From contig JAENZP010000001.1 of assembly GCA_016841205.1 (NCBI GenBank), positions 496,001 to 560,000 on the forward strand: a stretch of DNA of 64,000 nt, read 5' to 3'. Made by a program: the position numbers and the translations under genes. Source of the DNA: Desulfoscipio geothermicus. Its GTDB lineage: Bacteria > Bacillota > Desulfotomaculia > Desulfotomaculales > Desulfallaceae. Positions 1-64,000 of this stretch are shown piece by piece. The notes below the pieces were generated by a model. That model saw only the letters and a program-made list of their open reading frames with translations. It searched no databases and was not told the DNA's origin. The first letter of the stretch is position 1. Each line of letters starts with the position of its first letter.

Positions 1-522
1 TAAGATCATACTACCCTCTACTGTTATATTACCGGACATATCAATATTAGCCGGTTGGTCGGGTAGGATAGCAAGTCCCTTTAAATAATCTTCAGTAGCA
101 TAAACAGCAATCGTACACCGTAACGTTTTTTGAGCCAGCAATTCACCGGCATCGTTTTCACAACACCCCAGGGAACTAATTAATAAAGAGTTGCCAATAG
201 CTTGCTTTTGCTTTATAGCCCCGACTGAATATGTAACATCATCACTTACCGGCGTTTCCGGAAAAACCTCGGTAAAAACACCGTTATTGACTGCAGGTAA
301 GTTATTCAACCAATCTATGTCCTTTTTAATAGCAGCTATTGCTTTTTCAATACCGGCATCGGCTGCACACTGTACCTTAATATACTCTTCTTCCCTAACT
401 ACATTTACATAACTGCCTAAGGTCAAAGTTCCTACGGCAGAGGTTAATATAATCAAAAGGGTGGCAATCATTATCACCAAAACTAAAGTTTGTCCCTCTT
501 CTCTGCCGAGATACTCTTTCAC
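1..522 (-). CDS. PilX-like minor pilin protein, C-terminus beyond window
   Basis: The gene reads leftward off the window edge, so only the first 174 codons are present. I place the start at a GTG (522) with a GGGGG ribosome site about 9 nt upstream. A short basic/acidic leader ending at Gly10 is followed by a hydrophobic helix (about residues 11-34) and then an AADAGIEKAI segment. That layout is typical of PilX_N proteins, which sit in the membrane and take part in type IV pilus or pseudopilus assembly. The +5 glutamate of classical prepilins is absent, as is usual in PilX. It follows two pseudopilin genes (539-1420) with a 16 nt gap, probably in one operon. Family call is good; the exact role is inferred. 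Confidence 0.75.
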   Translation of the reverse strand, partial: MKEYLGREEGQTLVLVIMIATLLIILTSAVGTLTLGSYVNVVREEEYIKVQCAADAGIEKAIAAIKKDIDWLNNLPAVNNGVFTEVFPETPVSDDVTYSVGAIKQKQAIGNSLLISSLGCCENDAGELLAQKTLRCTIAVYATEDYLKGLAILPDQPANIDMSGNITVEGSMIL

Positions 523-538
523 AGCCCAATCCCCCGAT

Positions 539-1033
539 CTAGTTCCTAAACGTAACAGTTGTGCTTAAGTCCATTGTACCACTATCTCCCTTTTCCCCGG
601 TTATTTTTATATGAACTATCCGAACGTCCGTACCTGTATTTTCAAGTTCTACATAGAGCCTTGTGACATACCTGGCTACCGGATTATTGCCATACCCGTT
701 TATAGAACGAATTAATTGATATGCCGCCTCAGTATCACCACTTATACCTATCCTATAAGAAATCACATTATCATGTGGATCTTTAAAAGTAAGCCGGCCA
801 CCTCCATAATTATCAATAGATGTAATTTCAGCCGCTTGGCGAACTTCCCGGGAAAGTCTATCAATCCCAATACGCAAGTTTTCCTGCACTTCCAGCCTGT
901 TGAGGTTCCAATAGCATGTTTTTACACTAAAAGCAAATAACAAGTTGGCAGTACCAAAAACAATAGCAATTAATACTATAGCAACTAACAAGCCAACCAA
1001 AGAAGAACCACCACATTTGGACATCTTGAACAT
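539..1033 (-). CDS. Minor pseudopilin, PilW/GspJ-like
   Basis: This 164-residue protein has a short leader, a glycine pair (Gly8-Gly9), a single N-terminal hydrophobic helix (about 10-36) and then a globular domain with a run resembling PilW/GspJ proteins (LRIGIDRLSREVRQAAEI). Such proteins are thought to form the tip of type IV pili or related pseudopili. The cleavage region reads GG/SSLVG, so the conserved Glu at +5 is a glycine; this should affect docking into a pilus fibre. It lies 6 nt after the preceding prepilin gene and 16 nt before the PilX-like gene. The ATG start follows AAAGGT by 8 nt; an ATG three codons further in is an alternative. Confidence 0.75.
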   Translation of the reverse strand: MFKMSKCGGSSLVGLLVAIVLIAIVFGTANLLFAFSVKTCYWNLNRLEVQENLRIGIDRLSREVRQAAEITSIDNYGGGRLTFKDPHDNVISYRIGISGDTEAAYQLIRSINGYGNNPVARYVTRLYVELENTGTDVRIVHIKITGEKGDSGTMDLSTTVTFRN

Positions 1034-1039
1034 AATGTA

Positions 1040-1420
1040 TTACCTTTTGGCTCTAGCACCGGCAACCGATACAGATTTCTCAAGGCCTGATACCGGTTCG
1101 GTAAAATAAACCGTAACATGGATATTCTTTAATAATTCACTGTATTCATCATCATTTCGGACGTCTACAGCATATTGATAATCGCCATTAGTAGCCGGAA
1201 ATTTTGTTTTGGGCACCGGTGCAATACTGTCATATTCCATACCCACAATTTCGTCAAGCTTCCCCTGGGCCATTTCTATTGCTTTAAGCCGCTGCAAAGA
1301 TCCCGTCATCTGATTTGTTGAAGTAGTAATGGCAAATAATACAGCAACAGAGCAAATGCTCAATACAAATACCGAGCCTACGACCTCCATAAGGATAAAT
1401 CCCCGCTTATCAGTAAGCAC
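1040..1420 (-). CDS. Type IV prepilin-like protein, PilV/GspI class
   Basis: A canonical prepilin peptidase site is visible: KRG/FILME with Glu at +5, followed by a hydrophobic helix to about residue 33. The rest is a small soluble domain with AQGKLDEIVGMEYDSI, typical of PilV/GspI minor pilins. I chose the GTG at 1420 because GGAGG lies 7 nt upstream; the GTG at 1426 would sit almost on top of that site. First gene of a three-gene minor pilin group reading leftward. The AT-rich region upstream (1427-1599) probably holds its promoter, but no clear -35/-10 pair was recognised. Confidence 0.78.
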   Translation of the reverse strand: MLTDKRGFILMEVVGSVFVLSICSVAVLFAITTSTNQMTGSLQRLKAIEMAQGKLDEIVGMEYDSIAPVPKTKFPATNGDYQYAVDVRNDDEYSELLKNIHVTVYFTEPVSGLEKSVSVAGARAKR

Positions 1421-1599
1421 AAGCACCCCTCCAAACCAATAAATGATCTAATTGCTACTAGAAACCCCGATTGTAATTATGACTTTTCGTCCACCAATTT
1501 CCTTTATAATTAAATTTATACAATTATCTAAAAATACCTGCCAATATAGAAATATTTTTCTATAAAATTACATATTTTTGTAAATTTTATTATAATATG

Positions 1600-1827
1600 T
1601 TAGGGTAATCTATAACGCTGATTATCCACGAAAATCCAACCGCCCTTATTTATCGGATTTTCTCGTACCTGCCCGGCAAGCCCTACCATCGCACGGGATG
1701 GCACGCTGGATGTCTCTGAAAGGCCTATCAGCATTTCAGATGCCTGCTCTTCTTGCCAACCCAGCAGGTCACGGCAGGTGAATACAAATTCGGCTAGCAA
1801 AAGATTAAGCGATTGGTTGAGCATCAT
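1600..1827 (-). pseudogene. Short fragment resembling a PEP-utilising/pyruvate dikinase-type enzyme
   Basis: A 75-codon open frame with segments such as DLLGWQEEQASEMLIGLSE and a run of small residues (SETSSVPSRAM). From memory this resembles part of phosphoenolpyruvate synthase-like enzymes, which are roughly ten times longer. No catalytic motif is present and no obvious ribosome site precedes it. It lies beside other decayed DNA (1889-2481), so I read it as a gene remnant rather than a working gene. The family assignment is weak. Confidence 0.3.
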
Positions 1828-1888
1828 ATGTATTTCCTGACTGTTCTACTGGGCAAGCCTTTATTATGGCCAGCTGGGCAGCGGTTAA

Positions 1889-2481
1889 AACTTTATTTAT
1901 CTCAGGAAAACCATAACTATTAATATTCTTGGTTTTAACTGGTTCAAAGGTATAGAGAAATACCACCATACCTTTCATGTCAGGGAAGACCAGACAGGAG
2001 AGTTATTAAACGACGATCTGGAATTTCATTTCCTGGAACTAGAAAAGGTTGCTAGGATAAAGCACAAGCCACAGAATAGCCTGGAAGAATGGTTGCTTTA
2101 TATCTAAATACTATTCAGGGAGAAGAAATGGAGGTAATCGCCATGGGAAACCCCGGGATTCGCAAAGCTTTAACTATTGAGCAAATCTTTTTTAGAATAA
2201 GCAGGGGCGTAGAATTTACGAGCTAAGGGAAAAAGCTAAAAGGGATGAAATTTCTGCATTAGCAGGCGCAAAGGCTTAAGAAAGGCCGAAGGGAAGGTTA
2301 AAAGGCCCACGAGGCCATCTGCAAATTCCTTGAAGGTAAGGTTTGGAGAACTTCACAGAGCATACAAAAAAAGATAAAGGAAATAAATAACTTAGAGGTT
2401 TTGGATAAAATCATTAACAAGATTTATACTGCCGATTCATTGAAAGATGTTGCTACCATTATTGAGAACTGGCGGGAGTAA
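1889..2481 (+). pseudogene. Decayed Rpn/PD-(D/E)XK nuclease family transposase
   Basis: Pieces of one protein can be read in successive frames. First comes INILGFNWFKGIEKYHHTF with HVREDQTGELL and DDLEFHFLELEKV, ending at an in-frame TAA at 2105-2107. A second frame gives EVIAMGNPGIRKALTIEQ. A third gives YELREKAKRDEISALAGAKA. The last gives KIIEINNLEVL-like text, then KIYTADSLKDVATIIENWRE and TAA at 2479-2481. These match the order of segments in the Rpn/PDDEXK_2 family (recombination-promoting nuclease, often annotated as a transposase). At least three frame breaks show that it is dead, and the 5' end is missing. Confidence 0.75.
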
Positions 2482-2979
2482 ATAAGAGTCAAACTCGGGC
2501 AGATTTCTTTTTTAAGGGTTGATGTTTAAACGTACAATTAAAGCCACATCCAAGGGATGGGGCGTTTGGATAACATAAGCTTAATTTCTAATAGTATATT
2601 CTCACAGATGGACAAACTAGACTTTTACATTAATAACATGCTGGGGAACCGTACAAAAACAGTGGTACCACTACAGCTATATTCTACTTCAATTTTAGCA
2701 TCGTTTCTTGGTGGGCTTTTTCTTTGATAGAGACAAAAACTGCGTGATTATGTTATTTGCCCTGCCCAACTATTCGATCTTATCAAGCAAATTAGCCACT
2801 TCTTAAGTAAATTACATATCCAGTACAAGACCGAGCAGCCCTATACAAGCTGTTTCGATAACTGATACTGTTTTGTGATTCGGTCTGCCAATCTGAATAG
2901 CCGGTCAACCTACAAATTATAACTTTACTCATTCCGGATAACTACAAATAGAATATTTCTCTATCCACTCTCTATCCTA
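2482..2979. other. Intergenic, decayed sequence
   Basis: No intact gene. On the plus strand a short open stretch (about 2571-2727, text around DKLDFYINNMLGNRTKTVV and ending GGLFL-stop) looks like a protein fragment but was not recognised. The region follows the dead nuclease gene and lies downstream of the surface protein gene that ends at 2980. It is probably a degraded insertion zone. Confidence 0.4.
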
Positions 2980-5814
2980 TCATTCCAATACCGTTGGGTT
3001 AACGTCGATGTCATTGGTTAAATCGTCCACTATATAAACTTTGACAACGTCTGCAGGTTTCACGTAGAAGCCAGCTTGCGCTGAGTGAACGGTATCGAAG
3101 TCAGCGCCAGTAACATTTAAGTCTATCTGTGTACCTTCACTTAATTGAACGAATACTGCTTTTTCAATACCCGGGTGTTCTATGACTGGAGTAATATTAA
3201 CTGTAAAATATTTAAGCCCATTGATACCGCTATTTACTGTCATTGCATCAATACCACTGATAGTCTTGCTGCATGTATACACTGTATCTAGAGTAGGGTT
3301 CACTGTGTATTTACCTGTAATACTACCGCTACCACTGGATACGTTCGACTGGGTGTATGTGACATACTTGGTGAAGTGCTTGGTCCAGACCACCAGGTCG
3401 GAACCAACGTCAATTTTACCATCCTCGCCGGCCGGCAAAGCATCTCCAGCCGCTTGAGTATCGGCACTCATGACAGTTGTTATTTTAGTAAACACGCCAT
3501 TTCTGGTATAACCGACCTCTTTACCGGCCTGGCCGGGAATGAGGATCCGCACTGCTTTGTTAAAAAATAACGGAACATCGCCGGAACCGATTTCAATTAC
3601 TGTGTTAACAGTGGCTGTTTTACCGGAATCCGGTGTTACTGTAACCGAATTATTAGCCTGCACTGCCGGAACGTTAATGTTGCCGTTCCAGTCGCTTGCG
3701 GCTGAAACGGCTGTACCTGCCGGGATGTTGACCTGTACGGGAGTAGTAGAACTAATTGAGCTGTCCATCTTCTCAATAACCATCTCCGGCAAGGCGTCAG
3801 TGGTAACATTACCGTTGTTATCCGGTTGGTTGACGAGCGCGGTCACACTGATCTTGGCATCATTCACTGCCGGCGGTACGGAAATTGTTACAGGAGTATT
3901 CATGTTCACAGTATCCTGGGTAATAGCCAGATCTTTATTTGAACCATCGTTGGCAACATTAACCGTTGAAGTAGTAATCGGCTCAGCAATTGTATATGAC
4001 TCTGTCATAACCTCACTATGATTATAAGCTTTCGAGACAGCTTCGATTGTAACGGGTGCATTAATTGTGATAGGTCCCGTATATATCCTCGTGATGGGAA
4101 ATGGTAATGTGCCGTCATCCAATGTGTAGTATATCTGTGCCAACGGGGCTGTCGTCGAAAGAGTTACCTGAGTACCGGACACAACAGCTCCGCCCCTGGG
4201 TGTTGCCGTTGGCTTTGGTAAGCTTGTTCTCACCGATATAGTTGGCCCGGGAACGCTCCAATTGTGTGCAGCGTCGACAGCAATGATTCTAAATTCATAT
4301 TGATCGTCCGGCAATAAACCGGTAACGTTATAAGATAAAGTGTTGCCGTCAACATTACCCATTGATGTCCCTAATAAATCTATAGTAGTAAAACTACCCA
4401 GCATACCGCCAATAAGTTCTTTTTTAAGTATAGTATATCTTGTCACTGCAACATCAGCTGTAGCAGCAGACCAGTTCAGCGTTACTTCAGTTGGCTTCAC
4501 ATTAGCCGCCGTTAGACTTGCTCCATTAGGCCAGGTGGGGACTGCCGTCGTGTCCGGTGCAGTGGTAAAATTAATTTCTTGCTGAACACCTGCCTGAGCA
4601 CCATCAATATCAATCAGGGTCGGGGCAATAATAATCTTGTAGGTGCTGGCCGGCTGTAAAGTTACTTGAGGGATAACGAAGAGTTTGTTTCCATTAGAAT
4701 TATAGTATAGATTACCATCACCAGACCTATCAACTTTGATGTTGATATTGTTATTAGCGGCGTCCAGCAGTTGGAATGCAGTTTGGTTGCCACTAAAACA
4801 GGAATCGTCCGTGACATTTTTTGCAAAACTTATACCTATTCCAATATTGTTGCTAAAAGAACAAGGAACCTGTGTTAGCGGTCCGGATAAATGCACAGGT
4901 CCTATGGCATAGGGTAAGGTTTCATTACTGGCGGGATCATAACTACATAAAGCGTATTCGCTAATAAGCGGCAGATTTGTTGCTTCCAAGGATACACTTA
5001 GTATTGAACTCCTATTTCCTGCTAAATCTACTGCTTGAAGGTAATATGAATGTCGGGTGTTAATATACCCCGAGGTAATTACATAAGAAGTAGTATTTCC
5101 GTCAACTGACGCAAGTTCCCTGACGCTATTCATAAAAGGCACCAGAATCTCATATGTATCTATTCCTACGTTATCTGTTGCCGGATTCCATTGCAGAATA
5201 ATAGAGCCATTGTTACGTGTCGCAGTGAAATTGGGGTTAGGCCAAGTTGGAGGTTGCAATTCACTGGCCGCTATACAGATAATTAAGTCGGCAGAAGAAA
5301 AAGGTGAGTCTGTAGCATCAAAAATAATATAAACCTCTCCATTCGCCCCCTCAGGAATATGCAATGATGATAGTTTTAAATAAAATTTTCCATCATGCGT
5401 TATATCAGAGGCGGGTTCGACATTCACTTTATATTCCCGATAGGTATTTATCCCGTTGGGTGAAACTACTGCCGCTCCCATAGGTTGTAGGGACACGTCA
5501 TATACCTGATTTGAGACACTGGCAACTACAGCCGGTACTTCCGCAGATATTGCAGCAGAAAAATTAACCGGGAGATATAAGTTAAAACTACCAGTCTCAC
5601 TTAAGCTGCCAGGTGAAATATCCACACCAATTGTAGCTAATACCTCGCCTGCGCCATCTTTAACCCATGTGTTCGACTGACATTTATAAGAAGAATAAGT
5701 TACATCATAACTACTTGACGCATAAGCCGTATGCAAATTAACAAATATAACGAGCACTAATACAAAAACCAAATAAAATCCTAGCCTATGGAAAGAACCA
5801 TACATGTTAACCAC
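2980..5814 (-). CDS. Large secreted multi-domain surface protein (FnIII, Big_5-like, chitobiase-type domains)
   Basis: A 944-residue protein with a long signal peptide (hydrophobic core about 12-32, then AYASSS) and no clear cell-wall anchor. Recognisable parts: a cohesin- or Ig-like region (about 35-190), a fibronectin type III domain (about 196-280, PPTWPNPNF start), a Big_5/SbsA-like Ig domain (about 290-420, ending in an EINFTTAPDT strand), a second FnIII domain (about 422-530), a chitobiase/hexosaminidase C-terminal-type domain (about 535-610, QIYYTLDDG and TIEAVSKA), then Ser/Thr/Val-rich beta domains. It should act outside the cell as an adhesin or matrix protein. Its own operon; the 5' leader of about 470 nt holds a possible c-di-GMP aptamer. 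Domain limits are estimates. Confidence 0.75.
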   Translation of the reverse strand: MVNMYGSFHRLGFYLVFVLVLVIFVNLHTAYASSSYDVTYSSYKCQSNTWVKDGAGEVLATIGVDISPGSLSETGSFNLYLPVNFSAAISAEVPAVVASVSNQVYDVSLQPMGAAVVSPNGINTYREYKVNVEPASDITHDGKFYLKLSSLHIPEGANGEVYIIFDATDSPFSSADLIICIAASELQPPTWPNPNFTATRNNGSIILQWNPATDNVGIDTYEILVPFMNSVRELASVDGNTTSYVITSGYINTRHSYYLQAVDLAGNRSSILSVSLEATNLPLISEYALCSYDPASNETLPYAIGPVHLSGPLTQVPCSFSNNIGIGISFAKNVTDDSCFSGNQTAFQLLDAANNNINIKVDRSGDGNLYYNSNGNKLFVIPQVTLQPASTYKIIIAPTLIDIDGAQAGVQQEINFTTAPDTTAVPTWPNGASLTAANVKPTEVTLNWSAATADVAVTRYTILKKELIGGMLGSFTTIDLLGTSMGNVDGNTLSYNVTGLLPDDQYEFRIIAVDAAHNWSVPGPTISVRTSLPKPTATPRGGAVVSGTQVTLSTTAPLAQIYYTLDDGTLPFPITRIYTGPITINAPVTIEAVSKAYNHSEVMTESYTIAEPITTSTVNVANDGSNKDLAITQDTVNMNTPVTISVPPAVNDAKISVTALVNQPDNNGNVTTDALPEMVIEKMDSSISSTTPVQVNIPAGTAVSAASDWNGNINVPAVQANNSVTVTPDSGKTATVNTVIEIGSGDVPLFFNKAVRILIPGQAGKEVGYTRNGVFTKITTVMSADTQAAGDALPAGEDGKIDVGSDLVVWTKHFTKYVTYTQSNVSSGSGSITGKYTVNPTLDTVYTCSKTISGIDAMTVNSGINGLKYFTVNITPVIEHPGIEKAVFVQLSEGTQIDLNVTGADFDTVHSAQAGFYVKPADVVKVYIVDDLTNDIDVNPTVLE

Positions 5815-6153
5815 ATCCTATTATGTTTAATTCTCTACCTATTAGGCATAATTTCCACATTATGATGTAAAGTTCCTGCAAATAACATAATCTAGTAAAA
5901 CCTTATTTAATAATATGCACCTCGTCACACCATCCAAATAGATTTAGGAACATTTTTAGTATAGAGGTAAAATTTACCGATTAAAAGACAAAAAGTTTGC
6001 ACCATTCATCTTGTTGTAAACTTCAATGATTTTTTACTGATTTTTTTACTCTGTGGATAATGCCCGGAACGGGAGCATAATTTTAGACTTGTATTCTGAA
6101 AGGTTTATTTAGATGATTTTATGAGAAATACATGAAAAATACTTTAATATTCA
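5815..6153. other. Long AT-rich 5' leader of the surface protein gene
   Basis: No gene seen. This is the stretch between the candidate aptamer at 6154-6215 and the start of the surface protein at 5814 on the minus strand. A weak inverted repeat (gcccggaacgggagc, about 6062-6076) is present without a T-run. No clear promoter was found. Confidence 0.4.
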
Positions 6154-6215
6154 CCAATCAACCCACCTGGTAGGCTCCGGTTCGTTTGCGCTATGTTCGA
6201 GGTACCCCCTTTGGC
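6154..6215 (-). promoter_or_regulatory. Candidate degenerate c-di-GMP-I (GEMM) riboswitch aptamer
   Basis: Read on the minus strand, the block contains GCCAAA, then CTCGAA, then GCGCAAACGAACCGGAGCC followed by TACC, and closes with GATTGG. The order (5' CCAA strand, GAA loop, xCGCAAA-xx-ACCGG-xGCCTA core, closing TTGG strand) resembles the c-di-GMP-I aptamer, and CCAA/TTGG can pair as P1. The core differs from consensus (GCGCAAACG instead of ACGCAAAGC). It would sit in the leader of the surface protein gene. A covariance-model search is needed to decide. Confidence 0.4.
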
Positions 6216-6239
6216 TTGACAGACATATAGGGCAAACAA

Positions 6240-6276
6240 TAAATCCGGAAGACAACGTTAACCTTCCGGATCTTAA
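6240..6276 (-). terminator. Terminator hairpin after the cbi operon
   Basis: Arms atccggaag (6243-6251) and cttccggat (6263-6271) flank an 11 nt loop. On the minus strand the stem is followed by a short T-rich stretch (TTATTG). It lies just past the cbiX stop and would end the 10-kb cobalamin operon. Confidence 0.6.
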
Positions 6277-6287
6277 TTTATAAATTT

Positions 6288-6650
6288 TTAATCTAAAGAG
6301 CTTATACGATCCTCGATAATATCTGCAATTCTGTCATCATCTCCAAGATGCTTGCTCATTTTCACTTCAAGCCCGGGATGTTTTGCCATAATCATGCCCA
6401 ATTCCTGCGGAATATCCTGGGTTACATGGATTCCGTCAAATAAGAACAGGGGAATGACCTTTATTTTATCGGCTCCTTTTTCAATAAGGTATTCGATGCC
6501 CACTTCCAAGTTCTGTTGGGAGAACTGCAGATATGCCGGATAAATCAGCTGCTCACCGGTTTTATCTTTTACTTTCTGCGTTAACGACTTGAGAATCCTG
6601 TCTGTTTCCTGTCTTCTGCTTCCGTGTGCCAGTATTAATATGCCGTTCAT
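6288..6650 (-). CDS. cbiX: Sirohydrochlorin cobaltochelatase, short CbiX type
   Basis: Inserts Co2+ into sirohydrochlorin, the committing step of anaerobic cobalamin synthesis. At 120 residues it is the short CbiX form that works as a homodimer. The metal-site histidines are visible in ILAHGSRR (His9) and DGIHVTQDIP (His75). I chose the ATG at 6650, which has GAGAGG about 9 nt upstream, over the one at 6659 that sits too close. It is the last gene of the operon, 64 nt after cbiJ. Short chelatases of this family can also handle nickel or iron, but the position inside the cbi operon supports cobalt. Confidence 0.9.
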   Translation of the reverse strand: MNGILILAHGSRRQETDRILKSLTQKVKDKTGEQLIYPAYLQFSQQNLEVGIEYLIEKGADKIKVIPLFLFDGIHVTQDIPQELGMIMAKHPGLEVKMSKHLGDDDRIADIIEDRISSLD

Positions 6651-6722
6651 TATATTCATCCTCTCTTTAATGTCATTGTCTATATACCTTGATTAAAACA
6701 GACTCTGTCAACAACTCACTTT

Positions 6723-7541
6723 CTATTTCATATACTGCATTACAAATTTCACCACTTCATCGACTGTGCTTACTTTTTGCATATAAGCTACCTCAGGGCG
6801 TTCCACTAATACGACAGAAATTCCTAATTTTGCAGCTGCATTCAGCTTTTGGTCCGTCCCGCCTGTCTCCCCGCTTTCTTTGGCAACCATCACTGCCGCT
6901 TTGCAATACTTTAACATTTCGATATTCAACTCTTCAGAAAAGGGGCCTTTTAATGCAATGATATTACCTGCCGATAAACCGGCTTCTTCACATTTGGCAA
7001 CCATCCGACTGTCTGGTAAAATCCTTGCAAAGAGCCTCATTTTATAATCCGGAATTCTTTTGGTAAACACATTAATATGCTTGCTTCCAATGGTCAGTAA
7101 AATATTCCCTTCGAATTTACTGGCTGCTTCTGCGGCCTCTTCAAAGCTCTTCACCCGTATAATACCGTCATTTTCTACTAACCCATTGCTTTTTACCGCC
7201 ATATTCTCGCGTTCAAATCTCAAATACGCTGCACCCGTCTCCTCACAGGAGCGCATAGCATTGGCGGACACTTCTTTGGCAAAAGGATGTGAAGCATCCA
7301 CGATACAGGATATGTTGTTTTTCTGAACCAGACCGGTTATGCCCGACGAATCCAATTTTCCCTCATACACCTTAATTCCAGGGAATGTTTCCAGCAGTTC
7401 CCTGCCAAAGCTGGTCGTGACAGTAGCAACTACATCTGCTTGGATCTTTAACAGTTGATTAATAATATCCCTTGCATCTTTTGTACCTGCAATCACCAGG
7501 ATACGCTTAAAGATTTTCACCTTCACTTTACCCTTTTCCAC
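6723..7541 (-). CDS. cbiJ: Cobalt-precorrin-6A reductase
   Basis: CbiJ/CobK family enzyme that reduces cobalt-precorrin-6A with a nicotinamide cofactor in corrin-ring synthesis. The N-terminus has the family's nucleotide-binding start (ILVIAGTKDARDI); SHPFAKEVS and LLTIGSKH are further family segments, with KGPFSEELN and KESGETGG near the C-terminal half. Length (272) is normal. It overlaps the end of cbiH by 19 nt, indicating translational coupling. The exact start is uncertain: GTG at 7541 is given, but GTG codons a few triplets further in are possible. Confidence 0.9.
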   Translation of the reverse strand: MEKGKVKVKIFKRILVIAGTKDARDIINQLLKIQADVVATVTTSFGRELLETFPGIKVYEGKLDSSGITGLVQKNNISCIVDASHPFAKEVSANAMRSCEETGAAYLRFERENMAVKSNGLVENDGIIRVKSFEEAAEAASKFEGNILLTIGSKHINVFTKRIPDYKMRLFARILPDSRMVAKCEEAGLSAGNIIALKGPFSEELNIEMLKYCKAAVMVAKESGETGGTDQKLNAAAKLGISVVLVERPEVAYMQKVSTVDEVVKFVMQYMK

Positions 7542-8269
7542 AAATCATATCCTCTTGGCGTAATTATCCGGCCATTTTCAATATAAGTTTTTGAATTTCC
7601 GATAATCACAACCGTAAACATATCTATGGGAAAGTCAAGCATATTCGCCAGGGTAGCAATGTCATATGCTTCATTTTCCCTTCCGGCATTACAAACAATA
7701 CCGACCGGGGTATCTGGGCTTTTATATTTAAGCACGATATCACGGGCCTTAACAATATAGTCTGACCGGCCTTTACTTTTGGGATTATACAGACAAAGGA
7801 CAAAATCCCCTTGAGCAGCACATTCCACTCGCTTATAGATCTGCTCCAATGGCGTCATCAGGTCGCTTAAGCTGATTACGGCAAAGTCATGCATAAGGGG
7901 CGCTCCAAGAATTGCTGCCGCTGCATTGGCTGCCGTTATGCCCGGGATCACCTCCACCGGTACTCCACTTCCCGAATCGTTAACAACTTCCAGCATAATG
8001 CCTGCCATCCCGTAGATGCCGCTATCCCCGCTGCTGATGAGGGCAACAGATTTACCTTCCAGCGCCTTTTGCAGAGCCAACTGGCATCTTTCGATTTCGC
8101 GGGTCATTCCCGAACTTAAAAACTCCTTACCGTGAAAATACTTCTCAACAAGCTTGATATAGGTACTATAGCCCATAATAATATCAGCGTTCTCCATGGC
8201 AGTTATTGCCCGTTGAGTCATATCCTCAAGGCTTCCCGGCCCGATACCTATTACTGTTATCTTGGACAT
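7523..8269 (-). CDS. cbiH: Cobalt-precorrin-3 C17-methyltransferase
   Basis: SAM-dependent tetrapyrrole methyltransferase that methylates C17 and drives ring contraction. The class motif VIGIGPGSLEDMT is at the N-terminus; LISSGDSGIYGMAG and VIPGITAANAAAAILGAPL are the expected CbiH/CobJ segments, and LCLYNPKSKGR is typical of this subgroup. Standard length for the stand-alone form (248). It lies between cbiG and cbiJ in the operon. The ATG has a GGAG about 12 nt upstream, a slightly long spacing. Confidence 0.92.
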   Translation of the reverse strand: MSKITVIGIGPGSLEDMTQRAITAMENADIIMGYSTYIKLVEKYFHGKEFLSSGMTREIERCQLALQKALEGKSVALISSGDSGIYGMAGIMLEVVNDSGSGVPVEVIPGITAANAAAAILGAPLMHDFAVISLSDLMTPLEQIYKRVECAAQGDFVLCLYNPKSKGRSDYIVKARDIVLKYKSPDTPVGIVCNAGRENEAYDIATLANMLDFPIDMFTVVIIGNSKTYIENGRIITPRGYDLWKRVK

Positions 8270-8301
8270 GATTTACGCGGTCTCCTTTACCTTGATAATG
8301 T

Positions 8302-9300
8302 TCATAATGTAACGACCTTCTCTTCCTCTGCCAGTGCAAGAGTGATGCCGCTGTATACTGTCTTCGGGCAAACAAGCTTTGGCTGGTTACCGGTCATTAT
8401 TGCGCATGCCTCTGCTACACATCCGACGCCTGTGACGCTTTTGACAAAATCTGAAGAAGAGAACTGGTGCTCTACTGTTTTAATCTCCTCAGCTGAAAAG
8501 GTTTTAAAAGGAATATTTTTCTCACTGCAATAATCCAGAATCCCCTGCTCATTTGCTTTTATCGAGATGGAGGCAATGCATTTTATTGAAAGCATGCTTT
8601 TGTTATTAATCCTCATGAAATGCACCAAGGCCTCCTCAATTTCTTGTTTTGACTTGTCCTTCTTACAGCCAAGGCCGATAATGAGATTACGAGGTCTCAA
8701 ATATAGTATCTTTTCAGCTGTTATCGGTACTATTATGGAATTTGTCAAGGCAACGGCAAGCCGGCAATGCTCACCGAAACCAGGAGTATCTATATTGTGC
8801 GGCATGTCTCCAACGATCTTACAATCGCTAACTAAGCTTACTTTACCGCCATTAACCAGCTCGGAGCTGATATATTTCAAAACACCTATGTTTTCAATAG
8901 CACAGTCATTATCGGTGGCCAGTTCATCAAAGGCAATCACGCCGTTAATATCTGTAGCGGTCGTAATGACCGGAGTTCCTCCGGTAATAGCGGCAACTCT
9001 CGCCGCTAGGCGGTTTGCGCCACCGATATGTCCCGACAACAGACTGATGGCAAAACGCCCCAGTTCATCCACCACCACCACTGCCGGGTCAGACTGTTTA
9101 TCCCTGATATAAGGCGTGATACTACGAACTGCAATCCCGCAGGCCATGATAAAAATCAAGGTATCATAGGTAAAGAATATTTTTCCTATCAACCCGCGGA
9201 AATCATCATTTTTCACATAGATATCTGCGTCCAATTCCCGCCCTATTTTCTCAGCCAACTCAACTCCGTTTTTGGTAATAGCAATTACTGCCGCCTTCAT
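8302..9300 (-). CDS. cbiG: Cobalt-precorrin-5A hydrolase
   Basis: CbiG opens the delta-lactone of cobalt-precorrin-5A, releasing acetaldehyde, a step specific to the anaerobic route. The central domain is visible in IFIMACGIAVRSITPYI and VVVDELGRFAISLLSGHIGG; the C-terminal domain starts near LIIGLGCKKDKS and ends with a SVTGVGCVAEACA segment. Length (332) is normal. Its stop overlaps the start region of nothing downstream but its own start overlaps the end of cbiF by 4 nt, so the two are coupled. Confidence 0.93.
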   Translation of the reverse strand: MKAAVIAITKNGVELAEKIGRELDADIYVKNDDFRGLIGKIFFTYDTLIFIMACGIAVRSITPYIRDKQSDPAVVVVDELGRFAISLLSGHIGGANRLAARVAAITGGTPVITTATDINGVIAFDELATDNDCAIENIGVLKYISSELVNGGKVSLVSDCKIVGDMPHNIDTPGFGEHCRLAVALTNSIIVPITAEKILYLRPRNLIIGLGCKKDKSKQEIEEALVHFMRINNKSMLSIKCIASISIKANEQGILDYCSEKNIPFKTFSAEEIKTVEHQFSSSDFVKSVTGVGCVAEACAIMTGNQPKLVCPKTVYSGITLALAEEEKVVTL

Positions 9301-10049
9301 GCACTACCATTCCTGAATTCATGAGTAAAGTGTCTATCGTAAAGCTTGGATAGCTCATATGCATCTCCCAGGAAATTGCCTACAACCACCAAAGCCGTTT
9401 TTTTAATACCCGTTATTTTCACCTTTTCTGCAATATCCTGAAGCGTCCCCTGGATAATTATTTGTTCCGGCCAGGATGCTTTATAAACGATTGCCACCGG
9501 TGTGTTTTCAGTATAGCCACATTTAAGCTTGTCCACCAGTTCGTCCAGCATACCGGCGCTTAAGAATATAATCATGGTCGCTTGGTGCGCAGCTAAAGCT
9601 TCTATCTTTTCCAAAGCAGGCACCTCTGTCCTTCCCTCCATGCGGGTCAGTATCACAGTCTGAGTGACTCCGGGCAAGGTATATTCTTTTTTTAGCGCGG
9701 CCGCTGCCGCTAAAAACGAGCTGACTCCGGGAATAATTTCGTATGCTATGTGATATTTGTCCAACGCGTCCATCTGTTCACGGATAGCGCCAAAAATCGA
9801 AGGATCTCCCGTATGCACCCTGGCAATCTTTTTTCCTAACATGGTCCCTTTAACCATTACATCCAGCACCTCTTCCAAGGTCATACCGGCGCTGTCATAT
9901 AGCTCAGCCCCTTTTGGGGCATTTGCCAAAAGCGCTTTATTCACTAGAGAGCCTGCATAGATAACAATATCGGCCTCTTCAAGGTATCGCCTTCCCTTCA
10001 CCGTTATCAAATCAGGATCTCCGGGGCCTGCACCAATAAAATAAATCAT
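9297..10049 (-). CDS. cbiF: Cobalt-precorrin-4 C11-methyltransferase
   Basis: SAM-dependent methyltransferase acting at C11 of the corrin precursor. Motifs: FIGAGPGDPDLITVKG at the N-terminus, RVHTGDPSIFGAIREQ (the CbiF/CobM hallmark), and YEIIPGVSSFLAAAAAL. Length is normal at 250. I favour the ATG at 10049, just after the cbiL stop with AGG a few bases upstream; a GTG at 10061 inside cbiL is the alternative. Overlaps cbiG by 4 nt. Confidence 0.93.
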   Translation of the reverse strand: MIYFIGAGPGDPDLITVKGRRYLEEADIVIYAGSLVNKALLANAPKGAELYDSAGMTLEEVLDVMVKGTMLGKKIARVHTGDPSIFGAIREQMDALDKYHIAYEIIPGVSSFLAAAAALKKEYTLPGVTQTVILTRMEGRTEVPALEKIEALAAHQATMIIFLSAGMLDELVDKLKCGYTENTPVAIVYKASWPEQIIIQGTLQDIAEKVKITGIKKTALVVVGNFLGDAYELSKLYDRHFTHEFRNGSA

Positions 10050-10050
10050 T

Positions 10051-10758
10051 TTACCTAACACCGCCCTTTTTCACAATCATGGTAGAAAAATAACTGATTT
10101 TTTCGCCGTCAGGCAAGCTCAAGTCATAGGTAACCTTTTCATCCTTCATCCCACACTTACTTACCAAAACAGCTCTTTCAGACAAGCCTTCCGCCTTAAG
10201 CAACTCCTTCAATTTCGGAAGGCTTTTGGATAATTTCATCAAAACGATATTATCGAAGCTTTGTAATATATTTTCTAGATTATCGCATTCATACGCCGAA
10301 GGCACGATCGCTATGGCTTCCCTGTTCTCCCCCAGACTGATTCCTGCTCTGGCAGCAGCAGCACAAAAGGATGTAATACCTGGAATGATCTCTGCGGCAT
10401 ATCCTTCTTGGTGCAGCTGCTTGTGGAGATACATATAGGTGCTGTATATTGTTGGGTCACCCAGGGTGATAAACGCAACAATTTTCCCCTGTTCCAGCTT
10501 ATCCCGAATTTTTTTAATAGCTTCCTGCCAGCTTTTTTCCAGCACCTTTGCATCAAAGCTCATTGGGAATAACAATTCAAGGATTTCTTTGCCTTTTTCC
10601 AAGGCATCCTCGGCAATGGTCTGGGCTAGACTTTCCTTTTCCGCCGCGGTTTTCGGAACTGCCACCACATCCGCCTCGGCAATAATTCGCCTGGCCTTTA
10701 TTGTGATCAACTCAGGATCCCCCGGTCCTATTCCTACACCGTAAAGTTTCCCTGCCAT
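10051..10758 (-). CDS. cbiL: Cobalt-precorrin-2 C20-methyltransferase
   Basis: First methyltransferase after cobalt insertion; it adds the C20 methyl group from SAM. Motifs: GVGIGPGDPELITIKA, AFITLGDPTIYSTYMYL and AEIIPGITSFCAAAARAG, all typical of CbiL/CobI. Length (235) fits. The ATG follows GAGG by about 7 nt. It is in the middle of the operon, 25 nt after cbiET. Confidence 0.93.
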   Translation of the reverse strand: MAGKLYGVGIGPGDPELITIKARRIIAEADVVAVPKTAAEKESLAQTIAEDALEKGKEILELLFPMSFDAKVLEKSWQEAIKKIRDKLEQGKIVAFITLGDPTIYSTYMYLHKQLHQEGYAAEIIPGITSFCAAAARAGISLGENREAIAIVPSAYECDNLENILQSFDNIVLMKLSKSLPKLKELLKAEGLSERAVLVSKCGMKDEKVTYDLSLPDGEKISYFSTMIVKKGGVR

Positions 10759-10783
10759 CTTTTTCCTCCACCAATTATGTGCT

Positions 10784-12010
10784 TTACTTCTCCGCGCTAA
10801 TGATATAAATGGGATTTAGAGCCTGCATCATATGTTTCCTTCCCACCAACCGCCCCTTCGATACCGAAACACCGGCAATATCAATGTCCCTGAATCCCCT
10901 ACTGTTCAAGCCTGCAATCGCTTCACCGGCTGTTTCAATCGCTACCGCATTTACCACAATTCTAATCTGGTGATTCATTTCAGCTGCCCAGTCCAAAATA
11001 CTATCCATCCGGCCATCCGTTCCCCCGATAAAAATGCGGTCCGGCTTGGGCAGATCCATTAATATATCAGGAGCCACTCCCTCTACCACTTTAACGTTTC
11101 CAAGTCCAAACTTCAGCACATTTTCCCGGATAAGCGCAAGGGCGTCCTTTTTCTTTTCTACAGCGTATACCCTGCCTTTTTTTACGATTAAACCGCATTC
11201 AATGGAAATCGATCCCGTACCCGCGCCAATATCATAAACGACAGAATCTTCCCGGAGCCTCATTTTGGATAATGCCACAGCTCTAATTTCTTCCTTGGTC
11301 ATGGGCACATCTCCTCTGACAAACAGTTCATCCGGTATACCGGGTGTGGCCATCTCCCAGACTTGCTTAATGGCAAGACCCTTGCCGGGATGCTCCACAA
11401 GCATAATTGAAAGACTGTCAAACTCAAGCTTCGCCATTTCTTCCGGAGAGCCTGTAACAATTCTTTCTTCCGGATAGGAAAGTTTCTCCCCAATAGTTAC
11501 CGTAACATCCCCTAATCCACTACTAATAAGCTCTCTGCATACGTGGACATGTGATGAGGCGCCACCGGTAAAAAGTATCACCTTGCCATGATTTTTGACT
11601 ATATTGGTTAGATTGTTCAGTTCCCTGCCATGGAGGCTGGCAATAAAAATATCATCCCAGCTTTTGTTGATTTTGGCACATAAATATTGCAGCGAGCTGA
11701 TGCCGGGATAAACTAGTAATTCTACATCGACAAGCCTGTTCTTCAAGTATTCCGAGATACTGAATACCCCCGGGTCTCCAGAGGCAAGCACTGCCATTTT
11801 CTTTTTGCCGATATGCTTAAGCATGTATCGTTCTATGCCGGCCAGATTATTGCCGATCACGACTTCTTCCTTCTCTAAATGTAGGAAAAGGTCTAGATTC
11901 CGCCTTCCCCCAATCAATACATCGCTTGCTTCTATCAGTTTATTCGCGGCAGGATAAATATAATTTTTATCTCCCGGTCCTATGCCGATAATATAAAGCT
12001 TATTGTCCAT
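10784..12010 (-). CDS. cbiET: Fused cobalt-precorrin C5/C15-methyltransferase and decarboxylase
   Basis: A natural fusion. The N-terminal half is CbiE, a tetrapyrrole methyltransferase (IIGIGPGDKNYIYPAA, VLASGDPGVFSISEYL). The C-terminal half, from about residue 220, is CbiT, a class I SAM methyltransferase and decarboxylase (VYDIGAGTGSISIECGL, RIFIGGTDGRMDSIL). The aerobic counterpart is CobL; separate cbiE and cbiT genes exist in many other bacteria. I chose the ATG at 12010, 6 nt after GGGAG, so the start overlaps the end of cbiD by 11 nt. Confidence 0.92.
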   Translation of the reverse strand: MDNKLYIIGIGPGDKNYIYPAANKLIEASDVLIGGRRNLDLFLHLEKEEVVIGNNLAGIERYMLKHIGKKKMAVLASGDPGVFSISEYLKNRLVDVELLVYPGISSLQYLCAKINKSWDDIFIASLHGRELNNLTNIVKNHGKVILFTGGASSHVHVCRELISSGLGDVTVTIGEKLSYPEERIVTGSPEEMAKLEFDSLSIMLVEHPGKGLAIKQVWEMATPGIPDELFVRGDVPMTKEEIRAVALSKMRLREDSVVYDIGAGTGSISIECGLIVKKGRVYAVEKKKDALALIRENVLKFGLGNVKVVEGVAPDILMDLPKPDRIFIGGTDGRMDSILDWAAEMNHQIRIVVNAVAIETAGEAIAGLNSRGFRDIDIAGVSVSKGRLVGRKHMMQALNPIYIISAEK

Positions 12011-13139
12011 AACTGCTCCCTGCCTCATTTAGAAGTCTTAGTGCATTTTCATCCATGGCAAGCAAAGTATGATCCCGATGGAAAAGAATGCAGCCAATCT
12101 GTATCTTATTATAAACGTAACCCGTACATCGTTTGGACACGTTGGAAACAATTCTGTCATAGACGCCCCACAAGCCATTCCGGTTGATAATTTCCGCCGC
12201 TGCCTCCGTGGTCCGGCATGCATATACCTGGGCAACAGTTATGGCCGCTGCTCCCTCTAAGGCTGTATATGCAGCCATGATTTCATTTCTTGCGTCAGCA
12301 ACCCTGCTGTGGGTCTGAAATATTCCGGCAGCCACTTTGACAAGTTTGCCCAGATGCCCGACAATTAAAATCTTTTCAAACCCACACTCCACCGCTTTAT
12401 CCAGCATAAATCCCATAAAATTGCTGACCTTTACAAGATTCTCTTTATCCAAGCCGATTTCTTTCGCAACAAAGTTCTCTCCATAATTACCGAAGATATA
12501 AACGGCAAACTTTTTTCCCTTCGCAGCCAAAACGCGAAGCTCCAGTGCCAGAGCCTCTTTCCAGGCATCCTCAGACATGGGATTTACAATGCCGGTAGTG
12601 CCCAGGATTGAAATGCCTCCAACAATTCCGAGCTTGGGATTGAACGTCTTAAGCGCTGTTTCAGCACCTCCCGGTACGGATAACGTGATCTCCACGCCAA
12701 CGTTCTCTGGTAAAACTTCCCCAACTTCCTTTAAAATCATCTGCTCAGGCACCGGGTTGATCGCCGGTTTACCTACTTCCACATTTAATCCGGGCAAGGT
12801 GACCATACCAATCCCTTCTCCCGAACGAATATCAACGCCCGATTTACTTTTTCTTTTTGCCGTTGCAAATATTTTCAGCCCCGATGTCATATCCGGATCA
12901 TCTCCACCATCTTTGAGCACAGAACAGCTAGCGCTCTTGGATGTAATGGAAACGTCCGTTACAGGCAAGGTTAGCCTGACCCCTGCGGGTGTATCAATAC
13001 AACTTTCTTCAACAGCACCCCCTGAAAGCAGCATCATCACAGAAGCTTTTGCAGCAGCAGCAGCACAAGAGCCCGTCGTATAGCCTTTTCTAAATTTCCT
13101 GCCATTTACAACAACATACTCATCCTTCATTAGCTTCAC
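12000..13139 (-). CDS. cbiD: Cobalt-precorrin-5B C1-methyltransferase
   Basis: CbiD methylates C1 in the anaerobic route and has no relation to the other cbi methyltransferases. The N-terminal GYTTGSCAAAAAKAS motif is the family hallmark; GEGIGMVTLPGLNVEVGKPA and GTTGIVNPMSE follow. I chose the GTG at 13139 because GGAGG lies exactly 8 nt upstream; a TTG at 13160 and an ATG at 13130 are alternatives. It follows cbiC by 42 nt. Confidence 0.93.
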   Translation of the reverse strand: MKLMKDEYVVVNGRKFRKGYTTGSCAAAAAKASVMMLLSGGAVEESCIDTPAGVRLTLPVTDVSITSKSASCSVLKDGGDDPDMTSGLKIFATAKRKSKSGVDIRSGEGIGMVTLPGLNVEVGKPAINPVPEQMILKEVGEVLPENVGVEITLSVPGGAETALKTFNPKLGIVGGISILGTTGIVNPMSEDAWKEALALELRVLAAKGKKFAVYIFGNYGENFVAKEIGLDKENLVKVSNFMGFMLDKAVECGFEKILIVGHLGKLVKVAAGIFQTHSRVADARNEIMAAYTALEGAAAITVAQVYACRTTEAAAEIINRNGLWGVYDRIVSNVSKRCTGYVYNKIQIGCILFHRDHTLLAMDENALRLLNEAGSSYGQ

Positions 13140-13181
13140 CTGTTGTTCCTCCAGACTCAAAGAGAGGACCTGCCCGTTTGC

Positions 13182-13808
13182 CTAGATCATTAGCAAAATA
13201 GCATTCACGATGGCAGCAGCGATATTGCTCCCGCCTTTTCTGCCCTCTGAAAGTATATAGGGAACTCCCGCCATCTTCAATAACTCTTTAGATTCAACTA
13301 CATTTACAAAACCAACCGGAACGCCTATCACGAGTGCAGGCGAAATAGCCCCTTCTTTAATCAGTTCTACCACCCGGATTAACGCAGTAGGAGCATTCCC
13401 CAAGGTGAAAATTTGGTTATTCCCGTCCTTTGCCGCTTTTTCCATACACACCGAAGCACGGGTAACATTTCTTTGCTTTGCTTCCCAAGCAACCGCTTCA
13501 TCATCCATATAACAAACAATCTGCCCACCAAATCTGGAAAAAAATTTTCGATTGATTCCCACCGAAGCCATTTTTGTATCCGTCACAATATTACAGCCGG
13601 ACTTTATAGCTGCAAAAGCTTGTGGAACTGCCGTTTCACTGATTTTCATAATCTCTGCATATTCAAAATCCGCTGTTGTATGGATGACTCTTTTGATAAT
13701 ATTTTCATGGAAGGGCGGGAATTTTTTTTCACCCAATATTTCACTAATCATGGCCAAGCTTTTTTTTTCTATATCTCCCGGCTCCACAATATCAATTCCG
13801 TCTAACAT
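13182..13808 (-). CDS. cbiC: Cobalt-precorrin-8 methylmutase
   Basis: Moves the methyl group from C11 to C12 to give cobyrinate. Family segments include RVIHTTADFEYAEIM (with the catalytic-type histidine), GCNIVTDTKMASVGINR and the C-terminal VGVPVGFVNVVESKE. Length (208) is typical. The ATG at 13808 has GGGGAG about 9 nt upstream and is preferred over a GTG at 13829, which would lie deeper inside cbiO. It overlaps the end of cbiO by 17 nt. Confidence 0.93.
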   Translation of the reverse strand: MLDGIDIVEPGDIEKKSLAMISEILGEKKFPPFHENIIKRVIHTTADFEYAEIMKISETAVPQAFAAIKSGCNIVTDTKMASVGINRKFFSRFGGQIVCYMDDEAVAWEAKQRNVTRASVCMEKAAKDGNNQIFTLGNAPTALIRVVELIKEGAISPALVIGVPVGFVNVVESKELLKMAGVPYILSEGRKGGSNIAAAIVNAILLMI

Positions 13809-14682
13809 GCTTCCACACTCCCCTGGCACTTTTATCTTGACTTATTTTCCAATCCTTCAGCAACCTGCGGGCTTCAGAGATGGTGTTCGCTGTATCATTA
13901 AAGGCAAAGCCGTCTTTGTCTTTTAGAATTTCCATCAAATGCCCGATTCTAGGCAATCTTAGATTTACCTCCCTTAGGCCATCCGGCTGACCGAACACCT
14001 CTTTAGGCGTGCCTGCCAACACAATCTTTCCCTGGTCCAAGACATACGTATAGTCACAGTAAAGCGGTATAATATCAATATCATGCGTTGCAATAACCAC
14101 AGACAAGCCCAATTCCTGCTGGATCTCCCTGAGCAACTTCATGATTTCACTAACCCCCATGGGGTCAAGTCCGGCCGTTGGCTCATCCAACACCAGCACC
14201 TCCGGCTCCATAGCCAACACCCCTGCAATGGCCACTCTCTTTTTCTGCCCGAAGCTGAGACAGTGAGTGGGCTTATCTTTTAAATGAGTTATGCCTGTTT
14301 GCTCCATGGCAATATTTACTCTCTTGCGCACTTCCTCTGCAGGCAATTTCATATTCACCGCCCCAAAGGATATATCCTGGTATACGTTGGCTGAAAACAA
14401 CTGGCTGTCGGGATCTTGAAATACGATACCGACGGCTTGGCGCAGGTTTCTAAGACCGGCCCGGGAATAATTCACAGGCAGCCCCTTAAATAAAACCACA
14501 CCGGATGTGGGCTTAAATATACCGTTAAGCGAAAGAAATAAGGTTGACTTCCCCGCTCCGTTACCTCCCAATACTGCAGTCGTCTTACCTTGCTTTATGC
14601 CAAGTGTCAAACCGTTTAAAGCCTGTGTCCCGTCACTATATGTGTAATGAAGGTCTCGCACCTCCAGTATATGCTTAATCAT
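13792..14682 (-). CDS. cbiO: Cobalt ECF transporter ATPase CbiO
   Basis: ATP-binding subunit that powers cobalt uptake with CbiMNQ. Motifs: Walker A GGNGAGKSTLF, Q-loop FQDPDSQLF, signature LSFGQKKRVAIAGVLA, Walker B VLVLDEPTAGLDP and switch histidine ATHDID. The ATG at 14682 overlaps the cbiQ stop (TGATG) and is preceded by a GGCGGGG site; longer frames starting inside cbiQ are not needed. A C-terminal extension (from about residue 240) is typical of CbiO-type proteins. Confidence 0.95.
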   Translation of the reverse strand: MIKHILEVRDLHYTYSDGTQALNGLTLGIKQGKTTAVLGGNGAGKSTLFLSLNGIFKPTSGVVLFKGLPVNYSRAGLRNLRQAVGIVFQDPDSQLFSANVYQDISFGAVNMKLPAEEVRKRVNIAMEQTGITHLKDKPTHCLSFGQKKRVAIAGVLAMEPEVLVLDEPTAGLDPMGVSEIMKLLREIQQELGLSVVIATHDIDIIPLYCDYTYVLDQGKIVLAGTPKEVFGQPDGLREVNLRLPRIGHLMEILKDKDGFAFNDTANTISEARRLLKDWKISQDKSARGVWKHVRRN

Positions 14683-15473
14683 CAAAGCACCCCGCCTGCG
14701 TATCGTTTCAAGAACAGTGCAATGCCAAAAAGGGCAAGATTTACCGTCACCGGAGGAATGTATTCTGTCCAATGTGTTTCCCAAGGCTCTTCCAACACAC
14801 TAAGTTCTCCGTCATATCCCCTTGCTTCAAGGGCTGTGTAAAGCTCATTAGACCTTTGGTAAGCACGGATGAAAAGGGTTGATACCAGTGCTGCCAGTGA
14901 ACGGTAGGTTGAAGTAAGATCAGCATATCCCAAACGCGAACTTTGTGCAGTATGCATAGTCTCAGCCGCTTCAAGCAGTACGAAAATAAACCGATAGATT
15001 AGTCCCATTAATTCAACAATCAGTTTAGGTACTTTAAGTCTGCGCAGAACTGCCAATAAATCAACCAAGGGTGTACTAAGCGATAAAAAATACAAACAGG
15101 AAACCGCTCCCATTGACTTAAAAAATAAATGGGCTGCTTGATGCATACCTAACTTGGTCACACCTATATGCGTGCCAAAAGCAGCTATAGAAAACAGAAA
15201 AATATCCTTATTTCCGGAAGCATTGATCGCGATCGTTAAAACACCTATGATTAAAAAGGATATCGGTAACAACATAAGCTTAATAAATAGTGCAACCGGT
15301 GCACCACCTTTGCAGACAGTGCACCACCCCATCATAAAAAGCACTAAAACAGATATCAAAACAGAATTAGCCCAAAGGCATACCGCAAGAGCAAGCATGG
15401 CAAAGATAAGCTTTTTCATAGGGGCAGTCTGTTTCAGTTTTGAACTATATGCATATTTATCCATGTTTGTCAT
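14682..15473 (-). CDS. cbiQ: Cobalt ECF transporter transmembrane protein CbiQ
   Basis: Membrane subunit that couples the CbiO ATPase to substrate-binding CbiM. Several hydrophobic helices span residues 18-140, followed by the coupling region with AQSSRLGYAD and ALEARGYDGEL, the short Ala-Arg-Gly motifs expected at the ATPase interface. A last helix lies near the C-terminus. Start overlaps the cbiN stop by 4 nt and its own stop overlaps the cbiO start. Confidence 0.93.
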   Translation of the reverse strand: MTNMDKYAYSSKLKQTAPMKKLIFAMLALAVCLWANSVLISVLVLFMMGWCTVCKGGAPVALFIKLMLLPISFLIIGVLTIAINASGNKDIFLFSIAAFGTHIGVTKLGMHQAAHLFFKSMGAVSCLYFLSLSTPLVDLLAVLRRLKVPKLIVELMGLIYRFIFVLLEAAETMHTAQSSRLGYADLTSTYRSLAALVSTLFIRAYQRSNELYTALEARGYDGELSVLEEPWETHWTEYIPPVTVNLALFGIALFLKRYAGGVL

Positions 15474-15772
15474 TGCTTAGCTGCTTCTTCCTTCTTTTTT
15501 CTTCCCATCATGTGGCCCAATCCATAGAAAAGAATTCCTGATCCAATAGCTGCCTGGAGAGAGAAAAGCAAGCTTTCGATTTCACCGCTCTTAGGTTCAA
15601 TTAACGGTGAAAACCAGGGGTTGTAGTCAGCATCAATCTCGGTTATGGCCTGTTTCGCTTCGCCATCTGCCCCGCCAAATTCAGCGTCCTTTTGCGTAAA
15701 AAGCGGTATAACGATTAGTGCGATAACAATGGCGATCAATAACAAATTCTTTATAACACCTGTCATAGACAT
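15470..15772 (-). CDS. cbiN: Cobalt transport protein CbiN
   Basis: Small two-helix membrane protein (100 residues) needed for metal loading of CbiM. Helix 1 is about residues 6-24 and helix 2 about 72-90. Between them lies an extracytoplasmic loop with DAEFGGADGEAKQAI and YNPWFSPL, the usual CbiN signature. It sits 2 nt after cbiM and overlaps cbiQ, so expression is coupled. Confidence 0.94.
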   Translation of the reverse strand: MSMTGVIKNLLLIAIVIALIVIPLFTQKDAEFGGADGEAKQAITEIDADYNPWFSPLIEPKSGEIESLLFSLQAAIGSGILFYGLGHMMGRKKKEEAAKQ

Positions 15773-15774
15773 CT

Positions 15775-16515
15775 TTACGCCTCCTTCGAAAGTACTTTCA
15801 AATCTTGGAGTTCGTCCTTGCCATAAGCAGCAATAGCATTAAATACCAGTACTGTCAATATGCCTTCACTAATCGCCAAGGGTATCTGCGTAACAGCGAA
15901 TATGCCCATAAACTTGGCCAGTGATACCATGAAACCGCCTGTTTCAGCAGGAAAAGCAAGAGCCAACTGTATTGAAGTCATCACATAAGTCAGTAAATCG
16001 CCAAGTGCTGCCGCTAGAAATATGGCCAACCACTGAGGCCCCTTGGCCTGCTGAACAATTTTATAGGTAGCAAAGGATACCAAAGGACCTACCACCGCCA
16101 TGGAAAAAGTATTGGCCCCCAGTGTCGTAATACCTCCATGGGCAAGCAAAACAGCCTGAAACAACAGCACAATCAATCCCAACACAGTCATGGCCGTAGG
16201 CCCGAACAAAATAGCGCCAAGACCTACTCCTGTTGGATGAGAGCAGCTTCCCGTAACCGAAGGTATTTTAAGTGCCGAAAGCACAAAAGCAAAAGCGCCT
16301 ACCATAGCCAGAAGCATTTTAGCTCTAGGATGCTCATTAATTGTTTTCTGTATTGAAAAGACTCCTGCTAATACAAAGGGAATGGTTAAAACACCCCAGG
16401 ATATACACCAGCCGGGCGGCAGAAACCCCTCCATTATATGCATGGCCCAAGCTGCCTGAGGTAATAAGATAAACATAAGCATAAAGCCAATTATCCAGAT
16501 TCTTTTCTTTGACAC
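15775..16515 (-). CDS. cbiM: Cobalt-binding ECF component CbiM
   Basis: Substrate-binding membrane subunit of the cobalt transporter. A cleavable signal peptide (to about residue 24) exposes the mature N-terminus [12 protein letters not shown]; the Met-His start that binds the metal must be generated by cleavage. Several helices follow, with [17 protein letters not shown] characteristic of the family. The start is a GTG preceded by AAGGGTG. First gene of the operon behind the B12 riboswitch, so cobalt uptake and corrin synthesis are shut down together. Confidence 0.94.
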
Positions 16516-16527
16516 AAATCATCACCC

Positions 16528-16578
16528 TTTCAAAATAAAATAAGAAACCTCTTAGCGTCAATCGTCAAGAGGTTTTGT
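16528..16578 (-). terminator. Intrinsic terminator of the cbiM riboswitch
   Basis: On the minus strand AACCTCTT and AAGAGGTT pair around a 13 nt loop (plus coordinates 16545-16575) and are followed by TTCTTATTTTATTTT. It lies between the B12 aptamer and the cbiM start, so it is the likely expression platform: cobalamin bound means transcription ends here. Confidence 0.75.
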
Positions 16579-16639
16579 TCAACCGGCAATATTTTAATAG
16601 CCTATGCAACACCCCCTCTATCGCTCGTAGAGTTCATGG

Positions 16640-16816
16640 TGATGAAAATACAGGCAGGTCTTCTGGCTCAAGCATCATCACTCTTCAAACCTTCCCAGTT
16701 TCCCAGTGGTATATCTTGAAGAGCTCCACTTTTACAGCGGCGTGACCGCGTGGGCTTTTACCCAACTTTCCTTTTCACCGGTGGATGATTATACCATAAT
16801 CATCCACCAGCACCTG
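16640..16816 (-). promoter_or_regulatory. Cobalamin (AdoCbl) riboswitch upstream of cbiM
   Basis: The B12 box is seen on the minus strand as AGCCAGAAGACCTGCC (plus 16653-16668). Upstream in the transcript are the other conserved parts of the aptamer, including GCCACGCGGTCACGCCGCTGT-like text (reading CCCACGCGGTCACGCCGC). A P1-type closing sequence CAGGTGCTGG starts the element near 16815. It controls the whole cbiMNQO-CD-ET-LFGHJ-X operon. Confidence 0.92.
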
Positions 16817-16959
16817 TATTCTAGGTATGAAGTTGTCAACATTTTTCCTCTATATACATTCTCCAAATTCTAAGAAAATCCTGTATAGATTGTTATCTAA
16901 AGTAAATATCTTTTATAATTGCCAATATTGAAGATAATAGGGCAGCCAATCTTTGCATC

Positions 16960-17772
16960 TTAAGGCAGGAAAATGCCTTCAGGATCTACAACATTATAGA
17001 GTATTTCCAATTGTCTATAGGTAGGAGGTTTGGTCTCCCCGCTGCATCTAGTAACATTCAGGTCAAAACCAACATTATTTTTAACATCTTCTACACTGAA
17101 ACCAGGATGTACGGTATCCAAATACATCTCGCCGTTCTCATCAAATCTAAAAATTGCCATGTCGGTAATGCAAGCAGATGGCCCACCTTTGAAAAACTTA
17201 CCATAAACCGCTTGCTTGGGTACATATTTACCACTGGGCCATTTCTTTACCCGCCAGCCTGGAGATGTGACATACTCTAGCTCTTCTGTAAAACGGCGCT
17301 TTTCCTGTACCATGATTAATACAGTCCTTTTGGCAAAGGATAGGATATCGGCATTACCACCACTGCCGGTAAATCTCATTATAGGATTCAAAGGAGTTCC
17401 GACATAGGTAGTGTTAAGATTGCCATACTTGTCTATTTCAGCTCCACCAAGGAACCCCAGATCGACATAGCCCGAATGTAATTGACCATAGAAGGCCTCA
17501 TATAGCCCGCCGGCTCTGGATGCCTGGTAAATACACCGAGCATCACCTACGGAAGTAGGGGTATCTATTGGCCTGCCGTCAATACTGCCCCCTTCATAAA
17601 CACATCTCGCAGTGGGGGCATTTTCATTCTGAGCCAAGCCTATGGCCAGCATGGGAAGCCCGGTACCCGCAAAGACAACGTCACCATCATTAACTTCTCT
17701 GGCGCCAGCGACAGCCAGTAGGTCTAGGGGCTTAAATTCTCCTACTTTTGCGTATTCATTGCTTGCAGTCAT
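16960..17772 (-). CDS. CoA-transferase subunit beta (GctB-like)
   Basis: Together with the preceding gene this forms a two-subunit CoA-transferase of the glutaconate/3-oxoacid type, which moves CoA between acyl groups. Features are the glycine-rich start DVVFAGTGLPMLAIGLAQ and VYEGGSIDGRP, where Glu60 is the likely catalytic glutamate (inferred by position), then FLGGAEIDKYGNLN. It begins 1 nt after the alpha gene's stop, with a GGGGG site inside that gene. The substrate cannot be read from the sequence; the mutase genes nearby suggest a branched or straight C4 acid. Confidence 0.82.
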   Translation of the reverse strand: MTASNEYAKVGEFKPLDLLAVAGAREVNDGDVVFAGTGLPMLAIGLAQNENAPTARCVYEGGSIDGRPIDTPTSVGDARCIYQASRAGGLYEAFYGQLHSGYVDLGFLGGAEIDKYGNLNTTYVGTPLNPIMRFTGSGGNADILSFAKRTVLIMVQEKRRFTEELEYVTSPGWRVKKWPSGKYVPKQAVYGKFFKGGPSACITDMAIFRFDENGEMYLDTVHPGFSVEDVKNNVGFDLNVTRCSGETKPPTYRQLEILYNVVDPEGIFLP

Positions 17773-18750
17773 TTATCTCGTCCCCCTTTTTACCCTGCTG
17801 GAATAACCTGTAGCCTGGCTTGCTCTCAATTTTTCCAGACGTCTAACTCCCAGTTTTTCCAAGTACTCGTCATGGTCTTTTACACCGTATATATACTCCT
17901 CGGCAAATTTATCAAAACCATCCTGAGTCTTGGTGCTTTTATTGAAGCTTAACAGAAAATCAGCATCGGTATCATAATAGAACTGGGAACCGGTGGGATG
18001 AGCTGCCCACGGGCATACTACTATGTAGTCAATCTCATAACCGTTGGCAAGATTCTGCGTAGGTTCACGGCGCAGGTATTCATCAGGTACAATTTCTTCA
18101 CAAATTACGATAACCTTGTCACAAGCCTTGATTACATCCTGATCATTGTAACACTGAGCCAGGATGCGTACAGTTCCCTCGGTCCCCACCATGGGAGCAT
18201 AGACTAATCCCCAATTTGGATTTATTGCAGGCATTAATAACAATTCACCCATATCATAGAAGGGATCTTTCACCGTAGTATATTTTTCCTTGGGTATTTT
18301 GGGGTTGGATCCATCCCGTAAGCCGGCATTGGCAATGCCATCGTAAGCGGGATTCAAGATGTCGGTGCCCATGGCCAGAGCAGTTGGGAAAAACGGTAAG
18401 CCGATGGCACCGGCTGAAAGCCGTCCTACAGCATGGCCATGACTTAAATCATCAACGATTACCTCTCCGTTAGCTTGTTTTCTGGACAGGTTGACACCAG
18501 TTTTACCGAGAATCTCCTGACCCATCCAGCTTCCTTCCCACAGCTTTACCGCTCCTCCCCCAACCAGCACTTCACTGTGGAATCCTCCCTGTACTTCAAA
18601 GAGGTGCAAATTTTTCTTACCCTGGCGAAGTATTTCATAACACATAGCTACCGGTCGCCGCCAAATAGTAAACCCGCTGAATGCCAAGCAATCGCCATCT
18701 TTGATCATACTGGTAGCTTCTTGTAGGGTAATTATTTTTGGTGTTCCCAT
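17773..18750 (-). CDS. CoA-transferase subunit alpha (GctA-like)
   Basis: A 325-residue partner of the beta subunit, of the glutaconate CoA-transferase A-like group. Recognisable parts are the N-terminal MIKDGDCLAFSGFTIWRRP, where a strand-turn with SGF is usual, and VCPWAAHPTGSQFYYDTD near the end. A strong GGAG site precedes the ATG. It lies 86 nt after the M24 peptidase gene with no visible terminator, so it may share a transcript with that gene and the AbrB-like gene driven from the sigma-54 promoter at 20.8 kb. Confidence 0.82.
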   Translation of the reverse strand: MGTPKIITLQEATSMIKDGDCLAFSGFTIWRRPVAMCYEILRQGKKNLHLFEVQGGFHSEVLVGGGAVKLWEGSWMGQEILGKTGVNLSRKQANGEVIVDDLSHGHAVGRLSAGAIGLPFFPTALAMGTDILNPAYDGIANAGLRDGSNPKIPKEKYTTVKDPFYDMGELLLMPAINPNWGLVYAPMVGTEGTVRILAQCYNDQDVIKACDKVIVICEEIVPDEYLRREPTQNLANGYEIDYIVVCPWAAHPTGSQFYYDTDADFLLSFNKSTKTQDGFDKFAEEYIYGVKDHDEYLEKLGVRRLEKLRASQATGYSSRVKRGTR

Positions 18751-18836
18751 AGCTCTCTCCTTTTTCCTATCGTAACATCGATTATTTTAGATTTTATTCT
18801 GAATAACTATATGGTCTTTTAACTGATTACTGTAAA

Positions 18837-20030
18837 TTATTCTACATATGTAATAACCTCGGGTGTAATGCTCAAATACTCGGGGCCATGCTCAGTCATA
18901 ACAAAACTGTTTTCAGTACCAATAGCACCTTCGGGAAATACAAATTTAGGTTCAAGAGCAAAAGTCATTCCAGGCATAATAGGATCTTTCACTCCTTTGG
19001 CCAATACAGGTAATTCATCTAGTTCCAAACCTATTCCATGGCCAATAAATTTAACTCTATCGTCCTTATAACCCATAAAGTTATCTTTGTAACCCATTTC
19101 TTCCGCCAATTTTATAGCCAGTAAATATGGTACCTCCGCCGGAGTTCCTGGTTTAATAGCCTTGAGAATCTCTTCTTCAATAAATAATGAATCATTAAAT
19201 GCCTTGACCATCTGAGGTGAAAGTTCTCCTATAGAAAATATCCGGGTTTGGTCGCCTGTATAACCATGAACTACACACGTATAATCAATATAAACAACTT
19301 CATTCCGATTAACCGTTTTCCACCCGGCACCCTGGGGATTGCTTATAGCAACACCAGATCCACCAACTGGCCCGTCAAAGAAATTTGGATAAAATCCACC
19401 ACTACCCGTACAGGTATTTCCTAAAAAGAATTCTTGATTAAAGGCCCGCATCTTGCACCAACCGCTAAACCCCCGCTTACGCATTTCAGCCTCAAAAAGT
19501 GCAGCCAGCTCAATCTCCAACATTCCTTCACGCAAAAATGATGGTACAGACAAATGGGCTTTATCTATCACACCTAATGCATCGCGAAGAAGTCCTATTT
19601 CATATGGTGATTTAATTGCACGAATTTCCCTAACTATAGGCGAAATATCGCTAAATTCAGTTTCCGGCATAATTTTTTGATACATTTTATAAAGATTCAA
19701 TGGCAATACATCAAGTTCCAGCCCGATTTTGTTAAAATTAGTATAATCAAATTCAGCAAGAATCCCCGGAATCTCCTTGGGACTACGGATCGGAACAATA
19801 TTTTTTAGAGGCGACTCATGCTTTCCACGTGCCAAACTCTTTTTGATCATCAATACCGGTTCGCCAATCGCAGGTATAAACAAAAACGCGGTCTGTACCG
19901 TACCGGTAAAGTAAAACATATCACTGTGAAGTAAAATGAGAGTTCCATCCAACGCCTGCTCGGTCAGTTTTTCTTGAAGCTTTTTAACTCTTGCATCTAT
20001 CTCCGATTTTGGAGTTTTTTCCATTTCCAT
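18837..20030 (-). CDS. M24 family metallopeptidase (Xaa-Pro aminopeptidase/creatinase-like)
   Basis: A creatinase-type N-terminal domain (about 1-135) is followed by the pita-bread M24 domain. Metal ligands are visible in order: Asp in VYIDYTC, Asp in GYTGDQTR, His in FIGHGIGLELDE, Glu in FALEPKFVF and Glu in IGTENSFV. So a two-metal hydrolase acting on Xaa-Pro peptides or related amides is expected. I chose the ATG at 20030 (GGGGAG about 9 nt upstream); a GTG at 20108 would add 26 unlike residues. Why a peptidase sits between CoA-transferase and mutase genes is unclear; it may act on an amide of the pathway. Confidence 0.8.
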   Translation of the reverse strand: MEMEKTPKSEIDARVKKLQEKLTEQALDGTLILLHSDMFYFTGTVQTAFLFIPAIGEPVLMIKKSLARGKHESPLKNIVPIRSPKEIPGILAEFDYTNFNKIGLELDVLPLNLYKMYQKIMPETEFSDISPIVREIRAIKSPYEIGLLRDALGVIDKAHLSVPSFLREGMLEIELAALFEAEMRKRGFSGWCKMRAFNQEFFLGNTCTGSGGFYPNFFDGPVGGSGVAISNPQGAGWKTVNRNEVVYIDYTCVVHGYTGDQTRIFSIGELSPQMVKAFNDSLFIEEEILKAIKPGTPAEVPYLLAIKLAEEMGYKDNFMGYKDDRVKFIGHGIGLELDELPVLAKGVKDPIMPGMTFALEPKFVFPEGAIGTENSFVMTEHGPEYLSITPEVITYVE

Positions 20031-20421
20031 TTTTTTGTTCTCCCCAACTTTTATGTGATTATTATTTGAATCCAGTGAGATTGTTTCTATGGTAAAATTT
20101 AGCTCCACCTGTTTACGAAATTTTTTAAGTTCTTTATATAATTGAGAACCAGGTAGTAGCGAGTTGTTGATGAACTAGTTAATTTTATGAGGTAGTTTTC
20201 ATGATACTTATCGCAGGTGGAGTTTATTATCATCATAAATAAACGAGTCATCTAAAAAATATAGTCGAAGCGTTTTCTAGCAGAGCCAAGTATGTTATAG
20301 TATAGTGGGTAGTTATACTCATATATTATTTTTATTTGTGTTTGTTTAGCCGCAAATACCATCCTAAGGTTTCCCGTTCCACCTTATCTCTAATTCCCGG
20401 AAAAATTATAGGATTGGCTTT
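20031..20421. other. AT-rich intergenic region
   Basis: No gene recognised between the AbrB-like gene and the M24 peptidase. An imperfect inverted repeat (agtatagtgggtagttatact, about 20297-20317) is the only structure noticed. No GG-N10-GC promoter was found here, so the peptidase may be transcribed from further upstream. Confidence 0.4.
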
Positions 20422-20667
20422 CTATTTTTTTGTTGGTACAATTATTATCCCTTCATGGATAAGAGCCTCTATTAAATCATCATCTAGTTCACTGCTTGAA
20501 GGAATTATTAATATGTGATCCGATTTAACACTTACTTTTAACAATTCGTTGTTTCTTAATTTTAAAACTTGGTTAACTTCCATCGGAATCCGTAAATGAC
20601 CGGACTCATCAATTGTTATAGTAGAACTTTTGCTTGAGGCTGTACCACACTTTGCCGGAATAGACAT
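20422..20667 (-). CDS. AbrB/MazE/SpoVT-fold DNA-binding protein
   Basis: An 81-residue protein whose middle (STITIDESGHLRIPMEVNQVL, then NNELLKVSVKSDHILIIP) has the swapped-hairpin pattern of AbrB-type transition-state regulators. A ribosome site (GGAG) precedes the ATG. No toxin-like partner gene is next to it, so a MazE antitoxin role is less likely. It is the first gene after the sigma-54 promoter at 20813-20830. Its target is unknown; regulation of the neighbouring catabolic genes is a guess. Confidence 0.7.
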   Translation of the reverse strand: MSIPAKCGTASSKSSTITIDESGHLRIPMEVNQVLKLRNNELLKVSVKSDHILIIPSSSELDDDLIEALIHEGIIIVPTKK

Positions 20668-20812
20668 ATTTTTTCAACTCCTTTCTAAAATATAATATAT
20701 TTAGCTTCTCCCTCCAACTCATACATCATCCGTAAAAAAGTACATAAGATAGTCCATAACCAACTCGAATATTGATATAATTTATGCAGCCTTGGATCTT
20801 ACTATTTCATAA

Positions 20813-20830
20813 AAGCAACATTCATGCCAG
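20813..20830 (-). promoter_or_regulatory. Sigma-54 promoter (-24/-12)
   Basis: On the minus strand the sequence is CTGGCATGAATGTTGCTT. It has the GG and GC pairs exactly 10 nt apart and matches the consensus TGGCAYR-N4-TTGCW. It points toward the AbrB-like, M24 peptidase and CoA-transferase genes and is nearly identical to the promoter at 26219-26236. Confidence 0.8.
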
Positions 20831-20907
20831 ATTAAAACAAGTAAATCTTTCACTTTAAGCATTATTGTTCTAGTAATAAATCTAAATTTTAAGTGTTTTA
20901 ATGATCC

Positions 20908-20997
20908 AATGTTGCACTTAATCAACATATAATAATTATATCCCATTATAATCATTATTACTCGTTGCTTATTCACACCACTAAGTTGCATATCTGC
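20908..20997. promoter_or_regulatory. GTTGC half-site cluster, possible activator sites
   Basis: Three GTTGC motifs (gttgcacttaatcaac near 20909, gttgcttattcac near 20964, gttgcatatctgcat near 20983) lie 80-170 nt upstream of the sigma-54 promoter. They resemble the better-formed dyads upstream of the adenosyltransferase gene. Probable binding sites of the sigma-54 activator encoded at 26619-28727; inferred from spacing and repetition. Confidence 0.45.
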
Positions 20998-21031
20998 ATC
21001 AAAAAAAATTTATTTTTTTATATCAATTCAT

Positions 21032-21226
21032 TTATTCTTTTGTCTTTATAGTAACTTTAATACCACGACAGCAATCATTATTTTTAACTATTATGTTGTT
21101 GTCTTTTTCAAATAATTTATAATCTCCATCTGTTTCAACAATCAGGTCATCCATTTTCAGATTACCTTCCTTAGGTATAAACAACTGACGATTTAGTGGA
21201 ATAACAACTGAATCTTTTAAAATCAA
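21032..21226 (-). CDS. Small protein of unknown function
   Basis: A 64-residue frame that starts with TTG preceded by a full AGGAGGT at about 8 nt, which makes translation likely. The sequence is mixed, with a beta-rich start (VVIPLNRQLFIP) and a Cys-Cys pair near the C-terminus (NNDCCRGIKV). It does not match a family I know. It lies 157 nt downstream of the cysteine-rich protein gene in the mutase operon and just upstream of the second sigma-54 promoter. Confidence 0.55.
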   Translation of the reverse strand: MILKDSVVIPLNRQLFIPKEGNLKMDDLIVETDGDYKLFEKDNNIIVKNNDCCRGIKVTIKTKE

Positions 21227-21383
21227 AATTATTACCTCCTCTCTACTTAATCAAGCCCGCAACCTGCAGCAATAGGAATATCACCGGTACCCTAAACCAC
21301 CATTTCCTCAAAGCCCGTGCAACAACTTTATTACAACCACCCGAATATTTTGGAGGGAAGGCACCGGCGATACGATAGTTAAC

Positions 21384-21926
21384 TTACACTTCACTAGCCA
21401 TGTTTTCACCAAATGGCTGCACATAGCCTTCTCTTATCCCCTGATAGATAAACTCAACTGCCAGACTTGTACTGACAACAACCATTTTCATGCAACTACG
21501 GGCACGATTTTTATCATGCCAATCGGAATATTCCTTGTTTAGCCTTTTACAAAGAGTTGACCCAAACTCTTCCTCAAAGCGGTGGGGAATCTGATTAAAG
21601 AACCTGTACAGACCGGGATTGCCATAAAGCTGATCAATAATTTCCTTTAGGGTTCCTTCATGAGGGTTGCGTCGTCCGTGCACTGAACTGACCCCCATCA
21701 TAAGGCCAATCAGCGCTCCACATACCCCACCGGTTAGTCCCATACCACCGCCAAAGGCAGTTGCAATTGCTACAGTTTCAGGTGGAAAATCAATTAAGCC
21801 AACTTCTACCAGGGCTGCATAAACAGATTCCGAACAGTTAAGTCCTTTACGAAAATTGTTTTTAGCAGCTGCGCAGGCTTTTTCTTTCAATTCCTCTTCA
21901 GGCACCATTAAAATATCACCCTGCAC
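21384..21926 (-). CDS. C_GCAxxG_C_C family putative redox protein
   Basis: Residues GLNCSESVYAAL and the glycine-rich GGGMGLTGGVCGALIGLMM give the first cysteines of the C-GCAxxG-C-C pattern; further cysteines follow in LCKRLN and SCMKMV. Members are small proteins thought to carry a redox centre; many occur in anaerobes near oxidoreductases. The GTG start follows GGGGGTG by 6-8 nt. It lies 18 nt after the B12-domain paralogue gene, inside the mutase operon, so it may handle electrons for reactivation of the corrinoid, though that is speculation. Confidence 0.75.
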   Translation of the reverse strand: MQGDILMVPEEELKEKACAAAKNNFRKGLNCSESVYAALVEVGLIDFPPETVAIATAFGGGMGLTGGVCGALIGLMMGVSSVHGRRNPHEGTLKEIIDQLYGNPGLYRFFNQIPHRFEEEFGSTLCKRLNKEYSDWHDKNRARSCMKMVVVSTSLAVEFIYQGIREGYVQPFGENMASEV

Positions 21927-21944
21927 TCAATTCACCCCCCTAGG

Positions 21945-22352
21945 TCATTTAGAGGCTGCTATTTGCCTCAGAACCTCCGCTATTGTCCTGACGGAAGAAC
22001 CTGGCGAAAATATCTCCGTCACCGATCCGGATTCCTTTAGAGCGGTCTTATGCTTTTTAGGTATGAACCCCCCACCAATGAGAATTATATCCTGGGCATC
22101 TCTGGCGTCCAATAATTCACGAAGTCGGGGAAATAGTTCCATTTCATGACCGTTACTTACACCCAATCCCACTACGTCAACATTTTCCTGCAATGCTGCA
22201 TCAACTATCTCGTCTAGTGAACGGTATAAACCGGTGAAAATAACATCCATACCGCATTCATCCCTCAACCCGCGAGCAACCAGACGTATTTCTTTACCGT
22301 CAGAATCCAGACCGGTTTTAGCCAGCAGGACTCTCATTGGTTTATTCTTCAT
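21945..22352 (-). CDS. B12-binding-domain paralogue lacking the cobalt-ligating histidine
   Basis: A 135-residue protein that aligns without gaps at its start to the mutase small subunit (134 residues) of the same operon. The lower-ligand motif D-x-H-x-x-G, intact as Asp16-His18-Gly21 in the neighbour, reads Asp16-Asp18-Glu21 here. The later IGGGFIP and SPGS segments of the fold are kept. So the flavodoxin-like corrinoid fold is likely but base-off/His-on cobalamin binding is not. It may be a structural, sensory or competitor subunit. The ATG at 22352 follows GAGGGG by about 9 nt. It lies between meaB and the C_GCAxxG protein gene. Confidence 0.8.
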   Translation of the reverse strand: MKNKPMRVLLAKTGLDSDGKEIRLVARGLRDECGMDVIFTGLYRSLDEIVDAALQENVDVVGLGVSNGHEMELFPRLRELLDARDAQDIILIGGGFIPKKHKTALKESGSVTEIFSPGSSVRTIAEVLRQIAASK

Positions 22353-22411
22353 ACCCAACACCCCTCAAAAGTATTGGCTTTTAAGCATAATAGCTAGACC
22401 TTACGGCAATC

Positions 22412-23371
22412 TCAACTAGCCATATATTTTTTTGCCACTAACTCAGCTAAAGAATAAGGATCTAACTCTCTCTTCATAATTTTTTGTATCATAGTTTCTA
22501 GTTCGCCATTCGCTGTTAGTTCATTAAGAATCGGCTCTAAAATTGTAGCTCGTAAAGATTCATTAATTTCCGCCGTAGCCTTACGATGTTTACGAACAGC
22601 TAAAATGTTGCTTTTTACTAAAAACTGATAATGCTCATCTATTTTATCAGTCAAATCTGAGACGCTTTGGGCAAAGGATATGGGGTCTGCAACGTTCTCT
22701 ACAGTAACGATGGGAGGAATCCAACCATCATCCCATTTCCCCATTTGGAGCATATTCAAGGTCTCCTGGTAAAGTTTAGATGCACCATCGCGATCAGCTT
22801 TATTTATAACAAATATATCGGCTATCTCCATTAAACCAGCCTTTAGAGCCTGCACTTCATCGCCCATACCGGGAACCAGAACAACCAATACGGTATGAGC
22901 GTGATTTATTATTTCCACCTCTTGCTGTCCAACTCCGACTGTTTCAACTATGATAACGTCTTTACCCATAGCATCAAGCACGTGAATTCCATCACCAACT
23001 GCCTTGGATAACCCACCCATAGCCCCACGAGTAGCCAGGCTGCGCACGAAAACGCCGGTATCCTCAGCATGACGCTGCATACGAATCCTATCCCCAAGCA
23101 AAGCTCCACCCGTAAAAGGACTGGTGGGGTCAACTGCCATTACACCCACAGTTTTGTCTTTTTTACGATAAGCAGCCGCCATTTCATCAGTAAGGGTGCT
23201 CTTGCCTGCCCCTGGTGATCCGGTAATTCCTATAACATGTGCTTTACCGGTAAACGGGAAAATATCTTTAATCTCTGCTTCAGTGCCCGGCAGGTTATCT
23301 TCCATGTTTCTAATTAGGCGGGAGGCAGCACGAATGTCCCCCTCCATTGCTCTCTTCCCTAACTCCGCCAT
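22412..23371 (-). CDS. meaB: MeaB/ArgK-type G-protein chaperone of B12 mutase
   Basis: A SIMIBI-class GTPase that protects acyl-CoA mutases and gates cofactor loading. Walker A is GSPGAGKSTLTDEMA; the Mg site and Walker B region appear in VMAVDPTSPFTGGALLGDRIRM and VETVGVGQQEVEI, and NKADRDGA is the guanine-specificity motif. Length (319) is typical. It starts 4 nt after the small mutase subunit. In IcmF enzymes this domain is fused to the mutase; here it is separate. Confidence 0.92.
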   Translation of the reverse strand: MAELGKRAMEGDIRAASRLIRNMEDNLPGTEAEIKDIFPFTGKAHVIGITGSPGAGKSTLTDEMAAAYRKKDKTVGVMAVDPTSPFTGGALLGDRIRMQRHAEDTGVFVRSLATRGAMGGLSKAVGDGIHVLDAMGKDVIIVETVGVGQQEVEIINHAHTVLVVLVPGMGDEVQALKAGLMEIADIFVINKADRDGASKLYQETLNMLQMGKWDDGWIPPIVTVENVADPISFAQSVSDLTDKIDEHYQFLVKSNILAVRKHRKATAEINESLRATILEPILNELTANGELETMIQKIMKRELDPYSLAELVAKKYMAS

Positions 23372-23375
23372 GTTA

Positions 23376-23780
23376 TCACGCCCTCGGATGAATATTTTCG
23401 TTGACCCAAGCCACTAGAGAATCCAGCGGGGCACCAGGAGTAAAAATTGCCTTCAGTCCTGCATCGTAAAGGGGCTGCATATCCTTATCGGGTATAATTC
23501 CTCCCCCAATTACCGCTATATCACCGGCACCCTGTTCCTGTAAAAGCTTAACTACCTGTGGGAATAAATACTTGTGTGCCCCGGACAGACAGCTCAAACC
23601 CACAACATCAACATCCTCTTGAATAGCGGCAGAAGCAATTTGTTCAGGGGTTTGGTGACAACCGGTATAAATTACTTCAAAGCCTGCATCCCGAAAACAT
23701 CTGGCTATAACTTTTGCACCCCGGTCGTGTCCATCCAAACCTGGTTTAGCAACCAATACACGTATTTTCTTATCCGGCAT
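23376..23780 (-). CDS. icmB: B12-binding small subunit of acyl-CoA mutase
   Basis: Cobalamin-binding subunit (134 residues) that pairs with the catalytic large subunit. The lower-ligand motif [11 protein letters not shown] is intact (His18), followed by [14 protein letters not shown] and IGGGIIP, the standard corrinoid-binding loops. I chose the ATG at 23780, which has a perfect AGGAGG 9 nt upstream; a longer frame would run into the large subunit gene. The separate large/small layout and length fit isobutyryl-CoA mutase (IcmA/IcmB) and split methylmalonyl-CoA mutases alike; the specificity is argued from the large subunit. Confidence 0.88.
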
Positions 23781-23805
23781 ATTACTTTTCCTCCTTACAA
23801 TAGTT

Positions 23806-25485
23806 TTAGTAAATTCCAGGATCCCGATATTCGCCGTAGACTTCTCGATAAACATCGCATATTTCTTGCACAGTGCTATAAGCCTTCACAGCCTCAATAC
23901 AGAACGGCATTACATTTTCGCCCTTCTTGCATGCCTGGGCAAGATCCTTCAGGCACTCGGTGACATGACGGTTATCCCGTTTCCGTTTTACTTCGTGTAG
24001 GCGTGCAATCTGTTCAGTTTCTACCGAATCGTCGATTTCGATTAGCGGAATCTCAACTTCTTCATCAGTGATATACTTGTTGATGCCAATCATGATCTTT
24101 TCACCGGCATCAATTTGCTTTTGATATCTGTAAGAGGCATCGGAAATTTCCAACTGCGGGAATCCATTTTCAATGGCCTTAACCATTCCGCCCATATCGT
24201 CGATCTTATGAATATATTCCCAAGCTTTCTCTTCCATTTCGTTAGTCAGTGCTTCTATAAAATAGGAACCGGCCAGCGGATCAATGGTGTTGGCCACACC
24301 GGTCTCTTCAGCTATAATTTGTTGTGTTCTGAGGGCTATCTGTACCGCGTGATCGGAAGGCAGGCATAAAACCTCATCCAGAGAATTAGTGTGCAGGGAC
24401 TGAGTTCCTCCCAAAACTCCGGCCAATGCTTCAACAGCAGTTCTTATCACATTATTGTAAGGCTGTTGAGCAGTTAGTGAGCATCCTGCAGTCTGGGTAT
24501 GGAAGCGCATCCACAATGATCTGGGATCCTTGGCTTTATAGCGTTCCTTCATGGCTTTGGCCCAGATCCTGCGGGCAGCTCGCATCTTAGCAATCTCTTC
24601 AAAGAAATCGATATGAGCGTTAAAGAAGAAGGAAAGTCTAGGAGCAAACTCGTCAACATCCAAACCCTTGCGACGGATAACGTCTTCAACATATTCCATA
24701 CCGTCACGCAGGGTAAAGGCAAGTTCCTGCACAGCCGTGGCACCGGCTTCTCTAATGTGATAACCGCTTATGCTAATGGTGTTCCACCTAGGGACAAATT
24801 TAGTTCCAAATTCAACCGTATCGCTAATGAGCTTTACTGATGCATCTGGCGGGCACATAAGAGTTTTCTGTGCAATAAACTCTTTTAACATATCGTTCTG
24901 AATGGTTCCCCCAACCTTATTTATTGGTACGCCTTGTATTTCAGCAGAAGCCAGATACATAGCCCAAATGGCTGTAGCCGGAGGATTGATGGTCATGGAA
25001 GTAGTTATTTTGTCCAGGGGAATACCTTTGACCAGGGTCTGAAAATCATCAATGGTATCGATTGCCACACCACATTTACCGCATTCGCCCTTGGCCTTGG
25101 GAGAATCACTGTCATAGCCCATCAGGGTTGGAAAATCAAAAGCAGTGCTTAACCCGGTTTGTCCGGTTTTAAGCAGGTAATGCCAGCGTTCGTTGGTTTC
25201 GGCCGCGCTGCCCATACCGGAAAACATTCTGAAGGTCCAATATTTGCCACGATACCCGGTAGGCTGATTGCCACGCAGGTATGGATACTGACCTGGGTAG
25301 GCTATATCCTTTTCAAAATCCATGTCCTTGATGTCTTCGGGACCATAAATTCTTTTGATCGGCAGATCGGAAACTGTGGTCCACTCGGGTTTCTGGTCAG
25401 CGCTCTTCGCTACTACTTTTTTTACCTCGTCCTCCCATTTTTTCCTTAACGAACTTGATTGATTCAGGACATCTTCAGTAAACAA
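23806..25485 (-). CDS. icmA: B12-dependent acyl-CoA mutase large subunit, isobutyryl-CoA mutase-like
   Basis: A TIM-barrel mutase (559 residues) that rearranges an acyl-CoA through an adenosyl radical. Against recalled methylmalonyl-CoA mutase of Propionibacterium it aligns with an offset of one: Thr84 and Arg86 are kept, His243 ([15 protein letters not shown]) and Gln196 (GTIQND) are kept. The two residues that hold the methylmalonyl carboxylate differ: Tyr89 is Phe88 (WTFRMFSG) and Arg207 is Gln206 (KEFIAQK). Phe and Gln at these places define isobutyryl-CoA mutase. Start is TTG with GGAGGGG upstream. Automatic annotation would probably call it methylmalonyl-CoA mutase. It is the second gene after cobO. 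Confidence 0.88.
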
Positions 25486-25559
25486 TTATCTTCCCCTCCT
25501 TATTTTAAGAACATCAACAAAAAAACTGCTCACTTTTATGTGTGAGTTTTATTTGCCAC

Positions 25560-26102
25560 TTAGTATTCAATGCCAGCTCTATCTTTTATCCCGGCAGCAT
25601 AATGATGTTTGATCTCTTTAACTTCACTGACCATGTCGGCTAATTCTTTTAGTTCTTCAAAAGCATACCTGCCTGTCAACATAATATCTACATCAGATGG
25701 CTTGCTGCGTACCAATTGAAGCACCTCAGCCTTTGTTATGAGATTGAAGTCGACCGCCACATTTATTTCATCAAGAATGACCATGTCAAACTCTCCACTG
25801 TTAATTACTTCCTTAGCTTTTTCAAGACCTAACTTTGCTAGATCAATATCAACCGGGGCAGTGTTATCCCGCATGACAAAACTATCCAGGCCAAATTGAT
25901 AATATGTAAAATTAGGCAGGTATTTTTCAGCCGCCAAGACCTCACCGTATTTTCGTCCTTTCATAAACTGAATCATGCATACGCGGTAGCCCTGCCCAAT
26001 AGCTCTTAAGGCTTGACCGAACGCTGATGTTGTTTTACCCTTGCCGTTTCCTGTAATCACCATTACCAAACCACGTTTTGCCATGGTTGCAGTGGACTCC
26101 AT
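25560..26102 (-). CDS. cobO: Cob(I)alamin adenosyltransferase, CobA/CobO type
   Basis: Makes adenosylcobalamin from ATP and reduced corrinoid; it serves both de novo synthesis and the mutase beside it. The P-loop is ITGNGKGKTTSAFG, followed by VCMIQFMKGRKYGE and VILDEINVAVDF, all typical of the BtuR/CobO family. The ATG at 26102 is given; a TTG at 26111 closer to the GGGG site is possible. First gene of the operon behind the sigma-54 promoter at 26219-26236, so supply of the cofactor is tied to demand by the mutase. Confidence 0.9.
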   Translation of the reverse strand: MESTATMAKRGLVMVITGNGKGKTTSAFGQALRAIGQGYRVCMIQFMKGRKYGEVLAAEKYLPNFTYYQFGLDSFVMRDNTAPVDIDLAKLGLEKAKEVINSGEFDMVILDEINVAVDFNLITKAEVLQLVRSKPSDVDIMLTGRYAFEELKELADMVSEVKEIKHHYAAGIKDRAGIEY

Positions 26103-26218
26103 TGTTGTCAATTTTCCCCACCCCTTTTTCTGTTTTTATCTTAGACAAGGCGTGTCTTCCATTTGCTTATATAGGCTCGTTTTTATAAAGCAGTAAATTA
26201 ATTTTATACTTTATCAAT

Positions 26219-26236
26219 AAGCAACGTTCATGCCAC
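26219..26236 (-). promoter_or_regulatory. Sigma-54 promoter (-24/-12) of the cobO-mutase operon
   Basis: The minus strand reads GTGGCATGAACGTTGCTT, with GG and GC separated by 10 nt, matching TGGCAYR-N4-TTGCW. Start of transcription would fall near 26207, about 100 nt before cobO. The promoter at 20813-20830 differs from it by only a few bases. Confidence 0.85.
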
Positions 26237-26309
26237 TATGTATTGTTTTCAAACACGCCTAAATATCAATACATAATAGAAAAATCAAATAAGTGGACAT
26301 TAAAAAAGC

Positions 26310-26379
26310 TTGCATTGCTGCAACGCTTTTAGTTTTTGGTTTGTTGCATAAGCACAACAATTTATTGCACTTGTGCAAC
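26310..26379. promoter_or_regulatory. Activator binding sites (GTTGC dyads) upstream of cobO
   Basis: Three dyads in 70 nt: TTGCATTGCTGCAA (26310-26323), TTGTTGCATAAGCACAACAA (26341-26360) and TTGCACTTGTGCAA (26365-26378, a perfect palindrome around TT). They lie about 75-140 nt upstream of the -24 element, the usual place for enhancer-binding proteins. Related copies lie further up (GTTGCGATATGCCAAC at 26558-26573 and GTTGCAC near 26593). Confidence 0.65.
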
Positions 26380-26508
26380 ACGCGCAATTAATATAATTTT
26401 AGCAATCATTATATAGGGGCTTACCCGATTGAAGTAAAGGTTATCCTCCCACCGGTAAGTTGAAGGATTTCTTTAAATCCGTGGGCTAGCAAACATGCTA
26501 TCAAACCT

Positions 26509-26541
26509 AAAAAGGGAATAGTTTTTCAACTATTCCCTTCT
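26509..26541 (-). terminator. Terminator after the sigma-54 activator gene
   Basis: Arms aagggaatagt (26512-26522) and actattccctt pair around a short loop; on the minus strand the stem is followed by TTTTT. It separates the activator gene from the cobO promoter. Confidence 0.8.
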
Positions 26542-26618
26542 ATTCAACATAACCTTAGTTGCGATATGCCAACGTTTTAGCCTATTATCCTCGTTGCACT
26601 TTTGAGTTGCGATGTTGT

Positions 26619-28727
26619 TTATTTGCAATACTCCTCACTATTTTTAATTTGAGCGATATGGTATTTCGCTGCTTTTCGTACAATAGTTGAAGCATCTACT
26701 TCTAACTCTTTAGCCATCTCTCTAGTAGTTCTATTTTTAGCATAAACTTTTTCCAATAGCTGTTTTTCAACACTTTCTATAGCAACCTTTAGCGGAATTA
26801 TACCCGAGACTGTAATATGGGAAGTACTAACATCCAATGTATCCCTCAGATGAGGAGGTAAATCTTCTTTGTTGATTATATTATCAAGTGTAATAACAAC
26901 CAATTGCTCAATAAGGTTTTCTAATTCCCTAACATTGCCGGGCCAGTCATATTGCATGAAAATATTTACTACCCCTGGAGATATCCTTTTATCCATTTTG
27001 TATTTACGGTTAAATATCTGTAGAAAATGAGCTACAAGTGCCGGTATATCTTCTTTCCTATTGCGTAAAGACGGGATCTTTACCGGTACTACATTTAATC
27101 TATAATAAAGATCATCACGAAATTGCTTTTTTTCTACCATTTCTAAAAGATCTCTGTTAGTAGCGGATACAATGCGAACATCAACTTTTTTAAAGCTTTC
27201 TGCCCCAATTCTGATAATTTCTTTGCCCTGTAAAAAGCGCAGAAGTTTTACCTGTAAATTTAACGGCACTTCACCTATCTCATCTAAAAATAAAGTGCCT
27301 CCTTCCGCCATTTCAATATATCCAGCTTTCCCTTGTTTTTTTGCTCCTGTGAAAGCTCCACCCTCATATCCAAACAATTCCGACTCCAACAGATTCTCAG
27401 GAATAGCGCCACAGTTTACCTTAATAAATGGTTTATTATTACGCAAACTATTAGCATGTATTATCTCAGCAATTAACTCCTTGCCGGTACCTGATTCCCC
27501 AGTTATTAATACTGTAGACTCAAATGCTGCCACTCTAATAACCCTATCTATCAGATTCTTCATTTTACTAGAAGTAATTACCATTTTTTCATTACCCGTA
27601 TACTGCATCTTCAAAGTACGAATTTGGCTTTCATAGTGCTGGGTTAGGTTTTCCACCTGTTCAAGTTTTTGTCTTAGTAAATCCAGCTCAGTTATATCCC
27701 TTGTATTACATACAACCCTTGTTATTTCTCCCTTTTTATCATATATCGGAGTTCCCGTAGTTAAGAGATGCTTACCCAACTTACTTACCTGATAAATCGT
27801 CATAGGTTTTTTTTGCTTAAGAACATGGGTAGTTACAGGATCAGAAATAATTTTATCTCTTCTAATGTCCTCCACACTGCGTCCCAGATATTCTTGTGAA
27901 TTTATACCCGTTAGCCGTTCAAACGCCTTATTGTACCTTAAAACACTTCCTTTACAATCGACTACAACTAGCCCATCATAAGATGTTTCCACTATAGCAT
28001 CATTTAATTCCTTAACATTGTGCAGTTCCTTAGATATTTTAACCACTTCGGAAATGTCTTGCAAAACAGCCACCGCGCCGATAATCTTACCGTCTTTTTT
28101 TATTGGCGAGCGGTTAGATATAAAGGAATGGCCATTAAGTTCCACTTTCTTTACGGGATCTTCTTTTCCGTTCTTAACTATGTCCACTAGATTACTAGTA
28201 GGAAGTACTTCTAGTATGTTCTTACCAATAACGTCATTTGCCTTCCTACCAAGCGATTTCTCCGCTGATGAATTCCAAACCTTAATCATTCCTTTTTCAT
28301 CAATTGAAACAATAACATTATGGGCTGAGTTAATGATAGTATCATATTCAAGCGAAATGGTACTGTACGAATCAAAAAAGGCTATGGCTATATCGCCTCT
28401 GGTAACAATACCCACCAACTTACCGTCTTTATCCACCACAGGAAGTCTCGGTACCTTGGAATTTATTACGTCCCCAAATTCATCATCAGAGTGTCCGGTG
28501 TGAATACGTCGCGTCATTAATTCTTCAACTTTAGTATCCAAATTCATACCTTTACTAATAACGCGGTATATGTGGCTCTTAGTAAAAAGCCCAATTAACT
28601 TACCATTTTCATCTAATACCGGCGCCCCATCTATCTTATTTTCTATAAAAATACTTACTGCCTCACCAACAGTTTGAAAAGGACGCAAGGTTATAGGATC
28701 AGTGGTCATAACTTCGCGGATCTTCAT
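26619..28727 (-). CDS. Sigma-54-dependent activator with CBS and PAS sensor domains
   Basis: A 702-residue enhancer-binding protein. Domain order: two CBS repeats (about 1-118), which in other proteins bind adenine nucleotides; two PAS domains (about 125-230 and 245-350); AAA+ ATPase (about 375-615) with Walker [13 protein letters not shown], the sigma-54 contact loop GAFTGAK and Walker [12 protein letters not shown]; a C-terminal HTH (about 650-695) with [20 protein letters not shown]. The GAFTGA loop shows that it acts with sigma-54. It lies directly upstream of the cobO-mutase operon with its sigma-54 promoter and dyads, so it is the natural regulator of that block. The sensed ligand is unknown; energy state via CBS is a possibility. 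Confidence 0.93.
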
Positions 28728-28991
28728 AATTTAAATCACCTTTCCTACTGAAATTCATACAGCAAACTTAAAACTTGTACTAGCCTGGCCTCAACAATTT
28801 AATAATAATTTCGGAATTTAAGATTCACTATGGTTTATTGCAACTTTCGTTCCACATTTTGTGGAACGAACACCTTCCAGATAATGGCGTTCTAAGTTAA
28901 GCTTTTTATTGCAGATGATTAACGTTATATAAACTATAGAAATATTTTTTGATAAAGTAAAGATCCTATCAACTATGACCACTTGGTAATA
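28728..28991. other. Intergenic region with palindrome and possible sigma-54 promoter
   Basis: No gene is supported. A perfect 11-bp inverted repeat, TTCGTTCCACA/TGTGGAACGAA with a 3 nt centre, spans 28846-28870. Overlapping it, the minus strand reads TGTGGAACGAAAGTTGCAAT (plus 28842-28861), which has GG-N10-GC spacing and one change from the sigma-54 -24 box. It would drive the activator gene about 110 nt downstream. Confidence 0.45.
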
Positions 28992-29044
28992 TTTGAGGCT
29001 GCTGCACAACGAGCTAAATTCTTCGTAATGCAGCAGCCTCTTTT
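28992..29044. terminator. Terminator hairpin between cobT and the activator gene
   Basis: Twelve-base arms gaggctgctgca and tgcagcagcctc surround a loop of about 22 nt. The T-run (CTTTTTATT) is on the plus strand; on the minus strand the stem comes right after the cobT stop and is followed by an AT-rich stretch. It probably ends the cobT transcript. Confidence 0.65.
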
Positions 29045-29046
29045 TA

Positions 29047-30093
29047 TTACATTATTACTCCTGCTTCCTCAAATGTGGCCATCTCACTCATAATCCGGGT
29101 AGCCGCTTCAATGATATTAAAAGCTAAAGCAGCGCCGGTTCCCTCTCCGAGACGCAGACGCATCCTCAACATCGGTTCCTTCCCAATGGCCTCCAGCACT
29201 AACCTATGACCCGGTTCTTCAGACAAATGGGATGCTATCATATAATCCTTAACCTGGGGAACTATCTTATAGGCTATTAAAGCAGCAGCTCCTGAAATAA
29301 ATCCGTCTATTACTATTGGAACTTTTCGTACTGCCGCGCCTAAAAATAATCCTGTCATACCTGCTATTTCAAGTCCGCCTACCTTTGATAATACATCTAT
29401 TGGATCAGCAGGATCCGGCTTGTTTACCATTAAAGCGGTTTCAATTACTTTAATTTTATTAAGCACTCCCTCATCATTTAACCCTACACCCCGTCCAACT
29501 ATCGTAGATAAGGGTGCATCAGAATAAAGCCCAAGGATGGCACTGCTAGGAGTTGTGTTGCCTATTCCCATTTCACCGGTAGCTAACAAATTTATACCCT
29601 GGTCTATTTCCCCTTCGGCTACTTCCACTCCTATTTTAATAGCCTGAAGAGCTTCTTCCCTGGACATAGCCGACCCTTTGGCCATATTAGCTGTACCTAG
29701 CCTTACTTTTTCAGAAATCAGGTTTGCGTTATTCAAAGTTGGATCTGCAACTCCTATATCAACAACTTTAACCTGAGCCCCGGCACAACGAGACAATACA
29801 TTTATACCTGCTCCTCCATTTAAAAAATTATATACCATCTGAGGTGTTACAGACTGAGGGGCACAACTAACACCCTCCTCCACCACACCATGGTCACCAG
29901 CCATAACAATTACCATTTTGTTTTCTACCTTGGGCATGACATCGCCAGTAATTCCAGCCAATTGAATAACCAGGTCCTCCAAAACTCCAAGGCTTCCCAT
30001 AGGTTTGGTTAAGTTGTTAAGTCTAGCTGCTGCCTTTTGCATAGCATCGCCATCTAAAGGACCTATGTTTTTTATTAACTGATCAATATTCAT
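29047..30093 (-). CDS. cobT: Nicotinate-nucleotide:lower-base phosphoribosyltransferase
   Basis: Activates the lower ligand base (such as dimethylbenzimidazole) to its alpha-ribotide for attachment to cobinamide. Family segments are VMAGDHGVVEEGVSCAPQ, GMTGLFLGAA-type glycine loops, LLATGEMGIGNTTPSSA and the C-terminal RLRLGEGTGAALAF, which contains the catalytic glutamate. Length (348) is standard. It has its own B12 riboswitch upstream and a terminator downstream, so it is a separate unit from the cobU-cobC operon. Confidence 0.94.
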   Translation of the reverse strand: MNIDQLIKNIGPLDGDAMQKAAARLNNLTKPMGSLGVLEDLVIQLAGITGDVMPKVENKMVIVMAGDHGVVEEGVSCAPQSVTPQMVYNFLNGGAGINVLSRCAGAQVKVVDIGVADPTLNNANLISEKVRLGTANMAKGSAMSREEALQAIKIGVEVAEGEIDQGINLLATGEMGIGNTTPSSAILGLYSDAPLSTIVGRGVGLNDEGVLNKIKVIETALMVNKPDPADPIDVLSKVGGLEIAGMTGLFLGAAVRKVPIVIDGFISGAAALIAYKIVPQVKDYMIASHLSEEPGHRLVLEAIGKEPMLRMRLRLGEGTGAALAFNIIEAATRIMSEMATFEEAGVIM

Positions 30094-30146
30094 TTGCTTT
30101 CCCCCTTAATATTTTTTAATATCTGACCTATACCGGCCATGATAAT

Positions 30147-30180
30147 GCAAAAAATCCGCATCCCAAATGGGTGCGGACTT
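30147..30180 (-). terminator. Terminator of the cobT riboswitch
   Basis: On the minus strand GTCCGCACCC and GGGATGCGGAT pair around ATTT and are followed by TTTTTT. It lies between the aptamer and cobT and is the likely switch point. Confidence 0.8.
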
Positions 30181-30234
30181 TACCATCATCCTTCACAACT
30201 GCCGGCTTATGCGAGAAGCCAACAATGTAATCTT

Positions 30235-30386
30235 ACAGGCAGGTCTCCTGACTCAGGTTCATAGCAGCTTTGTCCCTTCCCCTAAAAAAGAGTGGTATGA
30301 CAATTGCTCCCCAATACAGTGGCGGGTCCGTCCGGGAGTCTCACCCGGTTCCCTATTCTCCAACAAGGTTGGCACCTGTAAAACAA
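30235..30386 (-). promoter_or_regulatory. Cobalamin (AdoCbl) riboswitch upstream of cobT
   Basis: The B12 box GTCAGGAGACCTGCC is seen on the minus strand (plus 30238-30253). The aptamer begins with ACAGGTGCCAACCTTG near 30385, which pairs with the CCTGCCTGT end, and contains the GGGAACCGGGTG and ACCCGCCACTGT conserved cores. Textbook match. Confidence 0.95.
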
Positions 30387-30490
30387 AATATTTGTTTGTT
30401 AAGAAATATAACCCCATTTCCCAGTTATGTCAACTAATTATTTATACCATTTTTTATAGGGATTATTTCCGGCAGACGATTCTACCGTCA

Positions 30491-31123
30491 TTATATTGGC
30501 GGTACCTGCCCCGGCGCAAGATGACTGCAATCGTTATACAACATCAGTATGGCCTTATCCCACTGGTAAAAATCAATTATCGAAAGGGAAGCATTGTCTT
30601 GACGCAGGCGCCAGTACTGGTTTAAATCAATACCAAGCACCGCTGCCACGATACATCTAATAACCCCTCCGTGGGTCACCAACAGCACCTGCCCCTCCGG
30701 GTATTTTTGTATGATAGTTTTAACGGCCTGAACTGACCGTTCCGCCAATTCTACCAGCGTTTCACCCCCCGGCACCCTGTTCTCAAGCGGCCTGGACCAC
30801 CAAGCGGCCGATTCACGGTCGTATTTTTGGCGGATTTCCTCTACGGTCAGCCCTTCCCAGTACCCAAAATTCATTTCTTGCAAATCCGGCACCGCCTGTA
30901 CAGGCTTATTGTGGGGCTTGGCTATAATGTCGGCCGTCTCTCGGGCCCGGGAAAGGCTGCTTGAAAAGAAAGCGGCAAAATTCTGTCCCGCCAAACGTTT
31001 ACTTACTGCTTCGGCCTGCTCAATGCCCTTTTCGCATAAAGGAATATCTACCTGACCCTGAAAACGGGTTTCTTTATTCCAGTTGGTTTCGCCATGCCTG
31101 ACTAAATATAATCTACTAGCCAT
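30491..31123 (-). CDS. cobC: Alpha-ribazole-phosphate phosphatase
   Basis: Histidine phosphatase that removes the phosphate from alpha-ribazole-5'-phosphate or adenosylcobalamin-5'-phosphate, the last step of nucleotide loop assembly. The phosphohistidine motif is LVRHGETNWN at the N-terminus, with the second histidine in LVTHGGVIRC. Length (210) is typical. Start overlaps the cobD end by 8 nt. The family is broad (phosphoglycerate mutase-like), so the substrate rests on the operon context. Confidence 0.85.
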   Translation of the reverse strand: MASRLYLVRHGETNWNKETRFQGQVDIPLCEKGIEQAEAVSKRLAGQNFAAFFSSSLSRARETADIIAKPHNKPVQAVPDLQEMNFGYWEGLTVEEIRQKYDRESAAWWSRPLENRVPGGETLVELAERSVQAVKTIIQKYPEGQVLLVTHGGVIRCIVAAVLGIDLNQYWRLRQDNASLSIIDFYQWDKAILMLYNDCSHLAPGQVPPI

Positions 31124-32219
31124 TGGCTGCCCCTTTCATTATCTCTCTAAGCACCTTCAATAAAACCACATTTTCAGCTCTTGTTCTAACCGCCACCCGT
31201 ATATATTTATTATTTAGCCCATTGAAATTGGCGCAATCCCGCACCAGCACACCTTGCTTGGCTGTTTGGGCCGCCAGTTGAGTAGAGGATATAGTAGAAC
31301 TTTGAATTTTAACCAATAAAAAGTTGGCTTCCCCGATAAAAGCCTTAAGGCCGGGTATCAGTGAAATGGCCCGGTGTAAAAAATCCCTTTCCAGCCAAAT
31401 TAGTTGTCGGGTTTGGGCCATGTATTCTTTATCCGCCAGTGACGCTACAGCCGCGATTTGCGCCAGACTATTTACATTCCACGGGTCCTTGGCGTCTTCA
31501 ATTTTTTTAAAGATTGGTTCACCGGCCATTAATACACCCAACCGCAGGCCTGGGATGCCAAAGAATTTAGTCAAAGAATAAAGTACAATTAAATTAGGGT
31601 AATCATCCAGCAAGGGCAATACTGTAAAATGTTCCTGATGGTGAACAAAATCCATGAAAGCCTCATCCACCACTACGGTGGTACCATGAGTACGAGCCGT
31701 ATCTATAATTGATTGGATAATATACCGTTTAACCGCCCCACCTGTAGGGTTGTTGGGGTTACCAATAAATAACACATCAGCATTGCACAGTGCCTTTTTA
31801 ACCCTGGGTACCGGTAACGCAAAGCCTTCTTCCTCTAACAAGGGCACTTCGTTAACTACGCCCCCGGCGGCGGTAATCGCCGCACCGTACTCCACAAAGG
31901 TGGGGGCGGTAACCACCGCCCGGCGGAAACCCATAACCCGGGCCAAAAGATAGATCAACTCAGAAGCACCATTGCCCAACACCATTTTTTCAGACGCTAC
32001 CTTAAGGTATCCGGTTAAAGCCCCCCGCAGCTCCCTGCAAAGCGGGTCGGGATAATGTCTAATCAGATCAAGGTTATCCTTTATTGCCGCCAGGGCCATG
32101 TGTGAAAGGCCCAACGGGTTGATATTAGCACTGAAATCGTATATTTCCCGGGGGTTACATTGTAAACTGCGGGCGGCACCAAATACATCCCCACCATGTT
32201 TGTATGCGGCGTGTATCAT
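31116..32219 (-). CDS. cobD: L-threonine-O-3-phosphate decarboxylase
   Basis: A PLP enzyme related to histidinol-phosphate aminotransferase that makes aminopropanol phosphate, the linker of the nucleotide loop. YDFSANINPLGLS at the N-terminus is the CobD hallmark; FIGNPNNPTGG and SLTKFFGIPGLRLG (PLP lysine) follow. Length 367. It lies 23 nt after cobS and overlaps cobC. No PduX-type threonine kinase gene is in the window, so the source of threonine phosphate is not shown. Confidence 0.9.
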   Translation of the reverse strand: MIHAAYKHGGDVFGAARSLQCNPREIYDFSANINPLGLSHMALAAIKDNLDLIRHYPDPLCRELRGALTGYLKVASEKMVLGNGASELIYLLARVMGFRRAVVTAPTFVEYGAAITAAGGVVNEVPLLEEEGFALPVPRVKKALCNADVLFIGNPNNPTGGAVKRYIIQSIIDTARTHGTTVVVDEAFMDFVHHQEHFTVLPLLDDYPNLIVLYSLTKFFGIPGLRLGVLMAGEPIFKKIEDAKDPWNVNSLAQIAAVASLADKEYMAQTRQLIWLERDFLHRAISLIPGLKAFIGEANFLLVKIQSSTISSTQLAAQTAKQGVLVRDCANFNGLNNKYIRVAVRTRAENVVLLKVLREIMKGAANG

Positions 32220-32242
32220 TTACATTGCTCCTTAATGTTTTT

Positions 32243-33016
32243 TTATAACCACGGGGCACTAAACAGCCAGGACCAGCAGCCATACAAGGAGATCACCGCC
32301 AGGTAAATTAACAGTTCGGTGGTTTCCGCCGTAGCGCCGTATATATCACCGGTCAAGCCACCCAGTTCGCCCGTCAGCTTGCTGCCCATGAAGTGTACCC
32401 AACCCCACGCAGCCAATAATAATATCAAACCCGCAGCCCAGGCCACCAGAACAGCTAGTATTATTGTACTGCCGGTGGCCCAGATTAATTCCCGCTTTCC
32501 CGTGTACCTGTTATAAAGCGTACCCAGTCCTTCCCGGCGCGCGTAGGGAAAACAAGCAATGGCGTATACCATGGACCACCGGCTGAGCAAGACAGCCAGC
32601 AAGATTGCCTGGTAGATCAAGGGTGCCGGCATAGATAAAAAGGCATTATACTTTAACAACAACAGGCAAACCAATCCCAATACCCCAAAGGCACCAACCC
32701 TGCTGTCCCGCATAATTTCCAGTTTTCTTTCCCGTGGCCGCCCGCTGAAAACACCGTCCACGGTATCCATAAAACCGTCCAGGTGCATACCCCCGGTTAT
32801 CAAGACCATTAGCACTACCAGCAGGGCAGCCACCAGCGGCACCGGAAAAATATACGTCAATAACCTATGGGCCAGCAGAAGCAAGGCACCAATAAGCAAC
32901 CCCACTACGGGGAAAAATACCGATGCCCGGCCAAAGGCCACTTCATTAAAATCGCCTTTATAGATGTTGATTCTGGTCAAATGCTGGAGGGCAAAACAAA
33001 AAGTTCTCAAACTCAC
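32243..33016 (-). CDS. cobS: Adenosylcobinamide-GDP ribazoletransferase (cobalamin synthase)
   Basis: Membrane enzyme that joins the activated corrinoid and alpha-ribazole. Family sequence is clear in LMVLITGGMHLDGFMDTVDG, with aspartates for metal binding, followed by RKLEIMRDSRVGAFGVLGL. Several hydrophobic helices are present (about 30-70, 105-130, 180-205, 235-255). GTG start overlapping the cbiA end by 4 nt. Confidence 0.92.
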   Translation of the reverse strand: MSLRTFCFALQHLTRINIYKGDFNEVAFGRASVFFPVVGLLIGALLLLAHRLLTYIFPVPLVAALLVVLMVLITGGMHLDGFMDTVDGVFSGRPRERKLEIMRDSRVGAFGVLGLVCLLLLKYNAFLSMPAPLIYQAILLAVLLSRWSMVYAIACFPYARREGLGTLYNRYTGKRELIWATGSTIILAVLVAWAAGLILLLAAWGWVHFMGSKLTGELGGLTGDIYGATAETTELLIYLAVISLYGCWSWLFSAPWL

Positions 33017-34398
33017 ACCAGCTCTCTTACCCGCTTAAACCGGGCGCAGGAGTTTAAAAATCCCCGGGCGGCAACCGGCAAACCGGCAAAATGGACATGC
33101 AGATAAGTAGCCAATACATTACCGCCGGCATAACCGTCCGGTCTTCCCGCAAGCTCCCCGGGTTTACGTAACGTAAATGCGGGAGCTAAATTCTGCTCTG
33201 TAACGCTTGAGTAATGAAACTCATGACCATGTAATTCAGTGTCTTTTTTAACCAACACATTGTCCCGTAGTGCCTTGGCTTTAACATAGCCAAGAGCCAC
33301 CCGTTTTCTCTCCATCCGGCAGTGAACAGGCAGTATACCGGCGCCGTTTAGCTTGCGTTCAAAAAAATCAGTTATCGTATTACAGAGATACATCAAACCG
33401 CCACATTCGGCATATACAGGCATCCCACCAGCCACCCGACGCCTTAAATCGTTGATAAAAGTGGTATTAGCGGCTAGCTGCTCCATAAACATCTCTGGAA
33501 AGCCACCGCCTATATACAGCCCGTCCAGCACCTCGGGCAGAAATTGATCATCCAGCGCATTACAGTATACCAGCTCAGCACCCATAGCGGCCATTAGATC
33601 CAGCCCATCCTGGTAATAAAAATTAAAGGCACTATCTCTGACAATGCCCAATCGTACGGGCTCGCCGGGTTCCACCGCAAAAATATGCTGCCGGTCTGTC
33701 AGCGCGGGGGCACTGCGGGCCAAGTTAATCAGCTTTTCCCCGGCTACCCCCCCGGCCACCCGCTGCCCTAATGCCAGCATTACATTATGTAATTGAAAGT
33801 TCTCCAAACTGGGCACCAGCCCCAAATGACGCCGGGGCAGATGTAAATCGTTATCCTGTAATATACCCCCCAGTACCGGTACACCTGTTTTAGCCTCGAT
33901 AGACTCGGTTAAAATGGCCAAGTGCCGGGCACTGCCCACCCGGTTCAAAATAACGCCGGCCAGGGGGATACCGCCGGGCAAATTGGCGTAGCCCCATACC
34001 ACGGCTGCGGCACTACTGGCCATCGACCGGGCGTCCATCACCAGTATCACCGGGCACTGTAGTATTTGAGCCACCCGGGCTGAACTACCCTCTGACGTAG
34101 AGCCAATCCCATCATACAAACCCATGACTCCTTCAATGACACTAATATCCGCACCCACCGCCGAGCGGGTAAACGCCTCTTGAATGCCGGTTTCTCCAAG
34201 AAAAAAGGTATCCAGATTCCTGGAAACCCGCCCGGTAGCTACCTGGTGAAAGCCGGGATCAATATAGTCAGGTCCTACTTTATACGGCTGCACCCGCATA
34301 CCTGCTGCGCGCAGCATGGCCATTACCGCCACGGCCATGGTAGTCTTACCGACACCGCTATGTGTACCGGCAATCATAAGGCGGGGGAAATTGGGCAT
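33013..34398 (-). CDS. cbiA: Cobyrinate a,c-diamide synthase
   Basis: ATP- and glutamine-dependent amidation of the a and c side chains. The N-terminal P-loop-like motif is AGTHSGVGKTTMAVAVM; the C-terminal glutaminase domain has the nucleophile in PVYAECGGLMYL. Length (461) is typical. I chose the ATG at 34398 with AAGG 8 nt upstream rather than the GTG at 34407. Located between cbiB and cobS, sharply overlapping cobS. Confidence 0.93.
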   Translation of the reverse strand: MPNFPRLMIAGTHSGVGKTTMAVAVMAMLRAAGMRVQPYKVGPDYIDPGFHQVATGRVSRNLDTFFLGETGIQEAFTRSAVGADISVIEGVMGLYDGIGSTSEGSSARVAQILQCPVILVMDARSMASSAAAVVWGYANLPGGIPLAGVILNRVGSARHLAILTESIEAKTGVPVLGGILQDNDLHLPRRHLGLVPSLENFQLHNVMLALGQRVAGGVAGEKLINLARSAPALTDRQHIFAVEPGEPVRLGIVRDSAFNFYYQDGLDLMAAMGAELVYCNALDDQFLPEVLDGLYIGGGFPEMFMEQLAANTTFINDLRRRVAGGMPVYAECGGLMYLCNTITDFFERKLNGAGILPVHCRMERKRVALGYVKAKALRDNVLVKKDTELHGHEFHYSSVTEQNLAPAFTLRKPGELAGRPDGYAGGNVLATYLHVHFAGLPVAARGFLNSCARFKRVRELV

Positions 34399-34410
34399 AA
34401 TCATCACCTT

Positions 34411-35382
34411 TTAGTTAATTAATTTTTGTATTGCCCAGGCCAGAGCGGATAAACAAAGCGTGGCCAAGGCTGAAGCCAGATAAAGCATATCCACCGCCCG
34501 GGCAATATGATCAGGCCTGAGTTCTTCCAACGGTTCACCCATATACTGGCGAAAAGAGGCCACTCCACCATAAATATTGCGGCCCCCCAGCCTGACATGG
34601 ATAGCCCCGGCCATAACCGATTCGGGAATACCGCTGTTAGGACTGGGATGCCGGGCAGCATCCCTGCGCCAGGTACTGAGACCCCGCCGCCAATCACGGC
34701 CGGACACCCAGGCAGCCAGCAACAGCGCCAGGCCTGTAAAACGGGCCGGTATATAACCTGCCAAATCATCCAGCCGGGCCGACGCCCACCCTAAATGCAG
34801 GTATTGCTTATTTTTATATCCCAGCATCGAGTCAAGTGTATTCACCGCCCGGTAAGCCATAGCCAGGGCCGGCCCACCAAGGCAAGCATAAAAAAGCGGT
34901 GCCACCACGGCATCATTGATGTTTTCCGCCACCGTTTCCACAGTGGCCCGCACCATCTGCTCACTGTCCATTGTTTCTGTGTCCCGGCCCACTATCCAGC
35001 CAACCCGCCGGCGAGCTGCCGCCTGGTCACCCGCCGACAGCAGCTGCCTTATGGCCCCGGCCGCCTCAGCCAGACCCCGGGCTGCCACGGTGGTGGAAAC
35101 AATCCAGGCTCCCAATACCAGGTAAAGGTAATAATTGGCCTGCCAAGCCACCCACATAATCAGCGCGGTAGCGCCGAAACTCCCCGCGACAACCGCTATA
35201 GTTATTCCCACACCCGCCGTTTTCAGCCCCCCCGGCGATGCAGTAATGCTCCGGGCTACCTTTTCCAGGCGGGTAATGCTCCGGCCGATTAACACTACCG
35301 GGTGAGGCAAACGGGGCGGATCACCCACCAGTAAATCTATTATAAAGCCGAATAAGGTATGTAAAAAAAATGCATGTATCAT
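34411..35382 (-). CDS. cbiB: Adenosylcobinamide-phosphate synthase
   Basis: Membrane protein that attaches the aminopropanol linker to cobyric acid. Family text is visible near the start (FIIDLLVGDPPRLPHPVVLIG) and in VGRDTETMDSEQMVRATVETVAENINDAVVAPLFY (shown in pieces: GRDTETMD, TVAENINDAVVAPLFY). Several hydrophobic helices. The ribosome site is weak, and the start lies 1 nt after the cbiP stop, so it is likely to depend on translation of cbiP. Confidence 0.92.
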   Translation of the reverse strand: MIHAFFLHTLFGFIIDLLVGDPPRLPHPVVLIGRSITRLEKVARSITASPGGLKTAGVGITIAVVAGSFGATALIMWVAWQANYYLYLVLGAWIVSTTVAARGLAEAAGAIRQLLSAGDQAAARRRVGWIVGRDTETMDSEQMVRATVETVAENINDAVVAPLFYACLGGPALAMAYRAVNTLDSMLGYKNKQYLHLGWASARLDDLAGYIPARFTGLALLLAAWVSGRDWRRGLSTWRRDAARHPSPNSGIPESVMAGAIHVRLGGRNIYGGVASFRQYMGEPLEELRPDHIARAVDMLYLASALATLCLSALAWAIQKLIN

Positions 35383-35383
35383 C

Positions 35384-36916
35384 TTATAATTCCATTAAGT
35401 GATAGATTAGCTGCATGTCCAAGCTATGTCGTACCAGCTCAGCAAGCCGGTCGTAACCTGCTTGTTTTTTTTGCTCGGTACTTGTTACTGTAGTCTGTCC
35501 CTCTGTATCCAGTCCTTTTTTCTTCTTAAGCACATCAACCAGGTTCCGCCGGAAGGTATCGTTGTCAAAAATACCGTGGATATAGGTGCCCCAAACAGTG
35601 CCTTCCTCGTTTTGAGCCCCGTCTGGAAGATCTACCTGACGTCCCGAACGGGTATTAATCATAAAAGCAGGCCTGGCCCCAGTGCCCAATTCGGTGAGGC
35701 CCATATGGATCTCGTAACCTGTTAAGGGCTGACTAAAACTGCCCAAGAAATTACTATCTCCTGCTACCGCAGCCTGCACCTGACTGGTCACCTTTTCCCG
35801 GTAAAAAGTAGTTTGCATATCCAATAACCCCAGCCCCAACATGTGTTCAATGTCCGATTCGGTTTTTTCGGGGTCATGAAGCTCCTGGCCCAGCATTTGA
35901 AAGCCGCCGCAAATACCGATCACCGGCACACCCTGGCGAGCCAAACGCACTATGGCACCCGCCAGTCCCGTTTGCTTGAGATACAGCAAGTCATCAATGG
36001 TATTTTTACTGCCCGGGATAATTACCAGATCAGGCCGTCCCAACGCGTCATCCGTGCCAACGTACCACAAATGCACGTCGGGTTCGCTTTCCAAGGGGTC
36101 GAAATCAGTAAAATTAGAAATCCGGGGCAGGCGCAGCACAGCGATTTCAACCTTGCCGGCATCACTACCAGCTTGGTAATTCTTTCTCTCCATAGCCACC
36201 GAATCTTCATCCTGGATGTACAAATCGTCAAAATACGGCACTACACCACATACCGGCACACCCGTTTTTTCTTCCAAGAAATCAATAGCGGGCTGAAACA
36301 AGCTCACATCACCACGAAATTTATTAATAATAACGCCTTTAACCCTTTCCCTGTCTCCCGGAGGAAGTAATTCCAGGGTGCCCACTACAGCCGCCAGGGC
36401 GCCGCCCCGGTCTATATCGGCCACCAGCAGCACAGGCGCCTCAGCCTGACGGGCCACCTTCATATTCACAATATCGGTGTCCTGCAGGTTCACCTCTGCC
36501 GGACTGCCGGCCCCTTCAATAACCACTATATCAAACTTGCTGCGCAACCTGTCAAGTGTCGCAGTGACTACACCCCACAATTTGCCCGCAAGCTCCCGGT
36601 GGTAATTCCAGGCAGTATAATTATCCAGCGGACGGCCCAGCACCACCACCTGAGAGGAAGCATTACCCGTAGGCTTTAGCAGCACGGGATTCATATCCAC
36701 ACTGGGCGGTATCCCGGCCGCCTCAGCCTGAACCACCTGGGCACGGCCCATTTCTCCCCCATCCGCAGTAACAAATGAATTTAAAGCCATATTTTGTGAT
36801 TTAAAAGGCGCCACCCGGTAACCGTCCTGGTAAAATATACGGCACAAAGCCGCGGTTAAAGCACTCTTGCCAACATGAGAAGCCGTACCTTGAACCATTA
36901 TTGTTCTGGCCAGCAT
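35384..36916 (-). CDS. cbiP: Cobyric acid synthase
   Basis: Amidates four side chains of adenosylcobyrinate diamide using glutamine and ATP. N-terminal motif MVQGTASHVGKSALTAALC, then FKSQNMALNS; the C-terminal triad glutaminase has the cysteine in IGICGGFQMLG and the histidine in YIHGIFDN. Length 510. The ATG at 36916 lies 8 nt after GGAG. Second gene of the late cobalamin operon, overlapping the cobU end region closely. Confidence 0.94.
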   Translation of the reverse strand: MLARTIMVQGTASHVGKSALTAALCRIFYQDGYRVAPFKSQNMALNSFVTADGGEMGRAQVVQAEAAGIPPSVDMNPVLLKPTGNASSQVVVLGRPLDNYTAWNYHRELAGKLWGVVTATLDRLRSKFDIVVIEGAGSPAEVNLQDTDIVNMKVARQAEAPVLLVADIDRGGALAAVVGTLELLPPGDRERVKGVIINKFRGDVSLFQPAIDFLEEKTGVPVCGVVPYFDDLYIQDEDSVAMERKNYQAGSDAGKVEIAVLRLPRISNFTDFDPLESEPDVHLWYVGTDDALGRPDLVIIPGSKNTIDDLLYLKQTGLAGAIVRLARQGVPVIGICGGFQMLGQELHDPEKTESDIEHMLGLGLLDMQTTFYREKVTSQVQAAVAGDSNFLGSFSQPLTGYEIHMGLTELGTGARPAFMINTRSGRQVDLPDGAQNEEGTVWGTYIHGIFDNDTFRRNLVDVLKKKKGLDTEGQTTVTSTEQKKQAGYDRLAELVRHSLDMQLIYHLMEL

Positions 36917-36918
36917 GA

Positions 36919-37473
36919 TCATATCTCCTTTTGGGCATTGCCTGATGTCGGGGATTTTAACTCCAGTGGCAAGCCCGCTACTACATAAATAACCCGGTCG
37001 GAGAGTTCAGCCAGCAACTGGTTGACCCGCCCGGCAATATCACGAAATACCCTGCCCAGTTCATACTCGGGCACCAGGCCGCAGCCCACCTCATTGCTGA
37101 CCATGAGCAAATGCAATTCTCTATCGCGTGCCACCTGGACCATTACCCTAGCCTGGTCAATAATATATTTTTCCTTTTTATCATCAAGCAACAAATTAGA
37201 CATCCAGAGAGTTAAACAATCTATCAACACAACCGCTCCCCGGGGAAGCGAAAGCAGCACACCGGTCAGACTATGGGTTTCCTCCACCGTACGCCATCCG
37301 ACCGGCCGGCGCAGGCGATGCTGTTTAACCCGCTCGGCCATTTCATCATCATACACTCCGGCGGTGGCCACGTAAACCACATCCTCGCCCGCTGCCGCGG
37401 CCAGCTTCTCAGCAAAACTGCTTTTGCCGCTGCGGGCACCGCCGATAACCAAAGTTATCTCTCCATTTATCAA
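36919..37473 (-). CDS. cobU: Adenosylcobinamide kinase/guanylyltransferase
   Basis: Bifunctional enzyme that phosphorylates adenosylcobinamide and adds GMP. The P-loop is GGARSGKSSFAEKLA; the histidine in VKQHRLRRP is the likely GMP carrier; DCLTLWMSNLL and VSNEVGCGLVP are family hallmarks. Start is TTG with AGGGTG about 7 nt upstream. First gene of the operon cobU-cbiP-cbiB-cbiA-cobS-cobD-cobC. No B12 box was found upstream of it. Confidence 0.93.
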   Translation of the reverse strand: MINGEITLVIGGARSGKSSFAEKLAAAAGEDVVYVATAGVYDDEMAERVKQHRLRRPVGWRTVEETHSLTGVLLSLPRGAVVLIDCLTLWMSNLLLDDKKEKYIIDQARVMVQVARDRELHLLMVSNEVGCGLVPEYELGRVFRDIAGRVNQLLAELSDRVIYVVAGLPLELKSPTSGNAQKEI

Positions 37474-37539
37474 GTGCGTTTCACCCTCATTAAATTAGAC
37501 TGCAGCAACCGGATTGTTTGTTCAGCTTATGGTAAACGT

Positions 37540-37566
37540 TTTATACTTAATAGCCTGGCTTGTCAA
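37540..37566 (-). promoter_or_regulatory. Possible sigma-A promoter of the cobU operon
   Basis: On the minus strand TTGACA (plus 37561-37566) is followed after 15 nt by TATAAA (37540-37545). The spacing is short of the ideal 17. No cobalamin riboswitch was seen between it and cobU. Confidence 0.35.
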
Positions 37567-37738
37567 GACATGAAACTTGGGTTTACAAATAAATAAGACC
37601 AAGTCAACGCCGATTCAGACATCTAGTTATTATTGCAAAAGAAGTGCCAGTTTAGTTACTTAATTGATTGCCTGTGTAATTTTATGATAAAATAAGCAAA
37701 ACAGTAACAAAACTATAGAAACAATATAGGGGGACGCT

Positions 37739-38686
37739 ATGGAAACCAGGACTGAACAGGCAGCCGGCCAACCCAGGGTAAAAACAACAAGAATTATTCT
37801 ATGGACAGCCATCGGCCTACTAGCTCTGGCCATAATAGCTGTCTTCGCCATTTCCGCCAAGGTTGGCTGGAGCCTTACCCATCCGGTGCGGGCTGAAATC
37901 ACGAGTTCGCCGGCTGAGGTTGGTTTAGCCTACCAGGACGTCAATTTTAACAGCCGGAAGGACGGGCTGAAGCTGAGCGGCTGGCTGATTAAAGCTCCGG
38001 CCAACGAACAAACGGTGATATTTGCTCACGGCTACCGTAAAAACCGGCTGCAGGAAGACGTGCCGCTGCTGCCCATAGCCCGCTTTTTGGTGGACAGGGG
38101 CTGCAACGTATTAATGTTTGATTTTCGCAACAGCGGCCGGTCGGAGGGTGAGTTAACCTCGGTTGGGCAGTTCGAAGTACGTGACTTACTGGGAGCAGTT
38201 GATTTTATCAAGACTCAGCCCGATTTGAACCGGCAAATAGTGCTGATGGGCTATTCCATGGGCGCGGCCACTGCCATTTTAGCCGGCGCCAGAGAGCCCA
38301 CAGTTGCTGCGGTGATCGCCGATGCCCCGTTTGCCGACCTGAAGAGTTACCTGATGGCTAATTTATCTGTTTGGACCGACCTGCCCCCGGTACCCTTTAA
38401 CTTAGCGTTTTTAATAGTTGTTCCGCCTTTGACAGGACTAGAAGCTGAAACGGTCAGCCCGGTTAAAGAGGTGCATAATTTTAACGGCCGGCCACTTTTT
38501 TTAATCCATGGAGAGGGAGATACCGATATTCCCATTGCCAACAGCGAGGCAATCCAAAAGGCCTACCCCAAGGCCCGTTTATGGCGGGTACCGGAAGCCA
38601 AGCATGTTAAAGCTTACGAAGTAGCCGGGGAATTGTATCTGGAGAAAGTCGCAGGGTTTTTGGATGAAGTAAAAGAAATGCCCTGA
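37739..38686 (+). CDS. Membrane-anchored alpha/beta hydrolase
   Basis: A short cytoplasmic N-terminus and one hydrophobic helix (about residues 18-42) precede an alpha/beta hydrolase domain. The oxyanion region is VIFAHGYRKNR, the nucleophile elbow GYSMGAATA holds the catalytic Ser, DFRNSGRSEGE is a conserved loop, and an acidic residue in HGEGDTDIP with His in AKHVKAY completes the triad. It resembles bacterial extracellular or membrane esterases of the BEM46/YqkD group; the substrate is unknown. Good GGGGG ribosome site. Monocistronic, ended by the hairpin at 38716. Confidence 0.8.
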   Translation: METRTEQAAGQPRVKTTRIILWTAIGLLALAIIAVFAISAKVGWSLTHPVRAEITSSPAEVGLAYQDVNFNSRKDGLKLSGWLIKAPANEQTVIFAHGYRKNRLQEDVPLLPIARFLVDRGCNVLMFDFRNSGRSEGELTSVGQFEVRDLLGAVDFIKTQPDLNRQIVLMGYSMGAATAILAGAREPTVAAVIADAPFADLKSYLMANLSVWTDLPPVPFNLAFLIVVPPLTGLEAETVSPVKEVHNFNGRPLFLIHGEGDTDIPIANSEAIQKAYPKARLWRVPEAKHVKAYEVAGELYLEKVAGFLDEVKEMP

Positions 38687-38715
38687 TGTATAGTAAAATA
38701 CATTCATAATATAAT

Positions 38716-38752
38716 AAATCCGGAAGGAAAATCAGGCCTTCCGGATTTATTG
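38716..38752 (+). terminator. Terminator after the hydrolase gene
   Basis: Perfect arms AAATCCGGAAGG (38716-38727) and CCTTCCGGATTT (38737-38748) followed by ATTGC. The stem sequence is nearly the same as that of the terminator after cbiX (6240-6276). Confidence 0.75.
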
Positions 38753-38779
38753 CTCAAAAGATTGCCGGGGGTGAAAAAA

Positions 38780-40072
38780 ATGCATGCATTGGCCGGTTTT
38801 ATACTACACGAGCCTCAAATTCTGGAGATCGCCAACCGTTTTCAAAAAGCCATGACGGATGGCCTTGCAGGAAAAAGCAGTTCATTAAAAATGCTGCCTT
38901 CCTTTTTAACCAAGCCTACCGGACAGGAAAAAGGTATTTACCTGGCCGTAGATTTCGGCGGCACCAATGTGCGCGTATTAACAGTGGAAATTCAAGGTAA
39001 CGGGGCATACCGAACTCTCCGGCGGCGGTCGTTTCCCCTGCGGGACCGGGAAGAAGGGTACGATTTTACTACCCGGGAGACTGCCGGCAGCGATTTGTTC
39101 CGGTTTATTGCCGAGCAAATGGAAGCCATACTGGTGCCCGGCCAAACTTACCCTCTCGGCTTTACCTTTTCTTTCCCCAGCCGGCAAACAGGTATCTACC
39201 AGGCTGTATTAATCAAATGGACCAAAGAGATCCAAACCTCGGGCGTAGAAGGTTATGACGTTGCGGAGCTGCTGCAAAAGACGCTGGACGGCAAAAATTT
39301 AAAACAGGTTATTCCCAGGGCCATTATCAACGACACAGTGGGCACATTGCTAACCGCGGCTTATAGTGACCAGCAAGCGGATATAGGGTCAATATGCGGT
39401 ACAGGCCACAACACCTGTTATCTCGAGCCCAGTTCCCCAATGACAGGCAAACCAATGATTATCAATATTGAGTCGGGTAATTATAATGAGCTTCCGGCCA
39501 CCGATTATGACATGCAACTGGACAAGCAAAGCCAAATCCCCGGAGATCAGCGCCTGGAAAAAATGGTCGGCGGCCAATATATAGGTGAATTAACCAGAAT
39601 AATTATTCAGGACTTCATAAATAATAAACTACTATTTGCGTCCGGCCGTCCGGAAATATTTTTTACGCCATATAACATAAAGGCTAAGGATCTGGCCAGA
39701 TTACTAGCCGACGAAAGCCCGGAATTAACCGGAGTCTCGCAATGGCTGAAAACAAACTGCCAAATCCCCTGCTCCCTGTTGGAAGAGCGAACAGCCCTGC
39801 GCACCATTGCAACCACAGTAATTACCCGTTCCATTCAGCTTATTGCAGCGACATTCACCGGTGTATTAAAACATATCGACCCGGGCCTTGAGAAACAACA
39901 CACTATAGCCATAGATGGTTCTTTGTTTGAATTAATGCCCGGTTATGCAAATAAGTTAAACAGCACTCTCAAAAACATCTTCAAAGATAAGCCTGACTTA
40001 ATTACGACAAAACTCACTAAACATGGTTCAGGTGTGGGAGCGGCCATAGCAGCCGCTATTATTGAAGATTAA
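38780..40072 (+). CDS. Hexokinase of the eukaryotic (hexokinase/glucokinase) family
   Basis: A 430-residue sugar kinase. Family order is complete: phosphate-1 loop LAVDFGGTNVRV, sugar-binding signature LGFTFSFPSRQ followed by LIKWTKE, catalytic Asp in IINDTVGTLLTAAY, phosphate-2 SICGTGHNTCYLE and the adenosine loop IAIDGSLFEL with SGVGAAIAAA at the end. This is the yeast/animal-type hexokinase, rare in bacteria but known in some Clostridia; bacterial ROK or GlcK kinases look different. Start ATG at 38780 with GGGGGTG 6 nt upstream; a TTG at 38750 would lie inside the terminator. The partner pathway is not in the window. Confidence 0.9.
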   Translation: MHALAGFILHEPQILEIANRFQKAMTDGLAGKSSSLKMLPSFLTKPTGQEKGIYLAVDFGGTNVRVLTVEIQGNGAYRTLRRRSFPLRDREEGYDFTTRETAGSDLFRFIAEQMEAILVPGQTYPLGFTFSFPSRQTGIYQAVLIKWTKEIQTSGVEGYDVAELLQKTLDGKNLKQVIPRAIINDTVGTLLTAAYSDQQADIGSICGTGHNTCYLEPSSPMTGKPMIINIESGNYNELPATDYDMQLDKQSQIPGDQRLEKMVGGQYIGELTRIIIQDFINNKLLFASGRPEIFFTPYNIKAKDLARLLADESPELTGVSQWLKTNCQIPCSLLEERTALRTIATTVITRSIQLIAATFTGVLKHIDPGLEKQHTIAIDGSLFELMPGYANKLNSTLKNIFKDKPDLITTKLTKHGSGVGAAIAAAIIED

Positions 40073-40141
40073 ACATAGTCTTCATTAGGAAAACAACATC
40101 TTACCACAGTAAATGCCACAGGCTAAGTGCTGTATCAGCGC

Positions 40142-41206
40142 TTAACTCTGCCGATAATTTAAATAACGCGACATAGTCTCCAAGTCCGAAGCATGCTCCA
40201 TAACATTACTGGCACTGACCAGACCCCCACCGTACAATTCCAATAAATGATTGTCCATAGTCTGCATGCCGTACTTGCCGCCGGTTTGCATGTAAGAGTA
40301 AATCTGATGTATCTTTTTCTCCCGGATCAAATTACGCACCGCCGGGGTACATACCAGCACCTCCACGGCCGGTATCCGTCCCCGCCCGTCTTTACATGGT
40401 AATAGACGCTGGGAAACCACTCCTACCAGTGTATTGGCCAGCTGCACCCTTATCTGCTGCTGCTGATTGGAGGGGAACACATCAATGATCCTTTCCACCG
40501 TTTGGGGAGCATCCAAAGTATGTAAGGTGGCCAACACCAGATGGCCCGTTTCAGCGGCAGTTATAGCAATAGAAATAGTTTCCAAGTCCCGCATCTCGCC
40601 CACCAGTATTACATCGGGATCTTGCCGCAACGCCGCCCGCAGCGCACTGGGGAAAGATTTGCTGTCCCTGCCGATTTCCCTTTGGCTGATAATGCTCTTC
40701 TTATTAGTATGCCGGTATTCAATAGGATCTTCGAGCGTAATTACATGGTATAGTTTTTCATCATTAATAAGATTAATCATCGCAGCCAGTGTAGTTGACT
40801 TACCGCTGCCCGTCGGTCCTGTGATAATGACCATACCCCGGGAACGCCGGGCCAGAGTTTTAATAGAGCCGGGTAATTTTAGTTCATCAATAGTAGGAAT
40901 CCTGGTACTGACCACCCGGCAGGCAATACCCACTGTGCCCCGCTGGTAATAAACATTTACCCTAAAATACCCCAAATCCTGGCATTCAGTGGACAAATCC
41001 ACTTCACCAAATTGCTCCAGTACGTTTAGTTTTTCCGTATTGAGTATTTGCCCGGCTAATTCCAGAGTATCATCCACTGTAAACGGTGGAAAATTTAACG
41101 TAGTCAGCTCACCGTTTATCCTTAGTAGAGGCGCAACTCCCGCCATAACATGCAAGTCGGAAGCACCCCGGACAACTGCTTGTTCAAGTAAATCATTGAT
41201 GTGCAT
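40142..41206 (-). CDS. pilT: Type IV pilus retraction ATPase PilT (first copy)
   Basis: A hexameric ATPase that depolymerises pili. Walker A IITGPTGSGKSTTLAAMI, Asp box GEMRDLETISIA, Walker B-type VILVGEMRD and His box TGHLVLATLHT are all present; the N-terminal PAS-like PilT domain starts INDLLEQAVVRGASDLH. Length (354) is normal. It stands alone, apart from the pil operon, and a second pilT-like gene is at 54035. Two copies may serve retraction of different substrates or the plus-strand pilins next to it. Confidence 0.92.
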   Translation of the reverse strand: MHINDLLEQAVVRGASDLHVMAGVAPLLRINGELTTLNFPPFTVDDTLELAGQILNTEKLNVLEQFGEVDLSTECQDLGYFRVNVYYQRGTVGIACRVVSTRIPTIDELKLPGSIKTLARRSRGMVIITGPTGSGKSTTLAAMINLINDEKLYHVITLEDPIEYRHTNKKSIISQREIGRDSKSFPSALRAALRQDPDVILVGEMRDLETISIAITAAETGHLVLATLHTLDAPQTVERIIDVFPSNQQQQIRVQLANTLVGVVSQRLLPCKDGRGRIPAVEVLVCTPAVRNLIREKKIHQIYSYMQTGGKYGMQTMDNHLLELYGGGLVSASNVMEHASDLETMSRYLNYRQS

Positions 41207-41537
41207 TAATTATAATCATCCTTCTTAATTGATATCCTAAAAACAAGCATAGCTTAATTTTCATTATTTGTATAGATAATGATTAAGTTCTTATAACTAC
41301 CATGAAAAAGCTATGGGATAACCCGGGCCAATAAAAATTTATATTTACATAATGTTAAATTGAATTCAAAATAATTACCATTTAACATGATTTTTCTATG
41401 AAAATAAATGGTTAAAAGGTATAATTAATCATATAATGAACTACTAATACTACTTTCCTATTAAAAATAACTTTTAAATACATTTTTAGAATAACCAGAC
41501 AATGATACAAAATATTAGAATTTAGGAGTGTATGATC
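41207..41537. other. AT-rich intergenic region between divergent genes
   Basis: Divergent promoters for pilT (minus) and the minor pilin cluster (plus) should lie here, but no convincing -35/-10 pair was fixed. A sequence agctatgggataacccgggcca (about 41310-41331) stands out by its GC content; its role was not recognised. Confidence 0.35.
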
Positions 41538-43592
41538 ATGACATTAAAACACTTAAACTCTAATAAAGGAATAGCTATGGCTCTTACATTAGTTGTAGGA
41601 GCTGTCGTCGTTGTTATAAGTAGTGTATTTTGGTATGCGAGTTCCTCCCGAATCATTCATGCTACAAGGAATGCTAACCAGATACAGGCTTACTATTTTG
41701 CCAGATCCGGTGTTGAAGCGGCATTGGGGTTACTTGATACAGAAGGTTTTTTCCCCCATGAGTTCCCTATCAAATTTTATGGAGACTTGGATGACTTTAA
41801 TAAGGGTGAGCCTGGTGAAGATGAGGATTATTCAATAAAATTCAGCATATCTGAATCTGAAGGTAATGATGGTTTAATAATTGTTTCCGAAGGTCGTGTA
41901 GGAGGGGCACAAGGTGCCCAAAGCACTGCCGATAACCTGACCTTTTTGCTACCCGGTTGGACCGCTGAAGGGGGAAGGCCTATTGATACAGGTAATTCCG
42001 GTCACGGGAATAGTTTTACTTTTAACTACGCTGTTTTTACTCAAGATGACATTACACTTAGTGGAAGCGCCAGTATCGAAGGGCCTGTAGGGACAAATTC
42101 AGGTCATGTAGAATTAGGAAATTCTACTAACTGTGAGATAACAAATGCTGGGGATTTTCCGGGCATCCTATCCCTAGGCCCTGGTGCAGATGTTAATAAA
42201 CCGGATCAGACGCAGGGCGTTGATCACTTTAGTCCGGAAAAAGAATTGCCTGCTGTTCCAAATATCCCTGACCTACCAGTATTTCCTAGTTATCCTAATT
42301 ATCCTGGCTATCCGGATTATCCCAATTTAAGTGGTAGTGCGCCCAAACAATTAAGTGTTAACAATAACGTAACAGAATCCCTTGATCCTACTACAATAAA
42401 TGTTTATAACCTAATCAGCTTTAGTTGGGACGAAACATTAACATTCGATTTAAATGGTGATACAACAGTAGTTATTCAAGATATTAACGGATCGGGTAAT
42501 ATTAATTTATCCGGACAAGGAAATTTGTTTTTGGTTGTTGACAAAAATTTAGATGGATTAATGGATGTCAATACTGAAGGTTGTCAGAATCGATTAACTG
42601 TATTGTATATGGGAACTAGTATAAATAGACCAAGTAGCTCTAACTTTTATGGGGACTTGTATGCCCCAAATGCAACTTTTAGCGCCAGCAGCAACTTTAC
42701 CATGGCAGGTGATTTAGTTATCGGGGGAAGTTCCGTCAATTTAGGGTGGTCAAATAATATAGAAGGTTCTATCTATGCTTCCAACGCAACTTTTAACACC
42801 AACAGTAACTCTACTATGGCCGGTGATTTAGTTATCGGGGGTAATTCCATCAACATAGGGTCATCAAATAGCATAAATGGTTCTATTTATGCCCCTATTG
42901 CCAACATGAACACAACTAATTCCGTTGATATTTCAGGCAATATTATAACCGGAGGAACCAGTATTAATTTTAATGGTGTATCACATAACGGTAATCTTTA
43001 CGCATCTAACGATAATGCAAGTATAAAGTATAGCGGCAACAGGTCACTTGTAGCCGGCACTATTACTAATATATATTCTAAAGGCATAAAAATAGAAATT
43101 AACACTGCTCATTTGCAAGGGAATATTCATCTTTCCAATCAAAACGCTGAATTTTATTTAGGAGGTAGTTCTTCCTTAATTGGTAATATTTATACCCAAG
43201 GAACGAATGTTGATGCTCCCGGCAATGTAGAGTTTCAAGGATTTATTTACGCGCCTAATAACAATGCAACTATTTCTATTCAAGGTAGTTCCAGTATAGC
43301 TACTGTGGGAGGCATCATTACTGCCGGCAGCAGTGTATCATTTATTGGTAATGCAAGTGCCTTTCATGGTGTGGTTTATGCACCCAATGCGGATGTCTCA
43401 GTCAATGGTAGTTCAGATATATGTGGCGCTGTTGTTTCCAAAACTTTTGACGGTGGGAATGGAAATAGGGCGGCGGTATCTTATGTACCAATTTCTACTG
43501 AAAATTTCCCCATTCCAATTATAGGAGAAGGTACTGGAGAACCTGCTCAAGACCCCATTAAAGGTTATTCAGGAGGAATATGGATACAATGA
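41538..43592 (+). CDS. PilX-like protein with long beta-solenoid-like repeat region
   Basis: The N-terminus has a short leader (to Gly11), a hydrophobic helix (about 12-36) and a PilX-type stretch (AYYFARSGVEAALGLL). After a domain of about 200 residues and a proline-tyrosine-rich linker (YPNYPGYPDYPN), residues about 375-640 consist of short repeated units of the type GSIYAPNAxF and GDLVIGG. This looks like stacked beta-strands, as in bactofilins or right-handed solenoids. It probably is a pilus-associated surface or tip protein. Start at ATG 41538 (AGGAG 9 nt upstream). First gene of a minor pilin group; its stop overlaps the next start (ATGA). Confidence 0.75.
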   Translation: MTLKHLNSNKGIAMALTLVVGAVVVVISSVFWYASSSRIIHATRNANQIQAYYFARSGVEAALGLLDTEGFFPHEFPIKFYGDLDDFNKGEPGEDEDYSIKFSISESEGNDGLIIVSEGRVGGAQGAQSTADNLTFLLPGWTAEGGRPIDTGNSGHGNSFTFNYAVFTQDDITLSGSASIEGPVGTNSGHVELGNSTNCEITNAGDFPGILSLGPGADVNKPDQTQGVDHFSPEKELPAVPNIPDLPVFPSYPNYPGYPDYPNLSGSAPKQLSVNNNVTESLDPTTINVYNLISFSWDETLTFDLNGDTTVVIQDINGSGNINLSGQGNLFLVVDKNLDGLMDVNTEGCQNRLTVLYMGTSINRPSSSNFYGDLYAPNATFSASSNFTMAGDLVIGGSSVNLGWSNNIEGSIYASNATFNTNSNSTMAGDLVIGGNSINIGSSNSINGSIYAPIANMNTTNSVDISGNIITGGTSINFNGVSHNGNLYASNDNASIKYSGNRSLVAGTITNIYSKGIKIEINTAHLQGNIHLSNQNAEFYLGGSSSLIGNIYTQGTNVDAPGNVEFQGFIYAPNNNATISIQGSSSIATVGGIITAGSSVSFIGNASAFHGVVYAPNADVSVNGSSDICGAVVSKTFDGGNGNRAAVSYVPISTENFPIPIIGEGTGEPAQDPIKGYSGGIWIQ
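42663..42890 (+). repeat. Tandem 114-bp coding repeat
   Basis: Two units begin at 42663 and 42777 and code for 38 residues each (APNATFSASSNFTMAGDLVI... and ASNATFNTNSNSTMAGDLVI...). A third, diverged unit starts at 42891. The first two are alike at DNA level, so the duplication is recent. Confidence 0.85.
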
Positions 43593-44017
43593 TAAAATAT
43601 AAGAATCTATATAAAAAAAATACAATTGAGAAGGGGTTTTCTTTAGTAGAAGTCCTGGTAGCCATGGCTATTTTAACAATCATTGTTGTCTGCTTTACTT
43701 TCGCATTTGGGTGGAGTTTTGAAAACATTTTTCTAATGGGGGATAAAAGTAAGGCTGCAGCCAAGGCGCAGGAAACTATAGAAAGACTGTACGTTAATAT
43801 TGATGACGATGAAGTGGGCCTTAGACGTGTAGATAGTACTGACGAACTATATAATTATTATGAACCAGGTAATTACTATATTGAACCGGGTGTAGATTAT
43901 ACTCTGGAAGATGAAGAAGTGGAAGGTTACAAAGTAACTGCCGTTGTTTTTTATAAAAATGGTGAACGTAATGTCACATTTAATACTTTTATTTCTAATG
44001 CCACTTCTGGGGATTAA
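43589..44017 (+). CDS. Type IV prepilin-like minor pilin (PilV class)
   Basis: Prepilin site KG16/FSLVE with Glu at +5, followed by a hydrophobic helix (VLVAMAILTIIVVCFTFAF). The remainder is a small acidic domain (NIDDDEVGLRRV). Start at 43589 by the ATGA overlap with the preceding stop and an AGGAGG site; an ATG at 43580 lies too near that site. Second gene of the plus-strand minor pilin cluster. Confidence 0.82.
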   Translation: MIKYKNLYKKNTIEKGFSLVEVLVAMAILTIIVVCFTFAFGWSFENIFLMGDKSKAAAKAQETIERLYVNIDDDEVGLRRVDSTDELYNYYEPGNYYIEPGVDYTLEDEEVEGYKVTAVVFYKNGERNVTFNTFISNATSGD

Positions 44018-44054
44018 GTAAAAACTTTGTATCTTTCGAAGGGGGTATTGAGTT

Positions 44055-44609
44055 ATTCAAGATCTAAGCAGGGGGATAAAAGGGCTAACCATTATTGAAT
44101 TAATGCTTGCCCTAGTTATTCTACTATTAGTTTTGGCTGTTTCTTATCCTTTTTATTCATACGCAACCAAATCCATTGATATAGCAACAAAACAGAGAGA
44201 GGTACAGCAAAATGTTCTATTAGCTAAAGCACTAATCGAAAAAGAAATACGCTTTGCCTCTTACCTGATAATATTAAAAAATACTCCTACCATACCAGGA
44301 GTGGAAAGTGAAGGGTATGTAGATACCCAGGAACTGTACGTGACGGACTCAGGTATATTAATGCATTCTACGCAAGATGGAAGCCAGGAGGAACTTTTGG
44401 GAAGCATTGCTAATGACACTGATTTTACTTTAACATTTGAGAAAAGTGAACCAAGCATACTTAGATTCACGATAAAAGGAAATTACGAAGGACAAGAATA
44501 TGAAATCAGCTCTGAAATAGCAATATTAAAACTTGCCAATATTCAAGAAGAAGAAACAGGAGCGCAGGGTGTGGCGATACGTTATGCATTTAGTCCTCCC
44601 GGGTCATAA
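44055..44609 (+). CDS. Prepilin-like minor pilin (PilW class) with apparent ATT start
   Basis: The prepilin cleavage motif KG/LTIIELMLALVILL begins upstream of the first ATG (44103), so the ATG cannot be the true start. In frame, a TGA stop lies at 44049-44051 and the only plausible initiation codon between it and the motif is ATT at 44055, with GAAGGGGG 9 nt upstream. ATT starts are known (for example infC) but rare. From there the protein has 184 residues: a 10-residue leader, a helix and a C-terminal domain resembling PilW (LLAKALIEKEIRFASYL). A sequencing error or frameshift would be the alternative. Confidence 0.7.
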   Translation: MQDLSRGIKGLTIIELMLALVILLLVLAVSYPFYSYATKSIDIATKQREVQQNVLLAKALIEKEIRFASYLIILKNTPTIPGVESEGYVDTQELYVTDSGILMHSTQDGSQEELLGSIANDTDFTLTFEKSEPSILRFTIKGNYEGQEYEISSEIAILKLANIQEEETGAQGVAIRYAFSPPGS

Positions 44610-44691
44610 AATACAGCATGTTATAGTTGCCCCCATCACCGGGCGAGCCAGAATTAGCAATAAGCCGCCCTTGTCAAACAAAGTTTATTAA
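44608..44691 (+). pseudogene. Remnant copy of the end of the 45401 prepilin gene
   Basis: The 84 nt from 44608 to 44691 match 45785-45868, the last 28 codons and stop of the GspH-like gene, at about 73 positions. Nothing of the rest of that gene precedes it. It overlaps the stop of the PilW-like gene, which suggests a deletion between tandem copies. Confidence 0.8.
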
Positions 44692-44736
44692 TTCTTTAGT
44701 TAACAATAACAAAACCTGTAATTTATCTTTGAAATA

Positions 44737-44769
44737 AAACGCTGCTAAACAATAAGCAGCGTTTTATTA
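44737..44769. terminator. Bidirectional terminator
   Basis: AACGCTGCT and AGCAGCGTT arms around AAACAATA, with TTTTATT on the plus strand and TTTTATTTC on the minus strand. It can end both the plus-strand pilin cluster and the minus-strand small gene. Confidence 0.75.
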
Positions 44770-44778
44770 AAGTTTGAA

Positions 44779-45177
44779 TTACATTATGGTTGTATTTTGA
44801 TAGTTAGGTGTAGTTTGTGTCTGCTGCCAGTAATCCGGCCTAAAGTTTGTACCGGTATACCCGGAACTATGCAAGGCATTAGATAATTCATTTATGCTGT
44901 ACTGTATCCTATCTAGGATGTACGTAGCCATTTGCATACGTTCTGTTATTATATAATTTATATGTTGGGTGCTTTGAGCCACTTGGACAGCCAAATTACG
45001 GGCATTTTGCGCGGAATTAATGGCTCCTTGAATATTTCCGATGTTTAATGCCGAAATAATTTCATCATAGCTTGAAACTAATGACTGTGACATTGCTGCT
45101 GATCTGTTGGATTCATCAATAAACATTTTACCGTGACGTAAAGCATGTTGAATAAATGGATTTACTTGCTGGAACAT
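44779..45177 (-). CDS. Hypothetical helical protein
   Basis: A 132-residue protein with an AGGAGGTG site upstream, so it is likely translated. It seems all-helical (IISALNIGNIQGAINSAQNARNLAVQVAQ) with a Gln/Thr/Asn-rich tail. No signal peptide, membrane helix or known motif. Similar short proteins may occur in related Clostridia, but I do not recognise the family. It lies between minor pilin genes on the opposite strand. Confidence 0.6.
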   Translation of the reverse strand: MFQQVNPFIQHALRHGKMFIDESNRSAAMSQSLVSSYDEIISALNIGNIQGAINSAQNARNLAVQVAQSTQHINYIITERMQMATYILDRIQYSINELSNALHSSGYTGTNFRPDYWQQTQTTPNYQNTTIM

Positions 45178-45400
45178 AAAAAAAACACCTCCTGTTTAAT
45201 ATATTGATAATATGGTTTATAATCGAAAGATTTATTCGGTCAAGACCGCCACATAAACAGCCACAGTGGCAAGCTTATTTGCTAATTAATAAAAAATCTA
45301 TTAAAATCTGTAATTTTAGAAGGTCTTCTATTGCTTTATGGTGAAAATTACCTGTAATTAGGGATGGTTTTTAAAATATGGATTCGAAGGAATACTTGAC

Positions 45401-45868
45401 GTGAGACAGGGATTTTCATTAATCGAACTTATCATTATTATCCTGGTTATGAGCATTATCATGGCCATAGCTTTCCCGCCCATGGATAACTGTCTGGCTA
45501 ATTATCGGCTGCATTCCGAGTGCCTGCAGTTGCAGCAATATATCCGGTTAGTATCTCAAGAAGCGTTGGTTAAGGATTGTGATAATTATTATATCTTGCT
45601 ATATTTTAACCAAGATAAATATAAAATTGTTGCTCCATTAGACAATGGTAATGTCATGATGGTACTGTTACCAGACGATGTAGATTTAGCTTTTTCTAAC
45701 TTTCCGTACAATAGAATTAATTTTTCCGCCAAGGGCAAACCGGTCACAGGCGGGTGCATTAGATTGGAAAGTAAAAAGACCGGCAAAATGCAGTATGTTA
45801 TAGTTGCCGCCATCACTGGACGAACCAGGATTAGCGATAAGCCGCCAATGTCAAACGAAGTTTATTAA
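45401..45868 (+). CDS. Prepilin-like pseudopilin, GspH/FimT class
   Basis: Very short leader of four residues, then G/FSLIE with Glu at +5 and a strongly hydrophobic helix (LIIIILVMSIIMAIAFP). The next part (CLQLQQYIRLVSQEALV) matches GspH/FimT proteins. The start is a GTG with AAGGA about 10 nt upstream. Its last 84 nt exist a second time at 44608. It is followed at once by the inverted repeat of the REP-associated transposase. Confidence 0.8.
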   Translation: MRQGFSLIELIIIILVMSIIMAIAFPPMDNCLANYRLHSECLQLQQYIRLVSQEALVKDCDNYYILLYFNQDKYKIVAPLDNGNVMMVLLPDDVDLAFSNFPYNRINFSAKGKPVTGGCIRLESKKTGKMQYVIVAAITGRTRISDKPPMSNEVY

Positions 45869-45870
45869 AT

Positions 45871-45899
45871 GGTGCCAGGCACCAAACTTATTAACTTAT
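45871..45899 (-). repeat. Left inverted repeat of the RAYT element
   Basis: The 29 nt are, as reverse complement, ATAAGTTAATAAGTTTGGTG followed by CCTGGCACC. They match the right repeat at 46800-46828 in 28 of 29 positions. The inner GGTGCCTGGCACC is a palindrome and may also act as terminator for the pseudopilin gene. Confidence 0.85.
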
Positions 45900-45914
45900 C
45901 GGCTACATCCATAT

Positions 45915-46748
45915 CTAATCAACTCCACCTAATAGTTTGGAAATAGCCGTAGCTGAAACGTTAATATTCTCACCTATGCTCTTGTAGGTATAATTCTGTT
46001 TTAACGCTGCTTCAGCATAACTTACTTTGTATTGTATAAGGTGCCTTTTTCTGGAGCCATTTTTTATCAACGCAAAGTCTGCAGAACAGACACCGGTGTC
46101 TGCTAAAACATCATCCAGGCTTTTTTTAACAGTTTTCTGTTTAGGTGGACTAATCGAGATCATAAAAGATTTATCGCCGATAACTTCTCCATGTTCATAA
46201 TCATTACTATCTTCCTGATCCATAATTGAGTTATAATGCAATATTGCTTTTCCCCTATCATTGGATAATATGCCTAACAGAAAATCTATATCAACAAAAC
46301 CGTTTTGATTATTGCGGTAATACATGTCGCTGCTCCATCTGTATTTATTAATATGAGCACATATGCCGGCCCGTACCGGGTTCCGGTGAACATACCTCAC
46401 TACTGCCAAGAAATAATTTTCATTCTGGATGGGTATAGCTTTATATCGGCCATCGTATACATGCCCTGTACGATTATGTTCGCGGTTGTAATAGCGGGCA
46501 TAGCTACTGTTGATAAGGTGCATCAGCTTGCTTAACGGGTCATCTCCAACCTGCAAAACTAGATGGTAATGGTTATCCATAATTACATAACCGTAAAGTT
46601 TTAACCCTGTGTTTATTTTTCTTCCTCTAATTTCATTTAACAGAAACAGCTTATCTTCATTTTTCTCGAATATGTACTCCCTATTGTTTCCACGCTGTAT
46701 AACATGGTATAAAGCTCCTGAATATTCTACTCGTGGTTTCCTGCCCAA
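45915..46748 (-). CDS. REP-associated tyrosine transposase (RAYT, Y1 family)
   Basis: A single-tyrosine HUH transposase of the IS200-like RAYT group. HuH motif MDNHYHLVLQV and the Tyr in VVRYVHRNPVRAG are present; SYARYYNREHNRTGHVYDGRY is the segment typical of these proteins. A C-terminal HTH (YTYKSIGENINVSATAISKLL) is added. The TTG start has AGGAGGT about 9 nt upstream, but this site is locked in a hairpin (46750-46790). The gene lies between 29-bp inverted repeats and REP-like units, so it may handle or have made those repeats. Confidence 0.9.
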   Translation of the reverse strand: MGRKPRVEYSGALYHVIQRGNNREYIFEKNEDKLFLLNEIRGRKINTGLKLYGYVIMDNHYHLVLQVGDDPLSKLMHLINSSYARYYNREHNRTGHVYDGRYKAIPIQNENYFLAVVRYVHRNPVRAGICAHINKYRWSSDMYYRNNQNGFVDIDFLLGILSNDRGKAILHYNSIMDQEDSNDYEHGEVIGDKSFMISISPPKQKTVKKSLDDVLADTGVCSADFALIKNGSRKRHLIQYKVSYAEAALKQNYTYKSIGENINVSATAISKLLGGVD

Positions 46749-46749
46749 A

Positions 46750-46790
46750 AATTAACACCTCCTGTTATATACTAACAAGAGGTGTTAATT
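46750..46790 (-). promoter_or_regulatory. Hairpin covering the transposase ribosome site
   Basis: Perfect 12-bp arms aattaacacctc (46750-46761) and gaggtgttaatt (46779-46790) flank 17 nt. On the minus strand the right half of the stem contains the GGAGGTG ribosome site, and a T-run follows. It should hold translation of the transposase low or stop read-through. Confidence 0.8.
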
Positions 46791-46799
46791 TTTTCAATA

Positions 46800-46889
46800 A
46801 TAAGTTAATAAGTTAGGTGCCTGGCACCTATTCTTCCAATAAGTTGGGTGCCTGGTACCCTATTCCAATAAGTTGATTGCCTGATACCC
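46800..46889 (+). repeat. REP-like units: right inverted repeat plus two tandem copies
   Basis: Unit A 46800-46828 (the inverted repeat), unit B 46838-46860 and unit C 46867-46889 share aataagttnggtgcctgg(c/t)accc and repeat every 29-31 nt with growing divergence. Unit C ends 5 nt before the pilA stop. They resemble REP/BIME elements served by the RAYT protein. Confidence 0.85.
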
Positions 46890-46894
46890 TTTCC

Positions 46895-47254
46895 CTATGG
46901 TGCTACCGCTACAGCCTTTCCGTCTGTGATAATATACGTATAGCCGGAAGGTCCAGTAGGCCATTCTTGCAAATATGGAAGAATGGGATTTGTTCCGACA
47001 GCATCCACTTGTTCAGACGTTACATCTATAGTTGTTATATCACTTATTTTTTGGTCGACAGAATACATGCCGATGGCACCATTGATAATACGTAAATTAG
47101 CATCGATTGCAGTCTGTTCAGCATTGTTTGTTACATTTTTATAAACCGGCACCGCAATAGCCGACAAGATACCTATAATTACCACAACCACCATCAATTC
47201 AACCAGAGTAAAGCCTTTCCGGTTCTTCAGCGCATAGCTAATTTTTCTAAACAT
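46895..47254 (-). CDS. pilA: Major type IV pilin, PilA-like
   Basis: Prepilin with site RKG14/FTLVE (Glu at +5) and the highly conserved helix LMVVVVIIGILSAIAVPVY. The body is short (119 residues): a spine helix, a variable part and a beta-rich end with WPTGPSGYTYIITDGKAV, close to major pilins of Clostridia and GspG-type proteins. The ATG at 47254 lies 6-7 nt after GGGGAGGTG. Last gene of the pil region before the REP units. Confidence 0.88.
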   Translation of the reverse strand: MFRKISYALKNRKGFTLVELMVVVVIIGILSAIAVPVYKNVTNNAEQTAIDANLRIINGAIGMYSVDQKISDITTIDVTSEQVDAVGTNPILPYLQEWPTGPSGYTYIITDGKAVAVAP

Positions 47255-47411
47255 CTTTTCACCTCCCCACGTACAAAATTCCAAAATCCTTCAACACACA
47301 TGCTTATGCATCAAACTTAATTGTCTAACCATGTTATACCTGCCAAACCACATCTTAGACACAATTCCCCATTATTTTTTCAAACAATAAACTCACTAAT
47401 CATTCCATCCC

Positions 47412-48716
47412 CTAATCTCCACTTGTCTCACCTTCTCCGCTGCTTGACCCGATATCCATCTCCTCAATCAAATCCTTCACCAGCTGCACATTATCAGGCG
47501 TTTCCTCCACCCACAGCACGTATTCCGGGTTATTGTTATCCCCCGAAAGATTATTAGAAACATGAAAGTTAGCCGATGAAATGCCGGATAGCTCGCTAAG
47601 CAGGTTTATTTTGGCGTAAAGGCTCTGGCGCGCTTTCTCTCCGGTCGTCGTTAGCACGGGTACCTTGGTTTTCTGACGCGTAGTATCTAGGCTGACCAGC
47701 GCGCTGCGCACCGGGGTTACCAAATTTGGGGGACAAATGACCAGTAATTCCTTGCCAAATTTTTCATAATTATAGGTTACCGTTTTAACCTCATCAGCGA
47801 AATTAAATGAGGACAATCTTTCCGCCGCATAACCGGCAGTTACATTTTTCAACTGATAAACAAACACTTTTCGTATTCCCGCGGCCGGTATATCCAGTTC
47901 TTTGACCAGCTTCTCAATTTTATCCCAGCGTGAGAAAAGCTCGCTGTCAAACACCAAAAGCCTGTTATCAAGCTGCACGTAACGTTTTAGTTCGATACCG
48001 ACGTTTTTTAGCAATTCCACAGCCCGGTCAGTGGGTATCTGGGTCAACGTGAGGGTTTTATATTCCAGGGAAAGCTGGCTGTCCTCGGTGTCTACCGCGT
48101 AAATCAGCTCCCGCACTTTTTTCAAGACCTGGGCGGTGCCCTGCACCCAGATCAGGTTCTGGTTGGTATCCACAGTGACGCTGACCTGCTCAACTCCCAG
48201 AGTTCCAATAAGCTCCTTTATTTTATCCGCCGGCACGTAATAAAGGCTGAACCTCGTCAAGATCATCTGATCAAAATAATTAGCCTTCAGTGTACCCGGG
48301 GTGCCCACCAGTATAATTTGCCCGTTTTGCAGGTAGGTTAGACCCTGTCCCTCAATAATCAGCTCCATCGCTTGCAGAGGGGTAATATTGTTGGCCTTAA
48401 AATTAATTTCTACGGGTTTGGCATCCACCTTTATAATATCCACGCCCATTTTAATGGCCAGCGCGGACAACACGTCCCTGATATCCACACCTCGAAAATC
48501 CAGGGATATCCGTTCATTGTTAATCGCAAAGGCCGAGTCCACCGGATAATCGTCGGCAGACAAAGCCAGTAACCCAGTGCTGTTGCCGGCGCTGCCGGAG
48601 ATACCGTAACCGGCAGCCGGAGCGTCGGCAATGGCCGGGTAGACAGAAAAAAGCTGTATAACTGCCATAGTTATGATAATTATTATACAACCATTGCCTT
48701 GAATTTTACCGGTCAT
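47412..48716 (-). CDS. Secretin N-domain protein without pore domain (PilQ-like)
   Basis: N-terminal signal anchor (about 10-31), then an STN-type domain (about 66-122, ISLDFRGVDIRDVLSALA) and ring-forming N-domain repeats (LTRFSLYYVPADKIKELIG, YKTLTLTQIPTDRAVELLK, VFVYQLKNVTAGYAAERL). The C-terminal secretin beta-barrel that would span an outer membrane is absent; the protein ends after 434 residues. This suits a monoderm cell, where the ring could line the cell wall or the pilus base. Start overlaps the stop of the PilP-like gene (ATGA), in the order expected for pilMNOPQ. Confidence 0.82.
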   Translation of the reverse strand: MTGKIQGNGCIIIIITMAVIQLFSVYPAIADAPAAGYGISGSAGNSTGLLALSADDYPVDSAFAINNERISLDFRGVDIRDVLSALAIKMGVDIIKVDAKPVEINFKANNITPLQAMELIIEGQGLTYLQNGQIILVGTPGTLKANYFDQMILTRFSLYYVPADKIKELIGTLGVEQVSVTVDTNQNLIWVQGTAQVLKKVRELIYAVDTEDSQLSLEYKTLTLTQIPTDRAVELLKNVGIELKRYVQLDNRLLVFDSELFSRWDKIEKLVKELDIPAAGIRKVFVYQLKNVTAGYAAERLSSFNFADEVKTVTYNYEKFGKELLVICPPNLVTPVRSALVSLDTTRQKTKVPVLTTTGEKARQSLYAKINLLSELSGISSANFHVSNNLSGDNNNPEYVLWVEETPDNVQLVKDLIEEMDIGSSSGEGETSGD

Positions 48717-49486
48717 TCATCAACACCTTCTTCGCCCGTCATGTCAGGTGACTGGTTGTCCACTTGATTAGCACCCTGCGCTGCCTGGGGCGTTGTTTCT
48801 TGTTCAGACGATTGTTCAGAGACTTGTCCGCTCCCTTGCCCGGACGTTTCACCGGGCGCTTGAGTGGGTGATTGCTCCGCTATGTCTCCGGACGCCGCCT
48901 TGTCCGCCGGCCCGGTATTATTCTGCCCTGCCGCTGCAGCCGTGTCTGACGGTGTATTAGTTACCTGGTTAGCCGGGGCTGCCCGGGGAGTTAAATCCTT
49001 GACCCGCCCGTTAAATTCCAACTGCAATTTATGTATGCCCATTTTTATAATAACGGCACTGCGTTTTATTTCCGCCACTGTCCAGCCTCCGGCTATTTCC
49101 TCGCCGGGGCCGACCACAAAAGCTGTGCTGCCGGATTCAATGATAGCAAGGTTGCCACCGCTGCCGCCTGTAATGATACCTTTTAAAACCATGCCCCTGC
49201 TAAAAGGATCCCGGATATCATTGCTGTCTTCCAGCTTACGGCTGGTGTCCGGCAAGTATGTACTCAGGGCCCCGGAGTCCGGGCTATTGGCAATCTCGCT
49301 GCCGGTCTGCTGCTGAACCTGCTCGTCCCGGTTTTTATTAATAAAGTTGTAGTTCAACCTAAATAGCACGACCAGAATGATCAAACCCAGCACTAATAAA
49401 ACGCCGCCGATGATCACCTTTTTTTTATTGCTAACAACAAATTGGGTTATTTGCTCCCGGTTGACTTTAATTTCTGGCATGGGCAC
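48713..49486 (-). CDS. PilP-like pilus assembly protein
   Basis: One membrane helix (about 24-44), then a small beta domain (RDPFSRGMVLKGIITGG, then AIIESGSTAFVVGPGEEI and AVIIKMGIHKLQLEFNG), the typical pattern of PilP/GspC homology regions. A long low-complexity tail rich in Gln, Ser, Glu and Pro ends the protein. It links the inner membrane PilMNO complex to the ring protein encoded next. Position between pilO and the secretin-like gene supports the call. Confidence 0.78.
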   Translation of the reverse strand: MPMPEIKVNREQITQFVVSNKKKVIIGGVLLVLGLIILVVLFRLNYNFINKNRDEQVQQQTGSEIANSPDSGALSTYLPDTSRKLEDSNDIRDPFSRGMVLKGIITGGSGGNLAIIESGSTAFVVGPGEEIAGGWTVAEIKRSAVIIKMGIHKLQLEFNGRVKDLTPRAAPANQVTNTPSDTAAAAGQNNTGPADKAASGDIAEQSPTQAPGETSGQGSGQVSEQSSEQETTPQAAQGANQVDNQSPDMTGEEGVDE

Positions 49487-49531
49487 GCTTTATTACTCCT
49501 TCCGTATCATTAAAATATTATAAAACGAACC

Positions 49532-50062
49532 CTATTCTGTATAAAATGCGGTAGTCATGATGTTGGCTCTGATACCCGGCGACGTTTGATCCCCGCTCAT
49601 GGTAAATTCCTCTATACGCAGCGCACGGGGACCGTTTTGCATGTAGTCCAGCAAATCAATCATACCGTGATAATCTGCCGTCAAGGCAATGGTCACGGGC
49701 ATTTCCATGTATTTCTCCTGGGGCACGCGCTCGGCAAATTGCACTTGCCGCAGATCACTGCCGGTGGCATTGGCAATATTGCTGATATCATTAATCAATA
49801 AATCTTCCGCGGGATTTTCGGGAAGCGCTTTATTGAGCTCGTTTAGTCGCTCCTGCATTTTTTCGGCCTGGCTTTCCAACTGTTTTAATCCCTGATAGGA
49901 TGCTTGCGTTTGGTTCAGGAAAGCACGTTCCCGGGCTATAGCAGCATATCCGTCCTTTATAGCATTAAACTGGTTGTATAGTAAAAACACCATTAGTATT
50001 ATAGCGGCGGCCCCCAGGACAATGGCCAGCATTTCCTCACGGGAGTAATTTGATTTCGTCAC
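49532..50062 (-). CDS. pilO: Pilus alignment protein PilO
   Basis: One N-terminal membrane helix (about 11-29), a coiled coil (about 35-85, with LKQLESQAEKMQERLNELNK) and a ferredoxin-like end domain (NATGSDLRQVQFAE, then MIDLLDYMQNGPRALRIEEF). This is the PilO layout; it forms a dimer with PilN on the outer face of the membrane. Length 176. In the order pilM, pilN, pilO. Confidence 0.9.
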   Translation of the reverse strand: MTKSNYSREEMLAIVLGAAAIILMVFLLYNQFNAIKDGYAAIARERAFLNQTQASYQGLKQLESQAEKMQERLNELNKALPENPAEDLLINDISNIANATGSDLRQVQFAERVPQEKYMEMPVTIALTADYHGMIDLLDYMQNGPRALRIEEFTMSGDQTSPGIRANIMTTAFYTE

Positions 50063-50127
50063 TTACCCATCACCTACTTTTATTGCTATGGGATAACATG
50101 ATCATAATACAGAGCCTTTCATAGCAA

Positions 50128-50841
50128 TTAACCGTCTGGTTGCCCTGAAAGCACCAGGGCTTTAATTTCAAAATGTATTACCGATTCCCCGTTCAATTCC
50201 TCCTTAGAGGAAAACTGGCAGTTAACATTGGTCAATTCCGGTATTTGGCAGATTTGCTCCAGCCACTGCGTTACCGCGGCGTATTCAAAAGCATAACCCC
50301 GGATAGTTAACTCGCCACCGGGCTCGGGTGCTGCCTGGGACTGTTCTGTCCCGTTTTTTACCCCCTGGATAGCCTTTGCTATATCCTGCACGTTCTTCGC
50401 CAGGTCGTTTACGGCGGCCTGGTTGCTTGCCGTATTACTATTGAAATTGGTACTTCGCTTGTCTTCATCATTTTCATTGGTAAACGAAAGGTCTGTCAAC
50501 CACACGTTCACGGGTATATACAACCCAATGTTTTCCAAAATGGACTTCCACGCCAGGGGAGTACCTACCGCTTCTTTAATTAACCCCTCGGCTTGCTCAA
50601 CCTGGTTCTGCAATTGGGCATACTGCTGCAAGGCCGGGATTTTGCTTTCCAACTCCGTACGCTCCTTCTGCAGCCTGGCCACCCCGGCCCGCACTTGAAA
50701 CGTAGTCAGCACAAGCATGCTGTATATCACGATAAAAATCGCCAGCACAGCACCTGCCGTTAATAGCACGGTGCGCTTTTTACGCTCGCGTTCCCACCGG
50801 ACCTTTATCTCCGGCGGCAATAGATTTATTTTGATATACAA
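50128..50841 (-). CDS. pilN: Pilus assembly protein PilN
   Basis: The cytoplasmic start YIKINLLPPEIKVRWERE contains the INLLP motif that docks into PilM. A membrane helix (about 26-48), a coiled coil and a ferredoxin-like domain (LTIRGYAFEYAAVTQWLEQI) follow. An insert rich in Asn/Gln (about 125-175) is unusual. It begins 3 nt after pilM. Confidence 0.9.
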   Translation of the reverse strand: MYIKINLLPPEIKVRWERERKKRTVLLTAGAVLAIFIVIYSMLVLTTFQVRAGVARLQKERTELESKIPALQQYAQLQNQVEQAEGLIKEAVGTPLAWKSILENIGLYIPVNVWLTDLSFTNENDEDKRSTNFNSNTASNQAAVNDLAKNVQDIAKAIQGVKNGTEQSQAAPEPGGELTIRGYAFEYAAVTQWLEQICQIPELTNVNCQFSSKEELNGESVIHFEIKALVLSGQPDG

Positions 50842-50844
50842 ACG

Positions 50845-51981
50845 TTATTCCTCCAGTCCACGCAAAGCCAAGCCGATAGTGACGGCAAAATCCGGCCCTT
50901 TGCGCCGCAAATCCACACCATTGACCTGGGCAGAACCTTTGATATTAACCAGCGGGTCAATGATCTCCACCGGCACATCAATTTCCGCCTGCAAAAACTC
51001 GGTCAGCCCCGCCAACCGGGCACCCCGGCCGCTGATAATCACTGCGTCCACTGCGGCCTCACCGGTTTGAGCCATGTAATAGCTAATGGAGGAGCGTATT
51101 TCATTGGCCAGTTCAAATTCCCATTTGCCCGGAAGCTCGATAGCCGCTTGACTGGTTGTCGGGGTATGCTCGCCGGTAGAAGGCCATCCCCCACCGGTGT
51201 CCCGCCCGGTATCCGAAAGCCAAGTATCATTGTCCTCCGGGCTTGGCGACCGGTCTTCCTGCGCCGCCGTAGCTACCTGGCGCACTGTCTCCAACAGCTC
51301 TTCCAGCGGCCTGTCCAGCTCATGAGCGTAAGATTTAAGAGAGTGCGGTATCGCCCGGGCAAAGCGCGGTATACCACCCGCCACCAATAGCAGCGTGGTG
51401 AGCCCGTTGGATACGTCAACCAGCAGCACGGAACTTTCCAACCGCTCCGCGGGCAGCGTGCGCAACAGGGCCAGAGGGGCGGCATCCACCACCCGGGGCA
51501 CTAGGGCCGCCTTTTGCACCGCCTGCAGACTTTTATCAAGTAAATCCCGCCTGGCAGCCACCAGCAATATTTGTAGTTGGAGGCCGTTATCACCATCCAC
51601 TTCGCCCATTACCGCGTGGTCAAACACCATTTCCTCAAGAGGTATGGGAAAGTATTCGCCGGCTTGAAAACGCAGCGCCTGGGCCAGTTTATTGTCCGGA
51701 ATTTTAGGAAAGTTGGCCAGCCGCATCAGCACACCCTGGTTGGATATGCCCAGCGTCACCTCACGACTACCTATGCGTGCTTTAGCCCATAGCTCTTCCA
51801 GTGCACGGGCAACTGCGTCAACATCGTCCACCACCCCCTCGGACACGGCATCTTCGGGGATGGTTATTTCTCCTGCCGCCGCCAGGGATGGCGCATGCTT
51901 AACGCCACTTAGGCCCACCACACGGATAATCCCCGTGTCCAGTTCCAGGCCTACCGCGCCGGAAGACTTTAAAAATTGCAT
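50845..51981 (-). CDS. pilM: Pilus assembly ATPase-like protein PilM
   Basis: An actin/FtsA-fold cytoplasmic protein that binds PilN. Nucleotide-site segments are VGLELDTGIIRVVGL, VLLVDVSNGLTTLLLVAGG and VIISGRGARLAGL. A hydrophilic insert (about 245-290) is not usual. ATG at 51981 is chosen; a GTG at 51987 closer to GGGAG is possible. It follows the sigma factor gene by about 70 nt. Confidence 0.88.
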   Translation of the reverse strand: MQFLKSSGAVGLELDTGIIRVVGLSGVKHAPSLAAAGEITIPEDAVSEGVVDDVDAVARALEELWAKARIGSREVTLGISNQGVLMRLANFPKIPDNKLAQALRFQAGEYFPIPLEEMVFDHAVMGEVDGDNGLQLQILLVAARRDLLDKSLQAVQKAALVPRVVDAAPLALLRTLPAERLESSVLLVDVSNGLTTLLLVAGGIPRFARAIPHSLKSYAHELDRPLEELLETVRQVATAAQEDRSPSPEDNDTWLSDTGRDTGGGWPSTGEHTPTTSQAAIELPGKWEFELANEIRSSISYYMAQTGEAAVDAVIISGRGARLAGLTEFLQAEIDVPVEIIDPLVNIKGSAQVNGVDLRRKGPDFAVTIGLALRGLEE

Positions 51982-52050
51982 AAGCACTACCAACTCCCTT
52001 TAATTGGCTTGGTAATTTCCTGCTCCTTTTTCAACTAGCAAATAATATTA

Positions 52051-52788
52051 TCAAGGCCGTTTGTGAAACACCGATATAAATTCGGCCATTATTTTAAGGC
52101 TTTTATGTAAAATTCTCGATACTTTTCGCTGGCTCATGCCCAGTTCTTCGGCCACCTCGTTCTGGGTCATATCCCGGTAAAAAAGCAGCCCGATCACCCT
52201 GCGCTGCAGTGCGGATAGCTTTTCCAGGGCCTGCCCGAGAACGATGATGTCCTCAATGGGCAAGTGAAAACTTTCATATCGCAGGCTATGAATTTTGGAT
52301 ATATCAATCTCTTCAAAGGAAACCAAACCCGCCCGCATAGATTGGATGACACCTTCCTCCCGCACATTTAACGCCGCGGCAATTTCGCTCACCGCAGGTA
52401 CATTACCGGTTTGCTTCAGGCATTCTTCAATAAACCGGTCTACTCTGCCCTGTAAATCCGCGGCCCAACCCGGCCGGTAATAAGCGGCCTCTTTGCGAAT
52501 ATAGTGCCGGATCTCACCCATAATGCAATGACTTGCATAGGTGGCAAAAGCTACCCCGCGCTTCGGGTCATACCGTTTAACCGACTTGATTAACCCTTCA
52601 AAACCTGCTTGCACCACATCCTCTTTAGGGCGGTCCGGGGCATAAAGATTGGCAAAATGGTGCACCAAACGTGAACCATCCCGCACCACCCGCTGCAGAC
52701 GCTGCTCATCCGGGCAACGGAGGTAATCTGCCATGGCCGCTTCAATATTATTATTTGCCGCGTCCCTGGTTATTCCCTCCCCAATCAT
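52051..52788 (-). CDS. Sigma-70 family factor of the sporulation/general-stress type, within the pil operon
   Basis: A sigma factor with region 2 (DVVQAGFEGLIKSVKRYDP, then FATYASHCIMGEIRHYIR), a region 3-like helix (VSEIAAALNVREEGV) and region 4 (LSALQRRVIGLLFYRDMTQN, then VAEELGMSQRKVSRILHKSL). It lacks region 1.1 and resembles the SigB/SigF/SigG group. A GGGAGG site lies 8 nt upstream of the ATG. It starts 4 nt after pilC, so it is co-transcribed with the pilus genes; that suggests it controls pili or surface genes, perhaps pilA. No anti-sigma factor gene is near. Confidence 0.85.
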   Translation of the reverse strand: MIGEGITRDAANNNIEAAMADYLRCPDEQRLQRVVRDGSRLVHHFANLYAPDRPKEDVVQAGFEGLIKSVKRYDPKRGVAFATYASHCIMGEIRHYIRKEAAYYRPGWAADLQGRVDRFIEECLKQTGNVPAVSEIAAALNVREEGVIQSMRAGLVSFEEIDISKIHSLRYESFHLPIEDIIVLGQALEKLSALQRRVIGLLFYRDMTQNEVAEELGMSQRKVSRILHKSLKIMAEFISVFHKRP

Positions 52789-52792
52789 TATT

Positions 52793-54001
52793 TTACCTCC
52801 CTACCGAGGTTACGGCGGTAAATATCGGCAGGTATATGGAAATTACCATACCCCCGATAACACAGCCAATTACTATCAGCAGCACCGGCTCCAGCAGCGA
52901 TGTCAGCCCCTTGGTGGTGGTGGCCACTTCTTCTTCGTAAAACTCGGCCACCTTGCCCAGCAGCGCGGACAATTCACCTGTTTCCTCACCAATGGCCACC
53001 ATGTTAATCAACATGGGCGGGAAAAAGCCGCTTTTCTGAAGCAGCACGGCAATGCCCCGGCCCTCTTGAAGGCCAACCTCGGTCTGCTGGACTGCTTTAG
53101 TGATTTGCATACTGCCTGTCGCCGGGCCTGCCGTCTCCAGTGCCTGCAAAACCGGGATACCCCCGCCCAGCAGTGTGGAAAGCGTGCGGGAAAAGCTGGC
53201 CACAGCAGCCTTTTTAAAAATTTCGCCAAAAACCGGCAGCCGAAATTTTACACCGTCCCAGGCTTTTTTACCGGCACCGCTGGCCAGGTAAAATCGCAAT
53301 CCCAGTACAGCCGCTATTAGCAAACATATATGGATATACCAGTAAAAGCGCAGGGAATTGCTCAGAGCAATAACTATTTTAGTGGGCAGGGGCAGGGGGG
53401 TGCCGGGTGGGAAAAAACCAATAAATATTGGCACAACAAAAAACAGCATAGCCAGTACAACAAAGTTGGCGAATAAAATTACCACGGTAGGGTAAAAAGT
53501 AGCGGCCCGGATATTGTCCCGCAGTACCTTATTGCGCTCTAATTGCTCTGAAAGGCGCTTAAGCATTTCTTCCATAGCGCCGCCCACTTCCCCGGCCCTG
53601 ATCATGTCTACGAACATAGAAGAAAATACATCCGGGTACGCCTTCAAAGATTCGGAAAGGCTCATGCCCCCCTCCACATTGCGAGCAATTTCGCCCACAA
53701 TGCCGCGCAATTTTGCGTTGCTGGTTTGCTCATGCAAAGTATATAAACAACGCGTCAGCGGTATGCCGGCCGAAATCATGGCTGCCAGCTGCCGGCTGAA
53801 AAAAGTAATATCTCCTATTTTTATTTTGCGCTGTCTGCTGAAGGTTTTTTTAAATGAGGTATCCTTGACCTCGGCTACTTCAACAACGACGTAGCCCATT
53901 TTGCGCAACCGGCCGACGGCCAACTGCTCGTGCTCGGCCTCCAGCTTACCGTTTACCGGAACCCCTGCATTGTCAAACGCCTCGTAAGCATACATAGGCA
54001 T
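52793..54001 (-). CDS. pilC: Pilus inner-membrane platform protein PilC
   Basis: The polytopic platform on which pili are built. Two GspF domains are seen (about 55-180 and 260-385), with FFSRQLAAMISAGIPLTRCL and FSRTLSTLLGGGIPVLQALE as their matching starts and LLEPVLLIVIGCVIGGMVISI as the last helix. I chose the ATG at 54001 (GAGAGG upstream); a longer frame to 54034 overlaps nothing useful. Between pilT and the sigma factor gene. Confidence 0.93.
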   Translation of the reverse strand: MPMYAYEAFDNAGVPVNGKLEAEHEQLAVGRLRKMGYVVVEVAEVKDTSFKKTFSRQRKIKIGDITFFSRQLAAMISAGIPLTRCLYTLHEQTSNAKLRGIVGEIARNVEGGMSLSESLKAYPDVFSSMFVDMIRAGEVGGAMEEMLKRLSEQLERNKVLRDNIRAATFYPTVVILFANFVVLAMLFFVVPIFIGFFPPGTPLPLPTKIVIALSNSLRFYWYIHICLLIAAVLGLRFYLASGAGKKAWDGVKFRLPVFGEIFKKAAVASFSRTLSTLLGGGIPVLQALETAGPATGSMQITKAVQQTEVGLQEGRGIAVLLQKSGFFPPMLINMVAIGEETGELSALLGKVAEFYEEEVATTTKGLTSLLEPVLLIVIGCVIGGMVISIYLPIFTAVTSVGR

Positions 54002-54034
54002 GCTATCATACCTCTCTCGGCTATAACCGGACAA

Positions 54035-55105
54035 CTATAACATAAATTTTTGCTTGCGCAGCGCCCTTTCCAACTCAACCTTATCCACAGACCGCTCCAG
54101 GGCACTTTCTCTGGTGATGGCACCCGTCAGGCACAATTCGGCCAGAGCCTGATCCATAGTCTGCATCCCCACGCCACGCCCGGTTTGCATAATACTATAT
54201 AATTGGTGTTCCTTGGCCTCGCGAATTAAATTTCGCACCGCCGGATTGGTAAGCAGCAATTCCACCGCCACTACCCGCCCCCCGCCGTCTTTGCGCGGTA
54301 TTAATTGCTGGGTCAGCACTCCCTGCAAAGAGTCGGACAGCTGCTGCCTGATCTGGTTGCGCATACCCTCGGGAAATACATCCACTATACGGTGCACGGC
54401 CAGAGCCGCCGTTTGGGTATGCAGCGTAGAGAATACCAAATGTCCTGTTTCCGCGGCGGTTAGGGCAATAGCAATACTTTCGGTATCCCGCATTTCACCG
54501 ATTAAAATAACATCGGGGTCGTGACGCAGCGCATGCCTTAATGCGGCAGCGAAAGAGTGGGTATCGCTGCCAACCTCGCGCTGCTTGACAATTGATTTTT
54601 GGTGGCTGTGCAAATACTCGATTGGATCCTCCACCGTCAATATGTTTAAACTGCGCTGTTCATTGATAGTGTTAATCAGCGCGGCCAGGGTGGTAGATTT
54701 ACCGCTGCCGGTTGGACCGGTAACCAATACCAGCCCGCGGGGCAACATGGCCAAATTCTTCACTGCCCACGGCAGGGCCAACTCTTCCAGGTAGGGTATT
54801 TGCATAGCTACCACCCGGAAATTAACCCCCAGGGAACCGCGCTGCCACATAATATTGCCCCGGAAGCGGCTGACGCCGGGTAATGAATAAGAAAAATCCA
54901 ACTCCCTGTTTTGTTCCAACTGTTCCCGCTGTTTGGGCTGAAGCAAGGGGAAAACCAGCTCTTCAATATCAGACGGCATTAAAAGGGGCATAGAAAGTTT
55001 CACCAACTCCCCATTGAGACGAACCACAGGAGGTATACCGGCCGCCAAATGCAGGTCTGAGCCGCACATTTTAACTGTTTGAATAAGTATTTCATTTAAA
55101 TCCAT
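54035..55105 (-). CDS. pilT: Pilus retraction ATPase PilT (second copy)
   Basis: Same layout as the protein encoded at 40142: start LNEILIQTVKMCGSDLHLAAG, Walker A LVTGPTGSGKSTTLAALI, GEMRDTESIAIAL and TGHLVFSTLHT. It is in the pil operon, right after pilB with no gap. Length 356. Confidence 0.93.
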   Translation of the reverse strand: MDLNEILIQTVKMCGSDLHLAAGIPPVVRLNGELVKLSMPLLMPSDIEELVFPLLQPKQREQLEQNRELDFSYSLPGVSRFRGNIMWQRGSLGVNFRVVAMQIPYLEELALPWAVKNLAMLPRGLVLVTGPTGSGKSTTLAALINTINEQRSLNILTVEDPIEYLHSHQKSIVKQREVGSDTHSFAAALRHALRHDPDVILIGEMRDTESIAIALTAAETGHLVFSTLHTQTAALAVHRIVDVFPEGMRNQIRQQLSDSLQGVLTQQLIPRKDGGGRVVAVELLLTNPAVRNLIREAKEHQLYSIMQTGRGVGMQTMDQALAELCLTGAITRESALERSVDKVELERALRKQKFML

Positions 55106-56776
55106 CTACACCACCACCCGAACCAATTCTTCCAAGGAAGTGATACCCTGTTTAACCTTCATCAACCCGTCCCGGCGCAGTGTCACCATACCCTCGGCAA
55201 TGGCGGCATCTCTAATTTCCCGGGACGATTTTCTCTCCAGGGTCATGTTTTGTATCCTTTCGCTTATAAAAAGCAGCTCATAAATACCGGTCCTGCCCCG
55301 GTAACCCGTGTTGCTGCAGCGCATACAACCCACCGGGCGGTATAGCCTGACCTGGGTTTCATTTTCCTCGAAGGGGAAGTCGGGAAAATCCTGCATTTTA
55401 TCCCGCGGCATAATATAGGGTTCTTTGCAATTGGGACACAATACCCGCGCCAAACGCTGGGCCAGTACACATAACAGCGATGATGAGGTTAAAAACGGCT
55501 CAATGCCCATTTCCGTCAGGCGGGTGATGGAACCCGGCGCGTCATTGGTATGCAGAGTGGAAAAAACCAGGTGTCCCGTAAGGGCCGACTCAATAGCCAG
55601 CTTGGCTGTTTCCTGGTCCCTGATTTCACCGACCATTATGATGTCGGGGTCGCTGCGTAGTATGGAACGCAGGCCGGACGCAAAGGTAAGGCCGGCCTTG
55701 GGGTTAATTTGCACCTGGTTGATGCCTTCCATGCGATACTCCACCGGATCTTCCATGGTAATAATATTTTTGGCAATCCTGTCAAGCGTAGCCAGACATG
55801 CATAAAGCGTTGTACTTTTGCCGCTGCCCGTAGGGCCTGTAACCAGAATGCAGCCATAGGGTTTACTAATGACTTTCCGAAATTTATCCAGCACTCCTTG
55901 GGAAACGCCCAGTTCACCAAGAGTGATTATATTTGACGAGCGGTTGAGCAGCCGTAAAGTCAACCGCTCACCATAGCTGGCGGGCAGTGAGGCCACCCGC
56001 ACGTCAATTGTTTGGCCTTCAATTTTCAAGGACATCCGACCGTCCTGAGGTACCCGGCGCTCGGCTATATTCATATTGGCCATAATTTTTATCCTAGATA
56101 CTAAAGAACCGTGCATTGCCCTGGGTAGCTTCATAATATCGTGCAGCACGCCATCTATGCGGAAACGCACCCGCAGGTTGTTTTCATACAACTCAATATG
56201 CACATCACTGGCATTGGCACCTGCTGCCTGGGCCATGATCATATTGGCCAATTGTACTGCAGGCTTGGTCGTTTGCTCTTCCGTTTCAATTGTAATTTCA
56301 TCATCTAACTCGGGGTCATCCTTAACCTGTTCAAAATCAATATTAGCCCGGCTGTATTTCTCAATCATGGCATCAAGTTCACTGTCGGGAGCCACTACCA
56401 CTTTTATATCAAAACCGGAAAGAATGCGCAGGTCGTCGATTGCCATAATATTGCTAGGATGCTGCATGGCAACCACCAGTTTATCGTCGCTGAAACCAAT
56501 GGGCAGGGCTCTGTAGCGCTTATAAGCCTCGACCGGCAAAGTGGCCACGGCAGCGCCGTCAATATCGGTTTTCTCAAGCGAAATAAATCCTACGCCTGAA
56601 CGTTTGGCTATCACTCTGGCAATGTCGTCCTCTGTGCAGAACCCCAACCGCACCAATGTTTTGCCCAAAAAACTTTTCTCTTTTCTTTGAACATCCAGCG
56701 CCTCGGCTAACTGGGCTTCAGTAATTATTTTTTCATCAACCAACCAGATACCGAGAAAGTTTTTATTGAGCTTCAT
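55106..56776 (-). CDS. pilB: Pilus assembly ATPase PilB
   Basis: Extension ATPase. Residues about 1-150 form the N-terminal MshEN-type domain, in which c-di-GMP binding is known for some members; ATPase motifs are LVTGPTGSGKSTTLYACLA, IMVGEIRDQETAKLAIES and TGHLVFSTLHTNDAP. A zinc site is formed by CPNC and CMRC about 40 residues apart. I chose the ATG at 56776 (TTGAGGT upstream); a frame up to 56890 would enter the leader region. First gene of the operon, behind the c-di-GMP riboswitch. Confidence 0.93.
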   Translation of the reverse strand: MKLNKNFLGIWLVDEKIITEAQLAEALDVQRKEKSFLGKTLVRLGFCTEDDIARVIAKRSGVGFISLEKTDIDGAAVATLPVEAYKRYRALPIGFSDDKLVVAMQHPSNIMAIDDLRILSGFDIKVVVAPDSELDAMIEKYSRANIDFEQVKDDPELDDEITIETEEQTTKPAVQLANMIMAQAAGANASDVHIELYENNLRVRFRIDGVLHDIMKLPRAMHGSLVSRIKIMANMNIAERRVPQDGRMSLKIEGQTIDVRVASLPASYGERLTLRLLNRSSNIITLGELGVSQGVLDKFRKVISKPYGCILVTGPTGSGKSTTLYACLATLDRIAKNIITMEDPVEYRMEGINQVQINPKAGLTFASGLRSILRSDPDIIMVGEIRDQETAKLAIESALTGHLVFSTLHTNDAPGSITRLTEMGIEPFLTSSSLLCVLAQRLARVLCPNCKEPYIMPRDKMQDFPDFPFEENETQVRLYRPVGCMRCSNTGYRGRTGIYELLFISERIQNMTLERKSSREIRDAAIAEGMVTLRRDGLMKVKQGITSLEELVRVVV

Positions 56777-56827
56777 AACACCATACCTCAACGTCATCCA
56801 TAAAGTTTTTTCCTTCTCGCATTCAGT

Positions 56828-56873
56828 ATTAAGAGTAAAAGAAAAGTGCGTGAACCGGTAGGATCCCGCACCT
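56828..56873 (-). terminator. Terminator of the c-di-GMP riboswitch
   Basis: On the minus strand AGGTGCG and CGCACTT pair around a 16 nt loop, then TTTTCTTTT. The first arm (plus 56867-56873) overlaps the P1 strand CAGGT of the aptamer, so the two structures exclude each other. Confidence 0.75.
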
Positions 56874-56980
56874 GGATGCACAGCCGCCATTGCATATACT
56901 ACGATATTGCGTAAGAGATATATGCTTTAGGCCCGTAACTTTGCGTATACTTCTTTCGAAGTAGTTGCCTTTTTCAGGTT
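56870..56980 (-). promoter_or_regulatory. c-di-GMP-I (GEMM) riboswitch upstream of pilB
   Basis: The minus strand reads AACCTG, AAAGGCAACTACTTCGAAAG, then ACGCAAAGTTACGGGCCTAA, and further on ATGGCGGCTGTGC and CAGGT. This follows the c-di-GMP-I aptamer (xACGCAAAGxxACGGGxCTAA core, GAAA tetraloop, TGGC-GCC second helix). P1 is AACCTG/CAGGT. Ligand binding should keep P1 and prevent the terminator, turning the pil operon on. Confidence 0.88.
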
Positions 56981-57124
56981 TTGTGTATTTGTTGAACTTA
57001 GCTGTAAACATATTCAAATTATAAAAAAAATACATCTAAATAACAACATAATTATGTAAAAAAGAGCAAAAAAATCTATCAACAAATTTTATACAGGGTG
57101 TTTCTGCATATTTCCTTCCAGTTA

Positions 57125-58213
57125 CTATGTCCGTGCTGCCGCAATAGCCCGGCCGATGTCTTCCACCGCTGTGTTAGGGTATATGATCGCCCTGCCTATG
57201 TCCACCGGAACAACAAACGTTATTGCGCCACCAACAGTCTTTTTATCCCCATACATGGCCGATATAATGTCTGCAGCGGCCAGCTCCGCCGGTACGTTGG
57301 TGGGCAGGCCGGCGAGTTTCAGCAGACCGGTAATTCTGTCGACCGCATCCCGGGACAACCTGCCCATCTGCAACCCCAGCTGCGCCGCCACGGCGGTGCC
57401 TATGGCCACAGCCTCGCCGTGGGTGTAGTATCCGTAGCCGGCCAGGGTTTCAATGGCATGGCCCGTGGTATGACCAAGGTTTAACAGGGCCCGAGCGCCT
57501 TGTTCGGTTTCATCCTGTTCCACCACCCGGGCTTTGTTGCTGCAGGACTGCTCGATAACCTGCGCCAGCGCCTCTGGTTCCAGCGCCAGCACTTGCTGCA
57601 TATTTTGCTCCAGCCAGTTAAAAAACCGGTCATCACCGATAATACCGTATTTAATCACTTCTGCCAACCCGGACCGCAATTCCCGGTTGTCTAAAGTTGA
57701 CAGCGTGGTCGTGTCCGAAATTACCAGCGCCGGCTGGTAAAAGGCGCCGATAATATTTTTGCCCCGCGGGTGGTTCACAGCCACCTTGCCACCTACGCTG
57801 CTGTCCACCTGGGCCAGCAAGGTAGTGGGCAGCTGCACAAATGGCACGCCCCGCATGTAGGTGGCCGCCACAAAGCCGGCCAGGTCGCCTACCACCCCGC
57901 CGCCCAGAGCCACCACCGCCGAGCGTCGGTCCAGGCCGGCGGTAAAAGCGCGGTCATAAAGCAGCTCAGCGCTGGAAAGGGATTTATACTGCTCCCCGTC
58001 AGGCACCTCGGCCCGGGTTACTTTCAGCCCCGCCCGCTCCAGGCTGTCGGCCACCCGACCGGCGTAAAGCGGGCCAACCGTGGTATTGGTGACCAAAAGT
58101 ACTTTGCGGCCTACGGGCAGCCCGGCAATCAGCTCGCCGGCGCAGTCCAATAAGCCATTGCCAATCATAATACGATAGGAACGGCTCCCTAAATCAATCC
58201 TCACTTCGCTCAT
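57125..58213 (-). CDS. aroB: 3-Dehydroquinate synthase
   Basis: Second enzyme of the shikimate pathway; NAD- and metal-dependent ring closure of DAHP. The NAD/metal region is VVALGGGVVGDLAGFVAA and LPTTLLAQVDSSVGGK; NLGHTTGHAIETLAGY carries metal-binding histidines. Length 362. Its start shares one base with the aroK stop (TAATG). Last gene of the aro group. Confidence 0.95.
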   Translation of the reverse strand: MSEVRIDLGSRSYRIMIGNGLLDCAGELIAGLPVGRKVLLVTNTTVGPLYAGRVADSLERAGLKVTRAEVPDGEQYKSLSSAELLYDRAFTAGLDRRSAVVALGGGVVGDLAGFVAATYMRGVPFVQLPTTLLAQVDSSVGGKVAVNHPRGKNIIGAFYQPALVISDTTTLSTLDNRELRSGLAEVIKYGIIGDDRFFNWLEQNMQQVLALEPEALAQVIEQSCSNKARVVEQDETEQGARALLNLGHTTGHAIETLAGYGYYTHGEAVAIGTAVAAQLGLQMGRLSRDAVDRITGLLKLAGLPTNVPAELAAADIISAMYGDKKTVGGAITFVVPVDIGRAIIYPNTAVEDIGRAIAAART

Positions 58214-58731
58214 TATATAGATCCTTTTTGCTCTAAAAATATTTTTATTTGATTAAGCATCTCTTCAATATTATGCTTGCCCGTATCCACTGTCAACTCG
58301 GCTATTGCGTATGCGCTTTCCCGTTCCTTGCTTAATCTGATGATGTTTTCGAGGAGATTTCCTTTGCTGAGCAGGGGCCGGCGCTTTTTGCTTCTCACCC
58401 GCTGCAGGATAACCTCGGGATCAGCCCGCAGGCAAATAAGCACACCGTTTTGTTTTAATAATTCCACGTTCTCCGGGTCCAGCACAAGGCCACCGCCCGT
58501 GGCGATCACCAGCCCCGACTGGCCGGATAGTTTGCGCGCCAGCAGCTTTTCCTCCGAGCGAAACCTTGTCTCACCATCTATGCGAAATATTTGTTCCACG
58601 GTTTTACCGGTTACCTGTTCTATGGCGCTGTCCGTGTCTATAAACTTATAACCAAGTCGCTTGGCCAGCCGCCGGCCCAGCGTTGATTTGCCGGAGCCCA
58701 TAAAGCCGATTAGCACTATGTTTTTTTTCAT
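58213..58731 (-). CDS. aroK: Shikimate kinase
   Basis: Phosphorylates shikimate with ATP. P-loop LIGFMGSGKSTLGRRLA, shikimate-binding FIDTDSAIEQ and ATGGGLVLD, and a lid near RKLSGQ/RPLL. I chose the second ATG (58731), because the first sits directly on the AAAGG ribosome site. Between aroC and aroB. Confidence 0.94.
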   Translation of the reverse strand: MKKNIVLIGFMGSGKSTLGRRLAKRLGYKFIDTDSAIEQVTGKTVEQIFRIDGETRFRSEEKLLARKLSGQSGLVIATGGGLVLDPENVELLKQNGVLICLRADPEVILQRVRSKKRRPLLSKGNLLENIIRLSKERESAYAIAELTVDTGKHNIEEMLNQIKIFLEQKGSI

Positions 58732-58781
58732 TGGCATCCTTTCCAGTTACATCAAGCAGAATACAGCCATCCAACGACCGC

Positions 58782-59942
58782 TTAGATATTTTTTTGATAC
58801 TCACGGTAAGCTGCAACTCTCTCCTTGATTTCCCGCATTGTATCTCCGCCGAATTTTTCCAGCAGCGCCACGGCCAGTTCCCAGGCCACAACAGCCTCGC
58901 CCACTACGCTGGCCGCAGGTACGGCACAGGTATCCGAGCGTTCCACCGAGGCTCCGACAGGCATTTTGGTTATTATATCCACGGTATACAGCGGTCTGTA
59001 CAGGGTGGGAATGGGTTTCATGGCCGCTCGCAGCACCAGCATCGCACCGTTGGACATACCGCCCTCGATGCCCCCGGCATTATTGGTCTGCCGATAAAAA
59101 CCATCTTCGAAGTCGTAAAAAATCTCGTCATGCAGCTCTGAGCCCCTGGCGGCCGCAGCGGCAAAACCGGCGCCCACCTCAACACCCTTGATGGCTTGAA
59201 TGCTCATCAGCGCTCCGGCCAGCCGGCCGTCCAGCGTGCGATCCCGCTGGGTATAGCTGCCCAGACCCGCAGGCAAACCGAAAACTTTTATTTCAAAGAC
59301 CCCTCCCAGCGAATCTCCGACAACCCGAGCGCTGTCTATTTCCTTCATCATAAGCTCGGTTGCCTCAGCATCCGCGCAGTATACAGAAGATCTGAGCACC
59401 GCTTTTTCCAGATTTTTTGCATCCAGGTCGGTTTCAGGAGCCCTGACGCTGCCTATCTGCACTACATGACCTACCAGCTTGATGTCCAGTTCCTCCAGCA
59501 GCAGGCGAGCTACCGAACCTGCTGCCACACGGGCCGCTGTTTCCCGGGCGCTGGAACGTTCCAGCACGTTACGCATATCCCGGTGCCCGTACTTGATGGC
59601 CCCGGTTAGATCAGCATGCCCGGGCCGGGGGCGCGTGACCGTGTTTTTATCCAGGTCGGCTTCAGGACCCGGTGCCATCACCTGGCTCCAGTTGTCCCAG
59701 TCCTTATTGGTTATCACCAGGGTTACCGGGGCACCCGTGGTCAGCCCGCCCCGGACTCCGGAGGTAAAAATTACATAATCATGTTCAATGCCCATTCGGC
59801 CGCCCCGCCCGTAACCACCCTGGCGTCTGCCCAGTTGTAAATCTATATCACCAGCCGGAATGTTCAGACCCGCCGGGATACCGTCCAATATAGTGGTAAG
59901 CGAAGGGCCGTGGGATTCCCCGGCCGTAAGGTAACGCAACAA
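58782..59942 (-). CDS. aroC: Chorismate synthase
   Basis: Last step of the pathway, with reduced flavin as cofactor. Signature [19 protein letters not shown] at the start, [20 protein letters not shown], and [19 protein letters not shown] near the end. Length 386. TTG start; two adjacent TTG codons make the exact start uncertain by one residue. Confidence 0.95.
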
Positions 59943-59979
59943 TTAAATCATCCGTCCTTTCGCAATCAAGCTTGTTATA

Positions 59980-60900
59980 TTAAATACCCGCCCGTCGCTG
60001 CAGGGCCCGCCGCATTATGGCCAGGGGGGCCGGCAAACCGGTCCACGCCTCCAGGGCGATCGCGCCTTGGTGCAACAGCATGCCCAGGCCGTTGGCGACC
60101 GCGGCACCGTTGCCGGCCGCCCTAGTGATAAAAGGTGTCACGGGTGGGTTATATACCAGATCGTAAGCCAGCTGGCCGCTGCCGGGCAGCCCGTCGGGCA
60201 GCGGCCAGTCGCCCCCGCCTTGACCGGACATGCCCAGCGGAGTGGTGTTAACCACCAGCGCAGCCTGCCGGGCAAAATCCGCCAGGTCGCGGTCACCGGC
60301 ATCCCAATTCAGGACACGCGCCCGCAAGCCTGTTTTATCGAGCACAGCCTCGGCCAGCGCCTGAGCACGTTCCCGATGGCGGTTGACCAGAGCCAGCTCC
60401 GGGCAGCCGGCCTGCGCCAGGGCCATCACCACAGCCCGGGCCGCGCCTCCAGCCCCCAGAATAAGGGCCGAACCCTGGGATGGGTCAAAATCCTGGTCTT
60501 TCTGCAAATCTTTGATAAAACCCGGCCCATCGGTATTGTAGCCAATCAGGCGGCCCTGCCGATTAACAATGGTGTTGACTGCTCCGTAAAGCAGGGCGGT
60601 TTCGGCCAGTTCATCAAGGTATGGCATAACGGCCTCTTTGTACGGCACGGTAACATTAGCCCCGGCAATGCCCAATGCCCGCAGGCCGGCTACGGCCTCC
60701 GCCAGGTTTTCCGGTGCCGGGTCAAAGGGTACGTATACACTGTTTAACCCCAAGCCCCGCAGCGCCGCATTTTGTATAACCGGTGAATAGCTGTGGGCTA
60801 CCGGGTGACCAATAATACAATAAACAACGGCCCGGCCGTCGATAGCAACCGTGACGCCTTCAATATCCTGCCCCGCACCAGGCTTACCGTCGTCCATCAT
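59980..60900 (-). CDS. aroE: Shikimate dehydrogenase
   Basis: NADPH-dependent reduction of dehydroshikimate. Substrate site PVAHSYSPVIQNAAL (Ser-x-Ser), then ANVTVPYKEAVMPYLDE, dinucleotide motif ILGAGGAARAVVMAL and VVNTTPLGM. The ATG at 60900 has GGGGG about 6 nt upstream; an earlier start at 60924 would overlap the YqeG gene further. Length 306. Confidence 0.95.
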   Translation of the reverse strand: MMDDGKPGAGQDIEGVTVAIDGRAVVYCIIGHPVAHSYSPVIQNAALRGLGLNSVYVPFDPAPENLAEAVAGLRALGIAGANVTVPYKEAVMPYLDELAETALLYGAVNTIVNRQGRLIGYNTDGPGFIKDLQKDQDFDPSQGSALILGAGGAARAVVMALAQAGCPELALVNRHRERAQALAEAVLDKTGLRARVLNWDAGDRDLADFARQAALVVNTTPLGMSGQGGGDWPLPDGLPGSGQLAYDLVYNPPVTPFITRAAGNGAAVANGLGMLLHQGAIALEAWTGLPAPLAIMRRALQRRAGI

Positions 60901-60913
60901 GCGCTGCCCCCTT

Positions 60914-61444
60914 TCACCTGACATAATACCGTTTATCCTTATGGGACACCAAGCGAGCTATGCGAGCAAGCACCACTTTCTCCAAACGCCGGTTGATTAA
61001 CTTGGTACCCCAGAATTCCTTGCCGGGCATAGGCACCACAAGTATGGTAAACATGCCCAGCATATTTCCGCCCAGTATATCGGTAAATATTTGGTCACCC
61101 ACCACCACGGTTTCCTCAGGGGTGGCATCAACCAAACGTATGGCACGCATAAAAGCTCGCCGCAGGGGTTTTAGCGCTCTAACCACCCAGGGGATCTTTA
61201 ACGGCCCGGCCAGAGCGCTTACCCTGGCCGAACTGTTGTTGGATACGATACAGAGCTTAAAGCCTCTTTGCTGCATACCGGTAAGCCAGGCCTTTATTTC
61301 ATTGGAAAACTTATCAAGATCCCGAGGCACTATGGTGTTGTCCAGATCCAGCAGTATTGTAGTGATGCCTAGTTTATGCAATTCATCCGGGCTAATATCC
61401 AAAATTGAAGGTACATACATATTAGGGTAAAAAATACGCAGCAT
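60914..61444 (-). CDS. YqeG family HAD IIIA phosphatase
   Basis: HAD hydrolase with the nucleophile motif ILLDLDNTIVPRDL, motif II-like CIVSNNSSARV and motif III-IV region VVVGDQIFTDILGGNMLG. Members occur next to aroE/aroD genes in many Firmicutes; in some bacteria homologues act as phosphatidylglycerophosphate phosphatases, so lipid synthesis is a possible role. Length 176. First gene of the group leading into aroE. Confidence 0.85.
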   Translation of the reverse strand: MLRIFYPNMYVPSILDISPDELHKLGITTILLDLDNTIVPRDLDKFSNEIKAWLTGMQQRGFKLCIVSNNSSARVSALAGPLKIPWVVRALKPLRRAFMRAIRLVDATPEETVVVGDQIFTDILGGNMLGMFTILVVPMPGKEFWGTKLINRRLEKVVLARIARLVSHKDKRYYVR

Positions 61445-61506
61445 CTGCTCTCCTCAACGGCCTGAAGCAAGCCGTAATATTCCATATGTATATATTTTTA
61501 ACTTAA

Positions 61507-62136
61507 TTAATCTAAATTTTCAAGTTCAGCACCCCATGTTTGGGCTTTTATTATATCTTCAGGTGTGTTTAAATTAAAAAAAACTCGTTCCAGGTGCGGC
61601 TCCACCAGTAACATTTCTTTCTCCTCAAGGTTCCTGGCATTTAACTCTTCGTATAAGCGGGTTATTTTAATTAGCCTCTGAACCAAATGTTGTTCAAAGA
61701 CTTTTATACAGCTCTTATTGTACAGGGCATACAGTGGCTCGAAATATCCCCGATAGCAGGGCACTACAACATCATAATCCGCCGCGTTTTGAATCATCAA
61801 ACGGCCTACCGGTGTGCTGATAAAAGGAAGATCACAGGCTGTCACCAGCACCCAGGGATGGGTTGCCTGCACCAGTCCGGCGTGTATGCCCCCCATCGGT
61901 CCGTTCCCGGGCATAATATCACCGGTGGTTCTATCCCCATATTTAGCATACCTTTCCGGACGGTCGGTTACAATAATAATTTCATCCACCAGCGTTCTTA
62001 AAACACCGGCAATGCGCTCTATGATATAATACGATCCTACCTTAAGCAGTGCCTTGTCAGTACCCATCCGGGCACTTTTACCTCCCGCCAATATTATTCC
62101 GGAAATAGCTGCCGCTTTATGTGACAACGGGGTCAT
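61507..62136 (-). CDS. mobA: Molybdenum cofactor guanylyltransferase
   Basis: Adds GMP to the molybdenum cofactor to give MGD, needed for formate dehydrogenase-like enzymes. The nucleotide loop is GIILAGGKSARMGTDKALL; VTACDLPFISTPVGR is the metal/GTP Asp motif; NLNTPEDIIKA is the C-terminal family marker. Length about 209. An ATG (62136) and a TTG one codon before it both follow GGAG closely; the precise start is uncertain. Confidence 0.88.
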   Translation of the reverse strand: MTPLSHKAAAISGIILAGGKSARMGTDKALLKVGSYYIIERIAGVLRTLVDEIIIVTDRPERYAKYGDRTTGDIMPGNGPMGGIHAGLVQATHPWVLVTACDLPFISTPVGRLMIQNAADYDVVVPCYRGYFEPLYALYNKSCIKVFEQHLVQRLIKITRLYEELNARNLEEKEMLLVEPHLERVFFNLNTPEDIIKAQTWGAELENLD

Positions 62137-62365
62137 CAACTCCTATCGTTAGTGCATTTTCAACTAAGTTCCAGTTGCTGCATACTTTGTTATTCACATT
62201 TTATTCTACACATTAAATCATTTTCCTTTCATTTTCAATTTTTCCCGTCAACGTCTTATTTATTTACCCAATAAAAAATCCCTGGCTGCTTGACCAGAGA
62301 GCAGTGATAGGAGACATTTATGAACATATTTTTAAATTCATCATGCCGGCTGCTATACAAAGAAA

Positions 62366-62391
62366 TTAAACCGGCCTACGGCCGGTTTAAT
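62366..62391 (-). terminator. Terminator after the FmdB-like gene
   Basis: AAACCGGCC and GGCCGGTTT pair around a 3 nt loop; on the minus strand TTTAATTTCTTTG follows. Confidence 0.8.
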
Positions 62392-62398
62392 GTATTCC

Positions 62399-62632
62399 TC
62401 AGCCACCGCCGAATCCACCACCGGCGCCTGGCATATCGCAACCTGGCATATCACAGCCAAAGTCACAGCCGCTGCTACCAGCACCGCCGGTGCTCACCAT
62501 ACAACCCGTAAATAGCTGCTCCACTTTTTTACCCCCGCAGTCGGGGCAGGTAACCTTATCTTTATCACTCATACTTACCTGCACGGTGAATCTGTGCCCG
62601 CACCCGGCACAGCGAAAATCATAGTTGGGCAT
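62399..62632 (-). CDS. FmdB-type zinc ribbon protein
   Basis: A 77-residue protein with two CxxC pairs (Cys8/Cys11 and Cys29/Cys32) in the order typical of FmdB zinc ribbons (MPNYDFRCAGCGHRF). The end is rich in Gly and Cys, with two CDMPG repeats, and may bind a further metal. FmdB proteins are thought to regulate small molecule or amide metabolism genes, but the role is not established. GGAGGTG site upstream; single-gene unit. Confidence 0.82.
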   Translation of the reverse strand: MPNYDFRCAGCGHRFTVQVSMSDKDKVTCPDCGGKKVEQLFTGCMVSTGGAGSSGCDFGCDMPGCDMPGAGGGFGGG

Positions 62633-62831
62633 TTGCTTACACCTCCTTTGATCATCACGGCTTATAATGCAATCTTATAGTGTTAATCGCCCCGTGGGGC
62701 AGGTAAATTTCCTCGCACTAATCACACATTGTGCTGTCATGCCCAAGCGATACCCCTTTACCTTATATATCTATATATTAATATACTGATGTTTTTTTGG
62801 CAAGCAACCGATTAACTTTCAAGCACACCAA

Positions 62832-63602
62832 CTAACTAGATATCCCGGACCGTTTAAACAGCTGAATAAAATTCAAAATAAACTGCATTTCCTTTTCATT
62901 AAAGGTGCACACCAGGTTTAAAATAGCTTGCACATTAGGATGCATCATTAGTTCCCGCAGTTCCGGGTTTATTATGCTGAACAACTCATCCACCGCGCCC
63001 GGTTCCATAATGAAATAGCAGGGAGATACTCCCATCACTTCGGCTAGTTTATCCAGCGTTTTTAATGAAGGCTGTACCTTACCATGTTCAATTTGCCCGA
63101 TCAGCCCGGCGGTAACACCGGCCAAGTTGGCCAGTTGAGCCTGAGTAAGCCCGTGTTCTTCCCGCAGCGCTTTTAGTTTATAACCCAGCGTGCCCACTTG
63201 GCCCATAATTGAAGACACCGGTACTTCCAAATCCCCGGCGATGCGTTTTAAGGTATTCAGCGCGGGAACAACGGTACCTCTTTCTATTTCGCTTAAATAA
63301 GAAATAGATATTTCCACCCGCTGGGACAGATCATTCAAGGACAAATTCTTTTCTGCCCGCAGCATGCGGATTTTATCCCCTATAGAAAGGCTTGTGTCGG
63401 TAACATCCCCTTCAATAAACTGGGTTTTGGAAACATCCAGAGCGGCGGCAAGTTTATCAATGGTTTTTGGCGAAGGTCTCTTAGAGTCCCTCTCTATTTC
63501 GCTGAGATAAGAAAGGGACAGATTGGCCCGTTTGGCTAATTCTTGCAATGTATAACCACGCTCTTCACGCAATGCCCGGATTTGTTCTCCTCTTACAATC
63601 AT
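62832..63602 (-). CDS. Regulator with three tandem Xre-type HTH domains
   Basis: Three HTH_3 domains follow one another: about 5-60 (IRALREERGYTLQELAKRAN), 73-127 (IRMLRAEKNLSLNDLSQRVE) and 141-195 (LKALREEHGLTQAQLANLAG), each with a YLSEIER or LIGQIEH recognition-type helix. A helical end (about 205-256) may dimerise. Single Xre domains are common; three in one chain are unusual and suggest binding to an extended or repeated operator. AGGAG site upstream. Neighbours give no target. Confidence 0.88.
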   Translation of the reverse strand: MIVRGEQIRALREERGYTLQELAKRANLSLSYLSEIERDSKRPSPKTIDKLAAALDVSKTQFIEGDVTDTSLSIGDKIRMLRAEKNLSLNDLSQRVEISISYLSEIERGTVVPALNTLKRIAGDLEVPVSSIMGQVGTLGYKLKALREEHGLTQAQLANLAGVTAGLIGQIEHGKVQPSLKTLDKLAEVMGVSPCYFIMEPGAVDELFSIINPELRELMMHPNVQAILNLVCTFNEKEMQFILNFIQLFKRSGISS

Positions 63603-63742
63603 ATAGACACTCCTGTATTTGTGCGAATTGCTATAATATCTATTAATTGTAATATAATTTAACTACTATTCTACTATAATGTTAACTTACTAGTCAATCT
63701 TACAGGGGATCATACCTAGCATTAGCCGACCGCTTGCTCCTG

Positions 63743-64000
63743 CTATTCCGTTTCCAAGCTCCGGGTCGCTATTTCACGAAATAGCGGTGCTGCAGTATCA
63801 CCGCCACTTTGGCCGCCCCGCACCAGCACGGTGATAACATATCGTGGGTTATCGGCAGGCACATACCCGGCAAACCAGGCATCCACCTTTTCGTCATCGT
63901 ACCCGTTCACCTGGGCGGAACCTGTCTTACCAGCACTGCCAACACCCGGCAAGGCAGCTTTTTGACCCACACCGGATTCGGTAACCTCGTGCAATAATGC
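63743..64000 (-). CDS. Penicillin-binding protein transpeptidase domain, N-terminus beyond window
   Basis: Only the last 85 residues are inside. GKTGSAQVNGYDDEKVDAWF contains the KTG motif of the transpeptidase active site, followed by GYVPADNPRYVITVLVRGG, the usual strand order of class B PBPs (PBP2/SpoVD/FtsI type). The frame is open up to the window edge (ALLHEVTE), so the gene continues to the right. The exact class cannot be decided from this part. Confidence 0.88.
   Translation of the reverse strand, partial: ALLHEVTESGVGQKAALPGVGSAGKTGSAQVNGYDDEKVDAWFAGYVPADNPRYVITVLVRGGQSGGDTAAPLFREIATRSLETE

Follow-up and report, generated by a model that had tools for sequence, protein, structure and literature searches.

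What does a corrinoid-domain protein without its cobalt ligand do in the operon of a B12-dependent mutase? The question is raised by a reverse-strand operon in the 64,000-nucleotide stretch of Desulfoscipio geothermicus DNA analyzed here (the window). In order, its genes, all on the (-) strand, code for a CobA/BtuR-type cob(I)alamin adenosyltransferase (ATR; 25560..26111; 165.8 and 183.4 bits, narrowly below the curated thresholds, 167.75 and 185), a mutase large subunit (23806..25485), a true small (B12-binding) subunit with an intact DGHDRG motif (23376..23780; the listed open reading frame, 23376-23855, has an upstream extension), a MeaB-type GTPase, the adenosylcobalamin (AdoCbl)-loading chaperone (22412..23371; TIGR00750, 311.8 bits, cut-off 240.75), a second B12-domain protein (21945..22352; 135 amino acids) and a C_GCAxxG_C_C family protein (21384..21926). 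We designated the second B12-domain protein, a paralog of acyl-CoA mutase small subunits that has lost the cofactor motif, small2. Its gene starts with the ATG at 22352, with an in-frame GTG at 22361, and the protein includes the stretch AKTGLDSDGKEIRL. A promoter scan around small2 matched chance (11 found, 11.4 expected), and a terminator scan was little over it (8 found, 4.7 expected, sd 2.5).

The small2 protein scores above the cut-offs of the Pfam B12-binding domain (PF02310; 55.6 bits, cut-off 32.1) and of NCBIfam TIGR00640 (95.1 bits, cut-off 57.45). Its AlphaFold2 model, made with 11 aligned sequences, has a mean pLDDT of 91.1 and the five alternating strands and helices of a five-stranded Rossmann-like fold. 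The best PDB match of this predicted model was 4r3u_C, the small subunit (HcmB/IcmB) of 2-hydroxyisobutyryl-CoA mutase (TM 0.92, 1.3 Å, 41% identity). The profile scores and the confident fold indicate that small2 is a genuine gene rather than a chance open reading frame, and the model bears out the conserved fold proposed in the initial annotation. The same annotation described a residue-by-residue alignment with the true small subunit (GLDGHDRG), which is nearly the case: the two proteins share 40% identity over query residues 1-130, but the alignment needs two one-residue gaps. A second alignment gave 43% identity over residues 1-124.

Although the fold of small2 is predicted to be intact, its cofactor motifs are not. 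The neighbor's DGHDRG is replaced with DSDGKE (D16-S-D-G-K-E21; codons at 22290..22307, (-) strand). This is the change from D-x-H-x-x-G to D-x-D-x-x-E, with loss of the cobalt-ligating histidine, that had been reported from the sequence: His18 has become Asp and the motif Gly has become Glu. Furthermore, the ligand site, already described as dead, is changed beyond the histidine and the glycine, as the second corrinoid motif (SxL) reads GVS. The GG motif is intact (GGG at 93-95). In structures of B12 domains, SxL and the motif Gly line the pocket of the nucleotide tail. The alteration of the ligand His, the motif Gly and SxL together suggests that small2 binds no cobamide in the base-off/His-on mode. 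Thus, small2 resembles the HcmB/IcmB subunit in predicted fold, length, sequence (41% identity) and a position beside the genes for a large subunit and MeaB, but it has DSDGKE rather than DxHxxG and GVS rather than SxL, and it is additional to an intact small subunit.

The operon's large subunit is the sole PF01642 match of the genome, which leaves small2 without another acyl-CoA mutase to serve and rules out that it is a subunit of one. PF02310 has six matches in the genome, five of them above cut-off (small2 and the true small subunit included), and small2, used as a query in its own genome, matched only itself and the neighboring small subunit. The large subunit carries the motifs RMFSGM, GLSTAFD and EFIAQK, in which Phe, Ala and Gln align to Ile90, Asp117 and Gln208 of 2-hydroxyisobutyryl-CoA mutase (HCM). 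Phe and Gln thus occupy the places of Tyr89 and Arg207 of methylmalonyl-CoA mutase (MCM), and there is no Asp at HCM Asp117. All 23 large subunits examined in the group have the same residues (RMF[SA]GM, GLSTAFD, EFIAQK). Under the residue-substrate rule, in which we take Phe, Ala and Gln to denote isobutyryl-CoA mutase, the operon would encode an enzyme of the isobutyryl-CoA mutase type, neither an MCM nor an HCM. An isobutyryl-CoA mutase cluster of four genes in Syntrophothermus lipocalidus TGB-C1 (Slip_0757-0760) similarly includes an ATR, N- and C-terminal mutase proteins and a MeaB-like gene, but no second corrinoid subunit is among the four genes named there (PMC5017805).

Is small2 peculiar to this strain? 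We found it directly after the MeaB gene in 18 genomes (the window's and 17 related ones), which are the carriers found and not a census. The search of the order covered 113 genomes, 16 of them from the family, and a two-row profile separated G056 (299 bits) and the window copy (255 bits) from the next match (150 bits). Further carriers turned up among 398 genomes drawn from the phylum, in which the G471 copy scored 121.5 bits, and among the 63 genomes of the G411 class. A profile of 17 small2 proteins again found two carriers in the order (G056, 206.8 bits; window, 200.1 bits; next match, 171.5 bits), and seven in a 396-genome phylum draw (G172, G411, G431, G471, G390, G000 and G256; 193.5-209.5 bits; next match, 174.3 bits), a lead that is partly by construction because the profile was built from the members found. 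No carrier beyond G256 was found in its order or class, which comprise the same four genomes. Two loci are truncated: the G543 contig stops within small2, and the G510 contig stops within meaB, which hides the gene order relative to the small subunit in G510. The presence of a paralog next to the mutase and meaB genes of relatives, suggested as a check in the initial annotation, is therefore borne out, and the orthologs in 17 other genomes, together with the purifying selection described below, rule out drift in one strain. The gene is dispensable, however, as six operons (G535, G524, G320, G528, G367 and G210) among the 24 of this type that we retrieved lack it. For example, G210 has the ATR, large subunit, small subunit and MeaB genes alone.

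We also observed several recurrent neighbors of these operons. Of the 24 operons retrieved, 11 have the C_GCAxxG_C_C protein and 20 are followed by a gene for an IF-2B-family protein (PF01008), which the window lacks (no match by tblastn). The window has two adjoining genes of the CoA-transferase family (PF01144; 16960-18750); G504, G505 and G506 have close relatives of them (81-85% identical), located downstream of their own copy of the mutase operon at a distance of a few kb. An M24-type peptidase-like gene (18837-20108) is near the operon in 9 of 24 loci, the window included. A protein of about 190 amino acids (L118:6085-6684, (-) strand) recurs near the operons, with open reading frames in L060, L119, L159, L162, L169 and L170 that were judged similar by eye; the one copy tested had no Pfam match. 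Genes for cobalt transport (CbiM, CbiN and CbiQ) and for CobT are located inside the window at 14682-16515 and 29047-30093, which places the mutase operon in a B12-supply neighborhood.

The 18 small2 proteins form a graded series of motifs. Seven are intact, with DSHDRG in G411, G518, G543, G390, G519 and G521 and DAHDKG in G256. The others read DSHNKK (G431), DSDGKE (the window copy, G000), DQDGKE (G523), DNQDKE (G056), DSQNKK (G172, G510 and G511) and DPNNKR (G471, G504, G505 and G506). The ligand place is thus His in 8 proteins, Gln in 4, Asn in 4 and Asp in 2, so that the histidine is replaced in 10 of the 18. This distribution does not support the suggestion that Asp18 is conserved, and we dismissed the idea of a new, conserved ligand at Asp18. 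The motif Gly is retained in 7 of the 18 proteins; G431, which keeps the His without the Gly, does not show a clean direction of change. Each of the 11 degenerate proteins has a long charged residue in place of the Gly and a Lys at place 20, the latter also found in the intact G256 protein. SxL is absent from all 17 readable proteins; its third residue is His in eight, Tyr in eight and Ser in the window copy. At place 66, the six readable members that keep DxHxxG all read SxH or GxH. The alteration of SxL even in members with DxHxxG suggests that this change may have preceded the loss of the ligand His. The GG motif is EG in 8 of 17 proteins, and the six small2 proteins without a one-residue insertion all carry His. 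The small subunits of the same operons, on the other hand, read GLDGHDRG in all 22 sequences collected, a count that omits G390 (in-frame TGA) and G510 (small subunit on another contig).

We used a tree of 59 sequences, computed without the motif columns, to read the 18-member clade and trace its origin. All 18 small2 proteins, the window copy among them, form one starred clade (99/95), and the 22 same-operon small subunits form a separate starred clade (100/99), which rules out that small2 is a tandem duplicate of the adjoining small subunit. Indeed, the window protein is nearer to the small subunits of other operons (at most 50% identity within the family) than to its neighbor (43%). The nearest sequences outside the clade are the small subunits L097 and L098, at unstarred branches (99/75 and 98/66). 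Ancestral small2 probably kept the His, because 8 of the 18 proteins still have it, including the 81%-identical ortholog in G411. The His state requires a minimum of three changes on the tree. The window and G411 proteins are sisters (100/99), and since the G411 motif is intact, the window copy most simply lost its motif after their split; most of the change is on the branch of the window copy (0.23 vs 0.03). Recombination is not supported as an origin of the changed motif, as the four codons that differ from G411 need one or two base changes each. In a tree of 25 large subunits, in which 5 of 22 inner branches are starred, the window's large subunit is again paired with that of G411 (100/99) and the presence of small2 needs four changes. 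The non-carriers G524 and G535 are near the carrier G056 in this tree, with weak support (86/84).

Loss of the ligand did not release small2 from selection. The dN/dS ratios, estimated by NG86 with an experimental implementation, were 0.217 for G000-G411, 0.162 for G172-G431, 0.129 for G510-G511, 0.169 for G504-G471, 0.175 for G505-G506, 0.229 for G504-G505 and 0.142 for G172-G511. These seven pairs (0.13-0.23) have at least one ligand-less member, G000-G411 including the intact G411. A codon bootstrap of the first five pairs placed the 97.5% limits at 0.24-0.37. The His-bearing pair G519-G521 gave 0.072, and the true small subunit 0.010-0.076 in seven pairs; where both proteins were measured (six ligand-less pairs), dN/dS of small2 was approximately 2- to 23-fold the value for the true small subunit. 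Thus, small2 is under purifying selection, although weaker than that on the true small subunit. Furthermore, no internal stop interrupts any of the 17 complete small2 copies. In G390 (L119) the small2 frame is open and the true small subunit (approximately 11233-11635, (-) strand) contains a TGA in frame at an Arg position, which is either an error of the draft assembly or a true interruption.

Such numbers bear on the main alternative to a retained function, slow decay, by which a dispensable second corrinoid subunit would lose first the cofactor site, next the MeaB face and finally the gene, without gaining a role. The higher dN/dS of small2 relative to the true small subunit and the absence of the gene from 6 of 24 operons are consistent with decay. 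So is the stepwise series that runs from intact motifs through the loss of His and Gly (G000, G056 and G523) to the loss of GG and of the MeaB patch (G172, G431, G510, G511, G471 and G504-G506). However, we regard this explanation as unlikely, as dN/dS is far under 1 in the five bootstrapped pairs, the complete copies have no internal stops, and the replacement is patterned, every degenerate protein having Lys20 and a charged residue where Gly stood. Most of these fit D-x-[DNQ]-x-K-[EKR] and S-x-[HY]. The window and G411 proteins differ at 26 of 135 residues, and the changes since their split are denser on the cofactor side: within residues 1-130, 12 of 34 cofactor-loop positions differ vs 10 of 96 others (p = 0.0017, indicative only, because the loop limits were drawn from the motif spacing after the sequences had been seen).

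The position of small2 beside meaB in 18 of 18 genomes draws attention to the chaperone as a partner. In the structure of Methylobacterium extorquens MeaB with the apo Cbl domain of MCM, the contacts are a strand and acidic residues, and the isolated apo domain binds MeaB-GMPPCP and raises the GTPase activity 25-fold (PMC9974510). We mapped these contacts by alignment from 8DPB and IcmF, with E55 taken from the IcmF contacts (PMC9974510), to D31, strand 34-38 and Q54-E55-D56 of the true small subunit, which correspond to 31, 35-39 and 55-57 in small2. Under one chosen offset, MCM places 609, 612-616 and 634 agree in letter with the published residues, but the aligned letter at place 632 is Glu and not the Asp632 printed there (PMC9974510). 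The predicted small2 fold also resembles the MCM domain in that complex (8dpb_C, TM 0.82). The window copy keeps the MeaB-contact strand and most of the acidic places (D31, strand 35-39 and Q55-E56, with N57 in place of Asp, or QEN) but differs from the MCM domain, which has DGHDRG, in having no base-off/His-on motif. Hence, the window protein may still dock on MeaB. Elsewhere in the clade, QED is kept in 8 of 18 proteins (the seven with intact motifs and G523), G056 has QEK and the remaining eight are altered more. The acidic patch is therefore altered in 9 of the 10 non-intact proteins other than the window's, G523 being the exception, and the most derived members have lost both the GG motif and the acidic patch for MeaB docking.

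This pattern divides the proposal, made in the initial annotation, of an adaptor for MeaB: it is plausible for the window copy, which keeps most contact positions, but unlikely for the most derived orthologs, which have lost them. A stronger version holds that small2 is a permanently apo decoy or activator of MeaB, docking on the switch-I strand as the apo Cbl domain of the mutase does and setting the GTPase cycle. By analogy with the 25-fold activation by an apo domain alone (PMC9974510), an activator of this kind is a reasonable idea, and the gene order and the contacts retained in the window copy agree with it. We nevertheless judge it quite unlikely as a general explanation, given N57 in the window copy and the changed or missing patch in G056, G172, G431, G510, G511 and the four G471-type proteins. 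The loss of the patch in derived members argues that MeaB binding does not hold the clade as a whole.

Another alternative is that small2 binds a cobamide, another tetrapyrrole or a small ligand in a different mode, as a sensor or as a shuttle of AdoCbl from ATR to the mutase. There are known cofactor-domain folds that lack the ligand His, the Rossmann-like pocket fold of small2 is predicted to be kept, and genes for ATR in the operon and for CbiM, CbiN, CbiQ and CobT in the window are compatible with such a role. Yet the alteration extends to SxL and the motif Gly in the lining of the nucleotide-tail pocket, place 18 has no conserved residue and GG is EG in 8 of 17 proteins, all of which make this a very unlikely explanation.

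At a little short of even confidence, we favor instead a role for small2 as a cofactor-free pseudo-subunit of an isobutyryl-CoA-mutase-type complex that would act by protein contact, in assembly or in MeaB regulation. A small-subunit gene from another acyl-CoA mutase lineage may have entered the ATR-large-small-MeaB operon behind meaB with its DxHxxG intact. The corrinoid site would then have been lost in several descendants, the window copy included, through changes in the His ligand, the motif Gly (now bulky and charged) and the SxL loop, with the fold and first helix remaining under purifying selection. As the genome has no other acyl-CoA mutase that we could find, contact inside the IcmA-IcmB-MeaB assembly is the most likely mode of action. 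The putative partner would be the true small or the large subunit, to which small2 would add a non-catalytic B12 domain, and the window copy might also engage MeaB as a permanently apo client.

A precedent for a dead Cbl-type domain within a mutase complex is known. In heterodimeric MCM, one subunit is dead and retained in the complex (PMC10481361). This subunit, MutA (1req_B type), is like small2 a mutase paralog whose Cbl domain is non-catalytic yet kept in the complex (PMC10481361), but it has substrate-binding and Cbl-binding domains. In contrast, small2 is a stand-alone, degenerate B12-type domain (135 amino acids, a single domain, with TIGR00642 not among its matches). In the literature searched, titles and abstract openings described no second corrinoid subunit or icmB paralog, which is weak evidence of absence. 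At that level, a stand-alone, ligand-less B12-domain subunit that sits beside an intact one and has changed more than once appears to be new. A bolder reading, which we consider doubtful, is that anaerobic isobutyryl-CoA-type mutases have a third, cofactor-free and pseudoenzyme-like corrinoid-domain subunit, 'apo-locked' more than once by the patterned replacement of His, Gly and SxL, that docks on the mutase/MeaB loading machine and gates cofactor loading or assembly.

The loading of AdoCbl by ATR and MeaB-type chaperones is partly open, since MeaB itself does not bind the cofactor (PMC9974510). If small2 acts as proposed, a stand-alone, cofactor-free Cbl-type domain beside MeaB, with relatives that keep the ligand, would be a natural separation of docking from cofactor binding. 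The window and G411 proteins, 81% identical and most different in their cofactor loops, would provide a natural matched pair.
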